Assembly (NCBI RefSeq): GCF_016862635.1 | Contig: NZ_BONI01000036.1 | Coordinates: 1 to 64,000, forward strand | Source of the DNA: Catellatospora coxensis | Lineage (GTDB): Bacteria; Actinomycetota; Actinomycetes; Mycobacteriales; Micromonosporaceae | Direction of reading: 5' to 3' | DNA: 64,000 bases | In this document: piece after piece, positions 1-64,000 of the stretch | Numbering within the stretch: position 1 is the first letter of the stretch | How the letters are laid out: every line of letters starts with the position of its first letter | Notes under the pieces: model-generated | Told to the model about the DNA's origin: nothing | The model's database searches: none | The model's input: only the letters and a program-made list of their open reading frames with translations | Position numbers and translations under genes: made by a program

Positions 1-382
1 AGTGATCATGGTGAGCGTCGCGGCCTTGCTCCCCCGGCTGCCGGGTCAAGGTCTCCGGCACAGCCGAGCCGCGACGGACACTGCGCGGGCCGGTGCCGGC
101 GTTGCCCGTCCGGTAATCATGATCCGTTTTTGTGGACGCCGGGTGCTGCCATAGCGACGGCTATCGTCCACAAAAACGGATCATGGCGCGGAGTGCCAGC
201 GGCAGAACTCCCATAACGGACTCGCAAGGCAGACGCACCGCACATCGGGCCTCAGCACGACAAGAGCAGGTGCGCCGCGGACCCTGCCATACCTGACACC
301 AGCGGATGCGACTGCGCCGCCGCGGGCCTCAGGGGTTTCGCCTGCGAGCGACCGCGGACCATGTTCCGGGAGCGGGCCGAGG
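1..382. other. Intergenic region downstream of dapF
   Basis: I see no credible gene here; the reading frames that cross it are shadows of GC-rich sequence. Its one clear structure is the palindromic element at 118-185, described separately. The left edge of the window may cut a neighbouring transcription unit. Confidence 0.6.
118..185. repeat. Palindromic element A (21-bp arms, 26-nt core)
   Basis: Positions 118-138 are the exact reverse complement of 165-185 (arms containing GATCCGTTTTTGTGGACG). The 26-nt core holds a smaller hairpin, ATAGC-GACG-GCTAT. The layout of long perfect arms around a core with its own hairpin recurs at 11541-11598. It lies about 200 nt beyond the dapF stop, so it could terminate dapF transcription, but there is no T-run. 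Confidence 0.7.
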
Positions 383-1183
383 TCAGGGGCGCGGGACCAG
401 GGCGGCGGGGTCGAGTTCGCCGGTGAAGGTGAGGACGGCGGGGCCGGCCAGCCAGGAGGTACGGGCGTCGCGGGTCACTTCGAGGCGGCCGCCGGGGACG
501 TCGACGGTGACCGTGCCGGTGTCGCGGCCGCTGGTGTGCAGGGCGGCCACGCCGACGGCGGTCGCGCCGGTGCCGCAGGACATGGTCTCGCCGGAGCCGC
601 GCTCGTACACCCGCATGCGCCGGTGGTCCTCGCCCAGCTTGACCGAGAACTCGACGTTGACCCCGGCCGGGAACAGCACCGCGTCGGTCTCGGGCGCGCG
701 GGACAGGTCGACGGCCGCCGCGACGGAAGCGGGCACGTCGCAGACCAGGTGCGGGTTGCCCATGGAGATCGCCAGGCCGGGGTAGGTCACCCCGTCGATG
801 ACCGCGGTCGAGTCGCCGAGCAGCGCGGGCGGGGCCATGTCGACCCGGACCAGGTCGCCCTCGACGTACGCGGTGCGCAGGCCGCCCCGGGTGGACAGCG
901 GGATCTCGTCGCCGGCCAGGCCGGTGGTGTGCAGGTAGCGGGCGAAGACGCGGACGCCGTTGCCGCACATCTCCGACAGCGAGCCGTCGGAGTTCCAGTA
1001 GTCCATGAAGTAGACCGCAGCGGGGTCGGCCGAGGGCTGCACCCGCAGCACGCCGTCGCCGCCGATGCCGAAGCGCCGGTCGCACAGGGCCGCGACCAGG
1101 GCGGGCGTCAGCTCGACGGTGCCTTCGAGATCCTCGATGATCACGAAGTCGTTGCCGGTGCCGTGTCCCTTGGTGAACTTCAC
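383..1183 (-). CDS. dapF: Diaminopimelate epimerase
   Basis: DapF interconverts LL- and meso-diaminopimelate in the cytoplasm, the last step before lysine and the meso-DAP of peptidoglycan. The 266-residue product has the family length. The two catalytic cysteines lie in the expected contexts, C73 in EMCGNGVR and C203 in MSCGTGA, and GHGTGNDF opens the protein. I chose the GTG at 1181-1183 because the alignment to the family begins there and because it overlaps the miaA stop in a GTGA, which implies translational coupling to miaA. dapA and dapB lie elsewhere in this window. Confidence 0.95.
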   Translation of the reverse strand: MKFTKGHGTGNDFVIIEDLEGTVELTPALVAALCDRRFGIGGDGVLRVQPSADPAAVYFMDYWNSDGSLSEMCGNGVRVFARYLHTTGLAGDEIPLSTRGGLRTAYVEGDLVRVDMAPPALLGDSTAVIDGVTYPGLAISMGNPHLVCDVPASVAAAVDLSRAPETDAVLFPAGVNVEFSVKLGEDHRRMRVYERGSGETMSCGTGATAVGVAALHTSGRDTGTVTVDVPGGRLEVTRDARTSWLAGPAVLTFTGELDPAALVPRP

Positions 1184-2109
1184 GGCGTCTCCCTCACCAT
1201 CCGCAGCGCCTGCGCCACCAGGTCGGGGGCCGCGCCGTCGAGCCAGCGTACCGAGGGGTCGCGGCGCAGCCACGAGCGCTGGCGCCGGACGAAGCGGCGC
1301 GTCCCGGTGACGGTGTCGTCGTGGGCCTGCTGCTCGGTGCACCTACCGTCAAGGTACGCCAGGACCTGCTGGTAGCCGAGCGCCCGCGACGCGGTCAGGC
1401 TGCCCGCGAGGCCTGCCGGGAGCAGCCCGCGCACCTCGTCGACCAGCCCGTCGGCCCACATCTTGCCGACCCGCTGCTCGACGCGCACGTCGAGGTCGGC
1501 CCGGTCCACCGCGAGTTGCAGCACCGGGTACACCGGGACGGGGTCGGGCAGCGAGGCGGTGAACGGCTTTCCGGTGAGTTCGATCACCTCGAGCGCCCGT
1601 ACGATGCGGCGCCCGTTGCTTGAAAGGATCTTGTCAGCGGCGACCGGGTCGGCCGCGCGGAGTTGCTCGTGCAGCGGCCCGGGGCCGGCCTCGGCCAGCT
1701 CCGCCTCCAGCCGGGCGCGCACGTCGGGATCGGTGCCCGGGAACGAGAAGTCCTCCAGCACCGCCCGCTGGTAGAGGCCTGACCCGCCGACCAGCAGCGC
1801 GACCTTGCCCCGGCCCTGGATGTCGTCGATCGCCGCGCGGGCCAGCCGCTGGTACTCGGCGACGCTGGCGGGCTCGGTGACCGGCCAGATGTCGAGCAGG
1901 TGGTGCGGCACCCCCTCGCGCTCGGCGAGGGTGAGCTTGGCGGTGCCGATGTCCATTCCGCGGTAGAACTGCATGGAGTCGCAGTTGACTACCTCACCGT
2001 CGAGGGTGTGAGCTAGCGCGAGGGACAGCGCCGACTTTCCCGCCGCGGTCGGACCGACGACCGCGATCACCGTTGCGTCCGTTTTCACACCTGTCTCGTT
2101 CACCCGCAC
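1180..2109 (-). CDS. miaA: tRNA dimethylallyltransferase
   Basis: MiaA transfers a dimethylallyl group to N6 of A37 in tRNAs reading UNN codons; MiaB (at 13.4-14.9 kb) then methylthiolates the product. The P-loop GPTAAGKS sits at about residues 19-26, followed by the DSMQFYRGMDIGTAK region typical of the family. The start is uncertain. I prefer the GTG at 2107-2109 because a TACGGT hexamer (2116-2121) lies 6 nt upstream, as in the other leaderless genes here; GTGs at 2103 and 2088 are alternatives without a good ribosome binding site. The gene overlaps dapF by 4 nt and forms an operon with it. Confidence 0.92.
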   Translation of the reverse strand: MRVNETGVKTDATVIAVVGPTAAGKSALSLALAHTLDGEVVNCDSMQFYRGMDIGTAKLTLAEREGVPHHLLDIWPVTEPASVAEYQRLARAAIDDIQGRGKVALLVGGSGLYQRAVLEDFSFPGTDPDVRARLEAELAEAGPGPLHEQLRAADPVAADKILSSNGRRIVRALEVIELTGKPFTASLPDPVPVYPVLQLAVDRADLDVRVEQRVGKMWADGLVDEVRGLLPAGLAGSLTASRALGYQQVLAYLDGRCTEQQAHDDTVTGTRRFVRRQRSWLRRDPSVRWLDGAAPDLVAQALRMVRETP

Positions 2110-2342
2110 GGGACAACCGTAATCGGATCGTGCCCTGCGCAGCGGGGCGGAGCAGGTGCGGTGTCGGCGCAGACCCCGTAAGGTCACCTTGTCCTGGGCG
2201 CGCGCCGCGCGTCCAGCCGGACCTGTGACAATGCTGAAGGAGAGACGAACTACTCTCCCCGGTGTAACGGGTCAACTGCGCTGTGGCGGCGACCTCGCAC
2301 GAGTGGCGGGGTTCGGTCGGGAAGAACGAGGATGGGCACATC

Positions 2343-3551
2343 ATGAGCGACTGGGCATCGTATGGCCGGGTGGACGCGGACGGCACGGTCTGGGTGAAGT
2401 CGGCCGCGGGCGAGCGCGCCGTCGGATCATGGCAGGCCGGCACCCCGGAAGAGGGGCTGGCGCACTTCGTCCGCCGGTACGAGGATCTCGTCACCGAGGT
2501 CGACCTGATCGAGACCCGCCTCAAGTCCGGGGCCGCGGACGCCGCGCAGACCCTGACCACGGTCAAGCGGCTGCGCGCCGGCATGGACGAGGCGCACGTC
2601 GTCGGTGACATCGACGGCCTGTCGACCCGCCTGGACGGCCTGACCACCCTCGCCGAGGAGAAGGCCGGGGCGGCCAAGGCCGCTCGCGACGCCGCCCGGG
2701 TCGAGGCCGTGGCCCGCAAGACCGCGCTGGTCGAGGAGGCGGAGAAGCTCGCCGCCGAGTCCACCAGCTGGAAGGCGACCGGCGACCGGTTCAAGGAGAT
2801 CCTCGACGAGTGGAAGACCATTCGCGGGGTCGACAAGAAGACCGACGGTGACCTGTGGAAGCGGTTCTCGGTCGCCCGGGACAGCTTCACCCGCCGCCGC
2901 GGCGGCCACTTCGCGACGCTCGACGCCGCCCGCAAGCAGGCCCAGACCGCCAAGGACGACCTCGTCGCCGAGGCCGAGTCGCTCGCCGAGTCGACCGACT
3001 GGGCGGCCACCGCGGCCCGGCTCAAGGAGCTCATGGCCGACTGGAAGGCCGCGCCGCGCGCCTCCAAGGAGGCCGAGCAGAAGCTGTGGGACCGGTTCCG
3101 CGCCGCGCAGGACGCGTTCTTCACGCGCCGCAGCGAGGTCTTCTCGGCCCGCGACAACGAGCAGAAGGCCGCCCTGGTGCGCCGCCAGGAGCTGCTGACC
3201 CAGGCCGAGGCCCTCGACGTGGACGCCGACCCGAAGGCCGCGCAGAACGCGCTGCGCGAGATCCAGGGCCAGTGGCACGACACCGGCCGGGTCCCCCGCG
3301 AGAACGTGGCGGGCCTGGACCGCCGCCTGCGCGCGGTCGAGGACAAGGTCCGCGAGGCCATGGACGCCGCCTGGCGGCGTACCGAGCCGTCGGCGAACCC
3401 GCTGCTCAAGCAGATGCGCGAGCAGGTCGCCGAGGCCGAGGCGCGGCTGGAGCGGGCGCAGGCCGCCGGCGACGCCAAGCGCATCAAGGAGGCCGAGCAG
3501 GCCCTGGCCGGCAAGAAGAACTTCCTGGCCTTGGCGGAGAAGTCGAGCTGA
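2343..3551 (+). CDS. DUF349 domain-containing protein
   Basis: This cytoplasmic protein of 402 residues is almost entirely helical. An N-terminal segment containing VGSWQAGTPEEGLAHF is followed by three DUF349-type repeats at roughly residues 130-190, 207-265 and 280-342, each with a conserved W-K/R...LW.RF.-A pattern. The C-terminal 50 residues are a charged coiled coil. The function of DUF349 is not established. I chose ATG 2343 because GAGGA lies about 11 nt upstream and the family starts with MSDWASYGRVD. It diverges from miaA-dapF and its gene ends at a strong hairpin. Confidence 0.85.
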   Translation: MSDWASYGRVDADGTVWVKSAAGERAVGSWQAGTPEEGLAHFVRRYEDLVTEVDLIETRLKSGAADAAQTLTTVKRLRAGMDEAHVVGDIDGLSTRLDGLTTLAEEKAGAAKAARDAARVEAVARKTALVEEAEKLAAESTSWKATGDRFKEILDEWKTIRGVDKKTDGDLWKRFSVARDSFTRRRGGHFATLDAARKQAQTAKDDLVAEAESLAESTDWAATAARLKELMADWKAAPRASKEAEQKLWDRFRAAQDAFFTRRSEVFSARDNEQKAALVRRQELLTQAEALDVDADPKAAQNALREIQGQWHDTGRVPRENVAGLDRRLRAVEDKVREAMDAAWRRTEPSANPLLKQMREQVAEAEARLERAQAAGDAKRIKEAEQALAGKKNFLALAEKSS

Positions 3552-3566
3552 GCTGACAGCTGAACC

Positions 3567-3598
3567 AAGGGGGCGGTCGCGCGAGCGGCCGCCCCCTT
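3567..3598 (+). terminator. Hairpin terminator after the DUF349 gene
   Basis: The stem 3567-3580 pairs with 3585-3598 (AAGGGGGCGGTCGC against GCGGCCGCCCCCTT, one G-T mismatch) around a GCGA loop, 15 nt after the stop codon. There is no T-run, as is common in actinomycetes. Confidence 0.75.
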
Positions 3599-3695
3599 GC
3601 TGTGTACGCCATCGGCGGTGCACGATGTACCCCGGAGCCAGGGCAGGCACGCATTTCCCGATCACGCACGTCCGTTGTGGATGGAGCAATCCGAA

Positions 3696-5387
3696 ATGCG
3701 TTGGAAGACTCGCACGACCGCGTTCACCGCGGCCCTGGCCGCCGCGCTCGCCGCCGCGTCCACCGCCCTCGTGGCGATCACCTTCTCCGCCGGACCGGCC
3801 AGCGCCGACACCGGCACCGGCTACCTGCGCACCAGCGGCCGCAACATCGTCGACAGCACCGGCCGCACGGTGCGCCTGACCGGCATCAACTGGTTCGGCA
3901 TGGAGACCGACAACAAGACCTTCCACGGCCTGTGGGCCAACGCCCCCGCCACCTGGAAGGGCCAGCTCGACCGGATGGCCTCGCTGGGCTTCAACACCCT
4001 GCGCGTGCCGTACTCCGGGGACGCGCTCAAGGCCGGGGCGGTCGCCACGGGCATCAACGACTTCACCAACCCGGACCTGGTCGGCAACTCGCCGCTGCAG
4101 ATCCTCGACAAGGTGATCACCTACGCGGGCAGCAAGGGCATGCGGGTCATCCTGGACCGGCACCGGCCGACCGCGGCCGGGCAGACCCCGCTCTGGTACA
4201 CCGCGTCGGTCTCCGAGGCCAGCATGATCGCCGACTGGGTGATGCTGGCCCAGCGGTACGCCGGCAACCCGACGGTGATCGGGGCGGACCTGTTCAACGA
4301 GCCGCACGCCGAGGGCACCGACCCGAACGCGACCGGCGCCTGCTGGGGCTGCGACGTGCAGGCCCGCGACTGGCGGCTGGCCGCCGAGCGCATCGGCAAC
4401 GCGGTGCTGGCCGCCAACCCGAACTGGCTGATCTTCGTCGAGGGCGTGAGCTGCCTGTCCGGCGGCGTCGCCAACGAGTGGGACAACATCCCCGACGACC
4501 CGATGGCCTGCGACTGGTGGGGCGGCAACCTGTCCGCCGCGATCGACAAGCCGGTCCGGCTGAACGTCGCCAACCGGCTCGTCTACGCCCCGCACGACTA
4601 CGGCATCTCCGTGTACGACCGGCAGAAGTGGTTCAGCGACCCGAACTTCCCGAACAACCTGCCCGCGGTCTGGGACTTCTTCTGGGGCAAGCTCGCCAAG
4701 CAGAACGTGGCCCCGATCCTGGTCGGCGAGTTCGGCAGCACGCTGGCCAACCCGCTGGACACGCAGTGGCTGACCAAGCTGATGAGCTACATCGGCGAGA
4801 ACGGGCTGTCGTTCACGTACTGGTCGTGGAACCCGAACTCCGGCGACACCGGCGGCATCGCGCTGGACGACTGGTACTCGATCAACCAGACGAAGTACAA
4901 CATCCTCCAGCCGTACCTGAACCCGCCGTCGGGCGACCCGAACCCGACCACCCCGGGCCCCTCGGTCTCCCCCTCGCGCTCGGCCTCGCCGTCGCCCTCC
5001 CCGTCCCGGTCCACCTCGCCGTCGCCGTCGATCTCGCCGTCGGCCTCACCGTCCACGCCGCCGAGCCCCGGCACCGGGGCCTGCACCAAGGTCGTCGCGA
5101 TCACCAACTCGTGGCAGGGCGGGTATCAGGCCGAGGTGCGGGTGACCAACACGGGGACCAGCGCCGTCAACCCGTGGACGGTGACCTGGACCGTGCCGAG
5201 CGGGGTCGCGCTCACCAACGGCTGGAACGCGACGGTCACCCAGAGCGGCACCACGTTCACGGCCGCCGCGCCGAGCTGGAACACGTCGCTGGCCCCGAAC
5301 GCGACGGCGGTCATCGGCTTCACCGCTACCGGGCCGTCGTCGCCGGCCCCGAGCAACGTACGTCTCAACGGCGCGGCCTGCGCCTGA
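3696..5387 (+). CDS. Secreted GH5 cellulase (endoglucanase) with C-terminal CBM2
   Basis: This predicted extracellular beta-1,4-glucanase has 563 residues. Residues 1-37 form a signal peptide ending in ASA. The GH5 catalytic domain covers about 38-410, with the acid/base glutamate E202 in LFNEPH and the nucleophile E345 in ILVGEFGS. A Ser/Pro linker (about 411-459) leads to a family 2 cellulose-binding module (about 462-563) with conserved tryptophans. ATG 3696 has ATGGAG about 10 nt upstream; an in-frame ATG at 3681 is less likely. I saw no CebR-type operator (inverted GAGCGCTC) upstream, so control is unclear. It appears to be a single-gene unit. Confidence 0.93.
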   Translation: MRWKTRTTAFTAALAAALAAASTALVAITFSAGPASADTGTGYLRTSGRNIVDSTGRTVRLTGINWFGMETDNKTFHGLWANAPATWKGQLDRMASLGFNTLRVPYSGDALKAGAVATGINDFTNPDLVGNSPLQILDKVITYAGSKGMRVILDRHRPTAAGQTPLWYTASVSEASMIADWVMLAQRYAGNPTVIGADLFNEPHAEGTDPNATGACWGCDVQARDWRLAAERIGNAVLAANPNWLIFVEGVSCLSGGVANEWDNIPDDPMACDWWGGNLSAAIDKPVRLNVANRLVYAPHDYGISVYDRQKWFSDPNFPNNLPAVWDFFWGKLAKQNVAPILVGEFGSTLANPLDTQWLTKLMSYIGENGLSFTYWSWNPNSGDTGGIALDDWYSINQTKYNILQPYLNPPSGDPNPTTPGPSVSPSRSASPSPSPSRSTSPSPSISPSASPSTPPSPGTGACTKVVAITNSWQGGYQAEVRVTNTGTSAVNPWTVTWTVPSGVALTNGWNATVTQSGTTFTAAAPSWNTSLAPNATAVIGFTATGPSSPAPSNVRLNGAACA

Positions 5388-5442
5388 CCCCCGCCCCGGC
5401 GAGTCCATCCGTTTAGGACAATGGACGCGCCGGGAACATGGC

Positions 5443-5493
5443 ACCTGGCGCCCTGCATCGATCCACCGGCGATCGCCGGGATGGGCGCCAGGT
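5443..5493. terminator. Nested palindrome between convergent genes
   Basis: An 11-bp perfect inverted repeat (ACCTGGCGCCC at 5443-5453 and its complement at 5483-5493) encloses a perfect 14-bp palindrome CCGGCGATCGCCGG (5466-5479). It sits between the convergent cellulase and eboF-like genes and probably works as a bidirectional terminator. Confidence 0.65.
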
Positions 5494-5549
5494 CTCGCCG
5501 GCCCGACTGCGACCGCCGCACCGGGCCGGCGAGGTCCTCCCCCCGCAGG

Positions 5550-6938
5550 TCAGGTCAGGCCGGAGAGGTGGAGGAGGAGGGGTTTGACGTCGGTGGCGGC
5601 GAAGGCGTCGCGGTGGGCGGTGGGGTCGGAGCAGATCAGGAGGGGGCCGTCGGCGGCGTCGGTGGGCAGGCGGCCGTGGGAGCCGCGGACGGCGCGGGCG
5701 CCGGCGTCGAGGCCGACGACGTTCATCAGGTAGCGCATGCCGGCCTTCTTGCGCAGCAGGGCGGTGGCGGCGCGGCGTTTGGCGGCGGCCGGGGCGGCCG
5801 GGTCGAAGAACAGCTCGGCGGGGTCGTAGCCGGGCTTGCGGTGGATCTCGACCAGGCGGGCGAAGTCCGGAGCCTTGGCGTCGTCGAGCCAGTAGTAGTA
5901 CGTGAACCAGGCGTCGGGCTCGGCGACCAGGACCAGTTCCCCGGAGCGGGGGTGGTCGAGGCCGTACGCCGCCTTGCCGGGCTCGTCGAGCACCTGGGCC
6001 ACGCCGGGCAGGTTCGCGCAGATCTTGGCGACGACGGCCCGGTCGGCGGGGTCGGCCACGTAGACGTGCGCGACCTGGTGGTCCGCGACCGCGAAGGCGC
6101 GTGAGGTCCACGGGTCCAGGTATTCCATACCGGCCTGGGTGTGCACGCGCAGCAGGCCCTCGGCGCGCAGGGCCCGGTTGACGTTCACGGGCCGGCGCAC
6201 CGGCGTGATGCCGTACTCCGACAGCGCCACCACGGTCGCCCCCCGCGCTGCGGCGTCGTCGAGCAGCGGGGCGAGCACGCCGTCCAGCTCGTTGGCGGCG
6301 GCGGCGGCCTCGGGGCCGTACGGGCCGAAGCGCTGCAGGTCGTAGTCGAGGTGCGGCAGGTAGACCAGGGTCAGGTCCGGGGCGTGCGCGGCCATGACGT
6401 GCCGGGCGGCCCCAGCGATCCAGCGCGTCGAGGCGATGCCCGCACCCGGTCCCCAGAACTGGAACAGCGGGAACGTGCCGAGTTCCGCGGTGAGCGCGTC
6501 GTGCAGCTGCGGCGGGTCGGTGTAGCAGTCGGGCTCCTTGCGCCCGTCGGCGCGGTACACCGGCCGCGGCGTGACGGTCCAGTCCACGTCCGCGCCCATG
6601 GCATACCACCAGCAGATGTTGGCGACCGTGTAGCCGGGCCGGGCCTTGCGTGCCGCCTGCCACACCTTCTCGCCGCCGACCAGCGCGTGGTGCTGCCGCC
6701 ACAGCAGCACCTCGCCCAGGTCGCGGAAGTACCAGCCGTTGCCGACGATGCCGTGCTGGGCCGGCATGACCCCGGTGAGCAGCGTCGACTGCGCCGAGCA
6801 GGTCACCGCGGGCAGCACGGTGCCCAGCGGCGCGGAGAAGCCGGCGTCGGCGACGGCCCGCAGCCGGGGCATGTGCTCCAGCAGGCGGGAGGTCAGCCCG
6901 ACGACGTCGAGCACGACCAGCGGGGTCACGGTGTCCAC
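5550..6938 (-). CDS. Alkaline phosphatase/phosphodiesterase family protein, EboF-like
   Basis: This 462-residue protein is a member of the type I phosphodiesterase/nucleotide pyrophosphatase superfamily. An N-terminal metal aspartate (D11, VLDVVG) is followed by the nucleophile threonine T46 in LPAVTCSAQSTLLTG. Further metal-ligand contexts are LPHLDYDLQRFG and LSEYGI. A phosphodiesterase of this type is encoded in described ebo operons as EboF; its substrate is unknown. GTG 6936-6938 has AGGAGGT 6 nt upstream and overlaps the end of the EboE-like gene by 13 nt, so it is the last gene of the coupled operon. Confidence 0.85.
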   Translation of the reverse strand: MDTVTPLVVLDVVGLTSRLLEHMPRLRAVADAGFSAPLGTVLPAVTCSAQSTLLTGVMPAQHGIVGNGWYFRDLGEVLLWRQHHALVGGEKVWQAARKARPGYTVANICWWYAMGADVDWTVTPRPVYRADGRKEPDCYTDPPQLHDALTAELGTFPLFQFWGPGAGIASTRWIAGAARHVMAAHAPDLTLVYLPHLDYDLQRFGPYGPEAAAAANELDGVLAPLLDDAAARGATVVALSEYGITPVRRPVNVNRALRAEGLLRVHTQAGMEYLDPWTSRAFAVADHQVAHVYVADPADRAVVAKICANLPGVAQVLDEPGKAAYGLDHPRSGELVLVAEPDAWFTYYYWLDDAKAPDFARLVEIHRKPGYDPAELFFDPAAPAAAKRRAATALLRKKAGMRYLMNVVGLDAGARAVRGSHGRLPTDAADGPLLICSDPTAHRDAFAATDVKPLLLHLSGLT

Positions 6939-8143
6939 GGGCGGACCTCCTGCAGCTCCATCATTCCCAGCGGTGCGGTGGGGCCGCCCGGGGCCAGCCC
7001 GAGCGCGATCAGCTCGTCGCGGGCGAACGCCAGCTCGGCGGCGATGCCCGCGGCCAGCTGCGCCGGGGTCACCGGCCGCTGCGCGGGCGGCAGCACGTTC
7101 CAGGTGTACGTCTCGACGTCGACGTGGTCGCAGCCCGCGGTCGGCCCGCCGAACAGCTCCTTCAGCGCCACCCGCAGCTCGGGCAGGGTGCTGCCGAGCG
7201 GCGCGGCCGGTTCGGCGTGCAGCGGCACGTGGTAGTGCACCCGCCACGGCTGCGGGGTGCGGCGCGGGCGCGGCAGCAGCCGGTCCAGGGCCTCGCCGAG
7301 GTCGTCGGCGGCTTCGCCGCGCGAGCCGCGGGTCTGGTGCAGGAACCGCGGCTCGTCGTACCCGCGCAGCACGGCCTGCGCCGCGACCGGGTCGTCGGCG
7401 GTCAGCGCCGCGGACACCTGCACCTTGATCACCGGCAGCCCGGCGCGGGCCAGCCGGGACAGCGCCGCGGCGGGCTCCTCCCAGGCGCAGGCCAGGTGCG
7501 CGAGGTCGAGGCATACGCCCAGCCAGTCGCCGTCCATGCCGGACCACAGCCGGGCGGCCTGCTCGGTGGTCTCCACCACACAGCCGGGCTCGGGTTCGAA
7601 GCCGACCTGCACGGTGCGGCCGGTGCGCCCGGCGATGGCGGCCAGGCCGTCGGCCAGCTCCTCCAGCACCCGCCCGGCCGTCCCGGCGCGCTCGGTGTCC
7701 CACGGCTCGCGCCAGGCCAGCGGCAGCGTCGAGATGGAGCCGCGCACGGCGTCGTCGGGCAGCAGGTCGGCCAGCACCACGGCCAGGTCGAGCGTGTAGC
7801 GCAGGCGTTCCGGGGTGGTCCAGTCCGGGTGGTACACCGCGTGCTTGACGACCTCTGCCTGGAACGACTGGTACGGGAAACCGTTGAGGGTGACCACCTC
7901 CAGCCCCCGGGCGTCCAGTTCGCGTCGGAGCCTGCGGCGCAGGGGCGGCTCGGCGGCCAGCGCGGACGCCGCCGGGGCGGCCAGCCACAGGCCCAGCCCC
8001 AGCACGTCGGCGTCCAGCTCACGGCGGATGGCCGTGCCGTACGTGTCGAGCTGCGCCACGATGCCGTCGAGGTCCTCGGCCGGGTGCACGTTGGTGCAGT
8101 AGCTCAGGTGCACCGTCTGCCCGTCGGCGTGCGCCAGCCGCAT
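6926..8143 (-). CDS. EboE-like xylose-isomerase-type TIM barrel protein
   Basis: The product has 405 residues and belongs to the AP endonuclease 2/xylose isomerase-like TIM barrel superfamily. The opening VHLSYCTNVHPAEDL and the motif VTLNGFPYQ...FQ.EVVK...YHPDW are those of the family called EboE ('metabolite traffic protein'). Likely metal ligands include E183 in GFEPEPG and D213/H216 in CLDLAH. The biochemical reaction is not known. ATG 8143 overlaps the TatD-like gene stop as TGATG, a classic coupling arrangement. Confidence 0.87.
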   Translation of the reverse strand: MRLAHADGQTVHLSYCTNVHPAEDLDGIVAQLDTYGTAIRRELDADVLGLGLWLAAPAASALAAEPPLRRRLRRELDARGLEVVTLNGFPYQSFQAEVVKHAVYHPDWTTPERLRYTLDLAVVLADLLPDDAVRGSISTLPLAWREPWDTERAGTAGRVLEELADGLAAIAGRTGRTVQVGFEPEPGCVVETTEQAARLWSGMDGDWLGVCLDLAHLACAWEEPAAALSRLARAGLPVIKVQVSAALTADDPVAAQAVLRGYDEPRFLHQTRGSRGEAADDLGEALDRLLPRPRRTPQPWRVHYHVPLHAEPAAPLGSTLPELRVALKELFGGPTAGCDHVDVETYTWNVLPPAQRPVTPAQLAAGIAAELAFARDELIALGLAPGGPTAPLGMMELQEVRPWTP

Positions 8144-8991
8144 CAGGCGCCGCCCCGCTTGATCGAGTTCCCGGCGAAGTCGGCGGGCGCGTCGGCGTCC
8201 GACAGGTCGAGCCGTCCGGACGCGCCGTAGAACTCGACCGGGTTGCGCCACAGCACCCGGTCCACGTCGTCGTCGCTGAACCCGGCCGCGAGCATCGCCT
8301 CGCCGGTACGCCGGGTGAGCAGCGGGTCGGAGCGGCCCCAGTCGGCCGCCGAGTTGACGAGCATGCGCTCGGTGCCGTGACGGCGCAGCAGCTCCACCAT
8401 GCGCGGCGGGGACATCTTGGTGTCCGGGTAGATCGAGAAGCCGAGCCAGCAGCCGGTGTCGCGGACCAGCTCCACGGTCACCTCGTTGAGATGGTCGATG
8501 ACCACCCGGCCCGGGTCGATGCCGGACTCCTTCACCACGTCCAGGCTGCGCTGGGTGCCGCGGACCTTGTCCCGGTGCGGCGTGTGCACCAGCGCCGGCA
8601 GGTCGTACTCGACGGCCAGCGCGAGCTGCGCGGCGAAGGCGAGGTCCTCCAACGGGGTCATCGAGTCGTACCCGATCTCCCCGACCGCGACCACGGCGTC
8701 CTTGTCCAGGTAGCGCGGGACCAGTTCGAGCACCTCGCGGCAGCGCGGGTCGTTGGCCTCCTTCGGGTTCAGCGCGATGGTGGCGAAGTGCCGGATGCCG
8801 AACTGCCCCGCCCGGAACGGCTCCCAGCCGATCAGCGCGTCGAAGTAGTCGGCGAACGAGCCGGGGCTGGTGCGGGGCTGGCCCAGCCAGAACGACGGCT
8901 CCACCACGGCGCGCACCCCGGCGGCGGCCATCGCCTCGTAGTCGTCGGTGGTGCGTGAGGTCATGTGCACGTGCGGGTCGAAGATGCGCAT
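8143..8991 (-). CDS. TatD family hydrolase, EboB-like
   Basis: This 282-residue metal-dependent hydrolase has the amidohydrolase motif HxH (H7 and H9 in DPHVHMTSR). Other expected ligands are E105 in VGEIGYDS, H136/H139 in VHTPHR, H167 in IDHLNE and D217 in NSAADWG. TatD relatives are Mg-dependent hydrolases; the ebo-linked subfamily (EboB) has no assigned substrate. Both ends are coupled by one-base TGATG overlaps, upstream with the TIM-EboA gene and downstream with the EboE-like gene. Confidence 0.88.
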   Translation of the reverse strand: MRIFDPHVHMTSRTTDDYEAMAAAGVRAVVEPSFWLGQPRTSPGSFADYFDALIGWEPFRAGQFGIRHFATIALNPKEANDPRCREVLELVPRYLDKDAVVAVGEIGYDSMTPLEDLAFAAQLALAVEYDLPALVHTPHRDKVRGTQRSLDVVKESGIDPGRVVIDHLNEVTVELVRDTGCWLGFSIYPDTKMSPPRMVELLRRHGTERMLVNSAADWGRSDPLLTRRTGEAMLAAGFSDDDVDRVLWRNPVEFYGASGRLDLSDADAPADFAGNSIKRGGA

Positions 8992-10499
8992 CAGATCCCC
9001 TTCTCGGCTTTGAGGCGGGCCAGCAGCGCCGCCGCGTCGGCGGGCAGCTCGCGCCCGGCGGCGTGGCGCTCGTCGGCGATCCCGGCCAGCATCGCGGCGA
9101 GCTCGCTGTCGGCCCGGTGGTCCAGGTCGTCGACGCAGGTCAGCGGGATGCCCATGAACACGCACTTGACCACCGCCTGCCGCCACGCGGCCGGGTCGAG
9201 GTGCGCGGCGTACGGCCCCAGCGCCGCGGCGACCAGCCGGGTGTCGTTGGTGCGGATCGCGTCGTGCAGCAGCTCGACCGCGCTCGCGCCGAGCGGCAGC
9301 AGCGGCAGCGCGCGCAGCACCGCCCGCTTCTCCGCCGCGTCGCCGTGCCGGTAGAGCGCCCGCGCCTGCACCGCCGCGCGGTCGGCGGGCAGCGTGGCCA
9401 GCAGCACCGCGCGGGCCGCCTCGTCGGCGGTCCAGCCGGGCACGCCGAGTTCGGCGCGTCCGCAGCGGCGGGCCGCGGCGGGGAACAGCCGGCTGATCAC
9501 GGACGGGTCGGCGGCCACCCTGCGCAGCGCCTCGTCCAGCCAGCCGCCGTCGTCCACCGTGGCCAGCGCGGCCCGCAGCGCCTCGGGCGCGGGCACCGCC
9601 CCGGCCGGGCGGCGCTGCCCCGGGGCCCGCTGCCCCGCTGTGGCGGCGGTCCGGTCGGCGCCGCCGGACTGCCCGGCCGCGGCGCGCAGGAACGTCAGCG
9701 AGCGCCGCGCCACCTCCGGCGCCGCGTGCGAGTGCCGGGGCAGCTCCACCCCGACCAGGCCGCGGTATCCGGCGTCGGCCAGCGCCCGCAGCACCGGCGG
9801 GAAGTCGATCTCGCCCTCGCCGAACTCCAGGTGCTCGTGCACGCCCCGGCGCATGTCCTCGATCTGCACGTTGACCAGCCACGGCGCGGCCGCCGTCACG
9901 CAGTCGGCGACCGGCTCGGGCTCCAGGCACCGGCAGTGCCCGATGTCGAGGGTCAACCCGAACGCGCGCGGCATGCCCAGCGCCCGGTGCAGTGCCCGCC
10001 AGCCCGCCAGGTCCTGCACGAACATGCCCGGCTCCGGCTCGAAGCCGACCGGCACGCCCGCCTTGGACGCGGCCTCGGTGAGCCGGGCGCAGCCGTCGAC
10101 CAGCCGGTCCCAGGCCAGCTGCGGATCGACCGACGGCGGCCGCACCCCCGACCAGCACGACACGGCCTCAGCGCCCAGGTCGGACGCGATCGACACGGCG
10201 CGCAGCAGGAAGTCGAGCCGCACCTCGCGCTCGTCGTGCAGCAGCGTCGGCGCGTGCTTGCGCCGCGGGTCGAGCAGGTAACGCGCGCCGGTCTCGACCA
10301 CCACCGACAGGCCCAGCTCGATCAGCCGGGTGGCCAGGCCGGAGACCCGGCGGGCCAGGCCCGGGGCGTACGGGTCGAGGTGGTGGTGGTCGAGGGTGAG
10401 CGCGACGCCGTCGTAGCCGAGGTCGGCGAGCACGGCCAGCGTGTCGCTGAGGCGGTGGTTGGCGAAGCCGTTGGTGCCGTACCCGAAGCGCAGGTTCAT
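8991..10499 (-). CDS. Fusion of sugar phosphate isomerase-type TIM barrel and EboA domain
   Basis: One continuous 502-residue frame encodes two modules. Residues 1 to about 275 form a xylose-isomerase-like TIM barrel (MNLRFGYGTNGF start; putative metal ligands E154 in GFEPEPG, D185/H188 in TLDIGHC, E252 in VELPRHSH). A Gly/Ala/Pro/Arg linker (about 276-304) joins a helical domain (305-502) that resembles EboA, with TNDTRLVAAALGPYAA and the signature AWRQAVVKCVFMGIPL. No stop codon separates the modules, so they are either one polypeptide or a very recent fusion. ATG 10499 overlaps the UbiA gene stop as ATGA. The function of EboA is unknown. Confidence 0.82.
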   Translation of the reverse strand: MNLRFGYGTNGFANHRLSDTLAVLADLGYDGVALTLDHHHLDPYAPGLARRVSGLATRLIELGLSVVVETGARYLLDPRRKHAPTLLHDEREVRLDFLLRAVSIASDLGAEAVSCWSGVRPPSVDPQLAWDRLVDGCARLTEAASKAGVPVGFEPEPGMFVQDLAGWRALHRALGMPRAFGLTLDIGHCRCLEPEPVADCVTAAAPWLVNVQIEDMRRGVHEHLEFGEGEIDFPPVLRALADAGYRGLVGVELPRHSHAAPEVARRSLTFLRAAAGQSGGADRTAATAGQRAPGQRRPAGAVPAPEALRAALATVDDGGWLDEALRRVAADPSVISRLFPAAARRCGRAELGVPGWTADEAARAVLLATLPADRAAVQARALYRHGDAAEKRAVLRALPLLPLGASAVELLHDAIRTNDTRLVAAALGPYAAHLDPAAWRQAVVKCVFMGIPLTCVDDLDHRADSELAAMLAGIADERHAAGRELPADAAALLARLKAEKGI

Positions 10500-11482
10500 G
10501 TGGCCGAGATCCTCCGGACCAGGCGCCGGGCCAGCGGCGCGAGAGCGGCGAGGGCGAGCCCGGTGCCCCCGGCCCCGGTGCGGGCGGCGAGCGTGCCCTG
10601 CAGCGTCGGCAGGCCGGTGATCCCGGAGCCGACGGCGGCGCGGACCCGGGCCGCGTCCGGCTGCGCGGCGGCGCGGGCCTGCGCCCGGCCGTAGTGGGTC
10701 AGGTACCAGCCGGCCAGCGCCACCGGCAGCACGGCGCGCCAGCCCTTGCGCCGGCTCGCCCCGGCTGCGGTCGCGGCGACGGCCACCGTGCCGGCCAGCG
10801 TCGCCACCGGCAGCGTCGCGTCCGCGCCGGAGACCTCGCGCCGCGACAGCGCGGTGACGGTGTACGTGTGCGCGGCCACCGTCAGCGCCGCGGGCACCGC
10901 TTTCGCGGCCCGCCCGCCCGCCGCGCCGAGCAGCACGTCCAGCCCCCGGCAGGCGGCCATGACCGCCGGTCCCGCGGCGGTGTTCTTCGCCTTCACGTCG
11001 TACGCCCACACGGTCGCCGCCAGCGGCACGGCCGTGGCCAGGCCGCGGCGGCCGCCCGCCCACGCGGCCAGCCCGACCCCTGCCGCCGTGAGCCCGGCGG
11101 CCAGGCCCAGCGCGGCCCGGGGCGACACCCTGCCGCTGGGGATCGGCCGCTCGGGGCGCTCGACGGCGTCCAGCTCCCGATCGGCCCAGTCGTTGGCCGC
11201 CATGCCCGCCCAGTACAGGCACACCGACGCCGCCGCCAGCCCCGGCGTACGCCGGTTCAGCGTCCCGGCGGCCGCCGCCCCGGCGATCACGTCTCCGGGC
11301 ACCGACAGCGCAGCGGGGGCGCGCACGAGCTCGGCCACAGCCCGCAGCACGGCCGTCCAGCGGCCACCGCGAGAGCCCGCTCGCCGGGCAGCCGTCGGAC
11401 CGCCCGACTCACCGGCTCCGCGCGCGGCAGCATGTCCTGCCCTTGTGCCACGTCTGGCGGGCTCGCCGTCATGGCGTGTCAC
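10496..11482 (-). CDS. UbiA family prenyltransferase, EboC-like
   Basis: This integral membrane protein carries the UbiA aspartate-rich motif in NDWADRELDAVERPERPIPS. A second polar segment, YDVKAKNT, is followed by AACRGLDVLLGA, which is characteristic of EboC. About eight membrane segments follow from the hydrophobic spacing. UbiA enzymes attach prenyl chains to aromatic or sugar acceptors; the acceptor here is unknown. The start is uncertain. GTG 11482 gives 328 residues, but GTG 11350 begins at the conserved domain. A GTG at 11755 would overlap the preceding stop (GTGA) and read through the palindrome at 11541-11598. Confidence 0.8.
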   Translation of the reverse strand: MTRHDGEPARRGTRAGHAAARGAGESGGPTAARRAGSRGGRWTAVLRAVAELVRAPAALSVPGDVIAGAAAAGTLNRRTPGLAAASVCLYWAGMAANDWADRELDAVERPERPIPSGRVSPRAALGLAAGLTAAGVGLAAWAGGRRGLATAVPLAATVWAYDVKAKNTAAGPAVMAACRGLDVLLGAAGGRAAKAVPAALTVAAHTYTVTALSRREVSGADATLPVATLAGTVAVAATAAGASRRKGWRAVLPVALAGWYLTHYGRAQARAAAQPDAARVRAAVGSGITGLPTLQGTLAARTGAGGTGLALAALAPLARRLVRRISAT

Positions 11483-11540
11483 CGCGCCGGGTTTCCCCCG
11501 GCCTCCCGGCGTCCGCGCGGGCGCGGACGGCGCGTCAACA

Positions 11541-11598
11541 CGGTGGATCTTGTGCACTTCGTGTCGTCCTGACGACATCGACTGCACAAGATCCACCG
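11541..11598. repeat. Palindromic element B inside the ebo-like operon
   Basis: The 16-bp arms 11541-11556 and 11583-11598 are perfect complements (CGGTGGATCTTGTGCA). The 26-nt core has an inner TGTCGT-CCTG-ACGACA hairpin. It lies in the roughly 270-nt gap between the inositol-phosphate-synthase-like gene and the UbiA gene, the only large gap in the operon. It may attenuate transcription or separate two units. Confidence 0.7.
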
Positions 11599-11751
11599 GA
11601 GTCGGGAGGGGGTCATGCGTGACAGCGGAGTCCGGTCGGGCGGCCAGCTGGCGGGGGTCGGCGGGGCGGGCGGGGTGGCGTTGGCCCTGAGCGGCGCGCA
11701 GGGCGCGGGCGGCGGGCAGCGCCGCGGCGCGCTGCGCCTCGGTCAGCGCGG

Positions 11752-12885
11752 TCACGCCAGGCCCTCGACCATCCGGACCAGGGCGTCGAACTGGGCACTG
11801 AGCCCGTGCTCGACGTCGCCCAGCGGGTCCTTGAAGAAGAACGCCAGCTCCGGCAGCGGCCCGCTGCGCCCGGCGCGGTGCGCGGCGGCGGTGAGCCGGA
11901 CCAGGTCCAGCACCAGCGGCGCGGCCAGCGCCGAGTCGCAGCCGTGCCAGCTGAACTCCAGGCGCATCGCGGTGCCCAGGAACCCGCGGAAGGTGACCAG
12001 GTCCCAGGCGGTCTTGAACTCGCCCAGGTCCTCGACGTACTCGATGCGGGTGTCGCCCTGCGGCTGGTAGCCCAGCGTCTCGGCGAGCACCCGCTGCTTG
12101 CTCGCGGCCTTGGCCGCGTTCGGCGCGGGCTGGGCCAGGTTGGCCCCGTCGCCGCCGCCGAGCAGGTTCGCACCGGACCAGCTGCGCACGGCCAGCGCCC
12201 GCATCGCGAACATGGGCGCGAGCACCGACTTGACCAGGGTCTCCCCCGTCTTGCCGTCGTGCCCGGCGTACGGCACCCCGCGCTCGTGGGCCAGCTGCGC
12301 CAGCGCGGGCAGCCGGGCCCCGGTCGACGGGGTGAAGTCGACGTACGAGCACCCGGCCGTGAACGCCGCGTACGCGTACAGCGAGCTGGGCGGCAGCACC
12401 GGCACCGGGCCGCGCAGCGCCTCCCGCAGCACGTCGAGCGCGGCGTGCGCCTCGTGCGGCTCGGCGGCGGGCTCGGTCGACGACACGTTGACGACGACGA
12501 CGCGCCCCAGCTCGTGGCGGCGGCGGAACTCGTCGATGTCGGCGGCGACCAGCGCGGCCGTCTCGGCCTGGGTCGCGCCGCGCGGCGCGGGACGCACCTC
12601 GGCGTCCATGGCGGCCAGCTCCGGCTGCAGCGCGGTGACCAGCCGGCCGGGCAGCACGCCCGCGTCGGCGAGCGCGTCGGCCTTCTTGAGGATCGGGGTG
12701 GCGATCACGTCGTGCCCGCCGAACACCAGGTCGGCCAGGCCCGGCAGGGCGGGGCTGCGCAGCTGCGGCAGTTCCGTGACGCACCCGGTGGGCTCGGCGA
12801 GGCCCGCACGTAGCGCGACTGCTCCGACGATGCTGGTGACGGCGACCGACCCCCGCCCACCGACCAGCCAAACACCTGTTCGCAT
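11752..12885 (-). CDS. Inositol-3-phosphate synthase family protein
   Basis: This 377-residue protein belongs to the NAD-dependent myo-inositol-phosphate synthase family, which cyclises glucose 6-phosphate. VWLVGGRGSVA is the Rossmann NAD loop. GHDGKTGETLVKSVLAP, followed by the NLLGGGDGANLAQP and NAAKAASK region, matches the active-site and lysine motifs, and WHGCDSALAAPLVLDLVRL is the C-terminal family signature. ATG 12885 has GGGAG 7 nt upstream. As first gene of the ebo-like operon it may make a cyclitol for that pathway rather than housekeeping inositol; this is inference from context. Confidence 0.85.
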   Translation of the reverse strand: MRTGVWLVGGRGSVAVTSIVGAVALRAGLAEPTGCVTELPQLRSPALPGLADLVFGGHDVIATPILKKADALADAGVLPGRLVTALQPELAAMDAEVRPAPRGATQAETAALVAADIDEFRRRHELGRVVVVNVSSTEPAAEPHEAHAALDVLREALRGPVPVLPPSSLYAYAAFTAGCSYVDFTPSTGARLPALAQLAHERGVPYAGHDGKTGETLVKSVLAPMFAMRALAVRSWSGANLLGGGDGANLAQPAPNAAKAASKQRVLAETLGYQPQGDTRIEYVEDLGEFKTAWDLVTFRGFLGTAMRLEFSWHGCDSALAAPLVLDLVRLTAAAHRAGRSGPLPELAFFFKDPLGDVEHGLSAQFDALVRMVEGLA

Positions 12886-13009
12886 GCGGTCTCCCGGGGA
12901 GATGGAGGAAAAACCACGACAGATTACTTGATTCAGCCGAGACTACCGGGATTCGGACTTAGCGGCGTTTCGTGAATCATCGTCGCTGCTCACCCCCGCG
13001 TTTCGAACA

Positions 13010-13059
13010 AAGGAAGGGCACCTTCCCATCGCTATGCGATGTAGAAGGTGCCCTTCTTA
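13010..13059 (+). repeat. D element, copy 1 (50 nt)
   Basis: The element begins AAGGAAGGGCACCTT and ends AAGGTGCCCTTCTTA. The arms AAGGGCACCTT (13014-13024) and AAGGTGCCCTT (13045-13055) are perfect complements, and the core has CATCG...CGATG. Further 50-nt copies are at 28272, 42080, 52928 and (inverted) 53072. This copy is about 125 nt upstream of the ebo-like operon start. Confidence 0.85.
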
Positions 13060-13093
13060 ACGGTGACCGCAGGTGCGGCGCTGCGGTTCCCGG

Positions 13094-13169
13094 CGAAGAT
13101 CGCCGTTTCGGGTCAGGATCCGCGGTTCAACCGCAGGTTTCGCCCGCTCGCCCGCAACAGCGATCTTCG
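13094..13169. repeat. AAGATCGCCGTT-type hairpin, copy 1
   Basis: The arms at 13094-13112 and 13151-13169 are 19 bp with two mismatches, and the left arm contains GAAGATCGCCGTT. A nested GCGGTT-C-AACCGC hairpin lies inside. The same 12-mer forms the outer stem at 18515-18579. Confidence 0.6.
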
Positions 13170-13238
13170 ACCCACTGCCCGGCCACTTGCCCACCGGACC
13201 AGGGCGCGGTGACCGGCATCGTCGGCACGACGGGCCGG

Positions 13239-13327
13239 CGCCCAAGATCGCCGGACTTGCCCGGCACCTGTGCGTATCTTGAGCACGCATTCACCCATGT
13301 GCCAGGCAAGTCGAACGACCTTGGGCG
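13239..13327. repeat. Imperfect 29-bp inverted repeat
   Basis: Positions 13239-13267 and 13299-13327 are inverted copies with 24 of 29 matches, each including CGCCCAAG and ACTTGCC. It lies 55 nt beyond the miaB stop and may act as the miaB terminator. Confidence 0.55.
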
Positions 13328-13382
13328 CGTACCACGCCCGCCTCGCGCACCGGGCCGAGCGGGGCAACGCCACCCGTGGACG

Positions 13383-14912
13383 TCAGCAGGTGGTGCAGGC
13401 GGAGTCGGCAGGCACCGGCTGGGCCGGCGGCCTGCCGATGGTGGGCAGGCCGAGCATCACCCCGGCGGTACGCGCCACCCGCCCCGCCTCGTACGCGTCC
13501 CCGGCCCGGGTGCGCCGGTGCGACACCAGCGCCCCGTCGCAGTTCAGGTGGTGCGGGGCGGCGTAGTCGACCACGGTGTGCACGATGTCGCCCGGCCGCA
13601 CCAGCGCGACCTGCTCCGGCGCCACCGCGAAGTGCACGAGCCGACCGTCCCGGGCCCGCCCGGACATCCGCCCGGTGGCCTGGTCCTTGCGGCCCTCGCC
13701 GACCGCGACCAGCACCTCGACCTCGCGCCCGACCAGCTTCTTGTTCTCCGCCCAGGTGATCTCCTCCAGGGTGGCCACGAGCCGCTCGTACCGCTCCTGC
13801 ACCATCGCCTTCGGCACCTGGCCGTCCATCGTCGCCGCGGGCGTGCCGGGCCGGATCGAGTACTGGAACGTGAACGCGCTCGCGAACCGCGACTCGCGCA
13901 CCACCCGCAGCGTCTCCTCGAAGTCGGCGTCGGTCTCCCCCGGGAAGCCCACGATGATGTCGGTGGTGATCGCCGCGTCCGGCATGGCCGCGCGCACCTT
14001 CTCGATGATCGACAGGTACCGGTCGGACCGGTACGAGCGCTTCATCGCCTTGAGCACCGCGTCGGACCCCGACTGCAGCGGCATGTGCAGCGAGTGGCAC
14101 ACGTTGCCGGTCTCGGCCATCGCCTCGATCACGTCGTCGGTGAACGCCGCCGGGTGCGGGCTGGTGAACCGCACCCGCTCCAGCCCCTTGTCCCGCAGCT
14201 GCCCGGTGGCCCGCAGCAGCTTGCCGAAGGCGAGCCGGTCGCCGAACTCCACGCCGTACGTGTTCACGTTCTGGCCCAGCAGGGTCACCTCGAGCACGCC
14301 CTCGGCGACCAGCGCCTCGACCTCGGCGAGCACGTCGCCGGGGCGGCGGTCCTTCTCCTTGCCGCGCAGGCTGGGCACGATGCAGAAGGTGCAGGTGTTG
14401 TTGCAGCCGACCGAGATCGACACCCAGCCGGAGTACGTCGACTCGCGCCGGGTCGGCAGCGTCGACGGGAAGACCTCCAGCGACTCCAGGAGCTCGACCT
14501 GCGCCTGCTCGTTGTGGCGGGCCCGCTCCAGCAGCACCGGCAGCGAGCCGATGTTGTGGGTGCCGAACACCACGTCGACCCAGGGCGCCTTCTTGACGAT
14601 CTCACCCTGGTCCTTCTGCGCCAGGCAGCCGCCGACCGCGATCTGCATGCCGGGGTGCTTGTCCTTGACCGGGCGCAGATGGCCGAGGTTGCCGTAGAGG
14701 CGGTTGTCGGCGTTCTCACGCACCGCGCAGGTGTTGAAGACGACGACGTCCGGGGTGCGGCCGGGCTCGGCGGCCGGGTCGAGCCGCACGTATCCCGCGC
14801 CGTCGAGCAGGCCCGAGATGCGCTCGGAGTCGTGCACGTTCATCTGGCACCCGTACGTGCGCACCTCGTAGGTGCGGGCGGGCGCGCTCTGGGGTTCAGG
14901 CTGACTGGTCAT
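13383..14912 (-). CDS. miaB: tRNA-2-methylthio-N6-dimethylallyladenosine synthase
   Basis: MiaB is a radical-SAM methylthiotransferase that completes ms2i6A37 on tRNAs already modified by MiaA. The 509-residue protein has the three N-terminal cluster cysteines C22 (YGCQMN), C62 (NTCAVRENA) and C96 (GGCLAQKD). The radical-SAM motif CNNTCTFC gives C170, C174 and C177, and a TRAM domain closes the family region at about 400-460. ATG 14912 fits the family start; its ribosome binding site (TTGAG) is weak. The C-terminal 40 residues look lineage-specific. Confidence 0.95.
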
Positions 14913-15058
14913 CTCAATCGACCAGGGTATCCGGTCGCGGGCACGGGTACGGAATCCGGGGAAGTTACCCGGCTGTGACCATCCAGCGCCGTTCCCGTCG
15001 CTTCGGCGGCCCTAAGGTCGGTGGGACGACGATGTACGAACGCCGAAAGGACGGTGGC

Positions 15059-15802
15059 ATGTCCCACGAACCGCTCATTGTGCTGGACGCGGTGAACAAG
15101 TGGTTCGGAGACCTGCACGTGCTGCGCGACGTGAACCTCACCGTCGAACGCGGCGAGGTCGTGGTGGTCATCGGCCCGTCCGGCTCCGGAAAGTCGACCC
15201 TGTGCCGCGCCGTCAACCGGCTGGAGACGATCAACTCGGGCTCCATCCGCTTCGACGGCAAGGAGCTTCCGGCCGAGGGCCGCGCGCTGGCGAAGCTGCG
15301 CAGCGAGGTCGGCATGGTCTTCCAGTCGTTCAACCTCTTCGCGCACAAGAGCATCCTCGACAACGTGACGCTGGCGCCGATCAAGGTGCGGGGCGAGTCG
15401 AAGGCGAGCGCCCGCGCCCGCGGCATGCAGCTGCTGGAGCGGGTCGGCATCGCCAACCAGGCCAACAAGCTGCCGGCCCAGCTGTCCGGCGGCCAGCAGC
15501 AGCGCGCGGCGATCGCGCGCGCCCTGGCCATGCAGCCCAAGGCGATGCTGTTCGACGAGCCCACCAGCGCCCTGGACCCGGAGATGGTCGGCGAGGTGCT
15601 CGACGTGATGACGTCGCTGGCCAAGGAGGGCATGACCATGATCGTGGTCACCCACGAGATGGGCTTCGCCCGCGCCGCCGCCGACCGCGTCGTCTTCATG
15701 GCCGACGGCCAGCTCGTCGAGCAGGCGCCGCCGGCCGAGTTCTTCGGCGACCCCAAGAGCGAGCGGGCCCGCGACTTCCTGTCGAAGGTGCTGTCCCACT
15801 GA
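15059..15802 (+). CDS. gluA: Glutamate-type amino acid ABC transporter, ATP-binding protein
   Basis: This is the cytoplasmic ATPase of a polar amino acid importer, 247 residues long. Visible motifs are Walker [10 protein letters not shown] (39-47), signature LSGGQ (142-146), Walker B AMLFDE (162-167) and H-loop H199 in VVTHEM. AAAGGA precedes ATG 15059. It heads a four-gene plus-strand operon in the actinobacterial GluABCD order (ATPase, binding protein, two permeases). Glutamate as the substrate is inferred from that order and from overall similarity. Confidence 0.88.
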
Positions 15803-15812
15803 TCGGCTTCTG

Positions 15813-15845
15813 CCGGCCCCCCGGAGCGACCCTCCGGCGGGCCGG
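15813..15845 (+). promoter_or_regulatory. Intercistronic hairpin between gluA and gluB
   Basis: A 14-bp stem with one mismatch (15813-15826 with 15832-15845) lies 11 nt after the ATPase stop and about 80 nt before the binding-protein start. Such hairpins often stabilise or separate the more abundant binding-protein message; that role is inferred. Confidence 0.5.
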
Positions 15846-15924
15846 TGATGACTCCGCCGCCGGTCGCGGCGGGTTGGGTAACGAGCTTCGTCGCCTCCGG
15901 CGGCGGGAGATATGAGGAGGAAGC

Positions 15925-16797
15925 ATGCGTCTGAAGCGTTTCGCGGCGCTGGCCGCCGTGTCCGTACTGGCGTTCGGGGCGGCGGCCTGCGGCGGCGAGG
16001 ACCCCGGCACCACGCCGACCACCTCGAAGTTCGAAGCCGGCACCACGATGGAGAAGCTGAGCACCGCCGGCAAGATCACCATCGGCACCAAGTTCGACCA
16101 GCCCGGCTTCGGCCTCAAGGGCCTGGACGGCAAGCCGGCCGGCTTCGACGTGGAGATCGGCAAGATCATCGCGGCCGAGCTGGGCATCTCCGCCGACAAG
16201 ATCAACTGGATCGCGACCCCGTCGGCCGTTCGTGAAGAGGTGCTGGAGAAGGGCGACGCCGACGTGGTGATCGCCACCTACACCATCAACGACAAGCGCA
16301 AGCAGCGCATCGACTTCGCCGGCCCGTACTACGTCGCCGGCCAGCACCTGATGGTGCGCTCGGACGACAGCTCGATCACCGGGCCGGACTCGTTCAAGGA
16401 CGGCGCGAAGAAGGTCTGCTCCGTGCAGGGCTCCACCCCGGCCACGAACATCGAGAAGTTCCTCAAGGACAAGGCCACCCAGCTGGTGCTGTTCGACGTG
16501 TACACCAAGTGCGTCGACGCCCTGAAGAACAAGCAGGTCGACGCGGTGACCACCGACAACGTCATCCTGCTGGGCTACGTCTCGCAGAGCAACGGCGCGT
16601 ACAAGCTGACCGGCTCGAAGTTCACCGACGAGCCGTACGGCATCGGCGTGAAGAAGGGCGACGCCAAGTTCCGCGCCTTCATCAACGACCTGCTGGAGAA
16701 GATCTACGCCGACGGCCGCTACGCCAAGGCGTGGACCGACACCGCGGGCAAGTTCGACGCGAACGTGCCCACCGGCCCGGCCGTGAACCGTTACTGA
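15925..16797 (+). CDS. gluB: Glutamate-type ABC transporter, substrate-binding lipoprotein
   Basis: This 290-residue family 3 solute-binding protein is exported as a lipoprotein. Basic MRLKR and a hydrophobic stretch lead to the lipobox cysteine C22 in FGAAACGG. The mature part shows the amino-acid-binding fold, with KITIGTKFDQPGFG, FDVEIGKIIA, IATYTINDKRKQRIDFAGPYY and VDAVTTDNVIL. GAGGAGGA sits 6 nt before ATG 15925. It delivers substrate to the two permeases encoded next. Confidence 0.9.
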   Translation: MRLKRFAALAAVSVLAFGAAACGGEDPGTTPTTSKFEAGTTMEKLSTAGKITIGTKFDQPGFGLKGLDGKPAGFDVEIGKIIAAELGISADKINWIATPSAVREEVLEKGDADVVIATYTINDKRKQRIDFAGPYYVAGQHLMVRSDDSSITGPDSFKDGAKKVCSVQGSTPATNIEKFLKDKATQLVLFDVYTKCVDALKNKQVDAVTTDNVILLGYVSQSNGAYKLTGSKFTDEPYGIGVKKGDAKFRAFINDLLEKIYADGRYAKAWTDTAGKFDANVPTGPAVNRY

Positions 16798-16834
16798 TCC
16801 ACCCCGATTGACGTAGTGCTGGAGAGGTGAGCCG

Positions 16835-17542
16835 ATGGATGTCCTGATCGACAACGCCGACGTGTTCGTCAGCGGGTTCTGGCTCACCCTCCAGCTCTGC
16901 GTGCTGTCGGCCACGGGGGCACTGCTGATCGGCACCATCGTGGCGGCGATGCGGATCTCTCCCGTGCCGTCGCTGCGGTGGGCCGGCGCGACCTACGTCA
17001 CGCTGGTGCGCAACCTGCCGCTGACGATCGTCTTCTTCCTGACCTCGTTCGGCCTGCCGGAGCTGGGCTCCAACGCCGACTTCCTGCGCGTCCCCGGCCT
17101 GTCGTCGGTCTTCGACCGGCTCGGCATCGACCTGCCGTACTTCCGGTTCGCGGTGATCGCGCTCAGCGTGTACACCGCGGCATTCGTCTGCGAGGCGATC
17201 CGCTCCGGCGTCAACGCGGTGCCCGCCGGGCAGGCCGAGGCGGCGCGCTCGCTGGGCCTCACCTTCCGGCAGAACCTGCTCTCGATCGTGCTGCCGCAGG
17301 CCTGGCGGGCCGCCATCGTGCCGCTGGGCAGCGTCATCATCGCAATGATCAAGAACTCGGCACTGGCCGGCGCGTTCGGCGTCACCGGCGAGCTGTTCAG
17401 TTCGGGGCAGAACCTCACGTCCTCGGGGGGCAACCCCATCATTCCCGTCTTCATCGGCATCTCGATCGGCTACCTCATCATGACCGTGCCGCTCGGCATC
17501 TTCATCGACCGGGTCGAGAACCGTCGGGCGGTGGCCCGATGA
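16835..17542 (+). CDS. gluC: Glutamate-type ABC transporter, permease 1
   Basis: This 235-residue inner-membrane permease of the HisM/GlnP type has about five membrane segments. The EAA loop EAARSLGLTFRQNLLSIVLP contacts the ATPase. GGAGAGGTGA precedes ATG 16835. The stop overlaps the next permease by ATGA, so the two subunits are translationally coupled. Confidence 0.9.
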   Translation: MDVLIDNADVFVSGFWLTLQLCVLSATGALLIGTIVAAMRISPVPSLRWAGATYVTLVRNLPLTIVFFLTSFGLPELGSNADFLRVPGLSSVFDRLGIDLPYFRFAVIALSVYTAAFVCEAIRSGVNAVPAGQAEAARSLGLTFRQNLLSIVLPQAWRAAIVPLGSVIIAMIKNSALAGAFGVTGELFSSGQNLTSSGGNPIIPVFIGISIGYLIMTVPLGIFIDRVENRRAVAR

Positions 17543-18483
17543 GCCCCCAGTCGAGCGTCCTGTACGACGCCCCCGGCCCCCGCACCCGCCGCCGCACGAC
17601 CATCGCCGCCGTGCTGATCGGCGTGGCGCTGCTCGCCGGCGCCTACTACCTCGTCTACCGGCCACTGGAGGCCAAGGGCCAGTTCACCGCGGTCAAGTGG
17701 GGCCCGCTGGTCGATCTCGCCGACCCGAACCTGCCGCTGGTGTGGGAGCGCATCCGGCTCGGCATCATCGCCACGCTGACCGCCGCCGCGCTGGCCATCG
17801 TGTGCTCGCTGCTGGCCGGCACGCTGCTGGCCGTCGTCCGGATGCTGCTCAAGGAGCAGGCCAAGCGCCGCTACGCCGGGCTGCCGGCGGCCGCCGCTTA
17901 CGCCCTGCGCGGCCTCAACACCGCCCTGCGGGGCATCACCCGGTTCTGCGTCGAGGTCTTCCGCGGCCTGCCGGTGCTGGTCACCATCTTCTTCGCCTGG
18001 CGGATCTCCGGCATCAGCGACCCGCTCTGGCCGCTGGTCATCGGCCTGAGCATCTACAACAGCGTGGTCATCGCCGAGATCATCCGCTCCGGCATGGAGG
18101 GCCTGCCGCGCGGCCAGCGTGAGGCGGCCGACTCCCTCGGCCTGACCCCGTTCCAGGCCATCCTGCTGGTGCAGCTGCCGCAGGCGTTCCGGATCATGCT
18201 GCCCGCGCTGATCAGCCAGCTCGTCGTGATCCTCAAGGACACCACGCTCGGCTACATCATCACGTACGAGGACATCCTCGCCGTCGCGCAACAGATGATC
18301 CAGATCCTGCAGAACCCGATCCAGATGTACGTGATCATCGGCGCCGTCTTCATCGCGATCAACTACGCGCTGTCGCAGCTGGCCGCCTACGTCCAGCGCC
18401 GGGTCTCCCGGGTGCGGGCGCACAAGCCCGCCGCCGCGGCGACCGAGCTGGCCGCCAGCGAGCCGGTCGTCCTGGACGCCTGA
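17539..18483 (+). CDS. gluD: Glutamate-type ABC transporter, permease 2
   Basis: The second permease has 314 residues, with an extra N-terminal membrane segment and an insertion between the first helices (LLKEQAKRRYAG) compared with permease 1. The EAA loop is EAADSLGLTPFQAILLVQLP. It starts at ATG 17539 inside the previous stop codon. It ends 31 nt before a long hairpin that separates it from the convergent rny. Confidence 0.9.
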   Translation: MSPQSSVLYDAPGPRTRRRTTIAAVLIGVALLAGAYYLVYRPLEAKGQFTAVKWGPLVDLADPNLPLVWERIRLGIIATLTAAALAIVCSLLAGTLLAVVRMLLKEQAKRRYAGLPAAAAYALRGLNTALRGITRFCVEVFRGLPVLVTIFFAWRISGISDPLWPLVIGLSIYNSVVIAEIIRSGMEGLPRGQREAADSLGLTPFQAILLVQLPQAFRIMLPALISQLVVILKDTTLGYIITYEDILAVAQQMIQILQNPIQMYVIIGAVFIAINYALSQLAAYVQRRVSRVRAHKPAAAATELAASEPVVLDA

Positions 18484-18514
18484 CCGGGCTCACCCCCGTC
18501 GCCCACGCACTGAC

Positions 18515-18579
18515 AAGATCGCCGTTGGCGGTCAGAACGTCAGGTTCGACCTCACGTTCTGACCGCCAACGGCGATCTT
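18515..18579. terminator. 26-bp hairpin between convergent gluD and rny
   Basis: Positions 18515-18540 pair perfectly with 18554-18579; the loop itself can form AGGT-TCG-ACCT. The plus strand runs into TTTT at the end of the stem, so this is a convincing terminator for gluABCD and probably for rny. The outer arm AAGATCGCCGTT is shared with the hairpin at 13094. Confidence 0.8.
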
Positions 18580-18615
18580 TTCTCCCGTGCCCGGGCGGTG
18601 CGCCGGGTCTGCGGC

Positions 18616-20472
18616 TCAGCGGGCGATCTCGGTCGTACGCGACTCGCGGACCACGGTGATCCGGATCTGACCCGGGTAGGTCAGCTCCTCCTCGATCTGC
18701 TTGGCCACGTCCCGGGCCAGCACCGCCGCCCCGATCTCGTCGACCTCCTCGGGCCGCACCATGACCCGGATCTCCCGGCCGGCCTGCATCGCGAACACCT
18801 TGTCGACGCCGCTCTTGGCCCCGGCGATCTCCTCGATGCGCTCCAGCCGCTTGACGTACGCCTCCAGCGACTCCCGCCGCGCCCCCGGCCGCCCGCCCGA
18901 GCAGGCGTCCGACGCCTGGGTCAGCACGGCCTCGATGGTCTGCGGCTGCACCTCGTTGTGGTGCGCCTCGATCGCGTGCACGACCTCGTCGCTCTCGCCG
19001 AAGCGCCGGGCCACGTCCGCGCCGATGAGCGCGTGCGAGCCCTCCACCTCGTGGGTGAGCGCCTTGCCGATGTCGTGCAGGAACGCCGAGCGCTTGATCA
19101 GCTCCGGGTCCAGCTTCAGCTCCGAGGCCATGATCCCGGCGATGTGCGCGGTCTCGACCAGGTGCTTGAGCACGTTCTGCCCGTACGACGTCCGGTAGCG
19201 CAGCCGCCCCAGCAGGGTCACCAGCTCCGGGTGGATGTCGGTGATGCCGACCTCGACCAGTGCGTCCTCCGCAGCGCGCTGGCACATCCGCTCGACCTCG
19301 AACCGGGCGACGTCGTACACCTCCTCGATGCGGTGCGGATGGATCCGCCCGTCGAGGACCAGCTTCTCCAGGGTGAGCCGGCCGACCTCCCGGCGCACCG
19401 GGTCGAAGCAGGACAGCAGCACCGCCTCGGGGGTGTCGTCGATGATCAGGTTGACCCCGGTGACGGTCTCGAAGGCCCGGATGTTGCGGCCCTCCCGGCC
19501 GATGATCCGGCCCTTCATCTCGTCGCTGGGCAGGTGCAGCACGCTGACCACGCTCTCGGCGGTCTGCTCGCTGGCCACCCGCTGGATCGCGTCGACCACG
19601 ATGTGCCGGGCCCGGGACTCGCCGGTCGACCGGGCGTCGGCCTCGATGTCGCGCACCAGCAGCGCGGCCTCGCGCTTGGCCTGGACCTCGATCGTCTCGA
19701 CGAGCTCGGTCTTGGCGGCGTCGGCGGTCAGCCCGGCGACCCGCTCCAGCTCCTTGCGCCGCTGCTCCTGCGCCTGGGCCAGCTCCTGCTCCTTGCTCTG
19801 CAGGCCCAGCTCCCACTTGGCCAGCTCGGCCTCGGCGGCGGCGATGCGGCGGTCGCGCTCGGCGAGGCGCTCGGCCTCCTCGACGTTCTGGCGCTCACGC
19901 TCGGCCAGCCGCTCGGCCTCGGCGGCGTGCATACGCTCGCGCTCGTCGAGGCGCTGCAGCCGCCGCTCGGCCTCGGCGGCCTGGTCCTTGGCGGTGGAGG
20001 TGAGCATCGCGATCTCGCGCTCGCCGGTGCGCCGGGCGGTCGAGCGGACCTGCTCGGCGTCCTCCTCGGCCTGCCGGTGGGCCCGCTGCAGCACGGTGTC
20101 GGCCTCGGCGTGGGCCGCGTCCAGCACCCGCTGCGCCTCGGCCCGGGAGGTGGTCACCTCGGCCTTCGCGGCGGCGTTCTCGGCGCGTACGGCGGTGGCC
20201 TCGGCGCGGGCGGCGGCCACGGAGCGGCGCTCGCCCTCCAGGGCGGTCTGCGCGTCGGAGACGGAGTTCTGCAGCTCGACCAGGGTCTGGCGCTGGCGCT
20301 CGCGCTCGGCCACGGCTTCCGGGTCGTCCACGATCACGCTCAGCGGCTGGCCGGTCGGGGCGGTGGGGGCGGCCAGCCGGCGCACCAGGCGCACGCCGAC
20401 CGCCAGCATCCCCGCCACCATCAGCGCGAGGAGGACGATCGCCGCCAGCAGCAGCCCTTCCATCGTGGTCAT
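18616..20472 (-). CDS. rny: Ribonuclease Y
   Basis: RNase Y is a membrane-anchored endoribonuclease starting mRNA decay. The 618-residue product has one N-terminal transmembrane helix (about 5-30), an unusually long Ala/Glu/Arg coiled coil (about 55-285), a KH domain with GRIIGREGRN (321-330) and an HD domain with HDIGKA (466-471). It is about 100 residues longer than the Bacillus enzyme, mostly in the coiled coil. ATG 20472 has no good ribosome binding site of its own. It lies inside the stop codon of a nine-codon upstream frame that does have CAGGAGG, so translation is probably coupled. Confidence 0.92.
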   Translation of the reverse strand: MTTMEGLLLAAIVLLALMVAGMLAVGVRLVRRLAAPTAPTGQPLSVIVDDPEAVAERERQRQTLVELQNSVSDAQTALEGERRSVAAARAEATAVRAENAAAKAEVTTSRAEAQRVLDAAHAEADTVLQRAHRQAEEDAEQVRSTARRTGEREIAMLTSTAKDQAAEAERRLQRLDERERMHAAEAERLAERERQNVEEAERLAERDRRIAAAEAELAKWELGLQSKEQELAQAQEQRRKELERVAGLTADAAKTELVETIEVQAKREAALLVRDIEADARSTGESRARHIVVDAIQRVASEQTAESVVSVLHLPSDEMKGRIIGREGRNIRAFETVTGVNLIIDDTPEAVLLSCFDPVRREVGRLTLEKLVLDGRIHPHRIEEVYDVARFEVERMCQRAAEDALVEVGITDIHPELVTLLGRLRYRTSYGQNVLKHLVETAHIAGIMASELKLDPELIKRSAFLHDIGKALTHEVEGSHALIGADVARRFGESDEVVHAIEAHHNEVQPQTIEAVLTQASDACSGGRPGARRESLEAYVKRLERIEEIAGAKSGVDKVFAMQAGREIRVMVRPEEVDEIGAAVLARDVAKQIEEELTYPGQIRITVVRESRTTEIAR

Positions 20473-20498
20473 GCCACTCGCCCGTCGAACTCGGTCAT
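20469..20498 (-). CDS. Nine-codon leader ORF coupled to rny
   Basis: ATG at 20496-20498 opens a frame MTEFDGRVA that ends in TGA at 20469-20471, overlapping the rny ATG as ATGA. CAGGAGG sits 5 nt upstream of this ATG, whereas rny itself has only GGCGAG. It probably loads ribosomes for rny and may sense translation; the peptide itself need not matter. Confidence 0.5.
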   Translation of the reverse strand: MTEFDGRVA

Positions 20499-20972
20499 GG
20501 CCGCCTCCTGACGCTCCGAACCGCCGACACGGTGTGACGGCGCGGAGGCAACCCGACCAGCTGTGCGGACCCGTCACACGACGCGCACGGCACGGCCCGG
20601 CGACACCCGCCCTTTCGGCGGATGCGACCGGCGCACCAAAGCCCGCGAACCGCTTCAACGGCCCTGAGCTGCGACTACATGTAGGCAGCCGCAGGGGTAC
20701 AGCGGCTGCGCGTATCCTCACCAGGCAAAACTGTTGTCGTACTGTTACACGTTCTATGTTGTGTGGTTTAACACGTACTGGTCGGTGATACCTCTCCTGC
20801 GAGGCTAGGTTGCCGATGGCGGTCCGGTCAAGAACTCATGATCGGACACCAAGACGGACGCATCGCCCATTGTGTCCGGTTGTCACGCAGCCCACCGATG
20901 CCGAACCGTGACCTGACCGGCGAACCCGCGCCGCGCCCGGCGTGTCGCGAACCCGACCGAAGGCCGAGAAAA
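20499..20972. promoter_or_regulatory. Upstream region of rny, no gene
   Basis: About 470 nt separate the recX stop from the rny leader. An unusually AT-rich stretch (about 20728-20775) on the minus strand offers a possible promoter, with TTAAAC and TAACAG 18 nt apart. Downstream of it, at 20685-20709, GCAGCCGC and GCGGCTGC form a perfect 8-bp hairpin in the presumed 5' leader. Nothing here looks protein-coding. Confidence 0.45.
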
Positions 20973-21731
20973 TCACTGCTCCGGCGTGTCGAAAAGGTCG
21001 GGGTCGAGCAGCTCCGCCAGCTCCGCGTCCTCGGCGCTGCGGGCGGCCAGGGCGTCCTTCACGGCCCGCACCGCGATCCCGCCCGGATAGCCCTTGCGCG
21101 CCAGCGCGCCCACCACCCGCCGGAACACCGCGTCCGGCTCGCCCCGCGTCGTACGCAGCTTGCGCACCGCCAGCTCGTACGCCGTCTGCGCCTGGGTCTC
21201 GTCGTCGAGCTCGGCCAGCGCCTCGGTGACCACCTCGGCGTCCACGCCGCGCCGCCGCAGCTCCTGCCCCAGCGCCCGGGACGCCAGCCCCTTGCCGTGA
21301 TGGCGGCTGGACACCCAGGCCCGGGCGAACGCCGCATCGTCGATCATGCCGACCTCGTCGTAGCGGTCCAGCACCGCCTCGGCGACCTCGTCGGCCACGT
21401 CCTTGGCCCGCATCGCGGCGGCCAGCTCCGCCCGGGTGCGCGGTCGCACCGCGAGCTGCCGCAGGCAGATCTCCCGCGCGACCTCGTGCGGGTCCCGCTG
21501 CGCCTGGCGCTTCGCGGCCCGCTCGGCCCGCGGCGACCCGTCGTCACCGGCCGGGCCGTCGCCGGAGGCCGACCCGAACCGACCCGCCGGACGGCGGCCG
21601 GCCGACGCGTCGTCGTCCGGCGGCCCGGTCCAGCCTTCGGGGTCGTCGCCGGGGCGCGCGGGGCGGGCCGGGGCGGGCGGTTTCGCGTCCCATCCCCGGC
21701 CGGTGCGCGCACCGCGGCGTCGTCCCACCAT
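20973..21731 (-). CDS. recX: Regulatory protein RecX
   Basis: RecX binds RecA filaments and modulates recombination. The conserved part begins near residue 85 (VAREICLRQLAVRPRTRAELAAAM) and shows the three tandem three-helix repeats. The first 80 residues are a Gly/Pro/Arg/Asp-rich, probably disordered extension, making this 252-residue protein longer than typical RecX. It starts 25 nt after recA and is surely cotranscribed with it. A start further inside cannot be excluded. Confidence 0.9.
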   Translation of the reverse strand: MVGRRRGARTGRGWDAKPPAPARPARPGDDPEGWTGPPDDDASAGRRPAGRFGSASGDGPAGDDGSPRAERAAKRQAQRDPHEVAREICLRQLAVRPRTRAELAAAMRAKDVADEVAEAVLDRYDEVGMIDDAAFARAWVSSRHHGKGLASRALGQELRRRGVDAEVVTEALAELDDETQAQTAYELAVRKLRTTRGEPDAVFRRVVGALARKGYPGGIAVRAVKDALAARSAEDAELAELLDPDLFDTPEQ

Positions 21732-21756
21732 GGGTCTGTCCGGCCTCAGGCGCCGA

Positions 21757-22806
21757 TCAGAAGTCGACCGGCGGCAGCGCCGGGCCGCCCGCGGCGTCCG
21801 ACACGCTCGACTGGCCGACGCCCAGCTTCTCCAGGATCTTCTTCTCGATCTCGGCGGCGACGTCCGGGTTCTCCTTGAGGAACTCGCGCGCCTTCTCCTT
21901 GCCCTGGCCCAGCTGGTCGCCCTCGTACGTGTACCAGGCGCCGGCCTTGCGGATGATGTTCTGCTCGACGCCCACGTCGATCAGCGAACCCTCGCGCGAG
22001 ATGCCCTTGCCGTACATGATGTCGAACTCGGCCTGCTTGAACGGCGAGGCGACCTTGTTCTTGACGACCTTGACGCGGGTGCGGTTACCCACGACCTCGG
22101 TGCCGTCCTTCAGGCTCTCGATGCGGCGGATGTCCATGCGCACCGAGGCGTAGAACTTCAGCGCCTTGCCACCGGTGGTGGTCTCCGGGCTGCCGAACAT
22201 GACGCCGATCTTCTCGCGCAGCTGGTTGATGAAGATCGCGGTGGTGTTGGAGCTGTGCAGGCCACCGGTCATCTTGCGCAGCGCCTGGCTCATGAGGCGG
22301 GCCTGCAGACCGACGTGGCTGTCACCCATCTCACCCTCGATCTCGGCGCGGGGCACCAGCGCCGCCACCGAGTCGATCACGATCAGGTCCAGCGCGCCGG
22401 AGCGGACCAGCATGTCCGCGATCTCCAGCGCCTGCTCACCGGTGTCCGGCTGGGAGACCAGCAGGGCGTCGGTGTCGACGCCGAGGGCCTTGGCGTACTC
22501 CGGGTCGAGGGCGTGCTCGGCGTCGATGATCGCCGCGATGCCGCCGGAGCGCTGCACGTTCGCGATGGCGTGCAGGGCCAGCGAGGTCTTGCCGCTGGAC
22601 TCCGGGCCGTAGATCTCGACGATGCGCCCGCGCGGCAGGCCGCCGATGCCCAGCGCCACGTCCAGCGCGATCGAGCCGGTGGGGATGATCGCCATCTGCA
22701 CCTGCGGCCGCTCGCCGAGGCGCATCACCGAGCCCTTGCCGAACTGCTTGTCGATCTGGGCGAGCGCCAGGTCGAGAGCCTTGCTCTTATCGGGATTAGC
22801 CGCCAT
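21757..22806 (-). CDS. recA: Recombinase RecA
   Basis: RecA forms ATP-dependent filaments on single-stranded DNA for strand exchange and triggers LexA self-cleavage. The 349-residue protein has Walker [19 protein letters not shown] (Walker B), the loop L2 region [31 protein letters not shown] and an acidic C-terminal tail. I prefer ATG 22806, which has AGAGGTGG about 8 nt upstream and matches the actinobacterial start. An in-frame GTG at 22866 would add 20 residues but lacks a ribosome binding site. Confidence 0.97.
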
Positions 22807-22872
22807 CTTCGTCGCCACCTCTTTTAGGGCACTGTCAGTCGCCGACTTCGCAGCCTTCTTCGTCACGCCGAC

Positions 22873-22895
22873 ACGCTAGGCGCTGGGTCCGACAA
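22873..22895 (-). promoter_or_regulatory. PafBC-type (RecA-NDp) promoter of recA
   Basis: On the minus strand TTGTCGGACCC-N6-TAGCGT matches the LexA-independent DNA-damage promoter TTGTCAGTGGC-N6-TAGGGT at 7 of 11 and 5 of 6 positions with exact spacing. It is about 70 nt upstream of the recA start. Confidence 0.6.
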
Positions 22896-22963
22896 AGGCG
22901 ATACGGGCACGCCGAGCCTGTGGACAACCGCGGCATGCCAAAGCACTGGTTGTGGACGATAGC

Positions 22964-22977
22964 CGAACACGTGTACG
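22964..22977 (-). promoter_or_regulatory. Candidate LexA (SOS) box upstream of recA
   Basis: CGAACACGTGTACG resembles the actinobacterial SOS box CGAAC-N4-GTTCG with one mismatch in the right half. It lies about 70 nt upstream of the PafBC-type promoter, as in the two-promoter layout known for mycobacterial recA. Confidence 0.5.
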
Positions 22978-23023
22978 AGCGCCATCCTGCCACGCCGTAG
23001 GTGTGCTCGCACACGCAAACCGG

Positions 23024-23224
23024 TCAGCGCAGGCGGCCGGGCACCCGTTCGGCGTACTGGTCGCACACGGCACGCCAGATCACGTGCACTTCCTCACCGT
23101 CGGCCAGGGCGGTGTCGATCGTCCGCCCGCCCAGCTGCGGCAGCACCTGGTCGGCGGCGACGCTGGCGGCGTAGGTCGGGCCGAAGACCTCGGTCAGCCG
23201 TTCGTAGAAGTCGGTCCGTCGCAT
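23024..23224 (-). CDS. DUF3046 domain-containing protein
   Basis: This small 66-residue cytoplasmic protein of unknown function is found next to recA across actinobacteria. The family pattern is visible: F..RL...FGP.YA.S.A.D.VL..LGGRT...AL..G......W.A.C....V.. It begins 4 nt after the MFS stop codon, so it is coupled to that gene, and ends about 50 nt before the SOS box of recA. Confidence 0.85.
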   Translation of the reverse strand: MRRTDFYERLTEVFGPTYAASVAADQVLPQLGGRTIDTALADGEEVHVIWRAVCDQYAERVPGRLR

Positions 23225-23228
23225 CGGG

Positions 23229-24617
23229 CTAGTCTGCCACCTTCACCGCCGCGAGCGTCGCGGGCCGCAGCGCCAGCGCGATCAGCGGGATCGTGGTCAG
23301 CGCCGCGAGCAGGGCCAGCACCGGATACCCGGCCAGCTCGACGACGATCCCGGACAGCACCCCGGCGCTCGCCCCGGACAGCCCGGTCACCAGGTCGGAC
23401 AGCCCCTGCGCGCGGGGCTTGACCGCCGCCGGCAGCGACTCGGTGAACAGCGTCGAGCCGGCCACCATGGTCCCGGACCAGCCGAGCCCCAGCGTCAGCA
23501 GCGCCACCGTGAGCAGCGCCGTGTCGTGGCCCGCGGTCGCGGCGAGCGCGCACGCGGCGATGAGCAGCGCCACCCCGCCCAGGATCACCGGCACCCGGCC
23601 GACCCGATCGGTGAGCCAGCCCACCACCGGCGACAGGCCGTACATGCCGGCCACGTGCACGCTCAGCACGAAGCCGACGATACGCAGGGTGTCCGGAGCG
23701 CTGTGGGTCTCGCCGATGTGCACCGGCGTCATCGCCATCACCGCGACCATGACCAGGTGGCCCAGCGCCATCGCGGTCATGCCCAGCCGGGCCGCCGGCG
23801 AGGCCAGCACCGCCCGCGCCGCCGAGCCCAGCGTGTGCCGCTCGGCCGGGCCACCGCCCGCCACCCTGTCGGCCGCGCCTTGCCCTGCCGCCGCCGCGAC
23901 GCCACCGGCCGCCGCACCTCCGGAGACCGGCGCGCCCGCGGGCAGCGCCGCTCCGGCGGTCGCCGTGGTCTGGTCCGCCGGGGTGCGCACACCGGCCGCG
24001 GTCTGCGCGAGCAGCAGCGGGTCGGGGCGCAGGAACAGGGTGAGCAGCAGGGCGCTGAGCAGGAACGAGGCGGAGGCGAAGGCGAACGGGCCCGCCAGCT
24101 CCGGGATGCCGAACCGGGACAGCGAGCCGCCCAGCGGGGCGGCCAGGTTCGGGCCGATCACCGCGCCGAACGTGGTGGACCACACCACCAGTGACAGCTG
24201 GCGGCCCCGGCGCTGCGGCTCGGCCAGGTCGGTGGCGGCGTACCGGGACTGCAGCTTCGCCGTGCTGCCCGCGCCGAACAGGAAGAAGCCGACGAACAGC
24301 AGCGGGATCGAGTCGAGCGCCGCCGAGGCCAGCACCGCCACCCCGCCCACCGCGCCGGTGAGATAGCACAGGGCCAGGCCGGGCCGCCTGCCGTACCGGC
24401 TCATCAGGGTCGCGGCCGGCACGGCCAGCACACCGCCGCCGACCACCGCCGCGCTCTGCGCCACCCCGGACAGGGCGGTGCCCGCCATCGCCCGGGTGAG
24501 CAGCGCGCCGACCGAGATGCCCATGGCCACGCCCAGGCCGCTGACGACCTCGACGACCATGAGCAGGCGAATGGTCCTGGCCTGGACCGCGCTGTGCGCG
24601 GCGACGGCGGACGTCAT
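23229..24617 (-). CDS. MFS transporter
   Basis: This 462-residue major facilitator has 12 predicted membrane segments in two halves. The loop motif LMSRYGRRPG between helices 2 and 3 is typical of the superfamily. The central loop is long and Ala/Gly/Pro-rich (about residues 205-265). GGGAG lies 6 nt before ATG 24617. A drug or metabolite exporter is likely, but no substrate can be assigned. Confidence 0.85.
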   Translation of the reverse strand: MTSAVAAHSAVQARTIRLLMVVEVVSGLGVAMGISVGALLTRAMAGTALSGVAQSAAVVGGGVLAVPAATLMSRYGRRPGLALCYLTGAVGGVAVLASAALDSIPLLFVGFFLFGAGSTAKLQSRYAATDLAEPQRRGRQLSLVVWSTTFGAVIGPNLAAPLGGSLSRFGIPELAGPFAFASASFLLSALLLTLFLRPDPLLLAQTAAGVRTPADQTTATAGAALPAGAPVSGGAAAGGVAAAAGQGAADRVAGGGPAERHTLGSAARAVLASPAARLGMTAMALGHLVMVAVMAMTPVHIGETHSAPDTLRIVGFVLSVHVAGMYGLSPVVGWLTDRVGRVPVILGGVALLIAACALAATAGHDTALLTVALLTLGLGWSGTMVAGSTLFTESLPAAVKPRAQGLSDLVTGLSGASAGVLSGIVVELAGYPVLALLAALTTIPLIALALRPATLAAVKVAD

Positions 24618-24701
24618 GAGGGGCTCCCGGGGGCGTAAGGGGTGTGGGCGCTTCCCCTACCTTGCCCGACCGGGCCCGTCCGCGCCGCCCCGCCCCCGCC
24701 C

Positions 24702-25208
24702 CTAGCGCAGGTCCTCGGGGAGCAGGTCCATCAGGAGGCCGTCGTGCCAGGAGCCGTCGGGGCCGAGTTCGTACCGGCGCATCACGCCCACCGGCTGGAA
24801 GCCGACCTTGGCGTAGCAGGCGATGGCCGCGGTGTTGTCCGCGGCGGGGTCGATCACCAGCCGGTGGTGCCCCAGCTCGTGGATCAGGTGCCGGGACAGC
24901 GTGCGTACCGCGTCGGTGCCCAGGCCGCGGCCGTGCACCCCGGGGTCGAGGTAGAGGTCCATGCCCGCGTGGCGGTACATGGCGTCGGTCTCCTCGTGCC
25001 ACTGGATGGCGCCGACGACCCGGCCCTCGTGCTCGATCGCCAGCAGTTCGAGATCGGGATCGGCCAGGTCGTCCTTGATCTCCGCGGCGAGATCCTCGCC
25101 CTGCCACCGGACGCGGACCTCCGGCGTGGCCCGGATCGCGGCGAGGCCGTCCACGTCCTCCGGGCCGGCCGGCCGCAGCGTGACCCGCTCGCCGTGTAAC
25201 GTCGTCAT
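24702..25208 (-). CDS. GNAT family N-acetyltransferase
   Basis: This single-domain acetyltransferase has 168 residues. It begins GERVTLRPAGPEDVDGL and has the acetyl-CoA loop VHGRGLGTDAV followed by IDPAADNTAAIACYAKVGF. The sequence resembles the AAC(6')-like branch of GNATs, but resistance should not be inferred from this. ATG 25208 is preceded at 6 nt by TACGGT (25215-25220), so the message is probably leaderless. Confidence 0.85.
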   Translation of the reverse strand: MTTLHGERVTLRPAGPEDVDGLAAIRATPEVRVRWQGEDLAAEIKDDLADPDLELLAIEHEGRVVGAIQWHEETDAMYRHAGMDLYLDPGVHGRGLGTDAVRTLSRHLIHELGHHRLVIDPAADNTAAIACYAKVGFQPVGVMRRYELGPDGSWHDGLLMDLLPEDLR

Positions 25209-25292
25209 GCCGTCACCGTACGGCCCGTCCCGGCTCCCGGCCCGAGGATTACCCATGATCGACTCTGGACGCGACTCGCTAGGCTCGGGCGC

Positions 25293-25595
25293 ATGCAGAT
25301 GACATGCCCGAAATGCCACGGACAGATGCGGCAGTACGAGCGCAACGGCGTCACCGTCGACCAGTGCACCGACTGCCGCGGCATCTTCCTCGACCGCGGT
25401 GAGCTGGAGCGGCTGACCGCGGCCGAGAACGCCTGGCACGGCAGCAGGCAGCAGGCCCCGCCGCCCCCGCAGCAGCAGCACGGCCACCACGACTCGTACC
25501 CCCGCCACGACCAGCACCGCTACGACGACCACGGCCACGGCCACCACAAGAAGCACAAGCACCAGGAGTCCTTCTTCGAGGACCTCTTCGGCTGA
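25293..25595 (+). CDS. TFIIB-type zinc-ribbon protein
   Basis: This 100-residue protein has an N-terminal zinc ribbon formed by C5-x2-C8 and C25-x2-C28 (MTCPKC and QCTDCRGIFLDRGEL). A His/Gln/Lys/Asp-rich tail (about 50-95) and the acidic aromatic end ESFFEDLFG follow. The tail could bind metal. Its role is unknown. TAGGCT lies 7 nt before ATG 25293, indicating a leaderless transcript. Confidence 0.8.
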   Translation: MQMTCPKCHGQMRQYERNGVTVDQCTDCRGIFLDRGELERLTAAENAWHGSRQQAPPPPQQQHGHHDSYPRHDQHRYDDHGHGHHKKHKHQESFFEDLFG

Positions 25596-25610
25596 CCGGC
25601 CCGCACTTCA

Positions 25611-25675
25611 ATCGACGTTGGCCTATCACGTCGAGTATCCGCGACCCGGAGTCGATGTGATAGGCCAACGTCGAT
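25611..25675. repeat. F element, copy 1 (65 nt)
   Basis: Perfect 19-bp arms (25611-25629 and 25657-25675, containing GACGTTGGCCTATCAC) enclose a 27-nt core. Other 65-nt copies are at 29260 and 51013. This copy lies between the convergent zinc-ribbon and MocR genes and is probably a bidirectional terminator. Confidence 0.85.
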
Positions 25676-25686
25676 GACAAGCCGGG

Positions 25687-27012
25687 TCAGCGCAGCACGG
25701 CGCCCGGGGGCGGGAGCACGGCGGCGGCCACGGCCGCGGCCAGCGGCTCCACCTCGTCGGCGCGCAGCGTCGCGATCGTGACCCGGATCCCGGCCCCGGC
25801 GGCGGTGCGGAACACGTGCCCCGGGGCCACCGCGAACCCGGCGTCCCGCAACGCGGTGACCACCCCGGTCTCGTCGGGCACCGGCACCCACACGTTGATC
25901 CCGGTCCGCCCGCTCGCCGCCACCCCCCGCCGGCGCAACGCCGCGACCAGGGCGTCCCGGCGCTCGTCGTACACCCGCCCGGCCGCCGCCACGGTGCGCT
26001 GCGCCGCCGGGTCCCGCCACAGCTCCAGCAGGGTCCGCTGGAGCAGCCCCGACACCCAGCCCGGCCCGAGCCGCAGCCGCCCCTCCACCCGCGACACCGT
26101 CTCCGGATCCCCGGCGAGCACGGCACAGCGCAGGTCGGGACCGTACGGCTTGCTGGCGCTGCGCAGGTAGGCCCAGTGCGCCCCGCCCGCGACCGGGTGC
26201 GACGGCACCGCGGCGAGCTCCCCGGCGTGGTCGTCCTCGATCACGAACACGTCGCGCAGCAGCGGCCGCAGCTCGGCCGCCCGCGCGGCGCTCACCGCGC
26301 CGCCGGTCGGGTTCTGCGCCCGCGTCGTGATCACCGCGGCGCGCGCACCGGCCGCGACGGCCGCGCGCACCCCGTCCGGCAGCGGCCCGTCGTCGTCGAC
26401 CGGCATGGACACCGGCACCAGGCCCTGCGCCGCGATCAGGTGCAGCAGCGCCGCCCAGCCGGGATCCTCGACGGCGACCTTGTCGCCGGGCCGCAGCCGC
26501 TCGCCGAGCAGCCGGTCGATCCCATCCAAAGCCCCACTGACCAGGGTGTACGCCGCACCGTCCGGCAACTCCGGCAACCGCGTCCGGGCGTATTCGAGCA
26601 GCTCGGGCAGCGGCCCGCCGTCCGCGTAGCGCAGCGGGGCCGCACCGGCGGCGAACGAGTCCGCCACGCGCCGCAGCACCGGGGCGAGGTCGGGCAGCAG
26701 GGCCGGGTACGGCTCGCCGTCGGAGAGGTCACGCATCCCCTCGGGCACGGCGCGCGCCGCCCGGCCGGTCGCGATCGGGGTCACCGGGCGCACCCGGGTG
26801 CCGCGGCGGCCCGCGGTCACCACGATGCCCCGGTCACGCAGCCGCTGGTAGGCGGCCGCGACGGTGGCCGGGCTGACGGACAGCTCCTCGGCCAGCGCCC
26901 GCACGCTGGGCAGCGCGTCCCCGGGCGCGAGCGCCCCGCGGCGCACGCCCTCCTCGACGCAGGACGCGATCGCCGTTGCCGTGCCCCCGGTGATCGGATA
27001 TCGTACTGACAC
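25687..27012 (-). CDS. MocR-type GntR regulator with aminotransferase-like domain
   Basis: This 441-residue transcription factor combines an N-terminal GntR winged helix (about 10-75; LPSVRALAEELSVSPATVAAAYQRL) with a fold-type I aminotransferase domain. The PLP-binding lysine K288 lies in RSASKPYGPDLRC, and NPTGG is also visible. MocR proteins bind PLP or an aminated ligand and usually control the divergent gene, here a pyridoxamine-oxidase-like/GNAT fusion 46 nt away. A perfect palindrome at 27024-27035 is a likely operator. The start is GTG 27012. Confidence 0.88.
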   Translation of the reverse strand: MSVRYPITGGTATAIASCVEEGVRRGALAPGDALPSVRALAEELSVSPATVAAAYQRLRDRGIVVTAGRRGTRVRPVTPIATGRAARAVPEGMRDLSDGEPYPALLPDLAPVLRRVADSFAAGAAPLRYADGGPLPELLEYARTRLPELPDGAAYTLVSGALDGIDRLLGERLRPGDKVAVEDPGWAALLHLIAAQGLVPVSMPVDDDGPLPDGVRAAVAAGARAAVITTRAQNPTGGAVSAARAAELRPLLRDVFVIEDDHAGELAAVPSHPVAGGAHWAYLRSASKPYGPDLRCAVLAGDPETVSRVEGRLRLGPGWVSGLLQRTLLELWRDPAAQRTVAAAGRVYDERRDALVAALRRRGVAASGRTGINVWVPVPDETGVVTALRDAGFAVAPGHVFRTAAGAGIRVTIATLRADEVEPLAAAVAAAVLPPPGAVLR

Positions 27013-27023
27013 AAAGGCAACTA

Positions 27024-27035
27024 TGTACTAGTACA
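27024..27035. promoter_or_regulatory. Candidate MocR operator
   Basis: TGTACTAGTACA is a perfect 12-bp palindrome in the middle of the 46-nt divergent intergenic region. A further GTAC at 27003-27006 repeats its half-site core. Confidence 0.5.
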
Positions 27036-27058
27036 GTATTCGAGTCAAGGAGGCGGGC

Positions 27059-28303
27059 GTGACCACCTACCCGCAGACCTCGCGCACCACCGCACTGCGG
27101 ATGCGCGAGCGCATGTCCTACGAGCGCAGCGCCGCGCACGCGATCCTCGACGAAGCCTGGCACTGCACCCTCTCCTTCGTGCTCGACGGCGAGCCCCGGG
27201 CGCTGCCCACCCTGCACATCCGCGTCGACGACACGCTCTACCTGCACGGCTCCAGCGGCGGCCGGATGGGTTTGCAGGCCCGCTCCGGCCTGCGCGTCGC
27301 CGCCTGCGTCACCCACCTGGACGGCCTGGTGCTGGCCCGCTCACAGTTCCACCACAGCGCCAACTACCGCTCGGTCATCGCGCACGGCACCGCCACCCTG
27401 GTCACCGACGAGCAGGAGAAGCTGCGCGTCTTCACGGCGCTGGCCGAGAAGATCGGCGAGGGCCACGCCGCCCGCACCCGTCCCCCGTCTGCCAAGGAAC
27501 TGGCCCAGACGGCGCTGCTCGCCCTCCCGCTCGACGAGGTCTCGGTGCGCGCCCGCACCGGCACCGCCGGCGACGACGAGGAAGACCTGTCCCTGCCGCA
27601 CTGGGCAGGCGTACTGCCGCTGCGGGTCGTCGCCGGCCCCGCCGAACCCGCGCCCGGCGTCACCGTGCCCGCCCCCGCCTACCTGCGCGCCGACCGCAGC
27701 CCCTGGCACGAGCCGGTGATGCTGCGCGGCTCCCTGGTCACCCTGGAACCGCTGGACATGTCCCACGTCGACGGCCTGTACGCCGCGGCCGGCAACGACG
27801 AGGAGGTGTGGCGCTGGCTGCACAACCCCGCCCCGCGCCACCGCGACGAGATGGCCGCCGTGGTCGCCGAGGCGCTGGCCATGCAGGCCCGCGGCGAGCG
27901 CGTCCCGTGGGTGCAGCGGTCCACCGCCACCGGCGAGATCCTCGGCACCACCTCCTACTACGCCGTCGACCCGGTACGCCGCCAGCTCGGCATCGGCCAC
28001 ACCTTCCTGGGCCGCAAGGCCTGGCGCACCGGCGTCAACAACGAGTCCAAGCTCCTCCTGCTCGTACGCGCCTTCGACGTCCTCGGCGCCGAGCGCGTCG
28101 AGTGGCACACCCACCACAACAACCTGCGCTCCCAGGCCGCCATCGCCCGCCTCGGCGCGCAGCGCGAGGGCGTCCTGCGCCATCACCGCATGCACCACGA
28201 CGGCCAGTGGCGCGACACCGTCACCTACTCCATGCTCGCCGCCGAATGGCCCGCCGCCCGCCACCACCTCGAAGGAAGGGCACCTGCACATCGCTCCGCG
28301 TAG
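27059..28303 (+). CDS. Pyridoxamine 5'-phosphate oxidase-like/GNAT fusion protein
   Basis: This 414-residue two-domain protein has an FMN-binding split barrel (about 15-200: ERSAAHAILDEAWHCTLSF, RVDDTLYLHGSSGGRM, DGLVLARSQFHHSANYRSV). A GNAT acetyltransferase domain (about 220-400) has LEPLDMSHVDGLYAA, GTTSYY and GHTFLGRKAWRTGVNNESK. AAGGAGG lies 6 nt before GTG 27059. It diverges from the MocR regulator. The last nine or so residues (EGRAPAHRSA) are encoded by D element copy 2, which supplies the stop codon. The substrate is unknown. Confidence 0.85.
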   Translation: MTTYPQTSRTTALRMRERMSYERSAAHAILDEAWHCTLSFVLDGEPRALPTLHIRVDDTLYLHGSSGGRMGLQARSGLRVAACVTHLDGLVLARSQFHHSANYRSVIAHGTATLVTDEQEKLRVFTALAEKIGEGHAARTRPPSAKELAQTALLALPLDEVSVRARTGTAGDDEEDLSLPHWAGVLPLRVVAGPAEPAPGVTVPAPAYLRADRSPWHEPVMLRGSLVTLEPLDMSHVDGLYAAAGNDEEVWRWLHNPAPRHRDEMAAVVAEALAMQARGERVPWVQRSTATGEILGTTSYYAVDPVRRQLGIGHTFLGRKAWRTGVNNESKLLLLVRAFDVLGAERVEWHTHHNNLRSQAAIARLGAQREGVLRHHRMHHDGQWRDTVTYSMLAAEWPAARHHLEGRAPAHRSA

Positions 28304-28321
28304 CGGAAGGGCACCTTCTTA
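28272..28321 (+). repeat. D element, copy 2 (50 nt), overlapping a gene end
   Basis: It starts AAGGAAGGGCACCT and ends GGAAGGGCACCTTCTTA. Unlike copy 1, both arms carry the centre GCA in the same orientation, so three central pairs of the hairpin are lost. Its first part is translated as the C-terminus of the preceding gene. Confidence 0.8.
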
Positions 28322-28350
28322 ACGTGGCACCCGCCGTGAGCTGCGGTGTC

Positions 28351-28407
28351 GTCCGCGATGGCGGGCCGGCGCGGGCACGGCCTCCGCGCCGGCCCGCCAT
28401 CGCGGAC
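28351..28407. terminator. 24-bp perfect hairpin upstream of the LysE-family gene
   Basis: Positions 28351-28374 (GTCCGCGATGGCGGGCC...) pair perfectly with 28384-28407 around a 9-nt loop. It lies about 50 nt after the preceding stop codon and is probably its terminator. A second palindrome, CCGGAATTCCGG, follows at about 28425. The rest of 28304-28540 holds no gene. Confidence 0.7.
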
Positions 28408-28540
28408 TCGACCGAACCCCGGCGGCCGGAATTCCGGCGGATTCTCGCCGCCGGGCGGGCTCGCGGGTGACGTAGGGCACTGCCCGAGGTGGCCTATCGG
28501 ACGAGGTAGGGAACGGGTCGGGCACGAGAGGATGTAAGGC

Positions 28541-29197
28541 ATGCTCGGCGTTACAGACCTTTACACCTATGTGCTCGGCACGATCGCGATCGTCCTGCTG
28601 CCCGGCCCGAACTCCCTGTACGTGCTGGCCGTCGCGGCCCGTCGCGGCGTGCGCCAGGGCTACCGCGGGGCGATGGGCGTCTTCTGCGGCGACGGCGTGC
28701 TCATGCTGGTCTCGGCGGCCGGCATGGCGTCCCTGCTGCGCGCGGTGCCCGCACTGTTCATGGTCGTCAAGTACGCCGGTGCCGCGTACCTCGGCTTCGT
28801 CGGCGTGAAGATGCTGTACGGCGCGATCCGCGGCTGGCGCGACCGCTCCGCGGGCCGGGTCGCGACGGAGACGCCCGAACCCGAGCCGAAGGCGGAGAAC
28901 GCGTTCCGGCGGGCGTTCACGATCAGCCTGATGAACCCGAAGGCGATCCTGTTCTTCGTCTCGTTCTTCATCCAGTTCGTCGACCCGGGGTACGCCTACC
29001 CCGCCGTGTCGTTCCTGCTGCTGGCGATCATCGTGCAGATCTGCAGCGCCCTCTACCTCAGCGCGCTGATCTTCAGCGGCAACCGGCTGGCCGCCGCGTT
29101 CCGCAGCCGGCGCCGGCTGGCCGCGGCCGGCACCAGCGCCATCGGCGCCCTGTTCGTCGGCTTCGGCGCCAAACTCGCCACCTCATCCCTGAGCTGA
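28541..29197 (+). CDS. LysE/RhtB family amino acid exporter
   Basis: This 218-residue membrane protein has about six helices and the family motif LPGPNSLYVLAVAARRG. A charged, Pro/Glu-rich loop (about 105-122) splits the two halves. FRRAFTISLMNPKAILFF is the conserved second-half motif. It resembles the LeuE/RhtB branch, which exports leucine or homoserine-type amino acids; the substrate here is inferred only at family level. It ends at a convergent junction marked by F element copy 2. Confidence 0.88.
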   Translation: MLGVTDLYTYVLGTIAIVLLPGPNSLYVLAVAARRGVRQGYRGAMGVFCGDGVLMLVSAAGMASLLRAVPALFMVVKYAGAAYLGFVGVKMLYGAIRGWRDRSAGRVATETPEPEPKAENAFRRAFTISLMNPKAILFFVSFFIQFVDPGYAYPAVSFLLLAIIVQICSALYLSALIFSGNRLAAAFRSRRRLAAAGTSAIGALFVGFGAKLATSSLS

Positions 29198-29259
29198 CCG
29201 CCCCCGCGCACCCCCGACGGCACCCCGACGGTCGCGCCGCCGTCGCGTCCCGTACCCGC

Positions 29260-29324
29260 AAAGACGTTGGCCTATCCCATCGAAAATCGGCGACCCAAAG
29301 TCGATGTGATAGGCCAACGTCTAT
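29260..29324. repeat. F element, copy 2 (65 nt)
   Basis: The arms contain GACGTTGGCCTATC and GATAGGCCAACGTC, with one mismatch farther in. The core ends AAAGTCGAT as in copy 3. It lies between the convergent LysE and 29404-29778 genes. Confidence 0.82.
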
Positions 29325-29403
29325 GAAAAGGGCGGCGCCGACGTCCACAAAAAACGGCGGTCGGCTCGAGGGCCGGTCGCGCGTCGACGGGGCTGGGCGG
29401 GGC

Positions 29404-29778
29404 TCAGGCGATGGCCGGCTCCGGGATCAGCAGGTCATGGCGGCCGAGGTCGCGGATGATGTCGTTGACCACCCACACGTCGACGTGCGCGGGGCGCGCG
29501 TGCGTGTGCGGGTGCCGGGCGTCGCGGTTGCGCACCACGAAGTAGTGCACGGCCGCGCGCACCCGGGCGCGGTCGACGGCGCTGGCGCGCACGGTGTCGC
29601 GGATCAGCTGGCGCAGGTGCGCCGCGATGCGCTCGGCCAGGGCCAGTTCGTGGCCGGAGTGCTGGGACTGGCCCGCCTGCAGCCGGGCGAGGTGCCCGTC
29701 GAGCTGGCGCAGCAGGACGTCCGATTCGTGGCGGCTGTTCTTCCTGTCGACTGCCGGTGTGGTCTGTCGTTCGGTCAT
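29404..29778 (-). CDS. Hypothetical protein
   Basis: I do not firmly recognise this 124-residue protein. It is soluble and His/Arg-rich. A helical N-terminal half (VLLRQLDGHLARLQAGQ) precedes RVRAAVHYFVVRNRD...VDVWVVNDIIRDLGRHDLL. The second part faintly recalls YkvA-like proteins with an AV.YF....D pattern, but the match is weak. ATG 29778 has GGAGGGTG upstream at good spacing, supporting it as a real gene. It diverges from lhr. Confidence 0.65.
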   Translation of the reverse strand: MTERQTTPAVDRKNSRHESDVLLRQLDGHLARLQAGQSQHSGHELALAERIAAHLRQLIRDTVRASAVDRARVRAAVHYFVVRNRDARHPHTHARPAHVDVWVVNDIIRDLGRHDLLIPEPAIA

Positions 29779-29994
29779 GCTCACCCTCCGCACACCGTGT
29801 TCGATGGACTACTCATCGTGAGCAAGACGGTACGTGATTCGGGCGCATCCGGGCAAGACTCCCAACGAAACCGTCTCACTCACTGGGCCTACCCCCGCGG
29901 GGCGTGTGGTTAACGCCTCACCTGCGGCATCACCCGTACGAGACGCGAAACGTGTGCCAGGCGATTGTCGGTGGCGGGGGGCAGGATGGTCGTG

Positions 29995-32900
29995 ATGAAC
30001 ACGCCCGCCGCCCCGTTCGGCCCTGCCACGCAGGCCTGGTTCGACGCGGCCTTCGCCGCCCCCACCCCGGCCCAGGCGGGCGCCTGGAAGGCCGTCAGCG
30101 CCGGTGACCACGCCCTGGTGGTGGCCCCGACGGGCTCCGGCAAGACGCTGGCGGCGTTCCTGTGGGCGCTGGACCGGCTCGCCCACGAGCCGCTGCCCGA
30201 GGACCCGACCCGGCGCTGCCGCGTGCTCTACGTCAGCCCGCTCAAGGCGCTGGCCGTGGACGTCGAGCGCAACCTGCGCACCCCGCTCACCGGCATCCGG
30301 CACGCCGCGGCCCGGCTCGGCCTGGCCGAACCGGACATCACGGTCGGCATGCGTACGGGCGACACACCCGTGGAGGAACGCCGCACCTTCCACCGGCGGC
30401 CCCCGGACATCCTCATCACCACCCCCGAGTCGCTGTTCCTGCTGCTCACCTCGCAGGCGCGGGACTCCCTGCGCGGCGTCGAGACGGTGATCGTCGACGA
30501 GGTGCACGCGGTCACCGGCACCAAGCGCGGCGCGCACCTGGCCCTGTCCCTGGAGCGGCTGGACGCCCTGCTGACGAAACCCGCGCAGCGGATCGGCCTG
30601 TCCGCCACGGTCGAGCCGGTCGAGGCGGCGGCGCAGTTCCTCGGCGGGGCCGCGCCGGTGCACGTGGTGCAGCCGAAGTCCGCCAAGACCATCGAGGTCA
30701 GCGTCGAGGTGCCGGTCGAGGACATGACCGCGCTCGACGAGGGCCACGCCGACGACGAGGGCCCGCGCCGGGCCTCGATCTGGCCCGCCGTCGAGGAGCG
30801 GGTGTACGAGCTGATCGGCGAGCACCGCAGCACCATCGTGTTCACCAACTCCCGCCGCGGCGCGGAGCGCCTCTGCGCCCGGCTCAACGAGCTGGCGGCC
30901 GAGCGGCTGGTCACGGCCGTGCCGCCGCCCGCGCAGATCATGGCCCAGTCCGGCGCGTCGTACGGGGCCGCGCCGCAGATCGCCCGCGCGCACCACGGCT
31001 CGGTCTCCAAGGAGGAGCGCAAGCAGATCGAGGAGGAGCTGAAGTCCGGGCGGCTGCCCGCCGTGGTGGCCACCTCCAGCCTCGAACTCGGCATCGACAT
31101 GGGCGCGGTCGACCTGGTCGTGCAGGTCGGCGCGCCGCCCAGCGTGGCCGCCGGGCTGCAGCGGGTGGGCCGGGCCGGGCACCAGGTCGGCGCGGTCTCG
31201 CGTGGCGTGGTGTTCCCGACGCACCGCGGCGACCTGCTGTCCTGCGCCGTGGTCGCGGGCCGGATGACCGGCGGCAAGCTGGAGCCGCTGGCCTTCCCGC
31301 ACAGCCCGCTGGACGTGCTCGCCCAGCACATCGTGGCGATGACGGCGCTGGACGAGTGGACCGTCGCGGAGCTGGCGACGCTGGTGCGCCGGGCCGCGCC
31401 GTTCGCCGCGCTGCCCGAGTCGGCGCTGCACGCGGTGCTGGACATGCTGGCCGGGCGCTACCCGTCGACGGCCTTCGCCGAGCTGCGCCCGCGCATCGTC
31501 TGGGACCGCGCCGCCGACAAGCTCACCGGCCGCCCCGGCAACCAGCGCCTGGCGGTCACCTCCGGCGGCACCATCCCCGACCGCGGCCTGTTCGGCGTGT
31601 TCCTGGCGGGTTCGGAGAAGGCGTCGCGGGTCGGCGAGCTGGACGAGGAGATGGTGTACGAGTCCCGCGTCGGCGACGTCTTCGCGCTCGGCACCAGCTC
31701 CTGGCGCATCGAGGACATCACGCCCGACCGGGTGCTGGTCTCCCCCGCCCCGGGCCAGCCCGCCCGGCTGCCCTTCTGGAAGGGCGACCAGGCGGGGCGG
31801 CCGGTCGCGCTCGGCAAGGCGCTGGGCGCGTTCCTGCGTAACCCGTCCGGGCTGGAGAATCTCGACCCGTCCGCCGTCGGCAACCTCACGGCGTACCTGG
31901 AGGAGCAGCGGGCGGCGACCCGGCACCTGCCGGACGACCGGACCGTGCTGGTCGAGCGCTTCCGCGACGAGCTGGGCGACTGGCGCATCGTGCTGCACAA
32001 CGTGCTCGGCGCGCCGGTCAACGCCCCGTGGGCGCTGGCCATCGGGCAGCGGCTGCGCGAGCGGTACGGCGTCGACGCGCAGGTGCACGCCGCCGACGAC
32101 GGCATCGTGATCCGGCTGCCGGAGACCGCCGAGGAGCCGCCGGGCGCGGACCTGTTCGCCTTCGACGCCGACGAGATCGAGCCGCTGGTCGCCGAGACGG
32201 TCGGCGGCTCGGCGCTGTTCGCGTCCCGGTTCCGCGAGTGCGCGGCCCGCTCGCTGCTGCTGCCGCGCCGCGACCCGGGCCGGCGGCAGCCGCTGTGGCA
32301 GCAGCGCCAGCGCGCCGCCCAGCTGCTCGACGTGGCCCGGGAGTACCCGGACTTCCCGGTGACCCTGGAGGCGGCCCGGGAGTGCCTGCGCGACGTGTTC
32401 GACCTGCCGTCGCTGTCGGCGATGATGCGCGACATCGCCGCCCGGAAGATCCGCATGGTCGAGGTGGCCACGCCGCAGCCGTCGCCGTTCGCCCGCTCGC
32501 TGCTGTTCGGCTACGTGGGCGCGTTCCTGTACGGCGAGGACACCCCGCTGGCGGAGCGCCGGGCGGCCGCGCTGTCCCTGGACCCGACGCTGCTCGGCGA
32601 GCTGCTGGGCCGGGTGGAGCTGCGCGAGCTGCTGGACCCCGAGGTCATCGAGGCGACCGCGCTGCGGCTGCGCTGGGCCGACCGGCGGGTGCGCGACGCC
32701 GAGGACACCGTCGAACTGCTGCGCCAGCTCGGCGACCTGTCCCCCGGCGAGCTGACCGAGCGCGGCGTGGAGCCCGGCTGGCTCGACGAGCTGGCCCGCA
32801 CCGGCCGCGTCCTGGCGGTCCGGGTCGCCGGTCAGGAGCGCTACATCATCACCGAGGACGCCGGCCGCTACCGCGACGCCCTCGGCGTGGCCCTGCCGCC

Positions 32901-34440
32901 GGGCCTGCCCGCCGCGTACACGGCCGCGGTCGCCGATCCCCTGCTCGACCTGATCGGCCGGTACGCGCGCACCAACGGCCCGTTCCGGGCCGACGACTGC
33001 GCGATCCGGTTCGGGCTGGGCGTCGCGGTGGTCGAGCACACGCTGCGGCGGCTGTCCGCCTCGGGGCGGCTGGTGCAGGGCGAGTTCACCGCGTCCTCGG
33101 ACGGCGGCTTCATCGAATGGTGCGACGCGGAGGTGCTGCGCACCCTGCGGCGGCGCAGCCTGGCCGCGCTGCGCAAGGAGATCGAGCCGGTGCCGCCGGA
33201 GGTGCTGGGGCGCTTCCTGCCGGCCTGGCAGCACATCGGGCGGCGCAGCGAAGGCATCGACGCGGTCGCCGCCGCCATCGACCAGATCCAGGGTGTGCCG
33301 GTGCCCGCCTCGGCCCTGGAGCGCCTGGTGCTGCCCGCGCGGGTCGCCGACTACCGGCCCTCCTACCTGGACGAACTGTGCGCCACCGGCGAGGTCGTCT
33401 GGGCCGGCGCGGGGCCGATCGGCGGCAACGACGGCTGGATCGTGCTGGCCTTCGCCGACGCCGCCCCGCTGCTGCTGCCCCCGCCCACCGAACTCGCCCG
33501 GACGGGGGTGCACGAGTCGCTGCTGTCGGCACTCGGCGGTGGCGCGCTGTTCTTCCGGCAGCTCGCCGACCAGATCGAAGCCGAGCACGACGAGCTGCTG
33601 TCCGCGCTGTGGGACCTGGTCTGGGCCGGGCTGGTCGGCAACGACACGCTCGCCCCGGTGCGGGCGCGGCTGTCCGGCGGCGGCGCGCACCGGGCCAAAC
33701 CCACGCCCGGCCGGGCCCGCTACCGGCGGCCCAGCCTGACCGGGGGCCGTTCCCTGGCCGCCGCCAGGGGACCGGCGCACCTGCCCGCGGCGGCGGGCCG
33801 CTGGCACGCGCTCGGCGAGCGGGACACCGACCCGACCGCGCGGGCCGCGGCCCTGGCCGACGCGCTGCTGGAACGGTACGGCGTGGTGATCCGGGGCGCG
33901 GTCGCCGCCGAGAACCAGCCCGGCGGGTTCGCCGCCGTGTACCCGGTGCTGGCCGCCCTGGAGGACCGGGGCGCGGCCCGGCGCGGCTACTTCGTGGAAG
34001 GGCTGGGCGCGGCCCAGTTCGCGCTGCCCGGGGCGGTGGACCGGCTGCGCTCGTACGCCGACACCCGCGACGGCTCCCCTCGCGCCCTGGTGCTGGCCGC
34101 CACCGACCCCGCCAACCCGTACGGCGCCGCACTGCCCTGGCCGCACACCGCCGAGGGCCACCGCCCCGGCCGCAAGGCGGGCGCCCTGGTCGTCCTGGTC
34201 TCCGGCGCGCTCGCCCTGTACGTCGAGCGCGGCGGGCGCACCCTGCTGTCCTTCAGCGACGACGAGTCGGTCATGGCCGCCGCGGCGGCGTCGCTCACCG
34301 AAGCGGTGACCAGCGGCGCGCTCGGGCCGCTGACCGTGGAACGGGCCGACGGCGAGTCCGTCACCGGCAGCCCGCTGGGCGCGGCGCTGGAGGCGGCGGG
34401 TTTCCGGATCACCCCGCGCGGGCTGCGGTTACGTGGCTGA
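29995..34440 (+). CDS. lhr: Lhr-type ATP-dependent DNA helicase
   Basis: This large superfamily 2 helicase of 1481 residues has the length of actinobacterial Lhr. Walker A is APTGSGKT (44-51), the Walker B box is DEVH (168-171) and motif III is LSAT. The second RecA domain includes VATSSLELGIDMGAVDLVVQVGAPPSVAAGLQRVGRAGH. The C-terminal half carries the winged helix and Lhr core domains, needed for 3'-5' translocation and possibly RNA:DNA unwinding. I chose ATG 29995 (AGGATGG 6 nt upstream); ATG 29986 is in frame. In mycobacteria Lhr is linked to repair of interstrand crosslinks. Confidence 0.93.
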   Translation: MNTPAAPFGPATQAWFDAAFAAPTPAQAGAWKAVSAGDHALVVAPTGSGKTLAAFLWALDRLAHEPLPEDPTRRCRVLYVSPLKALAVDVERNLRTPLTGIRHAAARLGLAEPDITVGMRTGDTPVEERRTFHRRPPDILITTPESLFLLLTSQARDSLRGVETVIVDEVHAVTGTKRGAHLALSLERLDALLTKPAQRIGLSATVEPVEAAAQFLGGAAPVHVVQPKSAKTIEVSVEVPVEDMTALDEGHADDEGPRRASIWPAVEERVYELIGEHRSTIVFTNSRRGAERLCARLNELAAERLVTAVPPPAQIMAQSGASYGAAPQIARAHHGSVSKEERKQIEEELKSGRLPAVVATSSLELGIDMGAVDLVVQVGAPPSVAAGLQRVGRAGHQVGAVSRGVVFPTHRGDLLSCAVVAGRMTGGKLEPLAFPHSPLDVLAQHIVAMTALDEWTVAELATLVRRAAPFAALPESALHAVLDMLAGRYPSTAFAELRPRIVWDRAADKLTGRPGNQRLAVTSGGTIPDRGLFGVFLAGSEKASRVGELDEEMVYESRVGDVFALGTSSWRIEDITPDRVLVSPAPGQPARLPFWKGDQAGRPVALGKALGAFLRNPSGLENLDPSAVGNLTAYLEEQRAATRHLPDDRTVLVERFRDELGDWRIVLHNVLGAPVNAPWALAIGQRLRERYGVDAQVHAADDGIVIRLPETAEEPPGADLFAFDADEIEPLVAETVGGSALFASRFRECAARSLLLPRRDPGRRQPLWQQRQRAAQLLDVAREYPDFPVTLEAARECLRDVFDLPSLSAMMRDIAARKIRMVEVATPQPSPFARSLLFGYVGAFLYGEDTPLAERRAAALSLDPTLLGELLGRVELRELLDPEVIEATALRLRWADRRVRDAEDTVELLRQLGDLSPGELTERGVEPGWLDELARTGRVLAVRVAGQERYIITEDAGRYRDALGVALPPGLPAAYTAAVADPLLDLIGRYARTNGPFRADDCAIRFGLGVAVVEHTLRRLSASGRLVQGEFTASSDGGFIEWCDAEVLRTLRRRSLAALRKEIEPVPPEVLGRFLPAWQHIGRRSEGIDAVAAAIDQIQGVPVPASALERLVLPARVADYRPSYLDELCATGEVVWAGAGPIGGNDGWIVLAFADAAPLLLPPPTELARTGVHESLLSALGGGALFFRQLADQIEAEHDELLSALWDLVWAGLVGNDTLAPVRARLSGGGAHRAKPTPGRARYRRPSLTGGRSLAAARGPAHLPAAAGRWHALGERDTDPTARAAALADALLERYGVVIRGAVAAENQPGGFAAVYPVLAALEDRGAARRGYFVEGLGAAQFALPGAVDRLRSYADTRDGSPRALVLAATDPANPYGAALPWPHTAEGHRPGRKAGALVVLVSGALALYVERGGRTLLSFSDDESVMAAAAASLTEAVTSGALGPLTVERADGESVTGSPLGAALEAAGFRITPRGLRLRG

Positions 34441-34582
34441 CAACCGGCTCTCCGAGCACCCGGGTGGGCTGCGCCTACGCGTCTGAGGGCGGTCCCCGAG
34501 GCGGCCGTCAGGGAAATACCCGGGAAACCCGTGTCGGATTCGCGCTGGCGGGTCGCCCCGCGCCGGTGGCATGCTGCGGTTC

Positions 34583-35791
34583 ATGACCACTGCCGCCGCC
34601 CCCGCGCGCCGTGACACCTATGTGGACTTCCTCCGGGCGTTGAGCCTGATCGTGGTCGTGGTCTGGCACTGGGCGTTCACGATCCTCGACTGGCGCGCCG
34701 ACGGCCCGCACGCCACCAGCCCGCTCGGCTTCACCCGCGGCCTGTGGCTGGCGACCTGGCTGTTCCAGGTCATGCCGCTGTTCTTCTTCATCGGCGGCTT
34801 CGTGCACATCCGCAGCTGGGAGCGGGCGCAGGCGCGCGGGGTCAGCATGGGCGCGTTCGTCTGGCGGCGCATCCGCCAGCTGCTCATCCCGGCCGGCATC
34901 GTGCTGCTGCTGTGGATCGCGGTGGGCGGCCTGATCGGCAGCTACTTCAACCTCACCGGCGTCGGCCGGGCGGTGAAGCTCGTCGTCAGCCCGCTGTGGT
35001 TCCTCGGCGTGTACCTGATGCTGATCGCCCTGCTGCCGATCGGCCTGTGGCTGCACAAGAAGGTCGGGGTGCTGGCCCTGGTATGGCTGGCCGGCGCGGC
35101 GATGGTGGTCGACGTGGCCCGCTTCGGCAAGGGCCTGGAGGACATCGGCTGGCTCAACATGGTGCTGGTCTGGGGACTGGCCCACCAGGCGGGCTTCTTC
35201 TACCAGAACGTGGTCGACTCGCCTCGCCGCAACGACTGGGCCCTGCTCTGGGCGGGGCTGTTCGGCCTGGTGGGTCTCGTCGGCTCCGGGCTGTATCCGG
35301 GCTCCATGGTCGGCGTGCCGGGCGAGCGCTTCTCGAACATGGCCCCGCCGACCTTCGTCATCGTGGCGCTGCTGCTGTTCCAGATCGGATTCGCCGAGCT
35401 GATGCGGCCCCGGATGCAGATCCTGCTGGAACGCCCGCGCTGGAAGCGCGTCAACGAGCTGATCAACGAGTTCTCGCTGCCGCTCTACCTGGTGCACACC
35501 ACCGGCATGGCGCTGTTCCTGTTCCTGACCTGGCTGTGGCTGCGCTACGACATGGACAAGCCCGCCGACGTGGACCTGGGCTGGTGGCTGACCCGCCCGC
35601 TGGCCATCATCGGGCCGCTGATCTGCACGATCCCTGTACTGCTGCTGTTCCGGAAGATCCAGCGCCGCGGCGCGGCGGCCGCGCGTGGCTCGGACGCGGC
35701 AGCGCCTGCCGTGCCCGCGCAACGCGACGCCGAGCAGCCGGCCGTCGACGCCGAGGCGCCGGAGGAGATCGGCTCGCCGCGGCGACCATAG
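34583..35791 (+). CDS. Acyltransferase family 3 membrane protein
   Basis: This 402-residue integral membrane protein has about ten helices. The family histidine H29 lies in VVVVWHWAF, shortly after YVDFLRALSL. Such enzymes O-acylate sugars, peptidoglycan or secondary metabolites in the membrane. The C-terminal 60 residues are hydrophilic and Ala/Pro/Glu-rich. ATG 34583 and ATG 34571 are both possible and neither has a strong ribosome binding site. The acceptor substrate is unknown. Confidence 0.83.
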   Translation: MTTAAAPARRDTYVDFLRALSLIVVVVWHWAFTILDWRADGPHATSPLGFTRGLWLATWLFQVMPLFFFIGGFVHIRSWERAQARGVSMGAFVWRRIRQLLIPAGIVLLLWIAVGGLIGSYFNLTGVGRAVKLVVSPLWFLGVYLMLIALLPIGLWLHKKVGVLALVWLAGAAMVVDVARFGKGLEDIGWLNMVLVWGLAHQAGFFYQNVVDSPRRNDWALLWAGLFGLVGLVGSGLYPGSMVGVPGERFSNMAPPTFVIVALLLFQIGFAELMRPRMQILLERPRWKRVNELINEFSLPLYLVHTTGMALFLFLTWLWLRYDMDKPADVDLGWWLTRPLAIIGPLICTIPVLLLFRKIQRRGAAAARGSDAAAPAVPAQRDAEQPAVDAEAPEEIGSPRRP

Positions 35792-35826
35792 TGGACAACG
35801 GCCCGGATCGGTCTACCTTCTTAGGC

Positions 35827-36606
35827 ATGCCCGGATACGACTACATCTCGTTCACGACCGATTACGGTCTGTCGGACGGCTTCGTCGCGGCCTGCCACGG
35901 CACGATCGCGCGTACCACCCCGGCCGCCCGCGTCATCGACGTGACGCACCTGATCGCGCCCGGCGACGTGACCCGCGGCGCGGCGGTGCTGGCCCAGACC
36001 GTGCCGTACCTGCCCGACGCCGTACACCTCGCGGTCGTCGACCCGGGCGTCGGCACCCCGCGCCGCGCGGTGGTCGTGCAGACTCCCCGCGGCCTGCTGG
36101 TGGGCCCCGACAACGGCCTGCTGATCTGGGCCGCGCAGGCGCTCGGCGGCCCGTCCGCCGCGTATGAACTCGCCAGCGAGGACTGGTTCGCCCCCAACGT
36201 GTCACGCACCTTCCACGGCCGCGACGTGTTCGCCCCGGTCGCGGCCCGCCTGGCGCGCGGCGCGGACCCCGCCGACGCCGGCCCACCAGTCGCGCCGGAC
36301 AGCCTGGTCGTGCTGCCCGAGCCGGTGGTGGCCTGGGGCGACGGCTGGCTGGAGGCCGAGGTGCTGACCGTCGACCGCTTCGGCAACGTGCAGCTCGCCG
36401 CCCCCGGCTCGGCCCTCGAACAGCTCCCCGACCGGCTCACCGTCGGCGGCTGCCGGGCGATCCGCGGCACCACGTTCGCCGACGCCCCGTCCGGCGGCCT
36501 GGTCGTCTTCGCCGACTCCGCCGACCGCGTCGCCATCGCCGTCAACGGCGGCCGCGCCGTGGTCATGCTCGCCGTAACCCCCGGCGACCTCCTCCGCATC
36601 TCCTAA
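35827..36606 (+). CDS. SAM hydroxide adenosyltransferase (DUF62)
   Basis: This 259-residue enzyme is related to fluorinase/chlorinase. It uses water or hydroxide to split S-adenosylmethionine into adenosine and methionine. Family motifs are FTTDYGLSDGFV, VIDVTHLIAPGDV, VDPGVGTPRR, GPDNGLL, FHGRDVFAPVAA and TVDRFGNVQLA. The halide-binding insertion of fluorinases is not apparent. TACCTT lies 7 nt before ATG 35827, so the transcript is probably leaderless and separate from the acyltransferase. Confidence 0.9.
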   Translation: MPGYDYISFTTDYGLSDGFVAACHGTIARTTPAARVIDVTHLIAPGDVTRGAAVLAQTVPYLPDAVHLAVVDPGVGTPRRAVVVQTPRGLLVGPDNGLLIWAAQALGGPSAAYELASEDWFAPNVSRTFHGRDVFAPVAARLARGADPADAGPPVAPDSLVVLPEPVVAWGDGWLEAEVLTVDRFGNVQLAAPGSALEQLPDRLTVGGCRAIRGTTFADAPSGGLVVFADSADRVAIAVNGGRAVVMLAVTPGDLLRIS

Positions 36607-36628
36607 CCCCACCCACCCCCCCTTCCGC

Positions 36629-36689
36629 GTTGATCATGAACTTATGGCACGGCTCGACGGCGCGTCGCCGCCCTAACTTCATGATCAAC
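36629..36689 (+). repeat. E element, copy 1 (61 nt)
   Basis: The arms GTTGATCATGAACTT (36629-36643) and AACTTCATGATCAAC (36675-36689) pair with one mismatch around a 31-nt core starting ATGGCACGG. It lies 23 nt after the SAM hydroxide adenosyltransferase stop. Other 61-nt copies are at 42647, 45904, 55592 and 56620. Confidence 0.85.
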
Positions 36690-36730
36690 TGCGAGAGGTG
36701 CCGCCAGACCACATGGCTTGATGGCAGGTC

Positions 36731-36766
36731 ACGTCTTTTTTGATGTGGCCACATCAAAAAAGACGT
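36731..36766. repeat. Perfect 36-nt palindrome
   Basis: ACGTCTTTTTTGATGTGG is followed at once by its exact reverse complement, leaving no loop. The T6/A6 tracts make it an unusually AT-rich spot in this region. It could be an operator or, as a cruciform, a terminator with a U-tract inside the stem. Confidence 0.75.
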
Positions 36767-36925
36767 AGCGGCGCACAGCGATGGTGCCGCGACAGGCGGC
36801 GGAGGGCACGCGCCCGCGCCGGATGAAACGGCACGCAATCTAGGCATTGACAAGTTCACGCGTGCCTGGAAATCTTGTCGACGTCAAGATGCATTGCCAG
36901 TGGCACGAAAGCGGGAGGAACAGCG

Positions 36926-37801
36926 ATGAGCGAGACGGTTGCCCCGGCGCTGGTGCGCCAGATGTGGCAGGTGCTGGAGCCGGTGCACGCGGCGATCTAC
37001 TACGCGCCCCAGGCGAACGAGGAGGCCGCGGCGCTGGGCTACGACACCGCCACGCGCTGGCCGAGCTACTTCACGTGGCGCTCGGCTCCGCTCGGCGCCG
37101 CAGGCCCCGAGTTGGTGGCCGCGACCTACTACAGCTTCAGCGCGGCCATGATCCGCGACTACGTTCCGGCGATCTGGGACACCGCCACGCCGGAAACCGT
37201 GCTGGCCTCAAGGCTGCGGGCGGTGGACCGTACGCTGCGCGGACTCCTGCCAGACCTCGTCGGCACGCCGGAGCTGGCCGAGGCCGCCACGCTGGCCCGC
37301 CGCGCCGCCGAGGCCGCCGTCACCGCGGGACGCCCACTGGCCGCCGCCAACGCCGACCTGCCCTGGCCCGACGAGCCCCATCTGGTGCTGTGGCAGGCCG
37401 CCTCGGTGCTGCGCGAGCATCGCGGCGACGGTCACCTTGCGGCGCTGCTCGCCGCCGCGCTGGACCCGTGCGAGGCCCTGGTCTCGTTCGCGGCGATCGG
37501 CGCGGCACCGGTCGAGGTCTTCGCCGGCCGCGGTTGGACCCCGCAGGAGTGGCAGGCCGCTCGGGAGCGCCTGACCGCCCGGGGCTGGCTCGACACCGAC
37601 GGGCTGGCCACCGAGGCGGGCCGGGCCGGCCGCGACGAGGTCGAGCGGCTCACCGACCAACTCGCCACCGGACCGTGGCGGGCACTGGGCACGGCGGGCG
37701 CGGGCAGACTCGCCCAGCTCGTCGGGCCGCCAGCGGTCGCGCTGGCCCGCTCGGGAATCTTCCCTCGGCAGAGCACCCTCGGCCTCGGCGCACGGCGCTG
37801 A
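36926..37801 (+). CDS. SCO6745 family protein
   Basis: This 291-residue protein belongs to the actinobacterial SCO6745 family. Its N-terminal helical domain includes ALVRQMWQVLEPVHAAIYYAP and LGYDTATRWPSYFTWRSAPLG. A C-terminal winged-helix-like part has GRGWTPQEWQAARERLTARGWLDTDG. The function is unknown; the winged helix suggests a regulator. GGGAGGA precedes ATG 36926. It converges with clgR, 40 nt away. Confidence 0.82.
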   Translation: MSETVAPALVRQMWQVLEPVHAAIYYAPQANEEAAALGYDTATRWPSYFTWRSAPLGAAGPELVAATYYSFSAAMIRDYVPAIWDTATPETVLASRLRAVDRTLRGLLPDLVGTPELAEAATLARRAAEAAVTAGRPLAAANADLPWPDEPHLVLWQAASVLREHRGDGHLAALLAAALDPCEALVSFAAIGAAPVEVFAGRGWTPQEWQAARERLTARGWLDTDGLATEAGRAGRDEVERLTDQLATGPWRALGTAGAGRLAQLVGPPAVALARSGIFPRQSTLGLGARR

Positions 37802-37841
37802 ACCCGGCCGGCCACGAAGCGGAGCCGGGCCGGCCGCCGGG

Positions 37842-38285
37842 TCAGACGCCGACGACCTCGCGGCCGCGCGCGTTGCCGGCGTTGCCCGGCCGCATGTTCC
37901 GGGTGGTCCGCAGCGTGGTGCGCAGCGGATTGTCCCGGCGGACCGTGACCGAGACCTGGCCGTCGGTGGCCACCTCGGTACGCGGCCGGTGGGCCAGCTC
38001 GGCCACCGCCTGGTCACCGCGCGGCAGCGGCGTGAGCACGCCCTCGACCTGCTCGGCGACGGCCATGGTGTCACTGACCTCGCGCAGGACCTCGGACAGC
38101 CGCGCGCCCAGCGCGTCGCAGATCGAGGTCAGCAGCTCGCTGGACGCCTCCTTCTGCCCCCGCTCGATCTCGGACAGGTATCCGAGACTCACGTTGGCAG
38201 CGGTGGATACCTCACGCAGGGTGCGGTGCTGCCCCTGCCGGCGGGCACGGAGGGCATCACCGATCACTCGACGCAGAAGCACCAT
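37842..38285 (-). CDS. clgR: XRE-family transcriptional activator ClgR
   Basis: This 147-residue regulator has an N-terminal helix-turn-helix ([30 protein letters not shown]) matching ClgR, the activator of clp protease and related stress genes in actinobacteria. The C-terminal 60 residues are Arg-rich and end GREVVGV; a small-residue end like this may make it a Clp substrate, as in Streptomyces (inference). AGGGGGTG precedes ATG 38285. Inverted repeats upstream may allow autoregulation. It lies downstream of pncC/cinA, the usual order. Confidence 0.88.
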
Positions 38286-38322
38286 GTTCGCACCCCCTGT
38301 ACTGTTTCCCCGTCACGACGCT

Positions 38323-38367
38323 CGGCTGATATGCGCTCAGCCGCCGGTTGTCACCGACGGCTGACAA
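38323..38367 (-). promoter_or_regulatory. Two inverted repeats upstream of clgR
   Basis: CGGCTGA-N7-TCAGCCG (38323-38343) and TTGTCA-N8-TGACAA (38348-38367) lie 38-82 nt before the clgR start. The first could be an operator for ClgR itself; the second overlaps the region where a -35 element would fall. The assignment is by position only. Confidence 0.4.
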
Positions 38368-38505
38368 GAACCGTACTCTCTTCATGCCAGTTCGACACCC
38401 CGCCCCGCCGGGGCAGGTCTCGAAGTCTCTCGGCGGCCGACGCCACTTTCATACACACTACGGCAGTTCGGCCAAACCCCGCTCAGGTCACGAAGAGATC
38501 ACGTC

Positions 38506-38979
38506 TTACGGATCGATGACCGCCGCGCCGAGCAGGTCCAGGGCCGCCGCCACCGCGGTGTCGCGTACGTGCTGCCGCTCACCCTCGACGTGCAGCTCGT
38601 TGACCTCGGCCTGACCGTCCGGGCCGGCCAGCGCGACGTACACCGTCCCGGCGGGGACCCCGTCCTGCGGGCCCGGTCCGGCGACCCCGGTGGTGGCCAG
38701 GCCCCAGTCCGCGCCGCACCGCTCGCGGGCGCCCCGGGCCAGTGCCAGCGCCACGTCCGGGTCCACCGGGCCCCGCTCGGCCAGCAGCGCGGCGTCCACC
38801 CCGGCCAGGCTGTGCTTGAGGTCGGTGGCGTACACCACCAGCCCGCCCCGCAGCACCTTGCTCACCCCGGGCACGGTGACCAGGGTCGCGGTGAGCAGCC
38901 CGCCGGTCAGCGACTCAGCCGCGGCGACGGTCTGCCCGCGCGCGGCCAGCACGCCGACCAGTCCAGAAATGTCGATCAT
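38506..38979 (-). CDS. pncC: Nicotinamide-nucleotide amidohydrolase (CinA C-terminal domain)
   Basis: This 157-residue stand-alone CinA C-terminal domain converts NMN to nicotinate mononucleotide in pyridine nucleotide recycling. AAAESLTGGLL, VVYATDLKHSLAGV and GLATTGVAGPGPQDG are the family motifs. The N-terminal molybdopterin-binding-like domain of long CinA proteins is absent, which is usual for this locus. Its ATG overlaps the stop of the arylamine acetyltransferase gene (ATGA). Confidence 0.9.
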   Translation of the reverse strand: MIDISGLVGVLAARGQTVAAAESLTGGLLTATLVTVPGVSKVLRGGLVVYATDLKHSLAGVDAALLAERGPVDPDVALALARGARERCGADWGLATTGVAGPGPQDGVPAGTVYVALAGPDGQAEVNELHVEGERQHVRDTAVAAALDLLGAAVIDP

Positions 38980-39896
38980 GAGGCGAGGTCCGGAGCCGGG
39001 CGCGCCGCCGCCCGCGCCGCAGGCACGTGACCGGCGGATTCCGGCACCGCGGAGGACCCGGCTTCCTGGGCGGCCCGCCGGGCGAGCCACTCCTCGTGCG
39101 CGGCCACCGCGCCGGGCCACAACTCGTCCAGATCGTCGCCGGTCAGGGCGAAAAGTTCGGCGAGCACCTCCCGCCAGCGCTCCCGGGTGGTCAGCTGCTC
39201 CTCGCGCCGACCCGCGGCGTCGATGCCGAGCAGCGTGCAGCCACGCAGGATGTCGACCCCGGTGGCGGTGCGGCGCTGGGCCGTGAGAAACCGGGTGAAC
39301 GGCGACTCGACCGAGGTCGACAGGTGCGCGTGCGCCGCCGCGAAGTCGCCCAGCACCGCCGGGGCGGCGGCGATGTCGCAGGCCGCGAAGGACCCGGCCG
39401 GGTCGTGGCGCAGCCGCCAGCCGGCCTCCGGCCGGGGCGAGGCCGTCAGGGCGTACGCGAAAGGACCCTGCACGTGCTCCCCGTCGACCAGCGGCAGCGG
39501 GTCGAACAGCGCGTCCCCGAGCCCGGCGTCGGCCAGCCACCGCCCGCCCGGGTTCGCCGGGTCCGGCAGATCGTGCACCAGCAGGGCGAGGTGGTTCAGC
39601 GCGGCGTCCAGCTCGTCGAGGGCGGACACCACGTAGGCACGGTGCAGCGTGATCGTGAAGCCGAGCGCGCGCAGCAGCTCGGCGAAGGCCGCGTTCAGGT
39701 GGAAGCAGTAGCCGCCCACCCCGCCCGTGACCCGGCGCAGCGCCTCGTCGGCGGTGACCGTGCCGGGCCGGCCCAGCATGATCTCCAGGTTGGTGTACGG
39801 CACCCGGGTCACCTGCGCCCGGTGCAGCTCCCGCAGGTACGCCGCCGAGGGCGCCCGGCGGGGCACCCCGAGCCGGCTCAGGTAGGCCTCGATCAC
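38976..39896 (-). CDS. nat: Arylamine N-acetyltransferase
   Basis: NAT enzymes move acetyl or other acyl groups from CoA to arylamines and related acceptors. The catalytic triad is visible as C64 (GGYCFHLN), H102 (NHLALLVHD) and D123 (WLADAGLG). The 306-residue protein has a Pro/Ala tail of about 30 residues. It is inserted between pgsA and pncC with 4-nt overlaps on both sides (GTGA at 39893-39896). It is therefore part of the ftsK-rimO-pgsA-clgR transcription unit, an unusual companion that may reflect acquisition. Confidence 0.9.
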   Translation of the reverse strand: MIEAYLSRLGVPRRAPSAAYLRELHRAQVTRVPYTNLEIMLGRPGTVTADEALRRVTGGVGGYCFHLNAAFAELLRALGFTITLHRAYVVSALDELDAALNHLALLVHDLPDPANPGGRWLADAGLGDALFDPLPLVDGEHVQGPFAYALTASPRPEAGWRLRHDPAGSFAACDIAAAPAVLGDFAAAHAHLSTSVESPFTRFLTAQRRTATGVDILRGCTLLGIDAAGRREEQLTTRERWREVLAELFALTGDDLDELWPGAVAAHEEWLARRAAQEAGSSAVPESAGHVPAARAAARPAPDLAS

Positions 39897-40486
39897 GGGG
39901 CCGGGCGGAGCGCGCCGCGCCGCAGGCGGATCGCCGCCACGACGTAGTCGACGCCCGTGACCACGGTCACCAGCAGCGCCGCGCCCATCAGCCACGGGCC
40001 GACCGCCGACCACGGGGCCGGGAACGGCCACAGGTACCAGGCGATCGCCGCGATCTGGAGCACGGTCTTGAGCTTGCCGCCGCGGCTGGCCGCGATCACG
40101 CCGTACCGGATGACCCAGAAGCGCAGCAGCGTGATGCCCCACTCCCGGACCAGGATGACCAGGGTGACCCACCACGGGAGCAGGTCGTACCAGCTCAGCA
40201 GGACCAGCGCCGAACCGGTCAGGGCCTTGTCCGCGATCGGGTCGGCGACCTTGCCGAACGAGGTGACCAGCTCGTAGCGCCGGGCGATCCAGCCGTCGAC
40301 GTAGTCGGTGAACGACGCGACGCCGAACGTGATCGCGGCCGCGATCCGCCAGCGGTTGTCGGTCATCCCAGAAACGATCACCAGTGCCACGAAGACCGGC
40401 ACCAGCACGATGCGCACGACCGTGAGGACGTTGGCGGCGTTGAGCAGCGGTGGCACCCGGCGTGAACGTTCCTGCACGGCAGACAC
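39893..40486 (-). CDS. pgsA: CDP-diacylglycerol-glycerol-3-phosphate 3-phosphatidyltransferase
   Basis: This integral membrane enzyme of phosphatidylglycerol synthesis has 197 residues. The CDP-alcohol phosphotransferase motif D-x2-DG-x2-AR-x8-G-x3-D-x3-D is complete in DYVDGWIARRYELVTSFGKVADPIADK-like order (about residues 61-87). It starts at GTG 40486, one base after the rimO stop, and overlaps nat by 4 nt. The position next to pncC and clgR is conserved in actinobacteria. Confidence 0.92.
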   Translation of the reverse strand: MSAVQERSRRVPPLLNAANVLTVVRIVLVPVFVALVIVSGMTDNRWRIAAAITFGVASFTDYVDGWIARRYELVTSFGKVADPIADKALTGSALVLLSWYDLLPWWVTLVILVREWGITLLRFWVIRYGVIAASRGGKLKTVLQIAAIAWYLWPFPAPWSAVGPWLMGAALLVTVVTGVDYVVAAIRLRRGALRPAP

Positions 40487-40487
40487 G

Positions 40488-42029
40488 CTAACCAGCCACC
40501 ACGGCCAGCGCAGGCCGACCGGCGGAAGCCGCGTCGATCATTTCCACCGGTACGGCGACCAGGTCCACGCCCTCGGTCCCGGTCACCCGGGCCCGCACCA
40601 GGTCACCGGGGTGCAGCGCGCCGAGGTCGACGCCGCCCTCCCCCGCGACCAGCGTGGTCGAGCCGTCCACCTCCGGCGCCTGGTGCGCGGCGCGGCCCTC
40701 GACGGTCCGACCGTCAGTGGTGTCCACGAGCACGTCCACCAGGCTGCCCAGCCGCTCCTCGGCCCGCTGGCCGCACAGCTCCTCGACCAGGCTCAGCATC
40801 CGGTCGTACCGGCCGCGGATCGTCTTCGTGCCCACCTTGCCGTCCATGGTCGCGGCCTCGGTGCCGTCCTCGTCGCTGTAGTCGAACACGCCGATCGCGT
40901 CGAGGCGCGCCTCGCTGACGAAGCGCACCAGCTCCTCGTAGTCGGCGCGGGTCTCGCCGGGGAAGCCGACGATGAAGTTGCTGCGCGCGCCGGCCTCGGG
41001 GGCGAGCTTGCGGGCGCTGTCCAGCAGCTCCAGGAACCGCTCGGTGGAGCCGAAACGCCGCATGCGGCGCAGCACCGGCTCGGACGAGTGCTGGAACGAC
41101 AGGTCGAAGTACGGCGCGACGCCCGGTGTGGTGGCGATCGCCTCGACCAGGCCGGGCCGGGTCTCCGCGGGCTGCAGGTAGCTCACCCGCACCCGGACCA
41201 GTCCCTTGATCGCGGCCAGCTGCGGCAGCAGCTTCTCCAGCGCCCGCGGGTCGCCCAGGTCCTTGCCGTACGACGTGGAGTTCTCGCTGACCAGCACCAG
41301 CTCGCGGACGCCCGTGCCGGCCAGCCACTCGGCCTCGGCCAGCAGCTCGTCGGGCGTACGGCTGACGAACGAGCCGCGGAACGCCGGGATGGCGCAGAAC
41401 GAGCACCGGCGGTCGCAGCCGCTGGCCAGCTTCAGCGAGGCCACCGGGCTCTTGTCGAGCCGGTGCCGCAGCACAGGCCGCAGGTGCGCCGGGGTGGCTG
41501 AGTCGACCACCGCGGCCTCACGGCCGCGCGAGTCGTTGGTGAACGCGGCGTGGCCGGGCACGATCACGCCGGTCTCGCGGCGCTCGGCCGGGGCGATCGG
41601 CAAGAGTTTGCGGCGGTCGCGCGGGGTGTGCGCGTCGTGCTTCTCCCCGCGCAGCACCGAGCCGAGCGCGGCGGAGATCGACGGGTAGTCGTCGAAGCCG
41701 AGCACCGCGTCGGCCTCGGGCAGGCTCTTGGCCAGCTCGTTGCCGTACCGCTCGGCCATGCAGCCCGCGGCGACGACCTTCGCGCCGGTGTCGGCGGCGG
41801 CCAGCAGCGTGTCGATCGAGTCCTGCTTGGCCTTCTCGACGAAGCCGCAGGTGTTGACGAGGACCACGTCCGCGCCCTCGCCGTCGGTGCTGACCTGCCA
41901 GCCGTCGGCCGCCAGGCGCGCGGCCAGCTCTTCCGAGTCGACCTCGTTGCGGGCGCAGCCCAGGGTCAGCAGCGCGACCCGCCGCCCGTTCTCGGGCACG
42001 GAAAGATCATGGGAAGAGTCAACTGGCAC
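40488..42029 (-). CDS. rimO: Ribosomal protein S12 methylthiotransferase
   Basis: RimO is a radical-SAM enzyme that methylthiolates an aspartate of ribosomal protein S12. The three N-terminal cluster cysteines are C25 ([11 protein letters not shown]), C61 ([13 protein letters not shown]) and C90 (AGCMAERY). The radical-SAM cysteines are C205, C209 and C212 ([10 protein letters not shown]). At 513 residues it is longer than the Escherichia coli protein. The extra length lies mainly in an insertion at about 127-195 ([17 protein letters not shown]). The start is GTG 42029 with a weak ribosome binding site; D element copy 3 lies 50 nt upstream. Confidence 0.94.
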
Positions 42030-42079
42030 CCGCCCAGGCTACCGGCCCCCGGCGACATACCGCCTACTGCCTTCCATGT

Positions 42080-42129
42080 AAGGAAGGGCACCTTCTCATC
42101 GCTATGCGTAGTAAAAGGTGCCCTTCTTA
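42080..42129 (+). repeat. D element, copy 3 (50 nt)
   Basis: AAGGAAGGGCACCTT...AAGGTGCCCTTCTTA with complementary arms, as in copy 1; the core is TCATCGCTATGCGTAG-like. It lies in the divergent region between rimO and the small membrane protein. Confidence 0.85.
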
Positions 42130-42233
42130 ACCCGTCCGGGCTACCCTTGCCGACGGCCGCGCCCTCCGGCGCCTGCCCCGGACGAGTGCCTGCCGTACCC
42201 GGAACGACAAGACGGCGCGCAGAAGACACGATC

Positions 42234-42494
42234 ATGAATCATGACGTCCTGCAGATCCTGGGCGCGCTGACCGTGCTGGCCGGATACGTGGCGGCCCAGC
42301 TCGGCTGGACCACTCCCCGCTCGCTCGGCTACCTGATCGCCAACACCCTCGGCGCCGGCGTGCTCGCCTGGCTCGCCTGGACCAGCCAGGACTGGGGCTT
42401 CCTCCTCCTGGAGGGCGTCTGGTCCGCCGTGAGCGCGTTCGCCCTGATCGCGGTCCTCCGCACCCGCCGCACCCCCAACCCCACCCCCTCCTGA
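42234..42494 (+). CDS. Small membrane protein, CBU_0592-like
   Basis: The 86-residue product has three predicted membrane helices (ILGALTVLAGYVAAQLGW, SLGYLIANTLGAGVLAWLAW, LLLEGVWSAVSAFALIAVL). The spacing and the EGVWS motif are those of CBU_0592-like small membrane proteins of unknown function. ATG 42234 follows the family start, but there is no clear ribosome binding site. Confidence 0.75.
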   Translation: MNHDVLQILGALTVLAGYVAAQLGWTTPRSLGYLIANTLGAGVLAWLAWTSQDWGFLLLEGVWSAVSAFALIAVLRTRRTPNPTPS

Positions 42495-42547
42495 CGCCAC
42501 CCGCCCCTCCCGACGCCGCCCGCGCTCCCGCGCGCTCGCGCGCTCGC

Positions 42548-42607
42548 GCAGTTTCGGGGAAAGTGCAGCTTCGCCGACCCGCAAAGGCGCACTTTCCCCG
42601 AAACCGC
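42548..42607. terminator. Hairpin between convergent genes
   Basis: 19-bp arms with one mismatch (42548-42566 and 42589-42607; GTTTCGGGGAAAGTGC) enclose 22 nt. It lies between the small membrane protein and the convergent LtrA gene. The flank CGCGCTCGCGCGCTCGCG at about 42530-42547 is a short GC repeat. Confidence 0.65.
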
Positions 42608-42646
42608 AGCGCCTCACCGCCCCGACCGGGGCGGGCGGGCCAGGTG

Positions 42647-42707
42647 GGTGATCATGAAGTTGTGGTGGGGACACGCCGTCGAGCCGTGCCATAAGTTCAT
42701 GATCAAC
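42647..42707 (-). repeat. E element, copy 2 (61 nt), overlapping a gene end
   Basis: Arms 42647-42661 and 42693-42707; on the minus strand the core starts ATGGCACGGCTCGACGGC, like copy 1. The TGA of its minus-strand GTTGATC arm is the stop codon of the LtrA-family gene. Confidence 0.85.
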
Positions 42708-43383
42708 GCGGGAGGGGGCGGCGGGATTCGAGGGTGAGCATGGCGGCCAGGATGAGAGTGAGGGTGATGAGCTGGGCCAGGGTGTGCAGGACGCCGAGGG
42801 GGACGGTGGCGAGGACGGCGAGGGCGCCGAGCAGGCGGTAGCGGCGCCGGCCGATGCCCAGTACGCCGCGGAACAGCGCGTCGCCGAGCAGGAAGACGGC
42901 GATGCCACCGGCCAGCAGCAGCGCCTGCGGGAGGTACACGTGCGCGTCGGCGTACGTGGTGGCCTTCTTCACCCCGGCGGCGAAGGCGACCACGCCGAGC
43001 AGCAGCGGCACGTGCGCCCAGCCGAACGCGTGCAGGGCCACCCGGCCGCGCCGCATCGAGGGCACCGCGTCCAGCGCGTGCTCGGCGCGTACGTCGTCGC
43101 CGCCGAAGTAGGTCCACCACAGCAGGAACGACAGCGTCAGGCCGAGTCCGGCGACCGCGATCAGCGGGCCGGTCAGTGGCAGCCCGGCCGCGCCGACGCC
43201 GATGGCGACGATCGACTCGCCGAGCGCCACGATCACGATGAGGCCGTGCCGCTCCACGAAATGCGCCGAGGAGATGCTCCACTCCGCCAGCGGGTGCAGG
43301 TACGGCGAGGCGGCCATCACCACGACCGCGGCCAGCCACAACGCGATCCGCGAGGGCCCAGTGACGATGCCCCCGGCCAGCAC
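42703..43383 (-). CDS. LtrA family membrane protein, probably N-terminally truncated
   Basis: The 226-residue product matches the C-terminal half of low temperature requirement A proteins. SSAHFVERHGLIVIVALGESIVAIG is the central LtrA signature, followed by about seven membrane helices. Full LtrA proteins are usually 350-400 residues, and the N-terminal VELFFDLVFVFA block is missing. The frame opens at GTG 43383, one base after the ftsK stop, with no proper ribosome binding site. At the other end its stop codon is provided by E element copy 2. It looks like a remnant left by a deletion, possibly still expressed with ftsK. Confidence 0.72.
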   Translation of the reverse strand: MLAGGIVTGPSRIALWLAAVVVMAASPYLHPLAEWSISSAHFVERHGLIVIVALGESIVAIGVGAAGLPLTGPLIAVAGLGLTLSFLLWWTYFGGDDVRAEHALDAVPSMRRGRVALHAFGWAHVPLLLGVVAFAAGVKKATTYADAHVYLPQALLLAGGIAVFLLGDALFRGVLGIGRRRYRLLGALAVLATVPLGVLHTLAQLITLTLILAAMLTLESRRPLPR

Positions 43384-43384
43384 C

Positions 43385-45880
43385 TCAGTCGTCGTCGACG
43401 CCGAGTGCGGCCAGCACCTCCGCCAGCTCGTCCGGCTTGATCAGCACCTCGCGGGCCTTGGAGCCCTCGGACGGCCCGACGATGCCGCGGGTCTCCATGA
43501 GGTCCATCAGCCGTCCCGCCTTGGCGAAGCCGACACGCAGCTTGCGCTGCAACATGCTGGTCGAGCCGAGCTGGGACACCACGACCAGCTCGATCGCCTG
43601 CACGAGCAGCGTCAGGTCGTCGCCGATCTCCTCGTCGATCTTCTTCTTGGTGTCCTGCACCGGGGCGAGCACCTCGGGGCGGAACTCCGGCTCGCGCTGG
43701 CGCTTGCAGAACGCGACGATGTCGTTCATCTCGTTCTCGCTGACCCAGGAGCCCTGGATGCGCTGCGGCTTGCTCGCGCCCATCGGCAGGAACAGCGCGT
43801 CGCCGCGGCCGATCAGCTTCTCGGCGCCGGGCTGGTCCAGGATGACCCGGGAGTCGGCCAGCGAGCTGGTCGCGAACGCGAGCCGGGACGGCACGTTGGC
43901 CTTGATCAGGCCGGTCACCACGTCGACCGACGGGCGCTGGGTGGCCAGCACCAGGTGGATGCCGGCCGCGCGGGCCAGCTGGGTGATGCGCACGATCGAG
44001 TCCTCGACGTCGCGCGGCGCGACCATCATGAGGTCGGCCAGCTCGTCGACGACCACCAGCAGGTACGGGTACGGCTTGAGCACGCGCTCGGAGCCGGGCG
44101 GCGGCTTGATCTGGCCGGCCCGCAGCTTGCGGTTGTAGTCGTCGATGTGGCGCACCCCGGCGGCGGCGAGGTCGTCGTAGCGCATGTCCATCTCGCGGAC
44201 GACCCATTCGAGGGCGTCCGCGGCCTTCTTGGGGTTGGTGACGATCGGGGTCACCAGGTGCGGGATGCCCTCGTAGTTGGTCATCTCGACGCGCTTGGGG
44301 TCGATCAGCAGCAGCCGCACCTGGTCCGGGGTGGCCCGCGCCAGGATCGACACCAGCAACGAGTTGAGGCAGGAGGACTTGCCCGCGCCGGTCGCGCCGG
44401 CGATGAGGATGTGCGGCATCTTGGCGAGGTTGGCCACCACGTAGCCGCCCTCGATGTCCTTGCCGAGCGCGACCACCATCGGGTGCTGCTCCGAGGTGGC
44501 CACCCGGGAGCGCAGCACGTCGCCGAGCGCCACGTCCTCGCGGTCGGTGTTGGGGATCTCCACGCCGACCGCGCTCTTGCCCGGGATCGGGCTCAGGATG
44601 CGCACGTCGGGGCTCTTCACCGCGTACGCGATGTTGCGCGACAGGGCGGTGATGCGCTCCACCTTCACCCCGAGCCCGAGCTCGACCTCGTAGCGGGTGA
44701 CCGTCGGCCCCCGGGTGAAGCCGGTCACCGCCGCGTCCACATCGAACTGGTCGAACACGTGCGCGAGCGCGGCGATGACCTCGTCGTTGGCCTTGGACCG
44801 GGTCTTGGCCGCCTCGCCGGGCTTGAGCAGGTTGGCGGGCGGGAGGGTGTAGTCGCCCCCGAGGCTGGGCAGCATCATCTGCTCGGTCTTGGTGGGCGGC
44901 GGGGTGTGCTGGGGCGGGTCGGGCTTGCGCCGCTTGGCCGGCCGCTCGATGGCGACGGTCTCCTGCTCGGCGAGGTGCCGCTCGTATGCCGCGTCGTCGA
45001 AGTCGTCGTCCGGATCCGGCGGGCTGAACGCCGCGGGCGGGGTGAGCCGCTTGCGGCGCCGCGGAGCGGGGACCTCCTGCTCGTCCTCGACGTCCTCCTC
45101 GGAGCGCTCCGGGGTGGCCACGCCGAGCAGGCTGTCGCGCAGGTGCGCGAGCCGTTCCGGGATCTTGTTGACCGGTGTCGCCGTGATGACCAGTACGCCG
45201 AAGGTCAGCAGCAGGATGAAGAGCAGGACCGCGACGAAGCCCGACAGCACACCGGCGAGACCGCCGCCGACGAGCTTGCCGAGCAGCCCGCCGCTCTGCT
45301 CCATCTGCTGGACCTCGACCGGGGCGAACGCGATGTGCAGCAGCGCGGTCGAGGCGAGGGTGAGCGCCGTCCAGCCGACGATGCCCCGCCCGCGCTGGGC
45401 GGGGTCGGGCTCGGAGCGCATCACCCGGACGCCGCACACGAACAGCAGCAGGGGCAGCGCGGCGGCGGTCGCGCCGATGAAGAAGCGGGTGGTGTCGGCC
45501 AGCCAGGCGCCGAAGGTGCCGCCACTGCCCTGGGCCGAGCCCCAGACGGCGACGCCGAACAGGATGGACAGCGCGATCAGCAGCAGGCCGAGGCCGTCGC
45601 GACGGTGCTCCGGGTCGAGGTCGCGGGCCTTGGCCGCCTGCGAGCCGACGGCGCGCACCATCCAGCCGAGGCCGTGCGCGATCGCCATCCAGATGCCGCC
45701 GATCAGGCGGCCGAAGATCGCGGCCGGGTTGATGGTGGCGCGGGTCCGGCGGCGCGCCGCGGGCCGCCGCGCGGGGGCGCGCCGGGCGGGCGCGCGGCCG
45801 GTCTGTCGGGTACGCGCGGCCGCGGCCTTCGTCGGCGTGGCAGCTCGACGACGGCTCGATGAGGAAGTACGGCCCGCCAT
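43385..45880 (-). CDS. ftsK: DNA translocase FtsK/SpoIIIE family
   Basis: FtsK pumps chromosomal DNA through the septum. The 831-residue protein has a basic N-terminus, four or so membrane helices between about 97 and 235, and an acidic/Pro linker (255-340). The motor follows, with Walker [10 protein letters not shown] (495-503) and Walker B VVVDELAD (609-616). The C-terminal gamma winged helix (about 765-831, [26 protein letters not shown]) reads orientation sequences. ATG 45880 is preceded at 7 nt by TACGGT (45888-45893), so transcription is probably leaderless. E element copy 3 lies 24 nt upstream. Confidence 0.95.
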
Positions 45881-45903
45881 GCCCCACACCGTAACCCCTC
45901 CAC

Positions 45904-45964
45904 GTTGATCATGAACTTATGGAACGGTTCGACGGCGTGTCGTTGTCCTAAGTTCATGATCAAC
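45904..45964 (+). repeat. E element, copy 3 (61 nt)
   Basis: The arms GTTGATCATGAACTT (45904-45918) and AAGTTCATGATCAAC (45950-45964) are perfect complements. It lies 31 nt downstream of the rnj stop and 24 nt upstream of the ftsK start, so it may end one message just before the next promoter. Confidence 0.87.
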
Positions 45965-45995
45965 GCGGGAGGGGGTCCACGGCGGACAGTCGGGG

Positions 45996-47705
45996 TCAGA
46001 CCTCCAGGACGGAGGGGACGATCATCGGGCGGCGGCGGTAGGCCTCGTTGACCCAGCGGCCGACGACCCGGCGGACGATCTGCTGGAGCTGGTGGGCGTC
46101 GGTCACGCCGTCCAGCGCCGCGCGGTCCAGGGCCTCGGTGACCAGCGGCAGCGCCGGGTCGAACGCGGTCGGATCCTCGGAGAAGCCCTTCGCCGACAGC
46201 AGCGGGCCGCCCACCACCTTGCCGGTGACCGAGTCGACGACCACGGTGACCGCGATGAAGCCGCCGTCGCCCAGCACCCGGCGCTCGGTCAGCAGGCTCT
46301 CGCCGACGTCGCCGATGGCCAGACCGTCCACATAGACGTACCGGCTCTTGACGTGGCCGACCAGCTTGGCATGGCCCTCGACGAGGTCGACGACGTCGCC
46401 GTCCTCGCACAGCACCACCCGGGACGGGTCCACCCCGGAGTCGACGCCGAGCTGAGCATGCGCCCGCAGGTGCCGCCACTCGCCGTGCACCGGCATCAGG
46501 TTGCTCGGCTTCACGACGTTGAGCAGGTAGAGCAGCTCACCCGCGGGGGCGTGGCCGCTGACGTGGACCTTGGCGACGTCCTTGTGGATGACGTTCGCGC
46601 CGAGCCGGGCCAGCTGGTTGATCACCCGGTACACGCTGGTCTCGTTGCCGGGGACCAGCGAGCTGGCCAGCACCACGGTGTCGTTGGGACCGACCGTGAT
46701 GTGGCGGTGGTCGCCGGTGGCCATCCGGCCCAGCGCGCTCATCGGCTCGCCCTGCGAACCGGTCGACATCAGCACGATCTCGTTCGGCGGCAGGCTCGCC
46801 GCCTCCTCCATGTTCACCACCAGGCCGGCCTTGACCTTCAGCAGGCCGAGGTCGCGGGCGATGCCCATGTTGCGGACCATGGACCGGCCGATCAGGGCGA
46901 CCTTGCGGCCGTGCTCCTCGGCCGCGTCGAACACCTGCTGCACCCGGTGCACGTGCGAGGCGAACGAGGCCACGATGATGCGGCCGGTCGCCTTGCCGAA
47001 GATCGAACCGAGCACGGGGCCGATCTGCTTCTCCGGCGAGACGAAGCCCGGGATCTCCGCGTTGGTGGAGTCCGACAGCAGCAGGTCGACGCCCTCCGCG
47101 CCGAGCCGGGCGAAGCCGGCCAGGTCGGTGATGCGCCCGTCCAGCGGCAGCTGGTCCATCTTGAAGTCGCCGGTGTGCAGCACCAGGCCCGCCTCGGTGC
47201 GGATGGCGACCGCGAGCGCGTCCGGGATCGAGTGGTTGACCGCGAAGAACTCCAGCTCGAACGGCCCGAGCCGCTCGCGCTGCCCCTCGGCGACGGTCAG
47301 CGTGTACGGCGTGATGCGCCGCTCGGCCAGCTTCGCCTCGATCAGCGCCAGCGTGAACTGGGAGCCGACCAGCGGGATGTCGTTCTTGTGGGCGAGCAGG
47401 TAGGGCACGGCGCCGATGTGGTCCTCGTGGCCGTGCGTCAGCACGATGGCCTGGACGTCGCCGAGGCGGTCCAGGATCGGCGCGAAGTCCGGCAGGATCA
47501 GGTCGACGCCGGGCTGGTCGGCGGTGTCCGGGAACAGCACGCCGCAGTCGACGATCAGCAGCTTGCCGCCGAACTCGAACACGGTCATGTTGCGGCCGAT
47601 GGCCCCCAGCCCGCCCAGCGGGATGATCCGCAGGCCTCCTTCGGGCAGCGGCGGGGGCGCGCCCAGATTGGCGCTACGCCCGGTCTCCAGTTGCGGCGAG
47701 GTCAA
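45996..47705 (-). CDS. rnj: Ribonuclease J
   Basis: RNase J is a metallo-beta-lactamase-fold enzyme with endonuclease and 5'-3' exonuclease activity in RNA maturation and decay. The zinc motif HGHEDH is at 91-96, with beta-CASP motifs (FASHVHRVQQV, STGSQGEPMSALGRMA, SGHAPAGELLYLLNVVKPSNLMPVHGEWRHL) following. The 569 residues are the usual length. The start is a TTG at 47703-47705 with AAGGAG 9 nt upstream; no ATG or GTG in frame fits. The order thyX-dapA-rnj-ftsK is conserved in actinobacteria. Confidence 0.95.
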   Translation of the reverse strand: MTSPQLETGRSANLGAPPPLPEGGLRIIPLGGLGAIGRNMTVFEFGGKLLIVDCGVLFPDTADQPGVDLILPDFAPILDRLGDVQAIVLTHGHEDHIGAVPYLLAHKNDIPLVGSQFTLALIEAKLAERRITPYTLTVAEGQRERLGPFELEFFAVNHSIPDALAVAIRTEAGLVLHTGDFKMDQLPLDGRITDLAGFARLGAEGVDLLLSDSTNAEIPGFVSPEKQIGPVLGSIFGKATGRIIVASFASHVHRVQQVFDAAEEHGRKVALIGRSMVRNMGIARDLGLLKVKAGLVVNMEEAASLPPNEIVLMSTGSQGEPMSALGRMATGDHRHITVGPNDTVVLASSLVPGNETSVYRVINQLARLGANVIHKDVAKVHVSGHAPAGELLYLLNVVKPSNLMPVHGEWRHLRAHAQLGVDSGVDPSRVVLCEDGDVVDLVEGHAKLVGHVKSRYVYVDGLAIGDVGESLLTERRVLGDGGFIAVTVVVDSVTGKVVGGPLLSAKGFSEDPTAFDPALPLVTEALDRAALDGVTDAHQLQQIVRRVVGRWVNEAYRRRPMIVPSVLEV

Positions 47706-47736
47706 TGAACATCACTCCTTATGTTCTCCGGCGCGG

Positions 47737-47762
47737 GTGCCGCCGTCTCAGGGCTGCGGCAC
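47737..47762 (-). terminator. Hairpin between dapA and rnj
   Basis: GTGCCGC (47737-47743) and GCGGCAC (47756-47762) pair perfectly. A second short hairpin, GGGGC-TTCGC-GCCCC, follows at about 47785-47799. Together they may partly terminate dapA transcription before rnj. Confidence 0.4.
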
Positions 47763-47805
47763 GCGGCGCGCCGTTTCGTGCTGGGGCTTCGCGCCCCGGT
47801 GGCGT

Positions 47806-48702
47806 CTAGAGCGGCAGGCCGGCGTCCGCGCAGTCGATGCGCAGCTGCGCCAGCTCGGCCTCGGTCGCGTCGACCAGTGGCGGGCGGACCGGCCCGGCGG
47901 GCAGGCCGCGGACGTTCAGGCCCGCCTTGACCAGGATGGTGCCCTGGGTGCGGAAGATTCCGGTGTACAGCGGGAGCAGCGTCTGGTGCAGGCGCCGCGC
48001 CTCGGCGACGTCTCCGCGCTCGTACGCCTCGATCAGGTCTTTCGTGCCGACCCCGGTGAAGTGGGTCGAGGTGCCGACCACGCCGACGCCGCCGATCGAC
48101 AGCAGCGGGAGGGTGGCCGCGTCGTCGCCGCTGTAGTAGGCGAACTCGGCACGGTGCATGACCCAGGACGCGGCGGCGAGGTCGCCCTTGGCGTCCTTGA
48201 CGCCCACGATGCGCGGGTGCCCGGCCAGGGTGACCATGGTGTCGGTGGAGATCGCGACGCCGGTGCGGTGCGGGATGTCGTACAGCAGGACCGGCACGTC
48301 GACCGCGTCGGCGACCGTGGTGAAGTGCTTGACCAGGCCCGCCTGCGGCGGCTTGTTGTAGTACGGCGAGACGACGAGCAGGCCGTGCGCGCCCGCCTTC
48401 TCGGCCGAGCGGGCCAGCTCGACGGTGTGGTGGGTGCTGAACGTGCCGACCCCGGCCACCACCTGGGCCCGGTCGCCGACGGCCTCGACGACGGCGCGGA
48501 TCACGGCGTCCTTCTCCGCGTCGGTCGTGGTCGGCGACTCACCGGTGGTGCCGTTGACGACCAACGCGTCGTTGCGCTGCTCGTCGACGAGGTACGCCGC
48601 GAGGCGCGCGGCACCGTCGGCGTCGACGGCCCCGTCGGCGCCGAACGGCGTGACCATCGCGGTGAGCAGGCGGCCGAACGGCCGTTGAGCGTTGTTCGTC
48701 AT
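47806..48702 (-). CDS. dapA: 4-hydroxy-tetrahydrodipicolinate synthase
   Basis: DapA condenses aspartate semialdehyde with pyruvate, the entry step to diaminopimelate and lysine. The 298-residue TIM barrel has the Schiff-base lysine K169 in IVGVKDAKGD, Y141 in YDIPHRTG, NGTTGESPT (50-58) and SPYYNKP. ATG 48702 is preceded at 6 nt by TAGGTT (48709-48714) and has no ribosome binding site, so the message is probably leaderless; an in-frame GTG lies two codons upstream. dapB in this window has the same promoter hexamer. Confidence 0.95.
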   Translation of the reverse strand: MTNNAQRPFGRLLTAMVTPFGADGAVDADGAARLAAYLVDEQRNDALVVNGTTGESPTTTDAEKDAVIRAVVEAVGDRAQVVAGVGTFSTHHTVELARSAEKAGAHGLLVVSPYYNKPPQAGLVKHFTTVADAVDVPVLLYDIPHRTGVAISTDTMVTLAGHPRIVGVKDAKGDLAAASWVMHRAEFAYYSGDDAATLPLLSIGGVGVVGTSTHFTGVGTKDLIEAYERGDVAEARRLHQTLLPLYTGIFRTQGTILVKAGLNVRGLPAGPVRPPLVDATEAELAQLRIDCADAGLPL

Positions 48703-48743
48703 GCACACAACCTAGCGGAATACGACGGGGGCCATCGTGGCCC

Positions 48744-49496
48744 TCAGGACTCCCAGGTGTAGACGCTGGAGGCGATCTCCGAGCCGTCCGGAAGGGCGCT
48801 GATCGAGAAGTCGCCGAATACGCTCGGTGCGAGTTTCTGCAGTTCACGGAGGGTGGCGATGGCCAGCTCGCGGATCTCCACGTCGGCGTGCTCGGTCGCC
48901 CGCATGGCGATGAAGTGCCGCCACGCACGGTAGTTGCCGGTGACCACGATCCGGGTCTCGGTGGCGTTCGGGAGCACCGCGCGGGCCGCCTGACGGGCCT
49001 GCTTGCGCCGCAGAGTGGCGTTCGGCACGTCCGCGAAGGTGGCCTCCAGACCCTCCAGGAGCTCGTTGTACGCCCGCACCGCGGCCTCGCTGGCCTCGAC
49101 GAACTTCTTGTGCAGCTCCGGGTTGGCCGCGATCACCTCGGGCTCGACCATGGCCGCGTCGCGCTCCGGGACGTAGCGCTGGGACAGCTGGGAGTACGAG
49201 AAGTGCCGGTGCCGGATCAGTTCGTGCGTGAAAGAACGTGAGACGCCCGTGAAGTAGAACGTCGCGGTGCCGTGCTCGAGCACCGACAGGTGACCCACCT
49301 CGAGGATGTGGCGCAGGTAGCCCTCGTTGGTCGCGGTGGCCGGGTTCGGCTTGGACCAGGACTGGTAGCAGGCCCGGCCGGCGAACTCCGCCAGCGCCTG
49401 GCCGCCCTCGGCGTCGGTCTCCCACGGCACGTCGGCCGGGGCCTGGAAGTTCGTCCAGGCGATCAGCTGCACGGAGGGCTTCACCATCTCAGTCAC
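48744..49496 (-). CDS. thyX: Flavin-dependent thymidylate synthase
   Basis: ThyX methylates dUMP using methylene-tetrahydrofolate, FAD and NADPH. The signature [14 protein letters not shown] (RHRx7S pattern) is intact, and the 250 residues match the family. GTG 49496 lies 7 nt from TAAGCT (49504-49509), suggesting a leaderless message; ATG 49487 is the next candidate. It lies 41 nt upstream of dapA, in the conserved thyX-dapA arrangement, and diverges from the RHH-DUF4097 pair. Confidence 0.95.
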
Positions 49497-49590
49497 ACGC
49501 GCCAGCTTAGCGTTCCGCGGCCGCCGGCCTGCTGGTGGGATATAGCCGCCATTGTCCGGAAGACGATAAGCGGCAGCCGTCTCTCGCGAC

Positions 49591-49665
49591 TGACATCAGT
49601 GCGGCGTCGACCCGACACCAAACTGACACTTGCGTGACGTCATTTCTGACGTCATAGTGATGTCA
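49591..49665 (+). promoter_or_regulatory. Array of TGACGTCA-type octamers before the RHH gene
   Basis: Perfect TGACGTCA octamers occur at 49635-49642 and 49647-49654, TGATGTCA at 49658-49665 (overlapping the ATG) and a more distant TGACATCA at 49591-49598. The first three are spaced 12 and 11 bp apart, on one face of the helix. This is the layout expected for cooperative binding by a ribbon-helix-helix dimer, so autoregulation by the next gene is likely. Confidence 0.55.
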
Positions 49666-50150
49666 TGGACCTGTCCCCGTACCTCGAGTCGCTGCGGCGG
49701 GATCTCGCCGCGGCGGCCGCGCCCGCCGGCGACGACGTCGCCCGCACCGCCGAACTGCTGACCCTCGCCCTCGACGCGTCGGCCCGGCTCTGCCTGATCG
49801 AGGTGCTGGCCGACGCGAGCGCCGAGATCACCACGAAGCTCGACGGCCCGACCGTCGAGGTGCGCATCCGCGGGCGCGAGGCCGACCTGGTGGTCACCAC
49901 GCCCGCCGCCCCGGCGCACGAGCCGGCCGCCGCCGCGCCCGACCCGCTGCTCACCGAGGGCGGCGACCAGGCCCGGCTCACCCTGCGCCTGCCCGAGCAG
50001 CTCAAGGAGGCGGCCGAGCGGGCCGCCTCGGCCGAGGGCATCTCGGTCAACTCCTGGCTGGTGCGCGCCACCGCGAACGCGCTGCGCCCGGTCACCCCGC
50101 CGCCCACCTCCCACCTCGGCCGCCGGGTCACCGGCTGGGCCCAGGCCTGA
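49665..50150 (+). CDS. Ribbon-helix-helix (HicB/Arc-like) regulator
   Basis: This 161-residue protein has an N-terminal alpha/beta part (1-80: LTLALDASARLCLIEVLADASAEI, VEVRIRGREADLVV) and an Ala/Pro linker. A C-terminal RHH domain at about 103-141 has ARLTLRLPEQLKEAAERAASAEGISVNSWLVRATANAL split into strand, helix and helix. Such proteins are often labelled HicB-family antitoxins, but no toxin gene is adjacent. The start ATG overlaps the last TGATGTCA octamer. It is cotranscribed with the DUF4097 gene 15 nt downstream. Confidence 0.82.
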   Translation: MDLSPYLESLRRDLAAAAAPAGDDVARTAELLTLALDASARLCLIEVLADASAEITTKLDGPTVEVRIRGREADLVVTTPAAPAHEPAAAAPDPLLTEGGDQARLTLRLPEQLKEAAERAASAEGISVNSWLVRATANALRPVTPPPTSHLGRRVTGWAQA

Positions 50151-50165
50151 CCCCAGGAGACGACC

Positions 50166-50978
50166 ATGAACCAGACCTTCCCCTGCACCGGCACCATCCG
50201 GGCCGACCTGCGCGTCGCCGCCGGCCGCCTGGAGGTGGTCGCCTCCGACCGCGACACCGCCACGGTCAGCGTCACCGCCATGGACAGCAGCGAGTCCAGC
50301 GCCGAGGCGGTACGCGAGACCAAGATCAGCTTTGTGGAGGGCCGGCACCTGCTGGTCCAGGCCCCCGAGCACGGCGGCTGGCGGCTGTTCCGCCGCGCCC
50401 GCCTCCTCGTCCGCGTCGAGCTGCCCACCGGCAGCGCACTGAGCGTCAAGGTCGCCTCCGCCGACGCGGCGTGCGAGGGCACCTACCACGACGCGGTGTT
50501 CAGCTCCGCCAGTGGCGACGTGTCCCTCGGGCCGGTGACCGGCGACGTCACGGTCAAAAGCTCCAGCGGCGACGTACGCCTGAGCACGGTCGGCGGCCAC
50601 CTGAATGCCAGCAGCGCCTCCGGCGACGTGCGGACCGGCCACGTCGGACGCACCGCCACCGTGCACACCGCCAGCGGCGACGTTGAACTCGGCGGGGTGG
50701 ACGGCGACGCCAGGGTCACCACGGCCTCCGGGGACATCGCCGTCGGCGTGGCCCGCTCCGGCGAGGCCAGGCTGAACTCGGCGAGCGGCGACATCACCGT
50801 CGGCGTCGCCGCGGGCACGGGCGCCTGGCTCGACCTGAGCACCGCCGCCGGGCGTACCCGCAGCGATCTGAACATGTCCACCACCGCACCGCCCACCGAG
50901 ACCACGGCCGGCACCCTCACCCTGAAGGTCCGCACCGCCTCCGGCGACATCACCCTCCGCCGCGTCGTCCCCGCCTGA
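50166..50978 (+). CDS. DUF4097 beta-repeat protein
   Basis: This 270-residue protein has an N-terminal beta domain (1-95) followed by a repetitive beta-solenoid-like region. SGDV or SGDI recurs seven times at roughly 18-20 residue spacing (SSASGDVSL, SSSGDVRL, SASGDVRT, TASGDVEL and so on). There is no signal peptide or membrane helix, so it is probably cytoplasmic. DUF4097 has no known activity and is often paired with a small DNA-binding protein, as here. AGGAGA precedes ATG 50166. Confidence 0.85.
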   Translation: MNQTFPCTGTIRADLRVAAGRLEVVASDRDTATVSVTAMDSSESSAEAVRETKISFVEGRHLLVQAPEHGGWRLFRRARLLVRVELPTGSALSVKVASADAACEGTYHDAVFSSASGDVSLGPVTGDVTVKSSSGDVRLSTVGGHLNASSASGDVRTGHVGRTATVHTASGDVELGGVDGDARVTTASGDIAVGVARSGEARLNSASGDITVGVAAGTGAWLDLSTAAGRTRSDLNMSTTAPPTETTAGTLTLKVRTASGDITLRRVVPA

Positions 50979-51012
50979 CCAGACCGACCGGCCCCGACCC
51001 ACCCCTCCTTCT

Positions 51013-51077
51013 ATCGACGCTGGCCTATCACATCGACTCGCGATCGCGAAAAGTCGATGTAATAGGCCAGCGTCGAT
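51013..51077. repeat. F element, copy 3 (65 nt)
   Basis: ATCGACGCTGGCCTAT (51013-51028) pairs with ATAGGCCAGCGTCGAT at the other end. The base pair T-A in the arm of copies 1 and 2 is C-G here on both sides, a compensatory change that preserves the stem. It lies between the convergent DUF4097 and DUF2752 genes. Confidence 0.85.
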
Positions 51078-51150
51078 GCAAGTCGGGCCGTGAACCCGCA
51101 CGCCGCCCGATGAGCGGGCGTCCGGCGTGCGGCCAGGGTGGTCAGAGCGG

Positions 51151-51669
51151 TCAGACGAAGAAGTACGTGAACGGCGCCCAGGGCAGGTTGCGCAGCACCA
51201 TGAACACGGCCCAGGCGCCGAGGAACCAGGCGAGGTGCTTGGGGGTGATCTTGAGCTGCGGCAGCTTCCACTTGAAGGTGGTGTTGCCGGCCCAGGCCAC
51301 GTACATGTAGATCAGGAACGGCACGGCGAAGACGAACATGATGTGGTGGCGGGCCGCGGCGGGCAGGTCGCCCTGCATCAGGTACCAGGCGGCGCGGGTG
51401 CCCCCGCAGCCCGGGCAGTCGAAGCCGGTGAGCATCTTGACCAGGCAGGTCGGCGTCGCGTTCGCGCCGACGTTGGCCGGGTCGGCCAGCTGGGTGTAGG
51501 TCAGCGCGCCGCCGATGCAGGCCAGCGCCGCCAGCGGGCCCGCCCAGACCGGCGTGTGGGCGCGCAGCCAGTCGGTGAACCGGGTGATCCGGTCGGCCGG
51601 CGGAGGCGTGAAGGGGTCGCCCGCGAACTGCGGGCCGTGCGGGTTCACAGCGGCGGAGGCCTCGGTCAC
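51151..51669 (-). CDS. DUF2752 domain-containing membrane protein
   Basis: This 172-residue protein has about three membrane helices. The DUF2752 signature CPGCGGTRAAWYLMQGDLPAA begins at C85/C88, a CxxC that may bind metal. It ends TYFFV. Its function is unknown. GTG 51669 overlaps the stop of the YcaQ-like gene (GTGA), so the two are coupled. Confidence 0.85.
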   Translation of the reverse strand: MTEASAAVNPHGPQFAGDPFTPPPADRITRFTDWLRAHTPVWAGPLAALACIGGALTYTQLADPANVGANATPTCLVKMLTGFDCPGCGGTRAAWYLMQGDLPAAARHHIMFVFAVPFLIYMYVAWAGNTTFKWKLPQLKITPKHLAWFLGAWAVFMVLRNLPWAPFTYFFV

Positions 51670-52889
51670 AACACCGAACTTACACTGCCCCGCATACCCG
51701 CGTCGGCGAGCGCGGCAGCCAGATCACCGCGCTCGGGCGCGGCCACCTCGCCAAGCCCCAGCCAGGCCGCCAGCCTGCGCAACTCGACCGCGAGAGCCTC
51801 GGCCGTGGCGTGCTCGTCGACCCCGGGCTCGGCCCAGGCGGCGGGCACCCGCAGCACCCCGGCCCGGCGGTCGGCCTTCAGATCGACCCGGGCCGCGAAC
51901 CGGTCTCCGTGCAGGAACGGCAGCACGTAGTAGCCGTGCACCCGCTGCTCCTGGGGCACGTAGATCTCGATGCGGTAGCGCAGGTCGAACAGGCGCTCGG
52001 TGCGCGAACGCTCCCAGATCAGCGGGTCGAACGGGCTGACCAGCGTGGACACCGCGACCTTGCGGGGCAGGGCGGCGTCGCGGTGCCGCCACGCCCGGTG
52101 CTTCCACCCCTTGACCTGGGTCGGGATGAGCACCCCGGCCTCGGTCAGCTCGGCGATCGCGGCGCGCGCCCCGGCCAGCGGCAGCCGGAAGTAGTCGCGC
52201 AGCTCCGGCTCCGCGGCCACGCCCAGCCCGCGCGCCGCGATCTCGACGAGTGCCCGGTACGCCGCCGCGGGCTCCGGCGTCGGGGTGTTCATCACCGCGG
52301 CGGGCAGCACCCGCTCGGTGAGGTCGTACAGCCGGGCGAACTGGCTGGTCCGCCCCGCCGAGGTGATCTCACCGGCGTAGAACAGCCACTCCAGCGCCTT
52401 CTTCACGTCCGACCAGTTCCAGCCCCAGTTGTCCTTCGGCTTGGGCACATCCTGCTCGATCACGGCAGCGGTCACCGGCCCCCGGTCACGCACCTCCTGC
52501 AGCACCCACCGCACCAGGTCCGGCCGCTCCGCGGCGATGTTGCGCGGCCCGCCCCACACGCCCTGCGCGGTCGCCATCCGCCACCGCATCAGCGGCTGCA
52601 GCTCGACCGGCAGCAGCGACGCCTCGTGGCCCCAGTACTCGAACAGCCAGCGCGGCCGCCGGGCGCTCGCCCCGTCCAGCACGGCGGGGTCGTACGCCCC
52701 GATCCGGCTGTACGCCGGCAGGTAGTGCGCCCGCTGCAGCACGTTCACCGAGTCGATCTGCAACAGCCCCGTGCGCCCCACGACCTTGCGCAGATGCCGC
52801 GCCCCCACCGGCCCTTTCGGCCCCCGGTCCGCAAACCCCTGCGCCGCCAGCGCCATCCTCCGCGCCTGCGCAACCGTCACCGTCTCCAC
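51666..52889 (-). CDS. YcaQ/AlkZ-type winged-helix DNA glycosylase
   Basis: The 407-residue protein belongs to the HTH_42 (YcaQ) family, whose members unhook interstrand DNA crosslinks or remove alkylated bases. The catalytic Q-x-D motif is Q44-I-D46 in LLQIDSVNVLQRAHYLPAYSR. The FEYWGHEASLLP motif, winged helices and the C-terminal beta barrel (VSPFDPLIWERSRTERLFDLRYRIEIYVP) are all visible. It starts at GTG 52889, 39 nt from D element copy 4, and is coupled to the DUF2752 gene. The substrate lesion is not known. Confidence 0.88.
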   Translation of the reverse strand: METVTVAQARRMALAAQGFADRGPKGPVGARHLRKVVGRTGLLQIDSVNVLQRAHYLPAYSRIGAYDPAVLDGASARRPRWLFEYWGHEASLLPVELQPLMRWRMATAQGVWGGPRNIAAERPDLVRWVLQEVRDRGPVTAAVIEQDVPKPKDNWGWNWSDVKKALEWLFYAGEITSAGRTSQFARLYDLTERVLPAAVMNTPTPEPAAAYRALVEIAARGLGVAAEPELRDYFRLPLAGARAAIAELTEAGVLIPTQVKGWKHRAWRHRDAALPRKVAVSTLVSPFDPLIWERSRTERLFDLRYRIEIYVPQEQRVHGYYVLPFLHGDRFAARVDLKADRRAGVLRVPAAWAEPGVDEHATAEALAVELRRLAAWLGLGEVAAPERGDLAAALADAGMRGSVSSVL

Positions 52890-52927
52890 GCCGCCCGACG
52901 CTACCCCCCACCCCCGACGACTCCCCG

Positions 52928-52977
52928 AAGGAAGGGCATCTTACCGTCCCCATGGGTAGAGGAAGGGCGCCTTCTTA
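52928..52977 (+). repeat. D element, copy 4 (50 nt)
   Basis: It starts AAGGAAGGGCATCTT and ends GGAAGGGCGCCTTCTTA. As in copy 2, the arm centres face the same way. With copy 5 in inverted orientation 94 nt away it forms a larger inverted pair in a divergent promoter region. Confidence 0.78.
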
Positions 52978-53071
52978 ACTCCCCACCCCGCGTGAGCAGG
53001 GCTCTTGCGGGCTGTATGTCCCCTCGGGCGCGGCGCTCCCCCGAACCCGCCTGGTCCCGGCGCTGCCAGGT

Positions 53072-53121
53072 TAAGAAGGGCACCTTCTACGACGCGGAGC
53101 GATGTGAAGGTGCCCTTCCTT
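53072..53121 (-). repeat. D element, copy 5 (50 nt), inverted
   Basis: On the minus strand it reads AAGGAAGGGCACCTTCACATCG...AGAAGGTGCCCTTCTTA, with fully complementary arms. It ends 20 nt before the TAGGCT hexamer (53141) of the GNAT gene. Confidence 0.85.
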
Positions 53122-53153
53122 TCCCGGGTTGGGGTTTTCGTAGGCTCGGCGGT

Positions 53154-53684
53154 ATGGGGATCGTTGTACGGGGTGAGACGGCGGGCGACTGTGCGGCGGT
53201 CGCTGAGCTGCATGTACGGGCCTGGCAGGTGGCGTACGCCGGGATCGTGCCCGACCACGTGCTGAGCGCGCTCGACGTGTCCGCCCGCACCGCGTCGCGG
53301 CTCGAACGGCTGGCCGACCCGGACAGCCCCTTCCGCAACCTCGTCGCGCTCGACGGCGACACGGTCACCGGCTTCGTCTGCCACGGCCCGTACCGTGCCC
53401 AGGAACACGACGGCAGCCCGCTGCAGCCGGAGTACGGCGAGATCCTCGCCATCTACGTGCACCCCGACCGCTGGGGCACGGGCACGGGCGACGCTCTGCT
53501 GCTGGCCGCGCTCGACGCGCTACCGCAGCCCGAGGTGCGCCTCTGGGCGCTCGCGGACAACCACCGGGCGCTGCGCTTCTACGCCCGGCACGGGCTACAC
53601 CCGGACGGCCTTCGCGCGACGTACCGGCCCACCGGCAGCGACGTCGACATTCCCGAGCTGCGCTGCAGCCTCCGGCGCGGCTGA
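53154..53684 (+). CDS. GNAT family N-acetyltransferase
   Basis: This 176-residue single-domain acetyltransferase shows ETAGDCAAVAELHVRAWQVAYAGIVPDHVLS, EYGEILAIYVHPDRWGTGTGDALL (acetyl-CoA loop) and LWALADNHRALRFYARHGL. TAGGCT lies 7 nt before ATG 53154, so the transcript is probably leaderless. Its 3' end overlaps the convergent mannosyltransferase-like gene by 90 nt. The substrate is unknown. Confidence 0.86.
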   Translation: MGIVVRGETAGDCAAVAELHVRAWQVAYAGIVPDHVLSALDVSARTASRLERLADPDSPFRNLVALDGDTVTGFVCHGPYRAQEHDGSPLQPEYGEILAIYVHPDRWGTGTGDALLLAALDALPQPEVRLWALADNHRALRFYARHGLHPDGLRATYRPTGSDVDIPELRCSLRRG

Positions 53685-54824
53685 CCCGCCCAGCGGCGTA
53701 CAGCACAGCAGCGCCAGGCACACCCACACGTACAGGTTCGAGCCGAGCAGCGTGCCGACCCCGCCGACCTCGCCCTCCCACAGCCAGACCACCCGGCTGG
53801 ACAGGATCACGTACGACACGCCGGCCAGCCCCAGCAACGACCACCGCCGCCTGCTGCCCGGCGCGGCCGCGAAGCCGCGCTCGACCAGCAGCACCAGCGC
53901 CGGGATCAACCAGACCAGGTGGTGTACCCAGGTCACGGGGCTGATCAGCACGCCGATGATGCCGGTGAAGGCGAGCCCGGCGACCTCGTCGCCCCGCGCC
54001 ACCGCCGCCCGGGAACGTACGAACCACACCGCCAGCACGGCCAGCACCAGCACCGCCCACAGCGCCTTGCTCGGGTGACCGGCGGTCAGCCGGGCCACCA
54101 CGCCCTGCAGCGACTGGTTCGAGATGAACGACAGCACGCCGACCCGGTCGGTGTCCCACAGCGCGCTCGTCCAGAACTCGCGCGAGGCGTCCGGGGCGAC
54201 CGCCGCCGCGCCCAGCGTCGCCGCCGCGGCCGTGCCGCTCGCCACCGCCGCCGCCCGCCAGCGCTTGGTGATCAGCAGGTACACGATGAAGATGCCCGGG
54301 GTCAGCTTGATCGCCGTGGCCAGGCCGATGCCCACCCCGGCCCACCTGCTGCCCTTGCGCGCGAACAGCAGCAGGTCCGCCGCGACCAGTCCCAGCAGCA
54401 GCATGTTGACCTGGCCGAACAGGAACGTCTCGCGCATCGGCTCGTACACGGTGACCAGGCACAGCGCCACCGCCACCACGAACCACGGCGTCCAGCGCTG
54501 GGCCGCGATGACCGGGCCGAGCAGCAGCCGCAGCAGCCACCAGGTCACCAGCACCGTCGCCGCCGAGCTCACCACGATCGCGGCAGGCCAGGACAGCAGC
54601 GCCATCGGCAGCATGGTCAGCGCCGCGAACGGCGGGTACGTGAAGCCGTACGTGCTGTAGGGCCGGACGAAGTCGTAGATCTCGCCACCGTCGGCCCAGA
54701 ACCGGACGGCGCCGTAGTAGACGTTCAGGTCGAAGAAGCCGTGCCGCTGCGCGAAAAGCGCGACGAACACCAGCGACGCGACGGCCAGTGCCGACACGGT
54801 CGCGATCTGCCGTCCGCGGCTCAA
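53595..54824 (-). CDS. GT87-type (DUF2029) membrane glycosyltransferase
   Basis: The 409-residue polytopic protein resembles polyprenyl-phosphate-mannose-dependent alpha-mannosyltransferases (PimE-like). It has about ten helices, the aspartate of HGFFDLNVYYGAVRFW in the first outer loop, YGFTYPPFAAL and GQVNMLLLGLV...LATAIKLTPG. It probably acts on lipid-linked or cell-envelope glycans from the outer face of the membrane. The start is TTG 54822-54824 with a perfect AGGAGGT 6 nt upstream. Its last 30 codons are antisense to the end of the GNAT gene. Confidence 0.85.
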   Translation of the reverse strand: MSRGRQIATVSALAVASLVFVALFAQRHGFFDLNVYYGAVRFWADGGEIYDFVRPYSTYGFTYPPFAALTMLPMALLSWPAAIVVSSAATVLVTWWLLRLLLGPVIAAQRWTPWFVVAVALCLVTVYEPMRETFLFGQVNMLLLGLVAADLLLFARKGSRWAGVGIGLATAIKLTPGIFIVYLLITKRWRAAAVASGTAAAATLGAAAVAPDASREFWTSALWDTDRVGVLSFISNQSLQGVVARLTAGHPSKALWAVLVLAVLAVWFVRSRAAVARGDEVAGLAFTGIIGVLISPVTWVHHLVWLIPALVLLVERGFAAAPGSRRRWSLLGLAGVSYVILSSRVVWLWEGEVGGVGTLLGSNLYVWVCLALLCCTPLGGSAAPEAAAQLGNVDVAAGGPVRRAKAVRV

Positions 54825-54872
54825 GCTCAGACCTCCTGATCAGTGCCCGGATGGGCTCGGTACGCTTCGGGC

Positions 54873-55445
54873 GTGGCAGTCGGGTTCGTCCGACCGGCGC
54901 GTCCCGACGACGCCGGCGAGATAGCACGTATCCAGTTGGCGACCTGGCGGGTCGCCTATCGCCGGGTGCTGCCCAAACACGTCCTCGACGAGATCGACGA
55001 GGCGTTCCTGGCGCAGCGCTGGCTCGACGCGGTGACCACGCCCCCCAGCGCCCGCCACCGGGTCCTCGTCGCCGTGGAGCAGAACGCGGTCGAGCAGGCC
55101 GTCCAAGAATACGTGGTGGGATTCGCCGCCTCCGGTCCCTTCGACGACGGGGCCCTGGCCGCGGACGAGGATCACACGCCGGACCGCGAGAACGTGGCGG
55201 CGATCACGGACATGCTGGTCGAGCCCCGCTGGGGCCGCCGCGGCCACGGCAGCCGGCTGCTGGCCGCCAGCGTCGACCTGTGGCGCGGCGACAAGTTCGA
55301 CAGCGCCGTGTGCTGGGCCTTCGACGCCGACGCCGCGACCCGCAAGTTCCTCACCTCAGCCGGCTGGGCCCCCGACGGAGCCACCCGCGCCCTGGACGTC
55401 GACGACCTCCTCGTCCCCCAGCTCCGCCTCCACACCACCCTCTGA
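54873..55445 (+). CDS. GNAT family N-acetyltransferase
   Basis: This 190-residue acetyltransferase begins VGFVRPARPDDAGEIARIQLATWRVAY. It has the acetyl-CoA loop region MLVEPRWGRRGHGSRLLAASVDLWR and a second-half CWAFDADAATRKFLTSAGW. I prefer GTG 54873 because TACGCT (54861-54866) lies 6 nt upstream. An ATG at 54843 is in frame but would include the promoter hexamer. It ends at a convergent junction with dapB that is filled with palindromes. Confidence 0.83.
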   Translation: MAVGFVRPARPDDAGEIARIQLATWRVAYRRVLPKHVLDEIDEAFLAQRWLDAVTTPPSARHRVLVAVEQNAVEQAVQEYVVGFAASGPFDDGALAADEDHTPDRENVAAITDMLVEPRWGRRGHGSRLLAASVDLWRGDKFDSAVCWAFDADAATRKFLTSAGWAPDGATRALDVDDLLVPQLRLHTTL

Positions 55446-55591
55446 CCCGGTCCCGGCAGGGGCACACACCAGACCACGCCGTACACCCTGCCCCGCGCCG
55501 CGCCATCCCGCGCCGTGCCGCGCTCCACTGTTCCGTGCCGCGCCACTCTGAGCCGTGCCGTGCCGCGCCGTTCCGCCCCGCGCCGCACAGC

Positions 55592-55652
55592 GTTGATCAT
55601 GAACTTATGGCACGGGTCAGCGGTCTGTCGTGAACACAACTTCATGATCAAC
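55592..55652 (+). repeat. E element, copy 4 (61 nt)
   Basis: The arms GTTGATCATGAACTT (55592-55606) and AACTTCATGATCAAC (55638-55652) pair with one mismatch. The core starts ATGGCACGGGTCAGCGG. The 140 nt before it (55446-55591) contain low-complexity CCGCGCCG repeats and no gene. Confidence 0.85.
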
Positions 55653-55670
55653 TCGGCGCTCACCCCCTCG

Positions 55671-55767
55671 CGCGAAGATCGCGACGATCTTGCGCGAACT
55701 GTTGGGACTTTGCCCGGAAGGGGCGAGTCGTACCCACAGTTCAAGCAAGATCGTCGCGATCTTCGCG
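55671..55767. terminator. Large cruciform between convergent genes
   Basis: The 23-bp arms 55671-55693 and 55745-55767 are perfect complements, built on CGAAGATCGCGACGATCTTG. A second stem (GAACTGTTGGG with CCCACAGTTC, one bulge) continues inside. It lies 13 nt after the dapB stop and faces the GNAT gene, so it probably terminates both. Confidence 0.75.
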
Positions 55768-55780
55768 GGGGCGGGGTGGG

Positions 55781-56545
<765 letters not shown>

Positions 56546-56619
56546 CTAGCGGATCAGACCGCCCAGCCCGCGCCAACCACGCCCTTCTGGGACAGCCCCA
56601 CCCGGCCCCTCACCGCCGC

Positions 56620-56680
56620 TTCGATCATGAAGTTGTGCCCACGACACGCCGCCGACCCGTGCCATAAGTTCATGATCAAC
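56620..56680 (-). repeat. E element, copy 5 (61 nt)
   Basis: Left arm 56620-56634 (two bases diverged from GTTGATCATGAAGTT) and right arm 56666-56680. On the minus strand the core begins ATGGCACGGGTCGGCGGCGTGT. It lies 43 nt downstream of the M16 peptidase gene. Confidence 0.83.
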
Positions 56681-56723
56681 GCTGCGCTGCGCTGCGCCGC
56701 ACCGGGCGGGCGGGCGGGCGGGG

Positions 56724-58124
56724 TCAGAGCTGGAAGGCGGTTTCCTCGAAGGGGCCGACGACCGCGAGGGACATCGGGGTGTTGAGGATCTTGGCGGCAA
56801 TGTGGTTGACCTCGTCGAGGGTGACGGACTCGATACGGCGGAGGAGCTCGTCGACGGACATGAGGTCGCCGTGCAGGAGTTCGCCCTTGCCGAGGCGGCT
56901 CATCCGGGAGCCGGTGTCCTCCAGGCCGAGGACCAGGGAGCCCTTGAGCATGCCCTTGCCGCGGCGCAGTTCCTCGGCGGTGATGCCGTGGGCGGCGGCG
57001 TCGGACAGTTCCTGGCGGATCAGGGCGAGGACCTCCTCGGCCTTGGCGGGCGCACAGCCGGCGTACACCGCGAACGTGCCGGTCTCGGCGTACTGCGAGG
57101 TGTAGGAGTACACCGAGTACGCCAGGCCGCGCTTCTCGCGGACCTGCTGGAACAGGCGGCTGGACATGCCGCCGCCGAGCACGTTGTTGAGAACCCCGAG
57201 CGCGAACCGGCGCTCGTCGTGGCGGTGCAGGGCCGGGCCGCCGAGCACCAGGTGGGCCTGCTCGGTGTCGTCAGGGCGCACCAGGGTGGCCGGGGCGCGG
57301 TGCCTGACCCGCGAGTGCGACGAACGGGTCGGCTCGGGCGAGGCGGCCACGGCGTCACCGAGCGGGGTGCCCGCGAACGCCTCGCGGACCTGCTTGACCA
57401 CGGTGGCGTGGTCGAGGTTGCCCGCGGCCGCGACGACGATCACCGGCGGGGCGTACCGGCGGCGGTAGAAGCTGTTGATCTGCTTGCGGGTCATCGGCGT
57501 GATCGTCTCGACGGTGCCCGAGATCAGCCGGCCCAGCGGGTGATCGCCGTACACGACCTCGGCGTGCAGGTCGTGCACCTCGTCGCCGGGCTCGTCGGCA
57601 TGCATGGCGATCTCCTCTAGGATCACCCCGCGCTCGGTCTCGACGTCGGCCTCGGCCAGCACCGAGTCGGCGACCGCGTCGCACATGACGTCGATGGCCA
57701 GCGGCAGGTCCTCGTCGAGGACCCGCGCGTAGTAGCAGGTGTACTCCTTGGCGGTGTACGCGTTGGTCTCGCCGCCGACCGCCTCGATCTGCGCGGAGAT
57801 GTCCAGCGCGGACCGCTTGCGGGTGCCCTTGAAGAGCAGGTGCTCCAGGAAGTGCGAGGCCCCGCCGAGCTGGAGGGCCTCGTCGCGCGAGCCGACCCCG
57901 ACCCAGATGCCGAAGGTCACGCTGCGCATGGCGGGCACGGCCTCGGTGAGGATGCGCATGCCGTTGGGCAGGGTGGTACGCCGCACCGTCCCGCCGAGCG
58001 GGTCGCTGTCGACGGTCCGGGTCACCGCTCGCGAGCCGCCCGGGCGGCGGGTGGCGGGGGCCGATCCGGTGGGCTGCGGCGTGGGTTCGCCGCCGGTGGT
58101 GAAGGCAGAAGACATGGGCGGCAC
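56724..58124 (-). CDS. M16 family zinc metallopeptidase (processing-peptidase-like)
   Basis: This 466-residue insulinase-family peptidase has the inverted zinc motif HxxEH at H91-H95 (HFLEHLLFKGT), the third ligand near E171 (ERGVILEEIAMH) and the inactive C-terminal M16 domain containing GGGMSSRLFQQVREKRGLAYSV. The first 45 residues are Pro/Ser/Thr-rich and not conserved. GTG 58124 has GAGGAA just upstream. The gene lies downstream of pnp, as in other actinobacteria, but a strong hairpin separates the two. Confidence 0.92.
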   Translation of the reverse strand: MPPMSSAFTTGGEPTPQPTGSAPATRRPGGSRAVTRTVDSDPLGGTVRRTTLPNGMRILTEAVPAMRSVTFGIWVGVGSRDEALQLGGASHFLEHLLFKGTRKRSALDISAQIEAVGGETNAYTAKEYTCYYARVLDEDLPLAIDVMCDAVADSVLAEADVETERGVILEEIAMHADEPGDEVHDLHAEVVYGDHPLGRLISGTVETITPMTRKQINSFYRRRYAPPVIVVAAAGNLDHATVVKQVREAFAGTPLGDAVAASPEPTRSSHSRVRHRAPATLVRPDDTEQAHLVLGGPALHRHDERRFALGVLNNVLGGGMSSRLFQQVREKRGLAYSVYSYTSQYAETGTFAVYAGCAPAKAEEVLALIRQELSDAAAHGITAEELRRGKGMLKGSLVLGLEDTGSRMSRLGKGELLHGDLMSVDELLRRIESVTLDEVNHIAAKILNTPMSLAVVGPFEETAFQL

Positions 58125-58150
58125 GGTTCCTCAGCGGCGGGGTATACGGG

Positions 58151-58189
58151 CACAGCCCGCGGGGAAGGTGTCCTTCCCCGCGGGCTGTG
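58151..58189 (-). terminator. pnp terminator hairpin
   Basis: An 18-bp perfect stem (58151-58168 with 58172-58189, CACAGCCCGCGGGGAAGG) with a 3-nt loop lies 26 nt after the pnp stop. It is the clearest intrinsic terminator in the window, though the following T-run is missing. Confidence 0.85.
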
Positions 58190-58215
58190 TTCTAGCTGTT
58201 CTTGCAGGTCACCGA

Positions 58216-60537
58216 CTAGTCGCGGCGCTGGGTGCGCCGGCGCTCGCCGCCCTCGCGGGCCGGGCGGTCGCCGCCCTCGCGGCGCGGGCCGCGGTCGCCG
58301 CCCCGGTCGCCGCCGCGCTCGCCGCCCTCACGGGGGGCCTTGTCGCTGACGATCGGGTTGCCGTCGGGGCCGATCTTGTCCAGGTAGACCTTGCCGCGCG
58401 CGTCGATGTCGGCGATGACGACCTCGACCTTGTCGCCGACGTTGAGGAAGTCCTCGACGCGGTCGACCCGCTTGCCGTCGCCCACCTTGGAGATGTGCAG
58501 CAGGCCGTCGCGGCCGGGCAGCAGCGAGACGAAGGCGCCGAACGCCGCCGTCTTCACCACGGTGCCCAGGAAGCGGTCGCCCACCTTCGGCAGGGTCGGG
58601 TTCGCGATGGCGTTGATCCGGTCCACGGCGGCCTGGGCCGACGGGCCGTTGGTCGCGCCGACGTAGATCGTGCCGTCGTCCTCGATGGAGATCTCGGCGC
58701 CGGTCTCGTCCTGGATCGCGTTGATGGTCTGGCCCTTGGGCCCGATCACCATGCCGATCTTGTCGACGGGGATCTTGACCGAGGTCACCCGCGGGGCGTA
58801 CTCGCTCATCTCGCCCGGGGCGGCGATGGCCGCGGCCATCACGCCGAGGATGGTCTGGCGCGCCTCGTGGGCCTGCTGCAGCGCGGCGGCCAGCACGTCC
58901 GACGGGATGCCGTCGAGCTTGGTGTCCAGCTGCAGGGCGGTCACGAACTCCGGCGTGCCGGCGACCTTGAAGTCCATGTCGCCGAACGCGTCCTCGGCGC
59001 CGAGGATGTCGGTCAGCGTCACGTACTGGGTCTTGCCGTCCACCTCGTCGGAGATGAGGCCCATGGCGATGCCGGCGACCGGGGCCTTCAGCGGCACACC
59101 GGCGCTCAGCAGCGACATCGTGGACGCGCAGACCGAGCCCATCGAGGTCGAGCCGTTGGAGCCCAGCGCCTCCGACACCTGCCGGATGGCGTACGGGAAC
59201 TCCTCGCGCGCCGGCAGCACCGGGATCAGGGCCCGCTCCGCCAGCGCGCCGTGGCCGATCTCGCGGCGCTTCGGCGAGCCGACCCGGCCGGTCTCACCGG
59301 TCGAGTACGGCGGGAAGTTGTAGTTGTGCATGTAGCGCTTGGTTTTCGCCGGCGACAGCGTGTCCAGCGCCTGCTCCATGCGCAGCATGTTCAGCGTGGT
59401 GACGCCCAGGATCTGGGTCTCGCCCCGCTCGAACAGCGCCGAGCCGTGCACCCGCGGCAGCACCTGCACCTCGGCGGTGAGCTGGCGGATGTCCCGCAGC
59501 CCGCGGCCGTCCATGCGGACGCCGTCACGCAGCACGCGGTTGCGCACCTCGGACTTGGTCACCGACCGGAACGCGGCCGAGACCTCCTTCTCGCGCCCCT
59601 CGAACTGCGGCGCGACCTGGCCGACAACCTTCTCCTTGACCAGGTCGAGGGCCTCTTCGCGATCGGCCTTGCCGGCGATCTTGAGAGCCTCGGCGATCTC
59701 GGAGCCCGCCGCCGCCTTCACGGCCGCGTAGACGTCGTCCTGGTAGTCCAGGAACACCGGGAACTCGGTCACCGGCTTCGCGGCGACCGCGGCCAGCTCG
59801 CTCTGCGCGCGGCACAGCTCGCGGATGGCGACCTTGGCGGCCTCCAGGCCACCGGCCACGATCTCCTCGGTCGGCGCCTGCGCGCCGCCCGCGACCAGCT
59901 TGACGGTGTTCTCCGTCGCCTCGGCCTCGACCATCATCACGGCGACGTCGCCGTCGTCGAGGGTCCGGCCGGCGACCACCATGTCGAAGGTGGCGCGCTC
60001 CAGCTCGGCGTGGGTCGGGAAGGCCACCCACTGGCCGTCGATGTGCGCCACGCGGGTGGCGCCGATCGGGCCGCTGAACGGCAGGCCGGACAGCTTGGTG
60101 GACATGCTGGCCGCGTTGATCGCGACCACGTCGTACGGGTGCTCCGGGTCGAGCGAGAGCACCGTCTCGACGACCTGGACCTCGTTGCGCAGGCCCTTGA
60201 CGAACGACGGGCGCAGCGGCCGGTCGATCAGGCGGCAGGTGAGGATGGCGTCCTCGCTGGGACGGCCCTCGCGGCGGAAGAACGAGCCGGGAATGCGGCC
60301 CGCGGCGTACATCCGCTCCTCGACGTCCACCGTCAGCGGGAAGAAGTCGAAGCTGTCGCGGGGCTGCTTGCTCGCGGTGGTCGCGGAGAGGACCACGGTG
60401 TCGCCCAGCTGGGCGATGACGGAGCCGGCGGCCTGTCGGGCCAGCCGTCCGGTGGAGAAAGTGACCTCACGGGTGCCGAACGACCCGTTGTCGATCACTG
60501 CTTTGCTGGTCTGTTCGCCGAGGTTGTGCTCGGTCAT
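58216..60537 (-). CDS. pnp: Polyribonucleotide nucleotidyltransferase (PNPase)
   Basis: PNPase degrades RNA 3' to 5' with phosphate and can add tails. The 773-residue protein has two RNase PH domains ([35 protein letters not shown] near the N-terminus; second domain with [23 protein letters not shown]). A KH domain ([20 protein letters not shown]) and an S1 domain ([31 protein letters not shown]) follow. A 40-residue Arg/Gly/Glu-rich tail, likely RNA-binding, closes it. AAGGAG lies 11 nt before ATG 60537. The 230-nt leader is highly structured. Confidence 0.96.
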
Positions 60538-60591
60538 GAAGCTGTGTGCTCCTTCTGTCGCGGCACGTGCCGCCCGTTGCCGGTAGGACAG

Positions 60592-60687
60592 TCGGTCTTC
60601 GATCGAAGCGCCCGGAGCTCGCTCCGGACACCACTACCGAGGACCGACCCGAACCGGCCGGCCTGGGTGTGTTGCTTGCGCCAGGCC
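60592..60687 (-). promoter_or_regulatory. Structured 5' leader of pnp
   Basis: On the transcribed strand an outer helix (60592-60597 with 60642-60647) encloses the palindrome CTTCGATCGAAG (60597-60608) and a 6-bp hairpin CCGGAG-CGAG-CTCCGG (60612-60627). Further upstream GGCCTGG (60660-60666) pairs with CCAGGCC (60681-60687). Such a leader could be the site of RNase-dependent PNPase autoregulation, as known in Escherichia coli. Confidence 0.45.
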
Positions 60688-60733
60688 CGGTGTTCCTCCC
60701 GACGGCGGGTCCGTGCCAGGTGTATTCAAACGT

Positions 60734-60761
60734 CGGGGGAGCGACTGGCGCCGCTCCCCCG
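60734..60761 (-). terminator. rpsO terminator
   Basis: CGGGGGAGCG (60734-60743) and CGCTCCCCCG (60752-60761) form a perfect 10-bp stem 6 nt after the rpsO stop. On the minus strand it is followed by GACGTTTGAAT, a short T-run. Confidence 0.75.
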
Positions 60762-60767
60762 TCAGAA

Positions 60768-61037
60768 CTATCGGCGCAGGCCGAGGCGCTCGATGAGCGC
60801 ACGGTAGCGGGCGATGTCCGACTTCTGCAGGTAGGCCAGCAGCCGCTTGCGGCGGCCGACCAGCAGCAGCAGACCACGACGGCTGTGGTGGTCGTGCTTG
60901 TGCTGCTTGAGGTGCTCCGTAAGATCCTGGATCCGCTTGGTGAGGACCGCCACCTGGACCTCCGGCGAACCGGTGTCGCCTTCGACGGTGGCGTAGTCCG
61001 CCATGATCTGGGTCTTGACTTCAGCGTCGAGCGCCAT
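60768..61037 (-). CDS. rpsO: 30S ribosomal protein S15
   Basis: S15 is an 89-residue primary-binding protein of the small subunit. The family sequence is complete: [49 protein letters not shown], ending [13 protein letters not shown] 61037 has GGGAG 3 nt upstream; an in-frame GTG-type extension to 61094 is not conserved. A GACACCGG-TGAC-CCGGTGTC hairpin lies 66 nt upstream at 61103-61122 in the probable leader. rpsO-pnp order is conserved in most bacteria. Confidence 0.97.
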
Positions 61038-61102
61038 GGTCTCCCTAACTGTGGGTTCTGTGCCACCCGATATCCCGCGGCGTCGTGCAGGCATACCGGG
61101 CC

Positions 61103-61122
61103 GACACCGGTGACCCGGTGTC
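61103..61122 (-). promoter_or_regulatory. Hairpin in the rpsO leader
   Basis: GACACCGG and CCGGTGTC pair perfectly around TGAC, ending 65 nt before the rpsO start. S15 represses its own translation through leader structures in several bacteria; whether this hairpin has such a role is unknown. Confidence 0.35.
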
Positions 61123-61218
61123 CCCTCCAGGCTACCAGTCGGTGAGATACCACCCCGCCGGGATACGCAAACTACGCGTTCCCCGCGCCGCGTCGCACCA
61201 GTTCAAGATCAGTTTCTC

Positions 61219-61255
61219 CGGTCATGATCCGCCCTCCGATCACCGATCATGACCG
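61219..61255. terminator. Hairpin downstream of ribF
   Basis: CGGTCATGATC (61219-61229) and GATCATGACCG (61245-61255) are perfect complements around 15 nt, 22 nt beyond the ribF stop. The arm shares CATGATC with element A. It probably terminates the truB-ribF transcript. Confidence 0.65.
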
Positions 61256-61277
61256 AAGACGACGATCTCCGTCGGCC

Positions 61278-62213
61278 CTACGGCACGGGCACTCCCAGCA
61301 CCGCCCGGGTGCGGGCCACGTCGTCCTCGATGGCCTCGACCAGGGCGGCGACGCCGTCGAACTTCAGCGTCGGGCGCAGGTGGCTGACGAAGTCGAGGGC
61401 GAGGCGCTCGCCGTAGAGGTCGCCGGCGAAGTCGAGCACGTACGCCTCGACGCGGCGGTCCTGCCCCGCGAACGTGGGGTTCGTCCCGATCGACACCGCG
61501 GCGGGCAGGCGCTCGTTGCCGCGCACCAGCCAGGCCGCGTACACGCCGTCGGCGGGCACCGCGGCGTACTTGGCGACCATCAGGTTGGCGGTCGGGAAGC
61601 CGATCTCCCGGCCGCGCTGGTCGCCGCGGACCACGACGCCCTCCAGCCGGTGCGGGCGGCCCAGCACCGCCGCGGCGGCCTCCACGTCACCGGCGTCCAC
61701 GCAGGCCCGCACGTACGTCGAGGAGTAGACCGTGCCGTCGGCGGTGACCAGCGGGGCCGACTCGACCGCGAAGCCGAACGTGCGGCCCAGCTTGGCCAGC
61801 AGCTCCACGTCCCCGGCCGCCTTGTGCCCGAACCGGAAGTTCTCCCCCACCACGACCAGCGCCGCGTGCAGGTGCTCGACCAGCACGTCGTGCACGAACC
61901 GGTCCGCGTCGAGCTTCGAGAAGTCGAGCGTGAACGGCTGCACGCAGAGCACGTCGACGCCCAGGCCGGCCAGCAGCTCGGCCTTGCGCTGCGGGGAGGT
62001 CAGCATCGCCGGGTGCGAGCCGGGCCGGACCACCTCGGACGGGTGCGGGTCGAAGGTCAGCACCACGGCGGGCAGGCCCATCTCCCGGGCCCGTTTCACG
62101 GCGTGGCCGATGGTCTGCTGGTGTCCCGTGTGCACACCGTCGAAGACGCCGATGGTGACGACCGCGCGGCCCCAGCCACCCGGCGCCGCGTCGTACCCCC
62201 GCCAACGCTGCAT
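61278..62213 (-). CDS. ribF: Bifunctional riboflavin kinase/FAD synthetase
   Basis: RibF phosphorylates riboflavin and adenylates FMN to FAD. In the 311-residue protein the N-terminal adenylyltransferase shows GVFDGVHTGHQ, LTFDPHPSEVV and GENFRFGHKAAGD. The C-terminal kinase domain has REIGFPTANL and DGVYAAWLV. ATG 62213 overlaps the truB stop as TGATG; a GTG one codon upstream is possible. It also supplies FAD for ThyX. Confidence 0.95.
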   Translation of the reverse strand: MQRWRGYDAAPGGWGRAVVTIGVFDGVHTGHQQTIGHAVKRAREMGLPAVVLTFDPHPSEVVRPGSHPAMLTSPQRKAELLAGLGVDVLCVQPFTLDFSKLDADRFVHDVLVEHLHAALVVVGENFRFGHKAAGDVELLAKLGRTFGFAVESAPLVTADGTVYSSTYVRACVDAGDVEAAAAVLGRPHRLEGVVVRGDQRGREIGFPTANLMVAKYAAVPADGVYAAWLVRGNERLPAAVSIGTNPTFAGQDRRVEAYVLDFAGDLYGERLALDFVSHLRPTLKFDGVAALVEAIEDDVARTRAVLGVPVP

Positions 62214-63121
62214 CACTGCTCGCCTCCCACCAGCACGATCTCCGCCTTGGCCCGGCCGCCGCGCTCGGACATGACGGCCAGCGCGGCCCCGTCCGGGCCC
62301 ACCACACCGTACGGCCCGGCCTGGCCGACCGCGGGCAGCGGCCCGCCGTGCGACACGATCTTCGCGGCGTCCGCGTCGACGGTGCGCACCGGCATGGCGC
62401 GGCCCAGGGCCTGCGCCAGCGGCAGCGCCACCGGGTCGGCGAGCTCCGCGAGCTGTTCCAGGGTGTACGCCTCGGCGAGGGTGAACCCGCCCACGGCCGT
62501 ACGCCGTAGCGCGGTCAGGTGACCACCGACACCCAGCACGGCGCCCAGGTCACGGGCGATCGCCCGGATGTAGGTGCCCGACGAGCAGGCCACCTCGACG
62601 GCGACGTCCACCACGTCCTCGGTCCGGGTGATCTCGGACACGTCGATCCGGGAGATGGTCACCCGGCGCGCGGGCAGCTCGACCTGCTCGCCCTGGCGCA
62701 CCCGGTGGTACGAGCGCACCCCGTTCACCTTGATCGCGCTGACCGCGGACGGCACCTGGTCGACCTCGCCGGTCAGCGCGGCCAGCCCGGCCCGGATCTG
62801 CTCGTCGGTGACGTGCCCCGCGGGCGTGGTGGCGGTGACGTCACCCTCGGCGTCGTCGGTGACCGTGTCCTGCCCCAGCCGGATCACGCCCCGGTAGACC
62901 TTGGCCGTGCCCACCACGTACGTGAGCAGCCGGGTGGCCTTGCCGACGCCGAGCACGAGCACCCCGGTCGCCATCGGGTCGAGCGTGCCGCCGTGGCCGA
63001 CCTTGCGGGTGCCCGCGATCCGCCGCACCCGGGCCACCACGTCGTGCGACGTCATGCCGCCGGCCTTGTCGACCACGATCAGCCCGTCGGTCACCGGGCG
63101 CTCGTTCTTCCTGCTGCTCAC
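62213..63121 (-). CDS. truB: tRNA pseudouridine(55) synthase
   Basis: TruB isomerises U55 in the T loop of tRNAs. The 302-residue protein has the catalytic aspartate D48 in KVGHGGTLDPMATGVL and the conserved YRGVIRLGQDTVTDDAEG, PSAVSAIKVNGVRSYHRVRQGE and CSSGTYIRAIARDLG. The C-terminal 80 residues form a PUA-like domain. GTG 63121 has AGGAGA about 5 nt upstream. It is coupled to ribF. Confidence 0.95.
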   Translation of the reverse strand: MSSRKNERPVTDGLIVVDKAGGMTSHDVVARVRRIAGTRKVGHGGTLDPMATGVLVLGVGKATRLLTYVVGTAKVYRGVIRLGQDTVTDDAEGDVTATTPAGHVTDEQIRAGLAALTGEVDQVPSAVSAIKVNGVRSYHRVRQGEQVELPARRVTISRIDVSEITRTEDVVDVAVEVACSSGTYIRAIARDLGAVLGVGGHLTALRRTAVGGFTLAEAYTLEQLAELADPVALPLAQALGRAMPVRTVDADAAKIVSHGGPLPAVGQAGPYGVVGPDGAALAVMSERGGRAKAEIVLVGGEQ

Positions 63122-63231
63122 GCTTCTCCTCGCTGCGCTCACCGTCGCGAGCCCGACCGCGCCGCGACCGGAGCCGGTCCGGCTGCGGCCGCGACGCGGC
63201 ACGTCGCGCGCATGCTCGGGCCCCGTCCAGC

Positions 63232-64000
63232 CTAGGGTGCGGCGGGGACCGGTCCCGGGCTGGGCACGGCCCAGCCGCCGGTGCGCATCCGCAGCAGCAG
63301 CGCGACGAAACGCACCACCATGAACATCGTCAAACCGGCCCACACCCCGCTCAACCCGAGCTGGAGGTAGTAGGCGAGCCAGGTCAGCGGCAGGAAGCCG
63401 GCCACCGCGGCGACGATGGTGAGGTTGCGCAGGTACGCGACGTCGCCCGCGCCGATCAGGACCCCGTCGAGGGCGAACACGATCCCGCCCAGTGGCAGCA
63501 GCACGAGGAACCACGGCCAGATCAGCGCGGTCTGTTCCCATACCGCGGGATCATCGACGAACAGCGCGGGCAGCACGGCCACGCCGGCGCCGAGCACGAC
63601 GGCGAACGCGACCCCGCACCAGCCGCTGAGCCAGGCGATGCGGCGCGCGGTGTGCTTGGCCGCGGGCGCGTCCCCGGCCCCCAGCTCCGCGCCGACCAGC
63701 GACTGCGCGGCGATCGCCACCGAGTCCAGCACCAGCGCGCTGAAGAACCACAGCTGCAGGGCGATCTGGTGGGCGGCCAGCGCGGCCGCGCCGAACCGGG
63801 CCGCCACCGCCGCCGCGGACAGGAAGCAGGCCTGGAACGCCGCGCCCCGCACGATCAGGTTGCCGTTGACCGACAGCTGGCGGCGCAGCACGTCCCAGTG
63901 CGGCGCGAGCGGCACCCGCTCCACGATCAGCGCCCGCAGGAACAGCGCGCCCGAGGCGGCCTGCGCGACCACGTTCGCCCAGGCCGAGCCGACCATGCCC
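63232..64000 (-). CDS. MATE family efflux protein (partial)
   Basis: The C-terminal 250 or so residues of a DinF-type multidrug and toxic compound exporter are present; the N-terminus lies beyond the right edge. At least six membrane helices are visible, with NLIVRGAAFQACFLSAAAVAARFGAAALAAHQIA and AIAAQSLVGAELGAGDA, typical of the second MATE half. MATE proteins use Na+ or H+ gradients to export cationic compounds. The stop is 110 nt before the truB start. Confidence 0.88.
   Translation of the reverse strand, partial: GMVGSAWANVVAQAASGALFLRALIVERVPLAPHWDVLRRQLSVNGNLIVRGAAFQACFLSAAAVAARFGAAALAAHQIALQLWFFSALVLDSVAIAAQSLVGAELGAGDAPAAKHTARRIAWLSGWCGVAFAVVLGAGVAVLPALFVDDPAVWEQTALIWPWFLVLLPLGGIVFALDGVLIGAGDVAYLRNLTIVAAVAGFLPLTWLAYYLQLGLSGVWAGLTMFMVVRFVALLLRMRTGGWAVPSPGPVPAAP

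Follow-up and report, generated by a model that had tools for sequence, protein, structure and literature searches.

A second, MIPS type of ebo operon in Catellatospora coxensis, with a putative substitute for the sugar phosphate cyclase EboD

Introduction

What might an ebo operon make when it lacks EboD, the enzyme on which alone the ring of the published isoprenoid-cyclitol proposal rested (PMC5133447)? The canonical operon (EboABCDEF) is found in cyanobacteria, Bacteroidetes, Proteobacteria and eustigmatophyte plastids (PMC5133447, PMC6282210), an eboG-type operon has been described in Deinococcus, Herpetosiphon and others (PMC5133447), and ebo mutants are affected in metabolite export in Nostoc and in nematode defence in Pseudomonas (PMC6282210). 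We analysed a locus of Catellatospora coxensis within a stretch of 64,000 nucleotides (hereafter the window), in which an ebo-like operon had been predicted from the sequence.

Results

The operon and its surroundings

The features discussed below are as follows:

11752..12885, minus strand: MIPS-like gene (377 aa), myo-inositol-1-phosphate synthase homologue (PF07994, PF01658)
10496..11755, minus strand: EboC-like UbiA prenyltransferase of the SCO3242 family (NF045897), core 10496-11338
11544..11595, no strand: inverted repeat (TGCACAAGATCCA / TGGATCTTGTGCA) within the UbiA N-terminal extension
8991..10499, minus strand: fusion of a TIM barrel, TIMx (residues 1-280), with an EboA domain (about 305-502) (PF01261, EboA_domain)
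8143..8991, minus strand: EboB, TatD-like metal-dependent hydrolase (PF01026)
6926..8143, minus strand: EboE TIM barrel (NF035939 TIM_EboE)
5550..6938, minus strand: EboF, divergent alkaline-phosphatase-superfamily protein (PF01663)
13383..14912, minus strand: miaB, left neighbour, outside the operon (TIGR01574, 451 bits, over cut-off)
2283-3551, plus strand: DUF349 gene, right-hand flank (PF03993, 189 bits)
1180-2187, minus strand: miaA, right-hand flank (PF01715, 267 bits)

All six ebo genes lie on the minus strand where the original prediction had placed them, and the four overlapping junctions are as it gave them: ATGA between UbiA and TIM (10499-10496), TGATG between TIM-EboA and EboB (8993-8989) and again between EboB and EboE (8145-8141), and 13 nt common to EboE and EboF (6938-6926). 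The fifth junction, between MIPS and UbiA, may overlap too, with a GTGA at 11755-11752 in frame with UbiA. The true start of UbiA is unsure, because codon-position GC in 11339-11755 (0.83/0.71/0.76) departs from the values for the other genes, whose third position reaches 0.96-0.98. The inverted repeat in this extension consists of two exact arms (0.04 expected by chance in the window) and was found in L056, not in L058 or L060.

The arrangement is not due to chance, since almost all of some 100 actinobacterial loci show this gene order, the orthologues being clustered in relatives rather than scattered. The operon is flanked by miaB on one side and by DUF349-miaA-dapF on the other, and its proposed insertion between these conserved genes is borne out by seven other Micromonosporaceae genomes in which the miaB/DUF349 interval does not contain it; in one of the loci compared (L205) miaB and DUF349 are just ~140 bp apart. 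The simplest reading is therefore that the Catellatospora ancestor acquired the operon here as a single unit. A tRNA-Leu called by ARAGORN at 13227-13313 was considered as an integration site and rejected as a false positive, having neither a match in the Rfam scan nor a counterpart in any Catellatospora relative.

Proteins common to ebo operons

The family assignments of all six genes agree with profile matches and identities, and the presence of EboE, the EboA domain, EboB, EboF and an EboC-like UbiA identifies the operon as a member of the ebo family. EboE, over 6929-8143, matches TIM_EboE (NF035939) at 412 bits (cut-off 250, E 2e-123), and its residues E183/D213/Q242/E344 are invariant in 114/114 sequences. 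EboB, which adjoins EboE, is 51% identical to its Aureibacter counterpart and 43% identical to that of Deinococcus; its best solved relative is AF_1765 (3guw, E 8e-27), and its metal-ligand columns (H/H/E/H/H/D) are invariant in 117/117. EboF (PF01663, 216 bits) is 56% identical over 457 residues to Deinococcus EboF and retains the Thr nucleophile in 118/118 sequences; an ordinary two-zinc phosphodiesterase of the NPP/PhnA type was rejected, as the Asp/His zinc ligands of PhnA are not conserved (H215>Q/L, D250>E, H251>Y, with the E/Y invariant).

The EboA likeness of the fusion protein is confirmed by residues 359-492, which score 152 bits against EboA_domain (NF035938; cut-off 50, E 1e-44), with the EboA part remaining under the cut-off of the full-length family (76 of 320 bits). 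Modelled by itself, this part is predicted to be all helical (pLDDT 96.8) and to fold as a HEAT-like solenoid, the best Z being 10.7, for SF3B1, with artificial alpha-Rep proteins at about 8-9; for such a modelled helical repeat these matches indicate no specific function. The seven predicted activities originally counted thus included one too many, the tally taking in EboA, which has no predicted activity. The TIMx half (PF01261, 129 bits; model pLDDT 88) comes closest to 3wqo (Z 30.3) and UlaE (Z 28), many epimerases, isomerases and dehydratases being reached at Z 27-30 with no choice possible among them; for one of these tied structures, the isomerase Art22, a literature search for a precedent yielded nothing. 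TIMx and EboA are separate genes in 88/101 of the loci scored.

The UbiA protein exceeds the cut-off of the SCO3242 family (NF045897, 383 bits against 260) and falls below that of the EboC equivalog model (NF035940, 140 bits against 250), the superfamily motifs NDxxDxxxD and YDxxxK being kept in nearly all rows. The EboC core is related to the archaeal ether-lipid (DGGGP) synthase, with which the operon UbiA has in common the aspartate-rich prenyl-diphosphate motif and distant sequence similarity, which is low for the solved enzyme 6m31 (23 bits). Models of geranylgeranylglycerol-phosphate transferases are matched at 54 bits here and at 66-69 in Halobaculum. Streptomyces coelicolor SCO3242, after which the family is named, is annotated together with SCO3243, a myo-inositol phosphate synthase by annotation, in the CDA antibiotic cluster (PMC3610822). 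With adjacency taken from the locus numbers, this pair very probably corresponds to the operon UbiA and MIPS; both are known by annotation only, and the papers found state no relation to ebo.

An inositol-phosphate-synthase homologue where EboD is missing

Profile searches found no EboD sugar phosphate cyclase in the operon, and EboD elsewhere in the Catellatospora genome was rejected, the best whole-genome match having 32% identity and being AroB-like. The same check recovered true EboD from just two genomes, G381 and G601 (62-63% identity), and AroB-like best matches of 31-40% from the others; ebo-type MIPS was not found in the G381 and G601 genomes, where the only match was Ino1-like (27-28%).

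The MIPS-like protein has both domains of the myo-inositol-1-phosphate synthase superfamily, NAD-binding (PF07994, 172 bits) and Inos-1-P_synth (PF01658, 102 bits), together with the four catalytic lysines (K274, K278, K306 and K367 equivalents), invariant in 101/101 rows. Its best solved relative is the Archaeoglobus fulgidus enzyme 1u1i (E 1.7e-66), with which it shares the fold family and these lysines. It is distinct from the mycothiol Ino1 (TIGR03450, 35 bits, far under the equivalog cut-off of 638) and from the genome's own, separate Ino1-like gene (28% identity).

In comparison with the canonical operon, the Catellatospora operon thus has the EboA domain, EboB, EboC-like UbiA, EboE and EboF, with the same active-site columns, and differs in having a MIPS-like synthase and an additional TIM barrel instead of EboD, in the fusion of this barrel to EboA, and in an EboC of the separate SCO3242 subfamily. 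With the eboG-type operon (represented here by L136 and L146) it shares EboB, C, E and F, unlike which it has EboA rather than EboG and no EboD.

Distribution of the two types

Clusters were defined by at least three of EboB/C/E/F, and 118 were typed, with phyla other than Actinomycetota sampled through plasmid records only. MIPS and TIMx (or its haloarchaeal relative TIM2) occur in 103 of these, a figure that bears on EboD absence and is not an unbiased MIPS frequency, as 80 MIPS-type loci were retrieved by MIPS sequence. TIMx/TIM2 accompanies MIPS in 103/103 MIPS-type clusters; the ten EboD-type clusters (10/118) contain neither TIMx (0/10) nor MIPS, and no cluster has both EboD and MIPS (0/118). 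In the remaining five (5/118) neither enzyme is found locally. Four of them were rejected as counterexamples: MIPS lies just outside the locus excerpt in G318, on another contig in G653 (near a contig end) and in the second cluster of G128, while G279 has a distant MIPS homologue (43%). For the fifth, in Haladaptatus (L151), the search covered the plasmid and found no MIPS there.

MIPS-type clusters are present in Actinomycetota, Gemmatimonadota and Halobacteria, those of haloarchaea being without EboA and true EboE. The Gemmatirosa cluster (L138) is an intermediate, an EboG-type core with MIPS+TIMx and otherwise like the EboD/EboG clusters of Deinococcus, and one actinobacterial family (f42) contains both types. 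A tree of EboB+EboF gave three state changes, a single switch being rejected (dlnL 212, p-AU 3.65e-73). Comparison of the loci therefore establishes, at the level of predicted proteins, the gene content, the intact active sites of MIPS, UbiA, TIM and EboB, the mutual exclusion of EboD and MIPS+TIMx, and a recurrent switch between them.

The original prediction had overlooked the absence of EboD and its recurrent exchange for MIPS and an extra TIM barrel, which extends to haloarchaea and an unrelated phylum of bacteria. Its description of a complete pathway holds only if MIPS+TIMx replaces EboD, and EboD itself is absent; judged from these sequences, MIPS+TIMx is quite probably a recurrent functional substitute. 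Literature searches among papers available without subscription found no MIPS-type ebo cluster of actinobacteria or archaea, and one paper mentions only actinobacterial TIM-EboA hybrids (data not shown there).

Discussion

On balance we favour the reading that the locus is a biosynthetic ebo operon belonging to a second type, the MIPS type, in which MIPS, TIMx, EboC and EboA/B/E/F would make an isoprenoid-cyclitol lipid. Every chemical step, the order of the steps and the product are what we infer. The MIPS-like enzyme would cyclise glucose 6-phosphate to inositol phosphate, and TIMx, which always accompanies MIPS and has the barrel fold of epimerases, isomerases and dehydratases, may convert this into what EboD produces in a single step in canonical clusters. 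EboC, a membrane prenyltransferase, would join a prenyl chain to the ring, EboE, EboB and EboF could trim or isomerise the prenylated cyclitol, and EboA may act as a helical scaffold, in Catellatospora physically tethering TIMx; the resulting lipid might be a membrane carrier. EboD and MIPS are both ring-formers and the common intermediate is therefore probably a cyclitol; an unrelated ring-former in the place of EboD gives independent support to the isoprenoid-cyclitol proposal. A product with both a cyclitol and a prenyl group is somewhat favoured, and a C6, inositol-type ring is conceivable at slightly less than even chances. MIPS normally gives a reduced, phosphorylated inositol, whereas characterised enzymes of the EboD superfamily give dephosphorylated ketones, and thus the two routes do not converge in any trivial way; the operon has no dedicated oxidoreductase gene. 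In vitro, EboC enzymes from the ebo clusters of flavobacteria farnesylate quinoline acids, cyclitols not being among the described substrates (PMC9235831).

A tentative and rather unlikely extension is that one kind of prenylated C6 cyclitol is the product of every ebo cluster, whether in bacteria, algal plastids or haloarchaea, EboD being a hexose-phosphate (inosose-forming) rather than a sedoheptulose-7-phosphate cyclase and MIPS+TIMx a repeatedly recruited, chemically different route. It is doubtful, though conceivable, that the types are instead alike in logic and not in product, the EboD type prenylating a C7 cyclitol from sedoheptulose 7-phosphate, the MIPS type an inositol derivative, and EboB/C/E/F tolerating different rings. 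Characterised relatives near the EboD clade do use sedoheptulose 7-phosphate (PMC5133447), the best solved relatives of EboD, DHQS at 173 bits and the cyclase 4p53 at 130 bits, outscore deoxy-inosose synthase (87 bits), and the common proteins have diverged (29-37% identity between the EboE of the two types); however, the active-site columns of EboE, EboB and EboF are identical in both, and repeated switching that left the other genes in place is easier to understand with a common product.

Two further readings depart from a cyclitol-derived carrier or secondary metabolite. An inositol-headed ether or prenyl membrane lipid, with EboC acting on inositol phosphate in the manner of DGGGP synthase, would suit the EboC-like scores against the geranylgeranylglycerol-phosphate transferase models and 6m31 and the MIPS-type clusters of haloarchaea, but is improbable, as an essential membrane lipid is hard to reconcile with so patchy a spread (EboE over cut-off in 18/396 Actinomycetota and 132/201 Micromonosporaceae genomes) and the operon encodes neither a CDP-alcohol transferase nor any other head-group enzyme. 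That the set is catabolic or interconverts sugars by IolE/IolI-like barrels and TatD-like and PDE-like hydrolases, MIPS and UbiA being incidental, is very improbable: TIMx and the haloarchaeal TIM proteins do resemble sugar epimerases and inosose dehydratase models, and some clusters adjoin sugar ABC transporters, yet these transporters lie outside the conserved set, MIPS and UbiA belong to it almost without exception and have intact active sites, and EboF has lost the zinc ligands of ordinary phosphodiesterases.

The isoprenoid-cyclitol reading matters beyond Catellatospora, as ebo clusters are widely distributed and conserved as far as plastid genomes, a cyanobacterium requires them for scytonemin export, and the haloarchaeal version places a related gene set outside bacteria. 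The exchange of EboD for an unrelated, putatively inositol-forming enzyme in separate lineages constitutes natural evidence on the role of EboD. Being common in culturable Micromonospora and Streptomyces, MIPS-type operons would also offer an easier entry point to this chemistry, inositol being cheap to label and MIPS assays standard.

Composition of the operon

Re-reading of the window placed all six minus-strand genes of the original prediction, together with their junctions, at the coordinates proposed for them:

Genes of the ebo operon at window positions 5550-12885
11752-12885, minus strand, myo-inositol-1-phosphate-synthase homologue (MIPS)
10496-11755 (core from 11338), minus strand, UbiA prenyltransferase, SCO3242 family
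8991-10499, minus strand, extra epimerase-fold TIM barrel (TIMx) fused to an EboA domain
8143-8991, minus strand, EboB, TatD-like
6926-8143, minus strand, EboE
5550-6938, minus strand, EboF

Judged by their NCBIfam scores, the assignments of EboE (412 bits, cut-off 250), the EboA domain (152 bits, cut-off 50) and the SCO3242-family prenyltransferase (383 bits, cut-off 260) are beyond doubt; the prenyltransferase scores 140 bits with the EboC equivalog model, below its cut-off of 250. EboB shares 43-51% identity with its counterparts in Deinococcus and Aureibacter clusters; for EboF the identity with the Deinococcus protein is 56%. The window belongs to contig C36 of a genome 9.35 Mb in size, and the MIPS is 96% identical to that of Catellatospora species, the nearest named relatives. 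An inverted repeat (window 11544-11595) within the extended N-terminal part of the prenyltransferase reading frame varies among Catellatospora species.

Probable replacement of EboD

Canonical ebo operons include the sugar phosphate cyclase EboD, which is the basis for the ring in the isoprenoid-cyclitol hypothesis already in print (PMC5133447). No EboD was found in this genome, its above-cut-off DHQ-synthase-family match being AroB-like with 32% identity to EboD, and two elements are added relative to the canonical operon: a second TIM barrel, TIMx, and the MIPS homologue. Among solved structures the closest relative of the MIPS homologue comes from Archaeoglobus fulgidus (E 1.7e-66), the columns aligned with K274, K278, K306, K367 and N255 are unchanged across 101 sequences, and identity with the actinobacterial mycothiol Ino1 is ruled out (35/638 bits), the Ino1-like gene of the same genome being a separate match with 28% identity; together these observations argue that the homologue is likely to be a catalytically competent ring-former.

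Clusters with at least three of EboB, EboC, EboE and EboF were typed by tblastn: 103 had MIPS without EboD, most of them (those within loci L056-L135) recovered with a MIPS query and so forming a biased sample, 10 had EboD without MIPS, none had both and five had neither. Loci recovered through EboE or EboF, free of this bias, gave the same exclusion pattern. TIMx, or its haloarchaeal relative TIM2, accompanied all 103 MIPS-type clusters and none of the 10 EboD-type clusters. At the whole-genome level EboD (62-63% identity) was present only in the actinobacterial genomes G381 and G601, both without ebo-type MIPS, and was absent from the remaining ebo-bearing actinobacterial genomes tested. Of the five clusters that have neither, four can be accounted for. 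In Streptomyces genome G128 the second ebo cluster (L038) lacks MIPS and carries, upstream of its prenyltransferase, a CrtI-like FAD oxidoreductase, and MIPS is found in the other ebo cluster of that genome; a haloarchaeal ebo-like cluster lies on a Haladaptatus plasmid that has no MIPS (L151).

Distribution and genomic location

MIPS-type clusters recur outside Actinomycetota, on haloarchaeal plasmids (TatD, two TIM barrels, UbiA, inositol-3-phosphate synthase and EboF) and in Gemmatirosa (L138, by tblastn only: EboG, EboB, EboF, EboC, MIPS and TIMx, with EboE on the opposite strand). Clusters of the EboD type were seen in Deinococcus, Azospirillum, Mycetohabitans, Aureibacter, Roseivivax, Salipiger, Ketogulonicigenium and two genomes of Actinomycetota. 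A single grouping of each type on the EboB+EboF tree was rejected (dlnL 211.6, p-AU 3.65e-73): the Deinococcus-type EboD clade has Gemmatirosa as its sister (100/100), the actinobacterial MIPS-type clusters form their own clade (97/100) and the haloarchaea a third. The tree shows three changes of EboD/MIPS state, to which no direction can be assigned because it is unrooted. One actinobacterial family (f42) has both types (L041 and L162 versus L165 and L166).

Gene order, MIPS-EboC-TIMx-EboA-EboB-EboE-EboF, is almost constant across about 100 loci of actinobacteria. The TIMx-EboA fusion is a local feature, since the two are separate in 88 loci and fused in 13; actinobacterial TIM-EboA hybrids had already been seen, without follow-up, in 2016 (PMC5133447). 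EboE exceeded its cut-off in 132 of 201 Micromonosporaceae genomes and in 18 of 396 genomes of a spread sample of Actinomycetota, several matches per genome being typical in all Catellatospora genomes sampled. The present genome has a second full MIPS-type operon on contig C19 (L033, G000:C19:53001-73000, at 8184-14798), 63-81% identical per gene to that of the window (58% for the EboA domain), and on contig C40 an isolated truncated EboE-like gene (L034, 9094-10044) whose first 250 residues show 39-45% identity. Several actinobacterial genomes have apparently solitary EboE homologues (43-64% identity), with no adjoining ebo genes (L163, L168, L169, L171-L175, L177), and on a Streptomyces plasmid (L144) a gene annotated as ScyD/ScyE family, a scytonemin-associated name, lies at 1987-3186, directly upstream of a MIPS-type operon.

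The operon is flanked by the following genes, with dapF beside the two on the right:

Genes flanking the operon in the window
13383-14912, miaB, left flank
2283-3551, DUF349 gene, right flank
1180-2187, miaA, right flank

Seven other Micromonosporaceae have this neighbourhood without the operon (in L205 about 140 bp separate miaB from the DUF349 gene), and the operon occupies the same place in Catellatospora loci L056, L060 and L073. Insertion as a unit, as originally proposed, is the most economical explanation. Neither an integrase nor a tRNA target pointing to a specific insertion mechanism was found. An ARAGORN tRNA-Leu call (window 13227-13313) had no support from Rfam or relatives and is probably spurious. 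Elsewhere, the window carries a guanidine-III riboswitch (42154-42221; 44.8 bits, gathering score 36) and an Actino-pnp RNA element (60591-60648).

Active sites and proposed chemistry

Conserved positions include the metal-ligand columns of EboB, the UbiA motifs and, in both EboE and TIMx, the E-D-x-E set. At the position of the fold's usual metal-binding histidine, EboE has glutamine in 114 of 114 rows, and TIMx has glutamine in 96 and histidine in 6. EboF (window 5550-6938) and its homologues keep the threonine nucleophile, but invariant Glu and Tyr stand in place of two PhnA zinc ligands (Asp, His), and Gln or Leu in place of a third. Caution is due with the name phosphodiesterase; the ligand equivalences are assigned by sequence alignment, with reference to the active sites of PhnA and epimerases. 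The TIMx model is nearest to tagatose-3-epimerase-like folds (3wqo, Z 30.3; UlaE, Z 28.0), with many ties. The EboA domain is modelled as a HEAT-like helical solenoid (pLDDT 96.8) with no decisive fold match, which would be in line with the scaffold role proposed earlier (PMC6282210).

We infer a scheme in which MIPS would convert glucose 6-phosphate to inositol phosphate, TIMx would convert this to the form made by EboD in other clusters, EboC would prenylate the product, EboE, EboB and EboF would carry out finishing steps and EboA would act as a scaffold. Flavobacterial EboC relatives farnesylate quinoline acids in vitro (PMC9235831), and Nostoc mutants suggest export-carrier roles for ebo (PMC6282210). 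The ebo family is already known, and SCO3242-family prenyltransferases and EboA-domain proteins have been named by NCBI; the replacement of EboD by MIPS and TIMx, its exclusivity and recurrence, and the haloarchaeal presence were not found in the open-access literature searched.

The MIPS product is a reduced phosphate ester, whereas characterised EboD relatives yield unphosphorylated ketones, which is in tension with convergence of the two routes. The sequence similarity of EboD itself does not favour a C6 ring: DHQS (173 bits) and the cyclase 4p53 (130) outscore deoxy-inosose synthase (87). If the products of MIPS and EboD do converge, a C6 ring would be favoured over the published idea of a C7 ring derived from sedoheptulose-7-phosphate.
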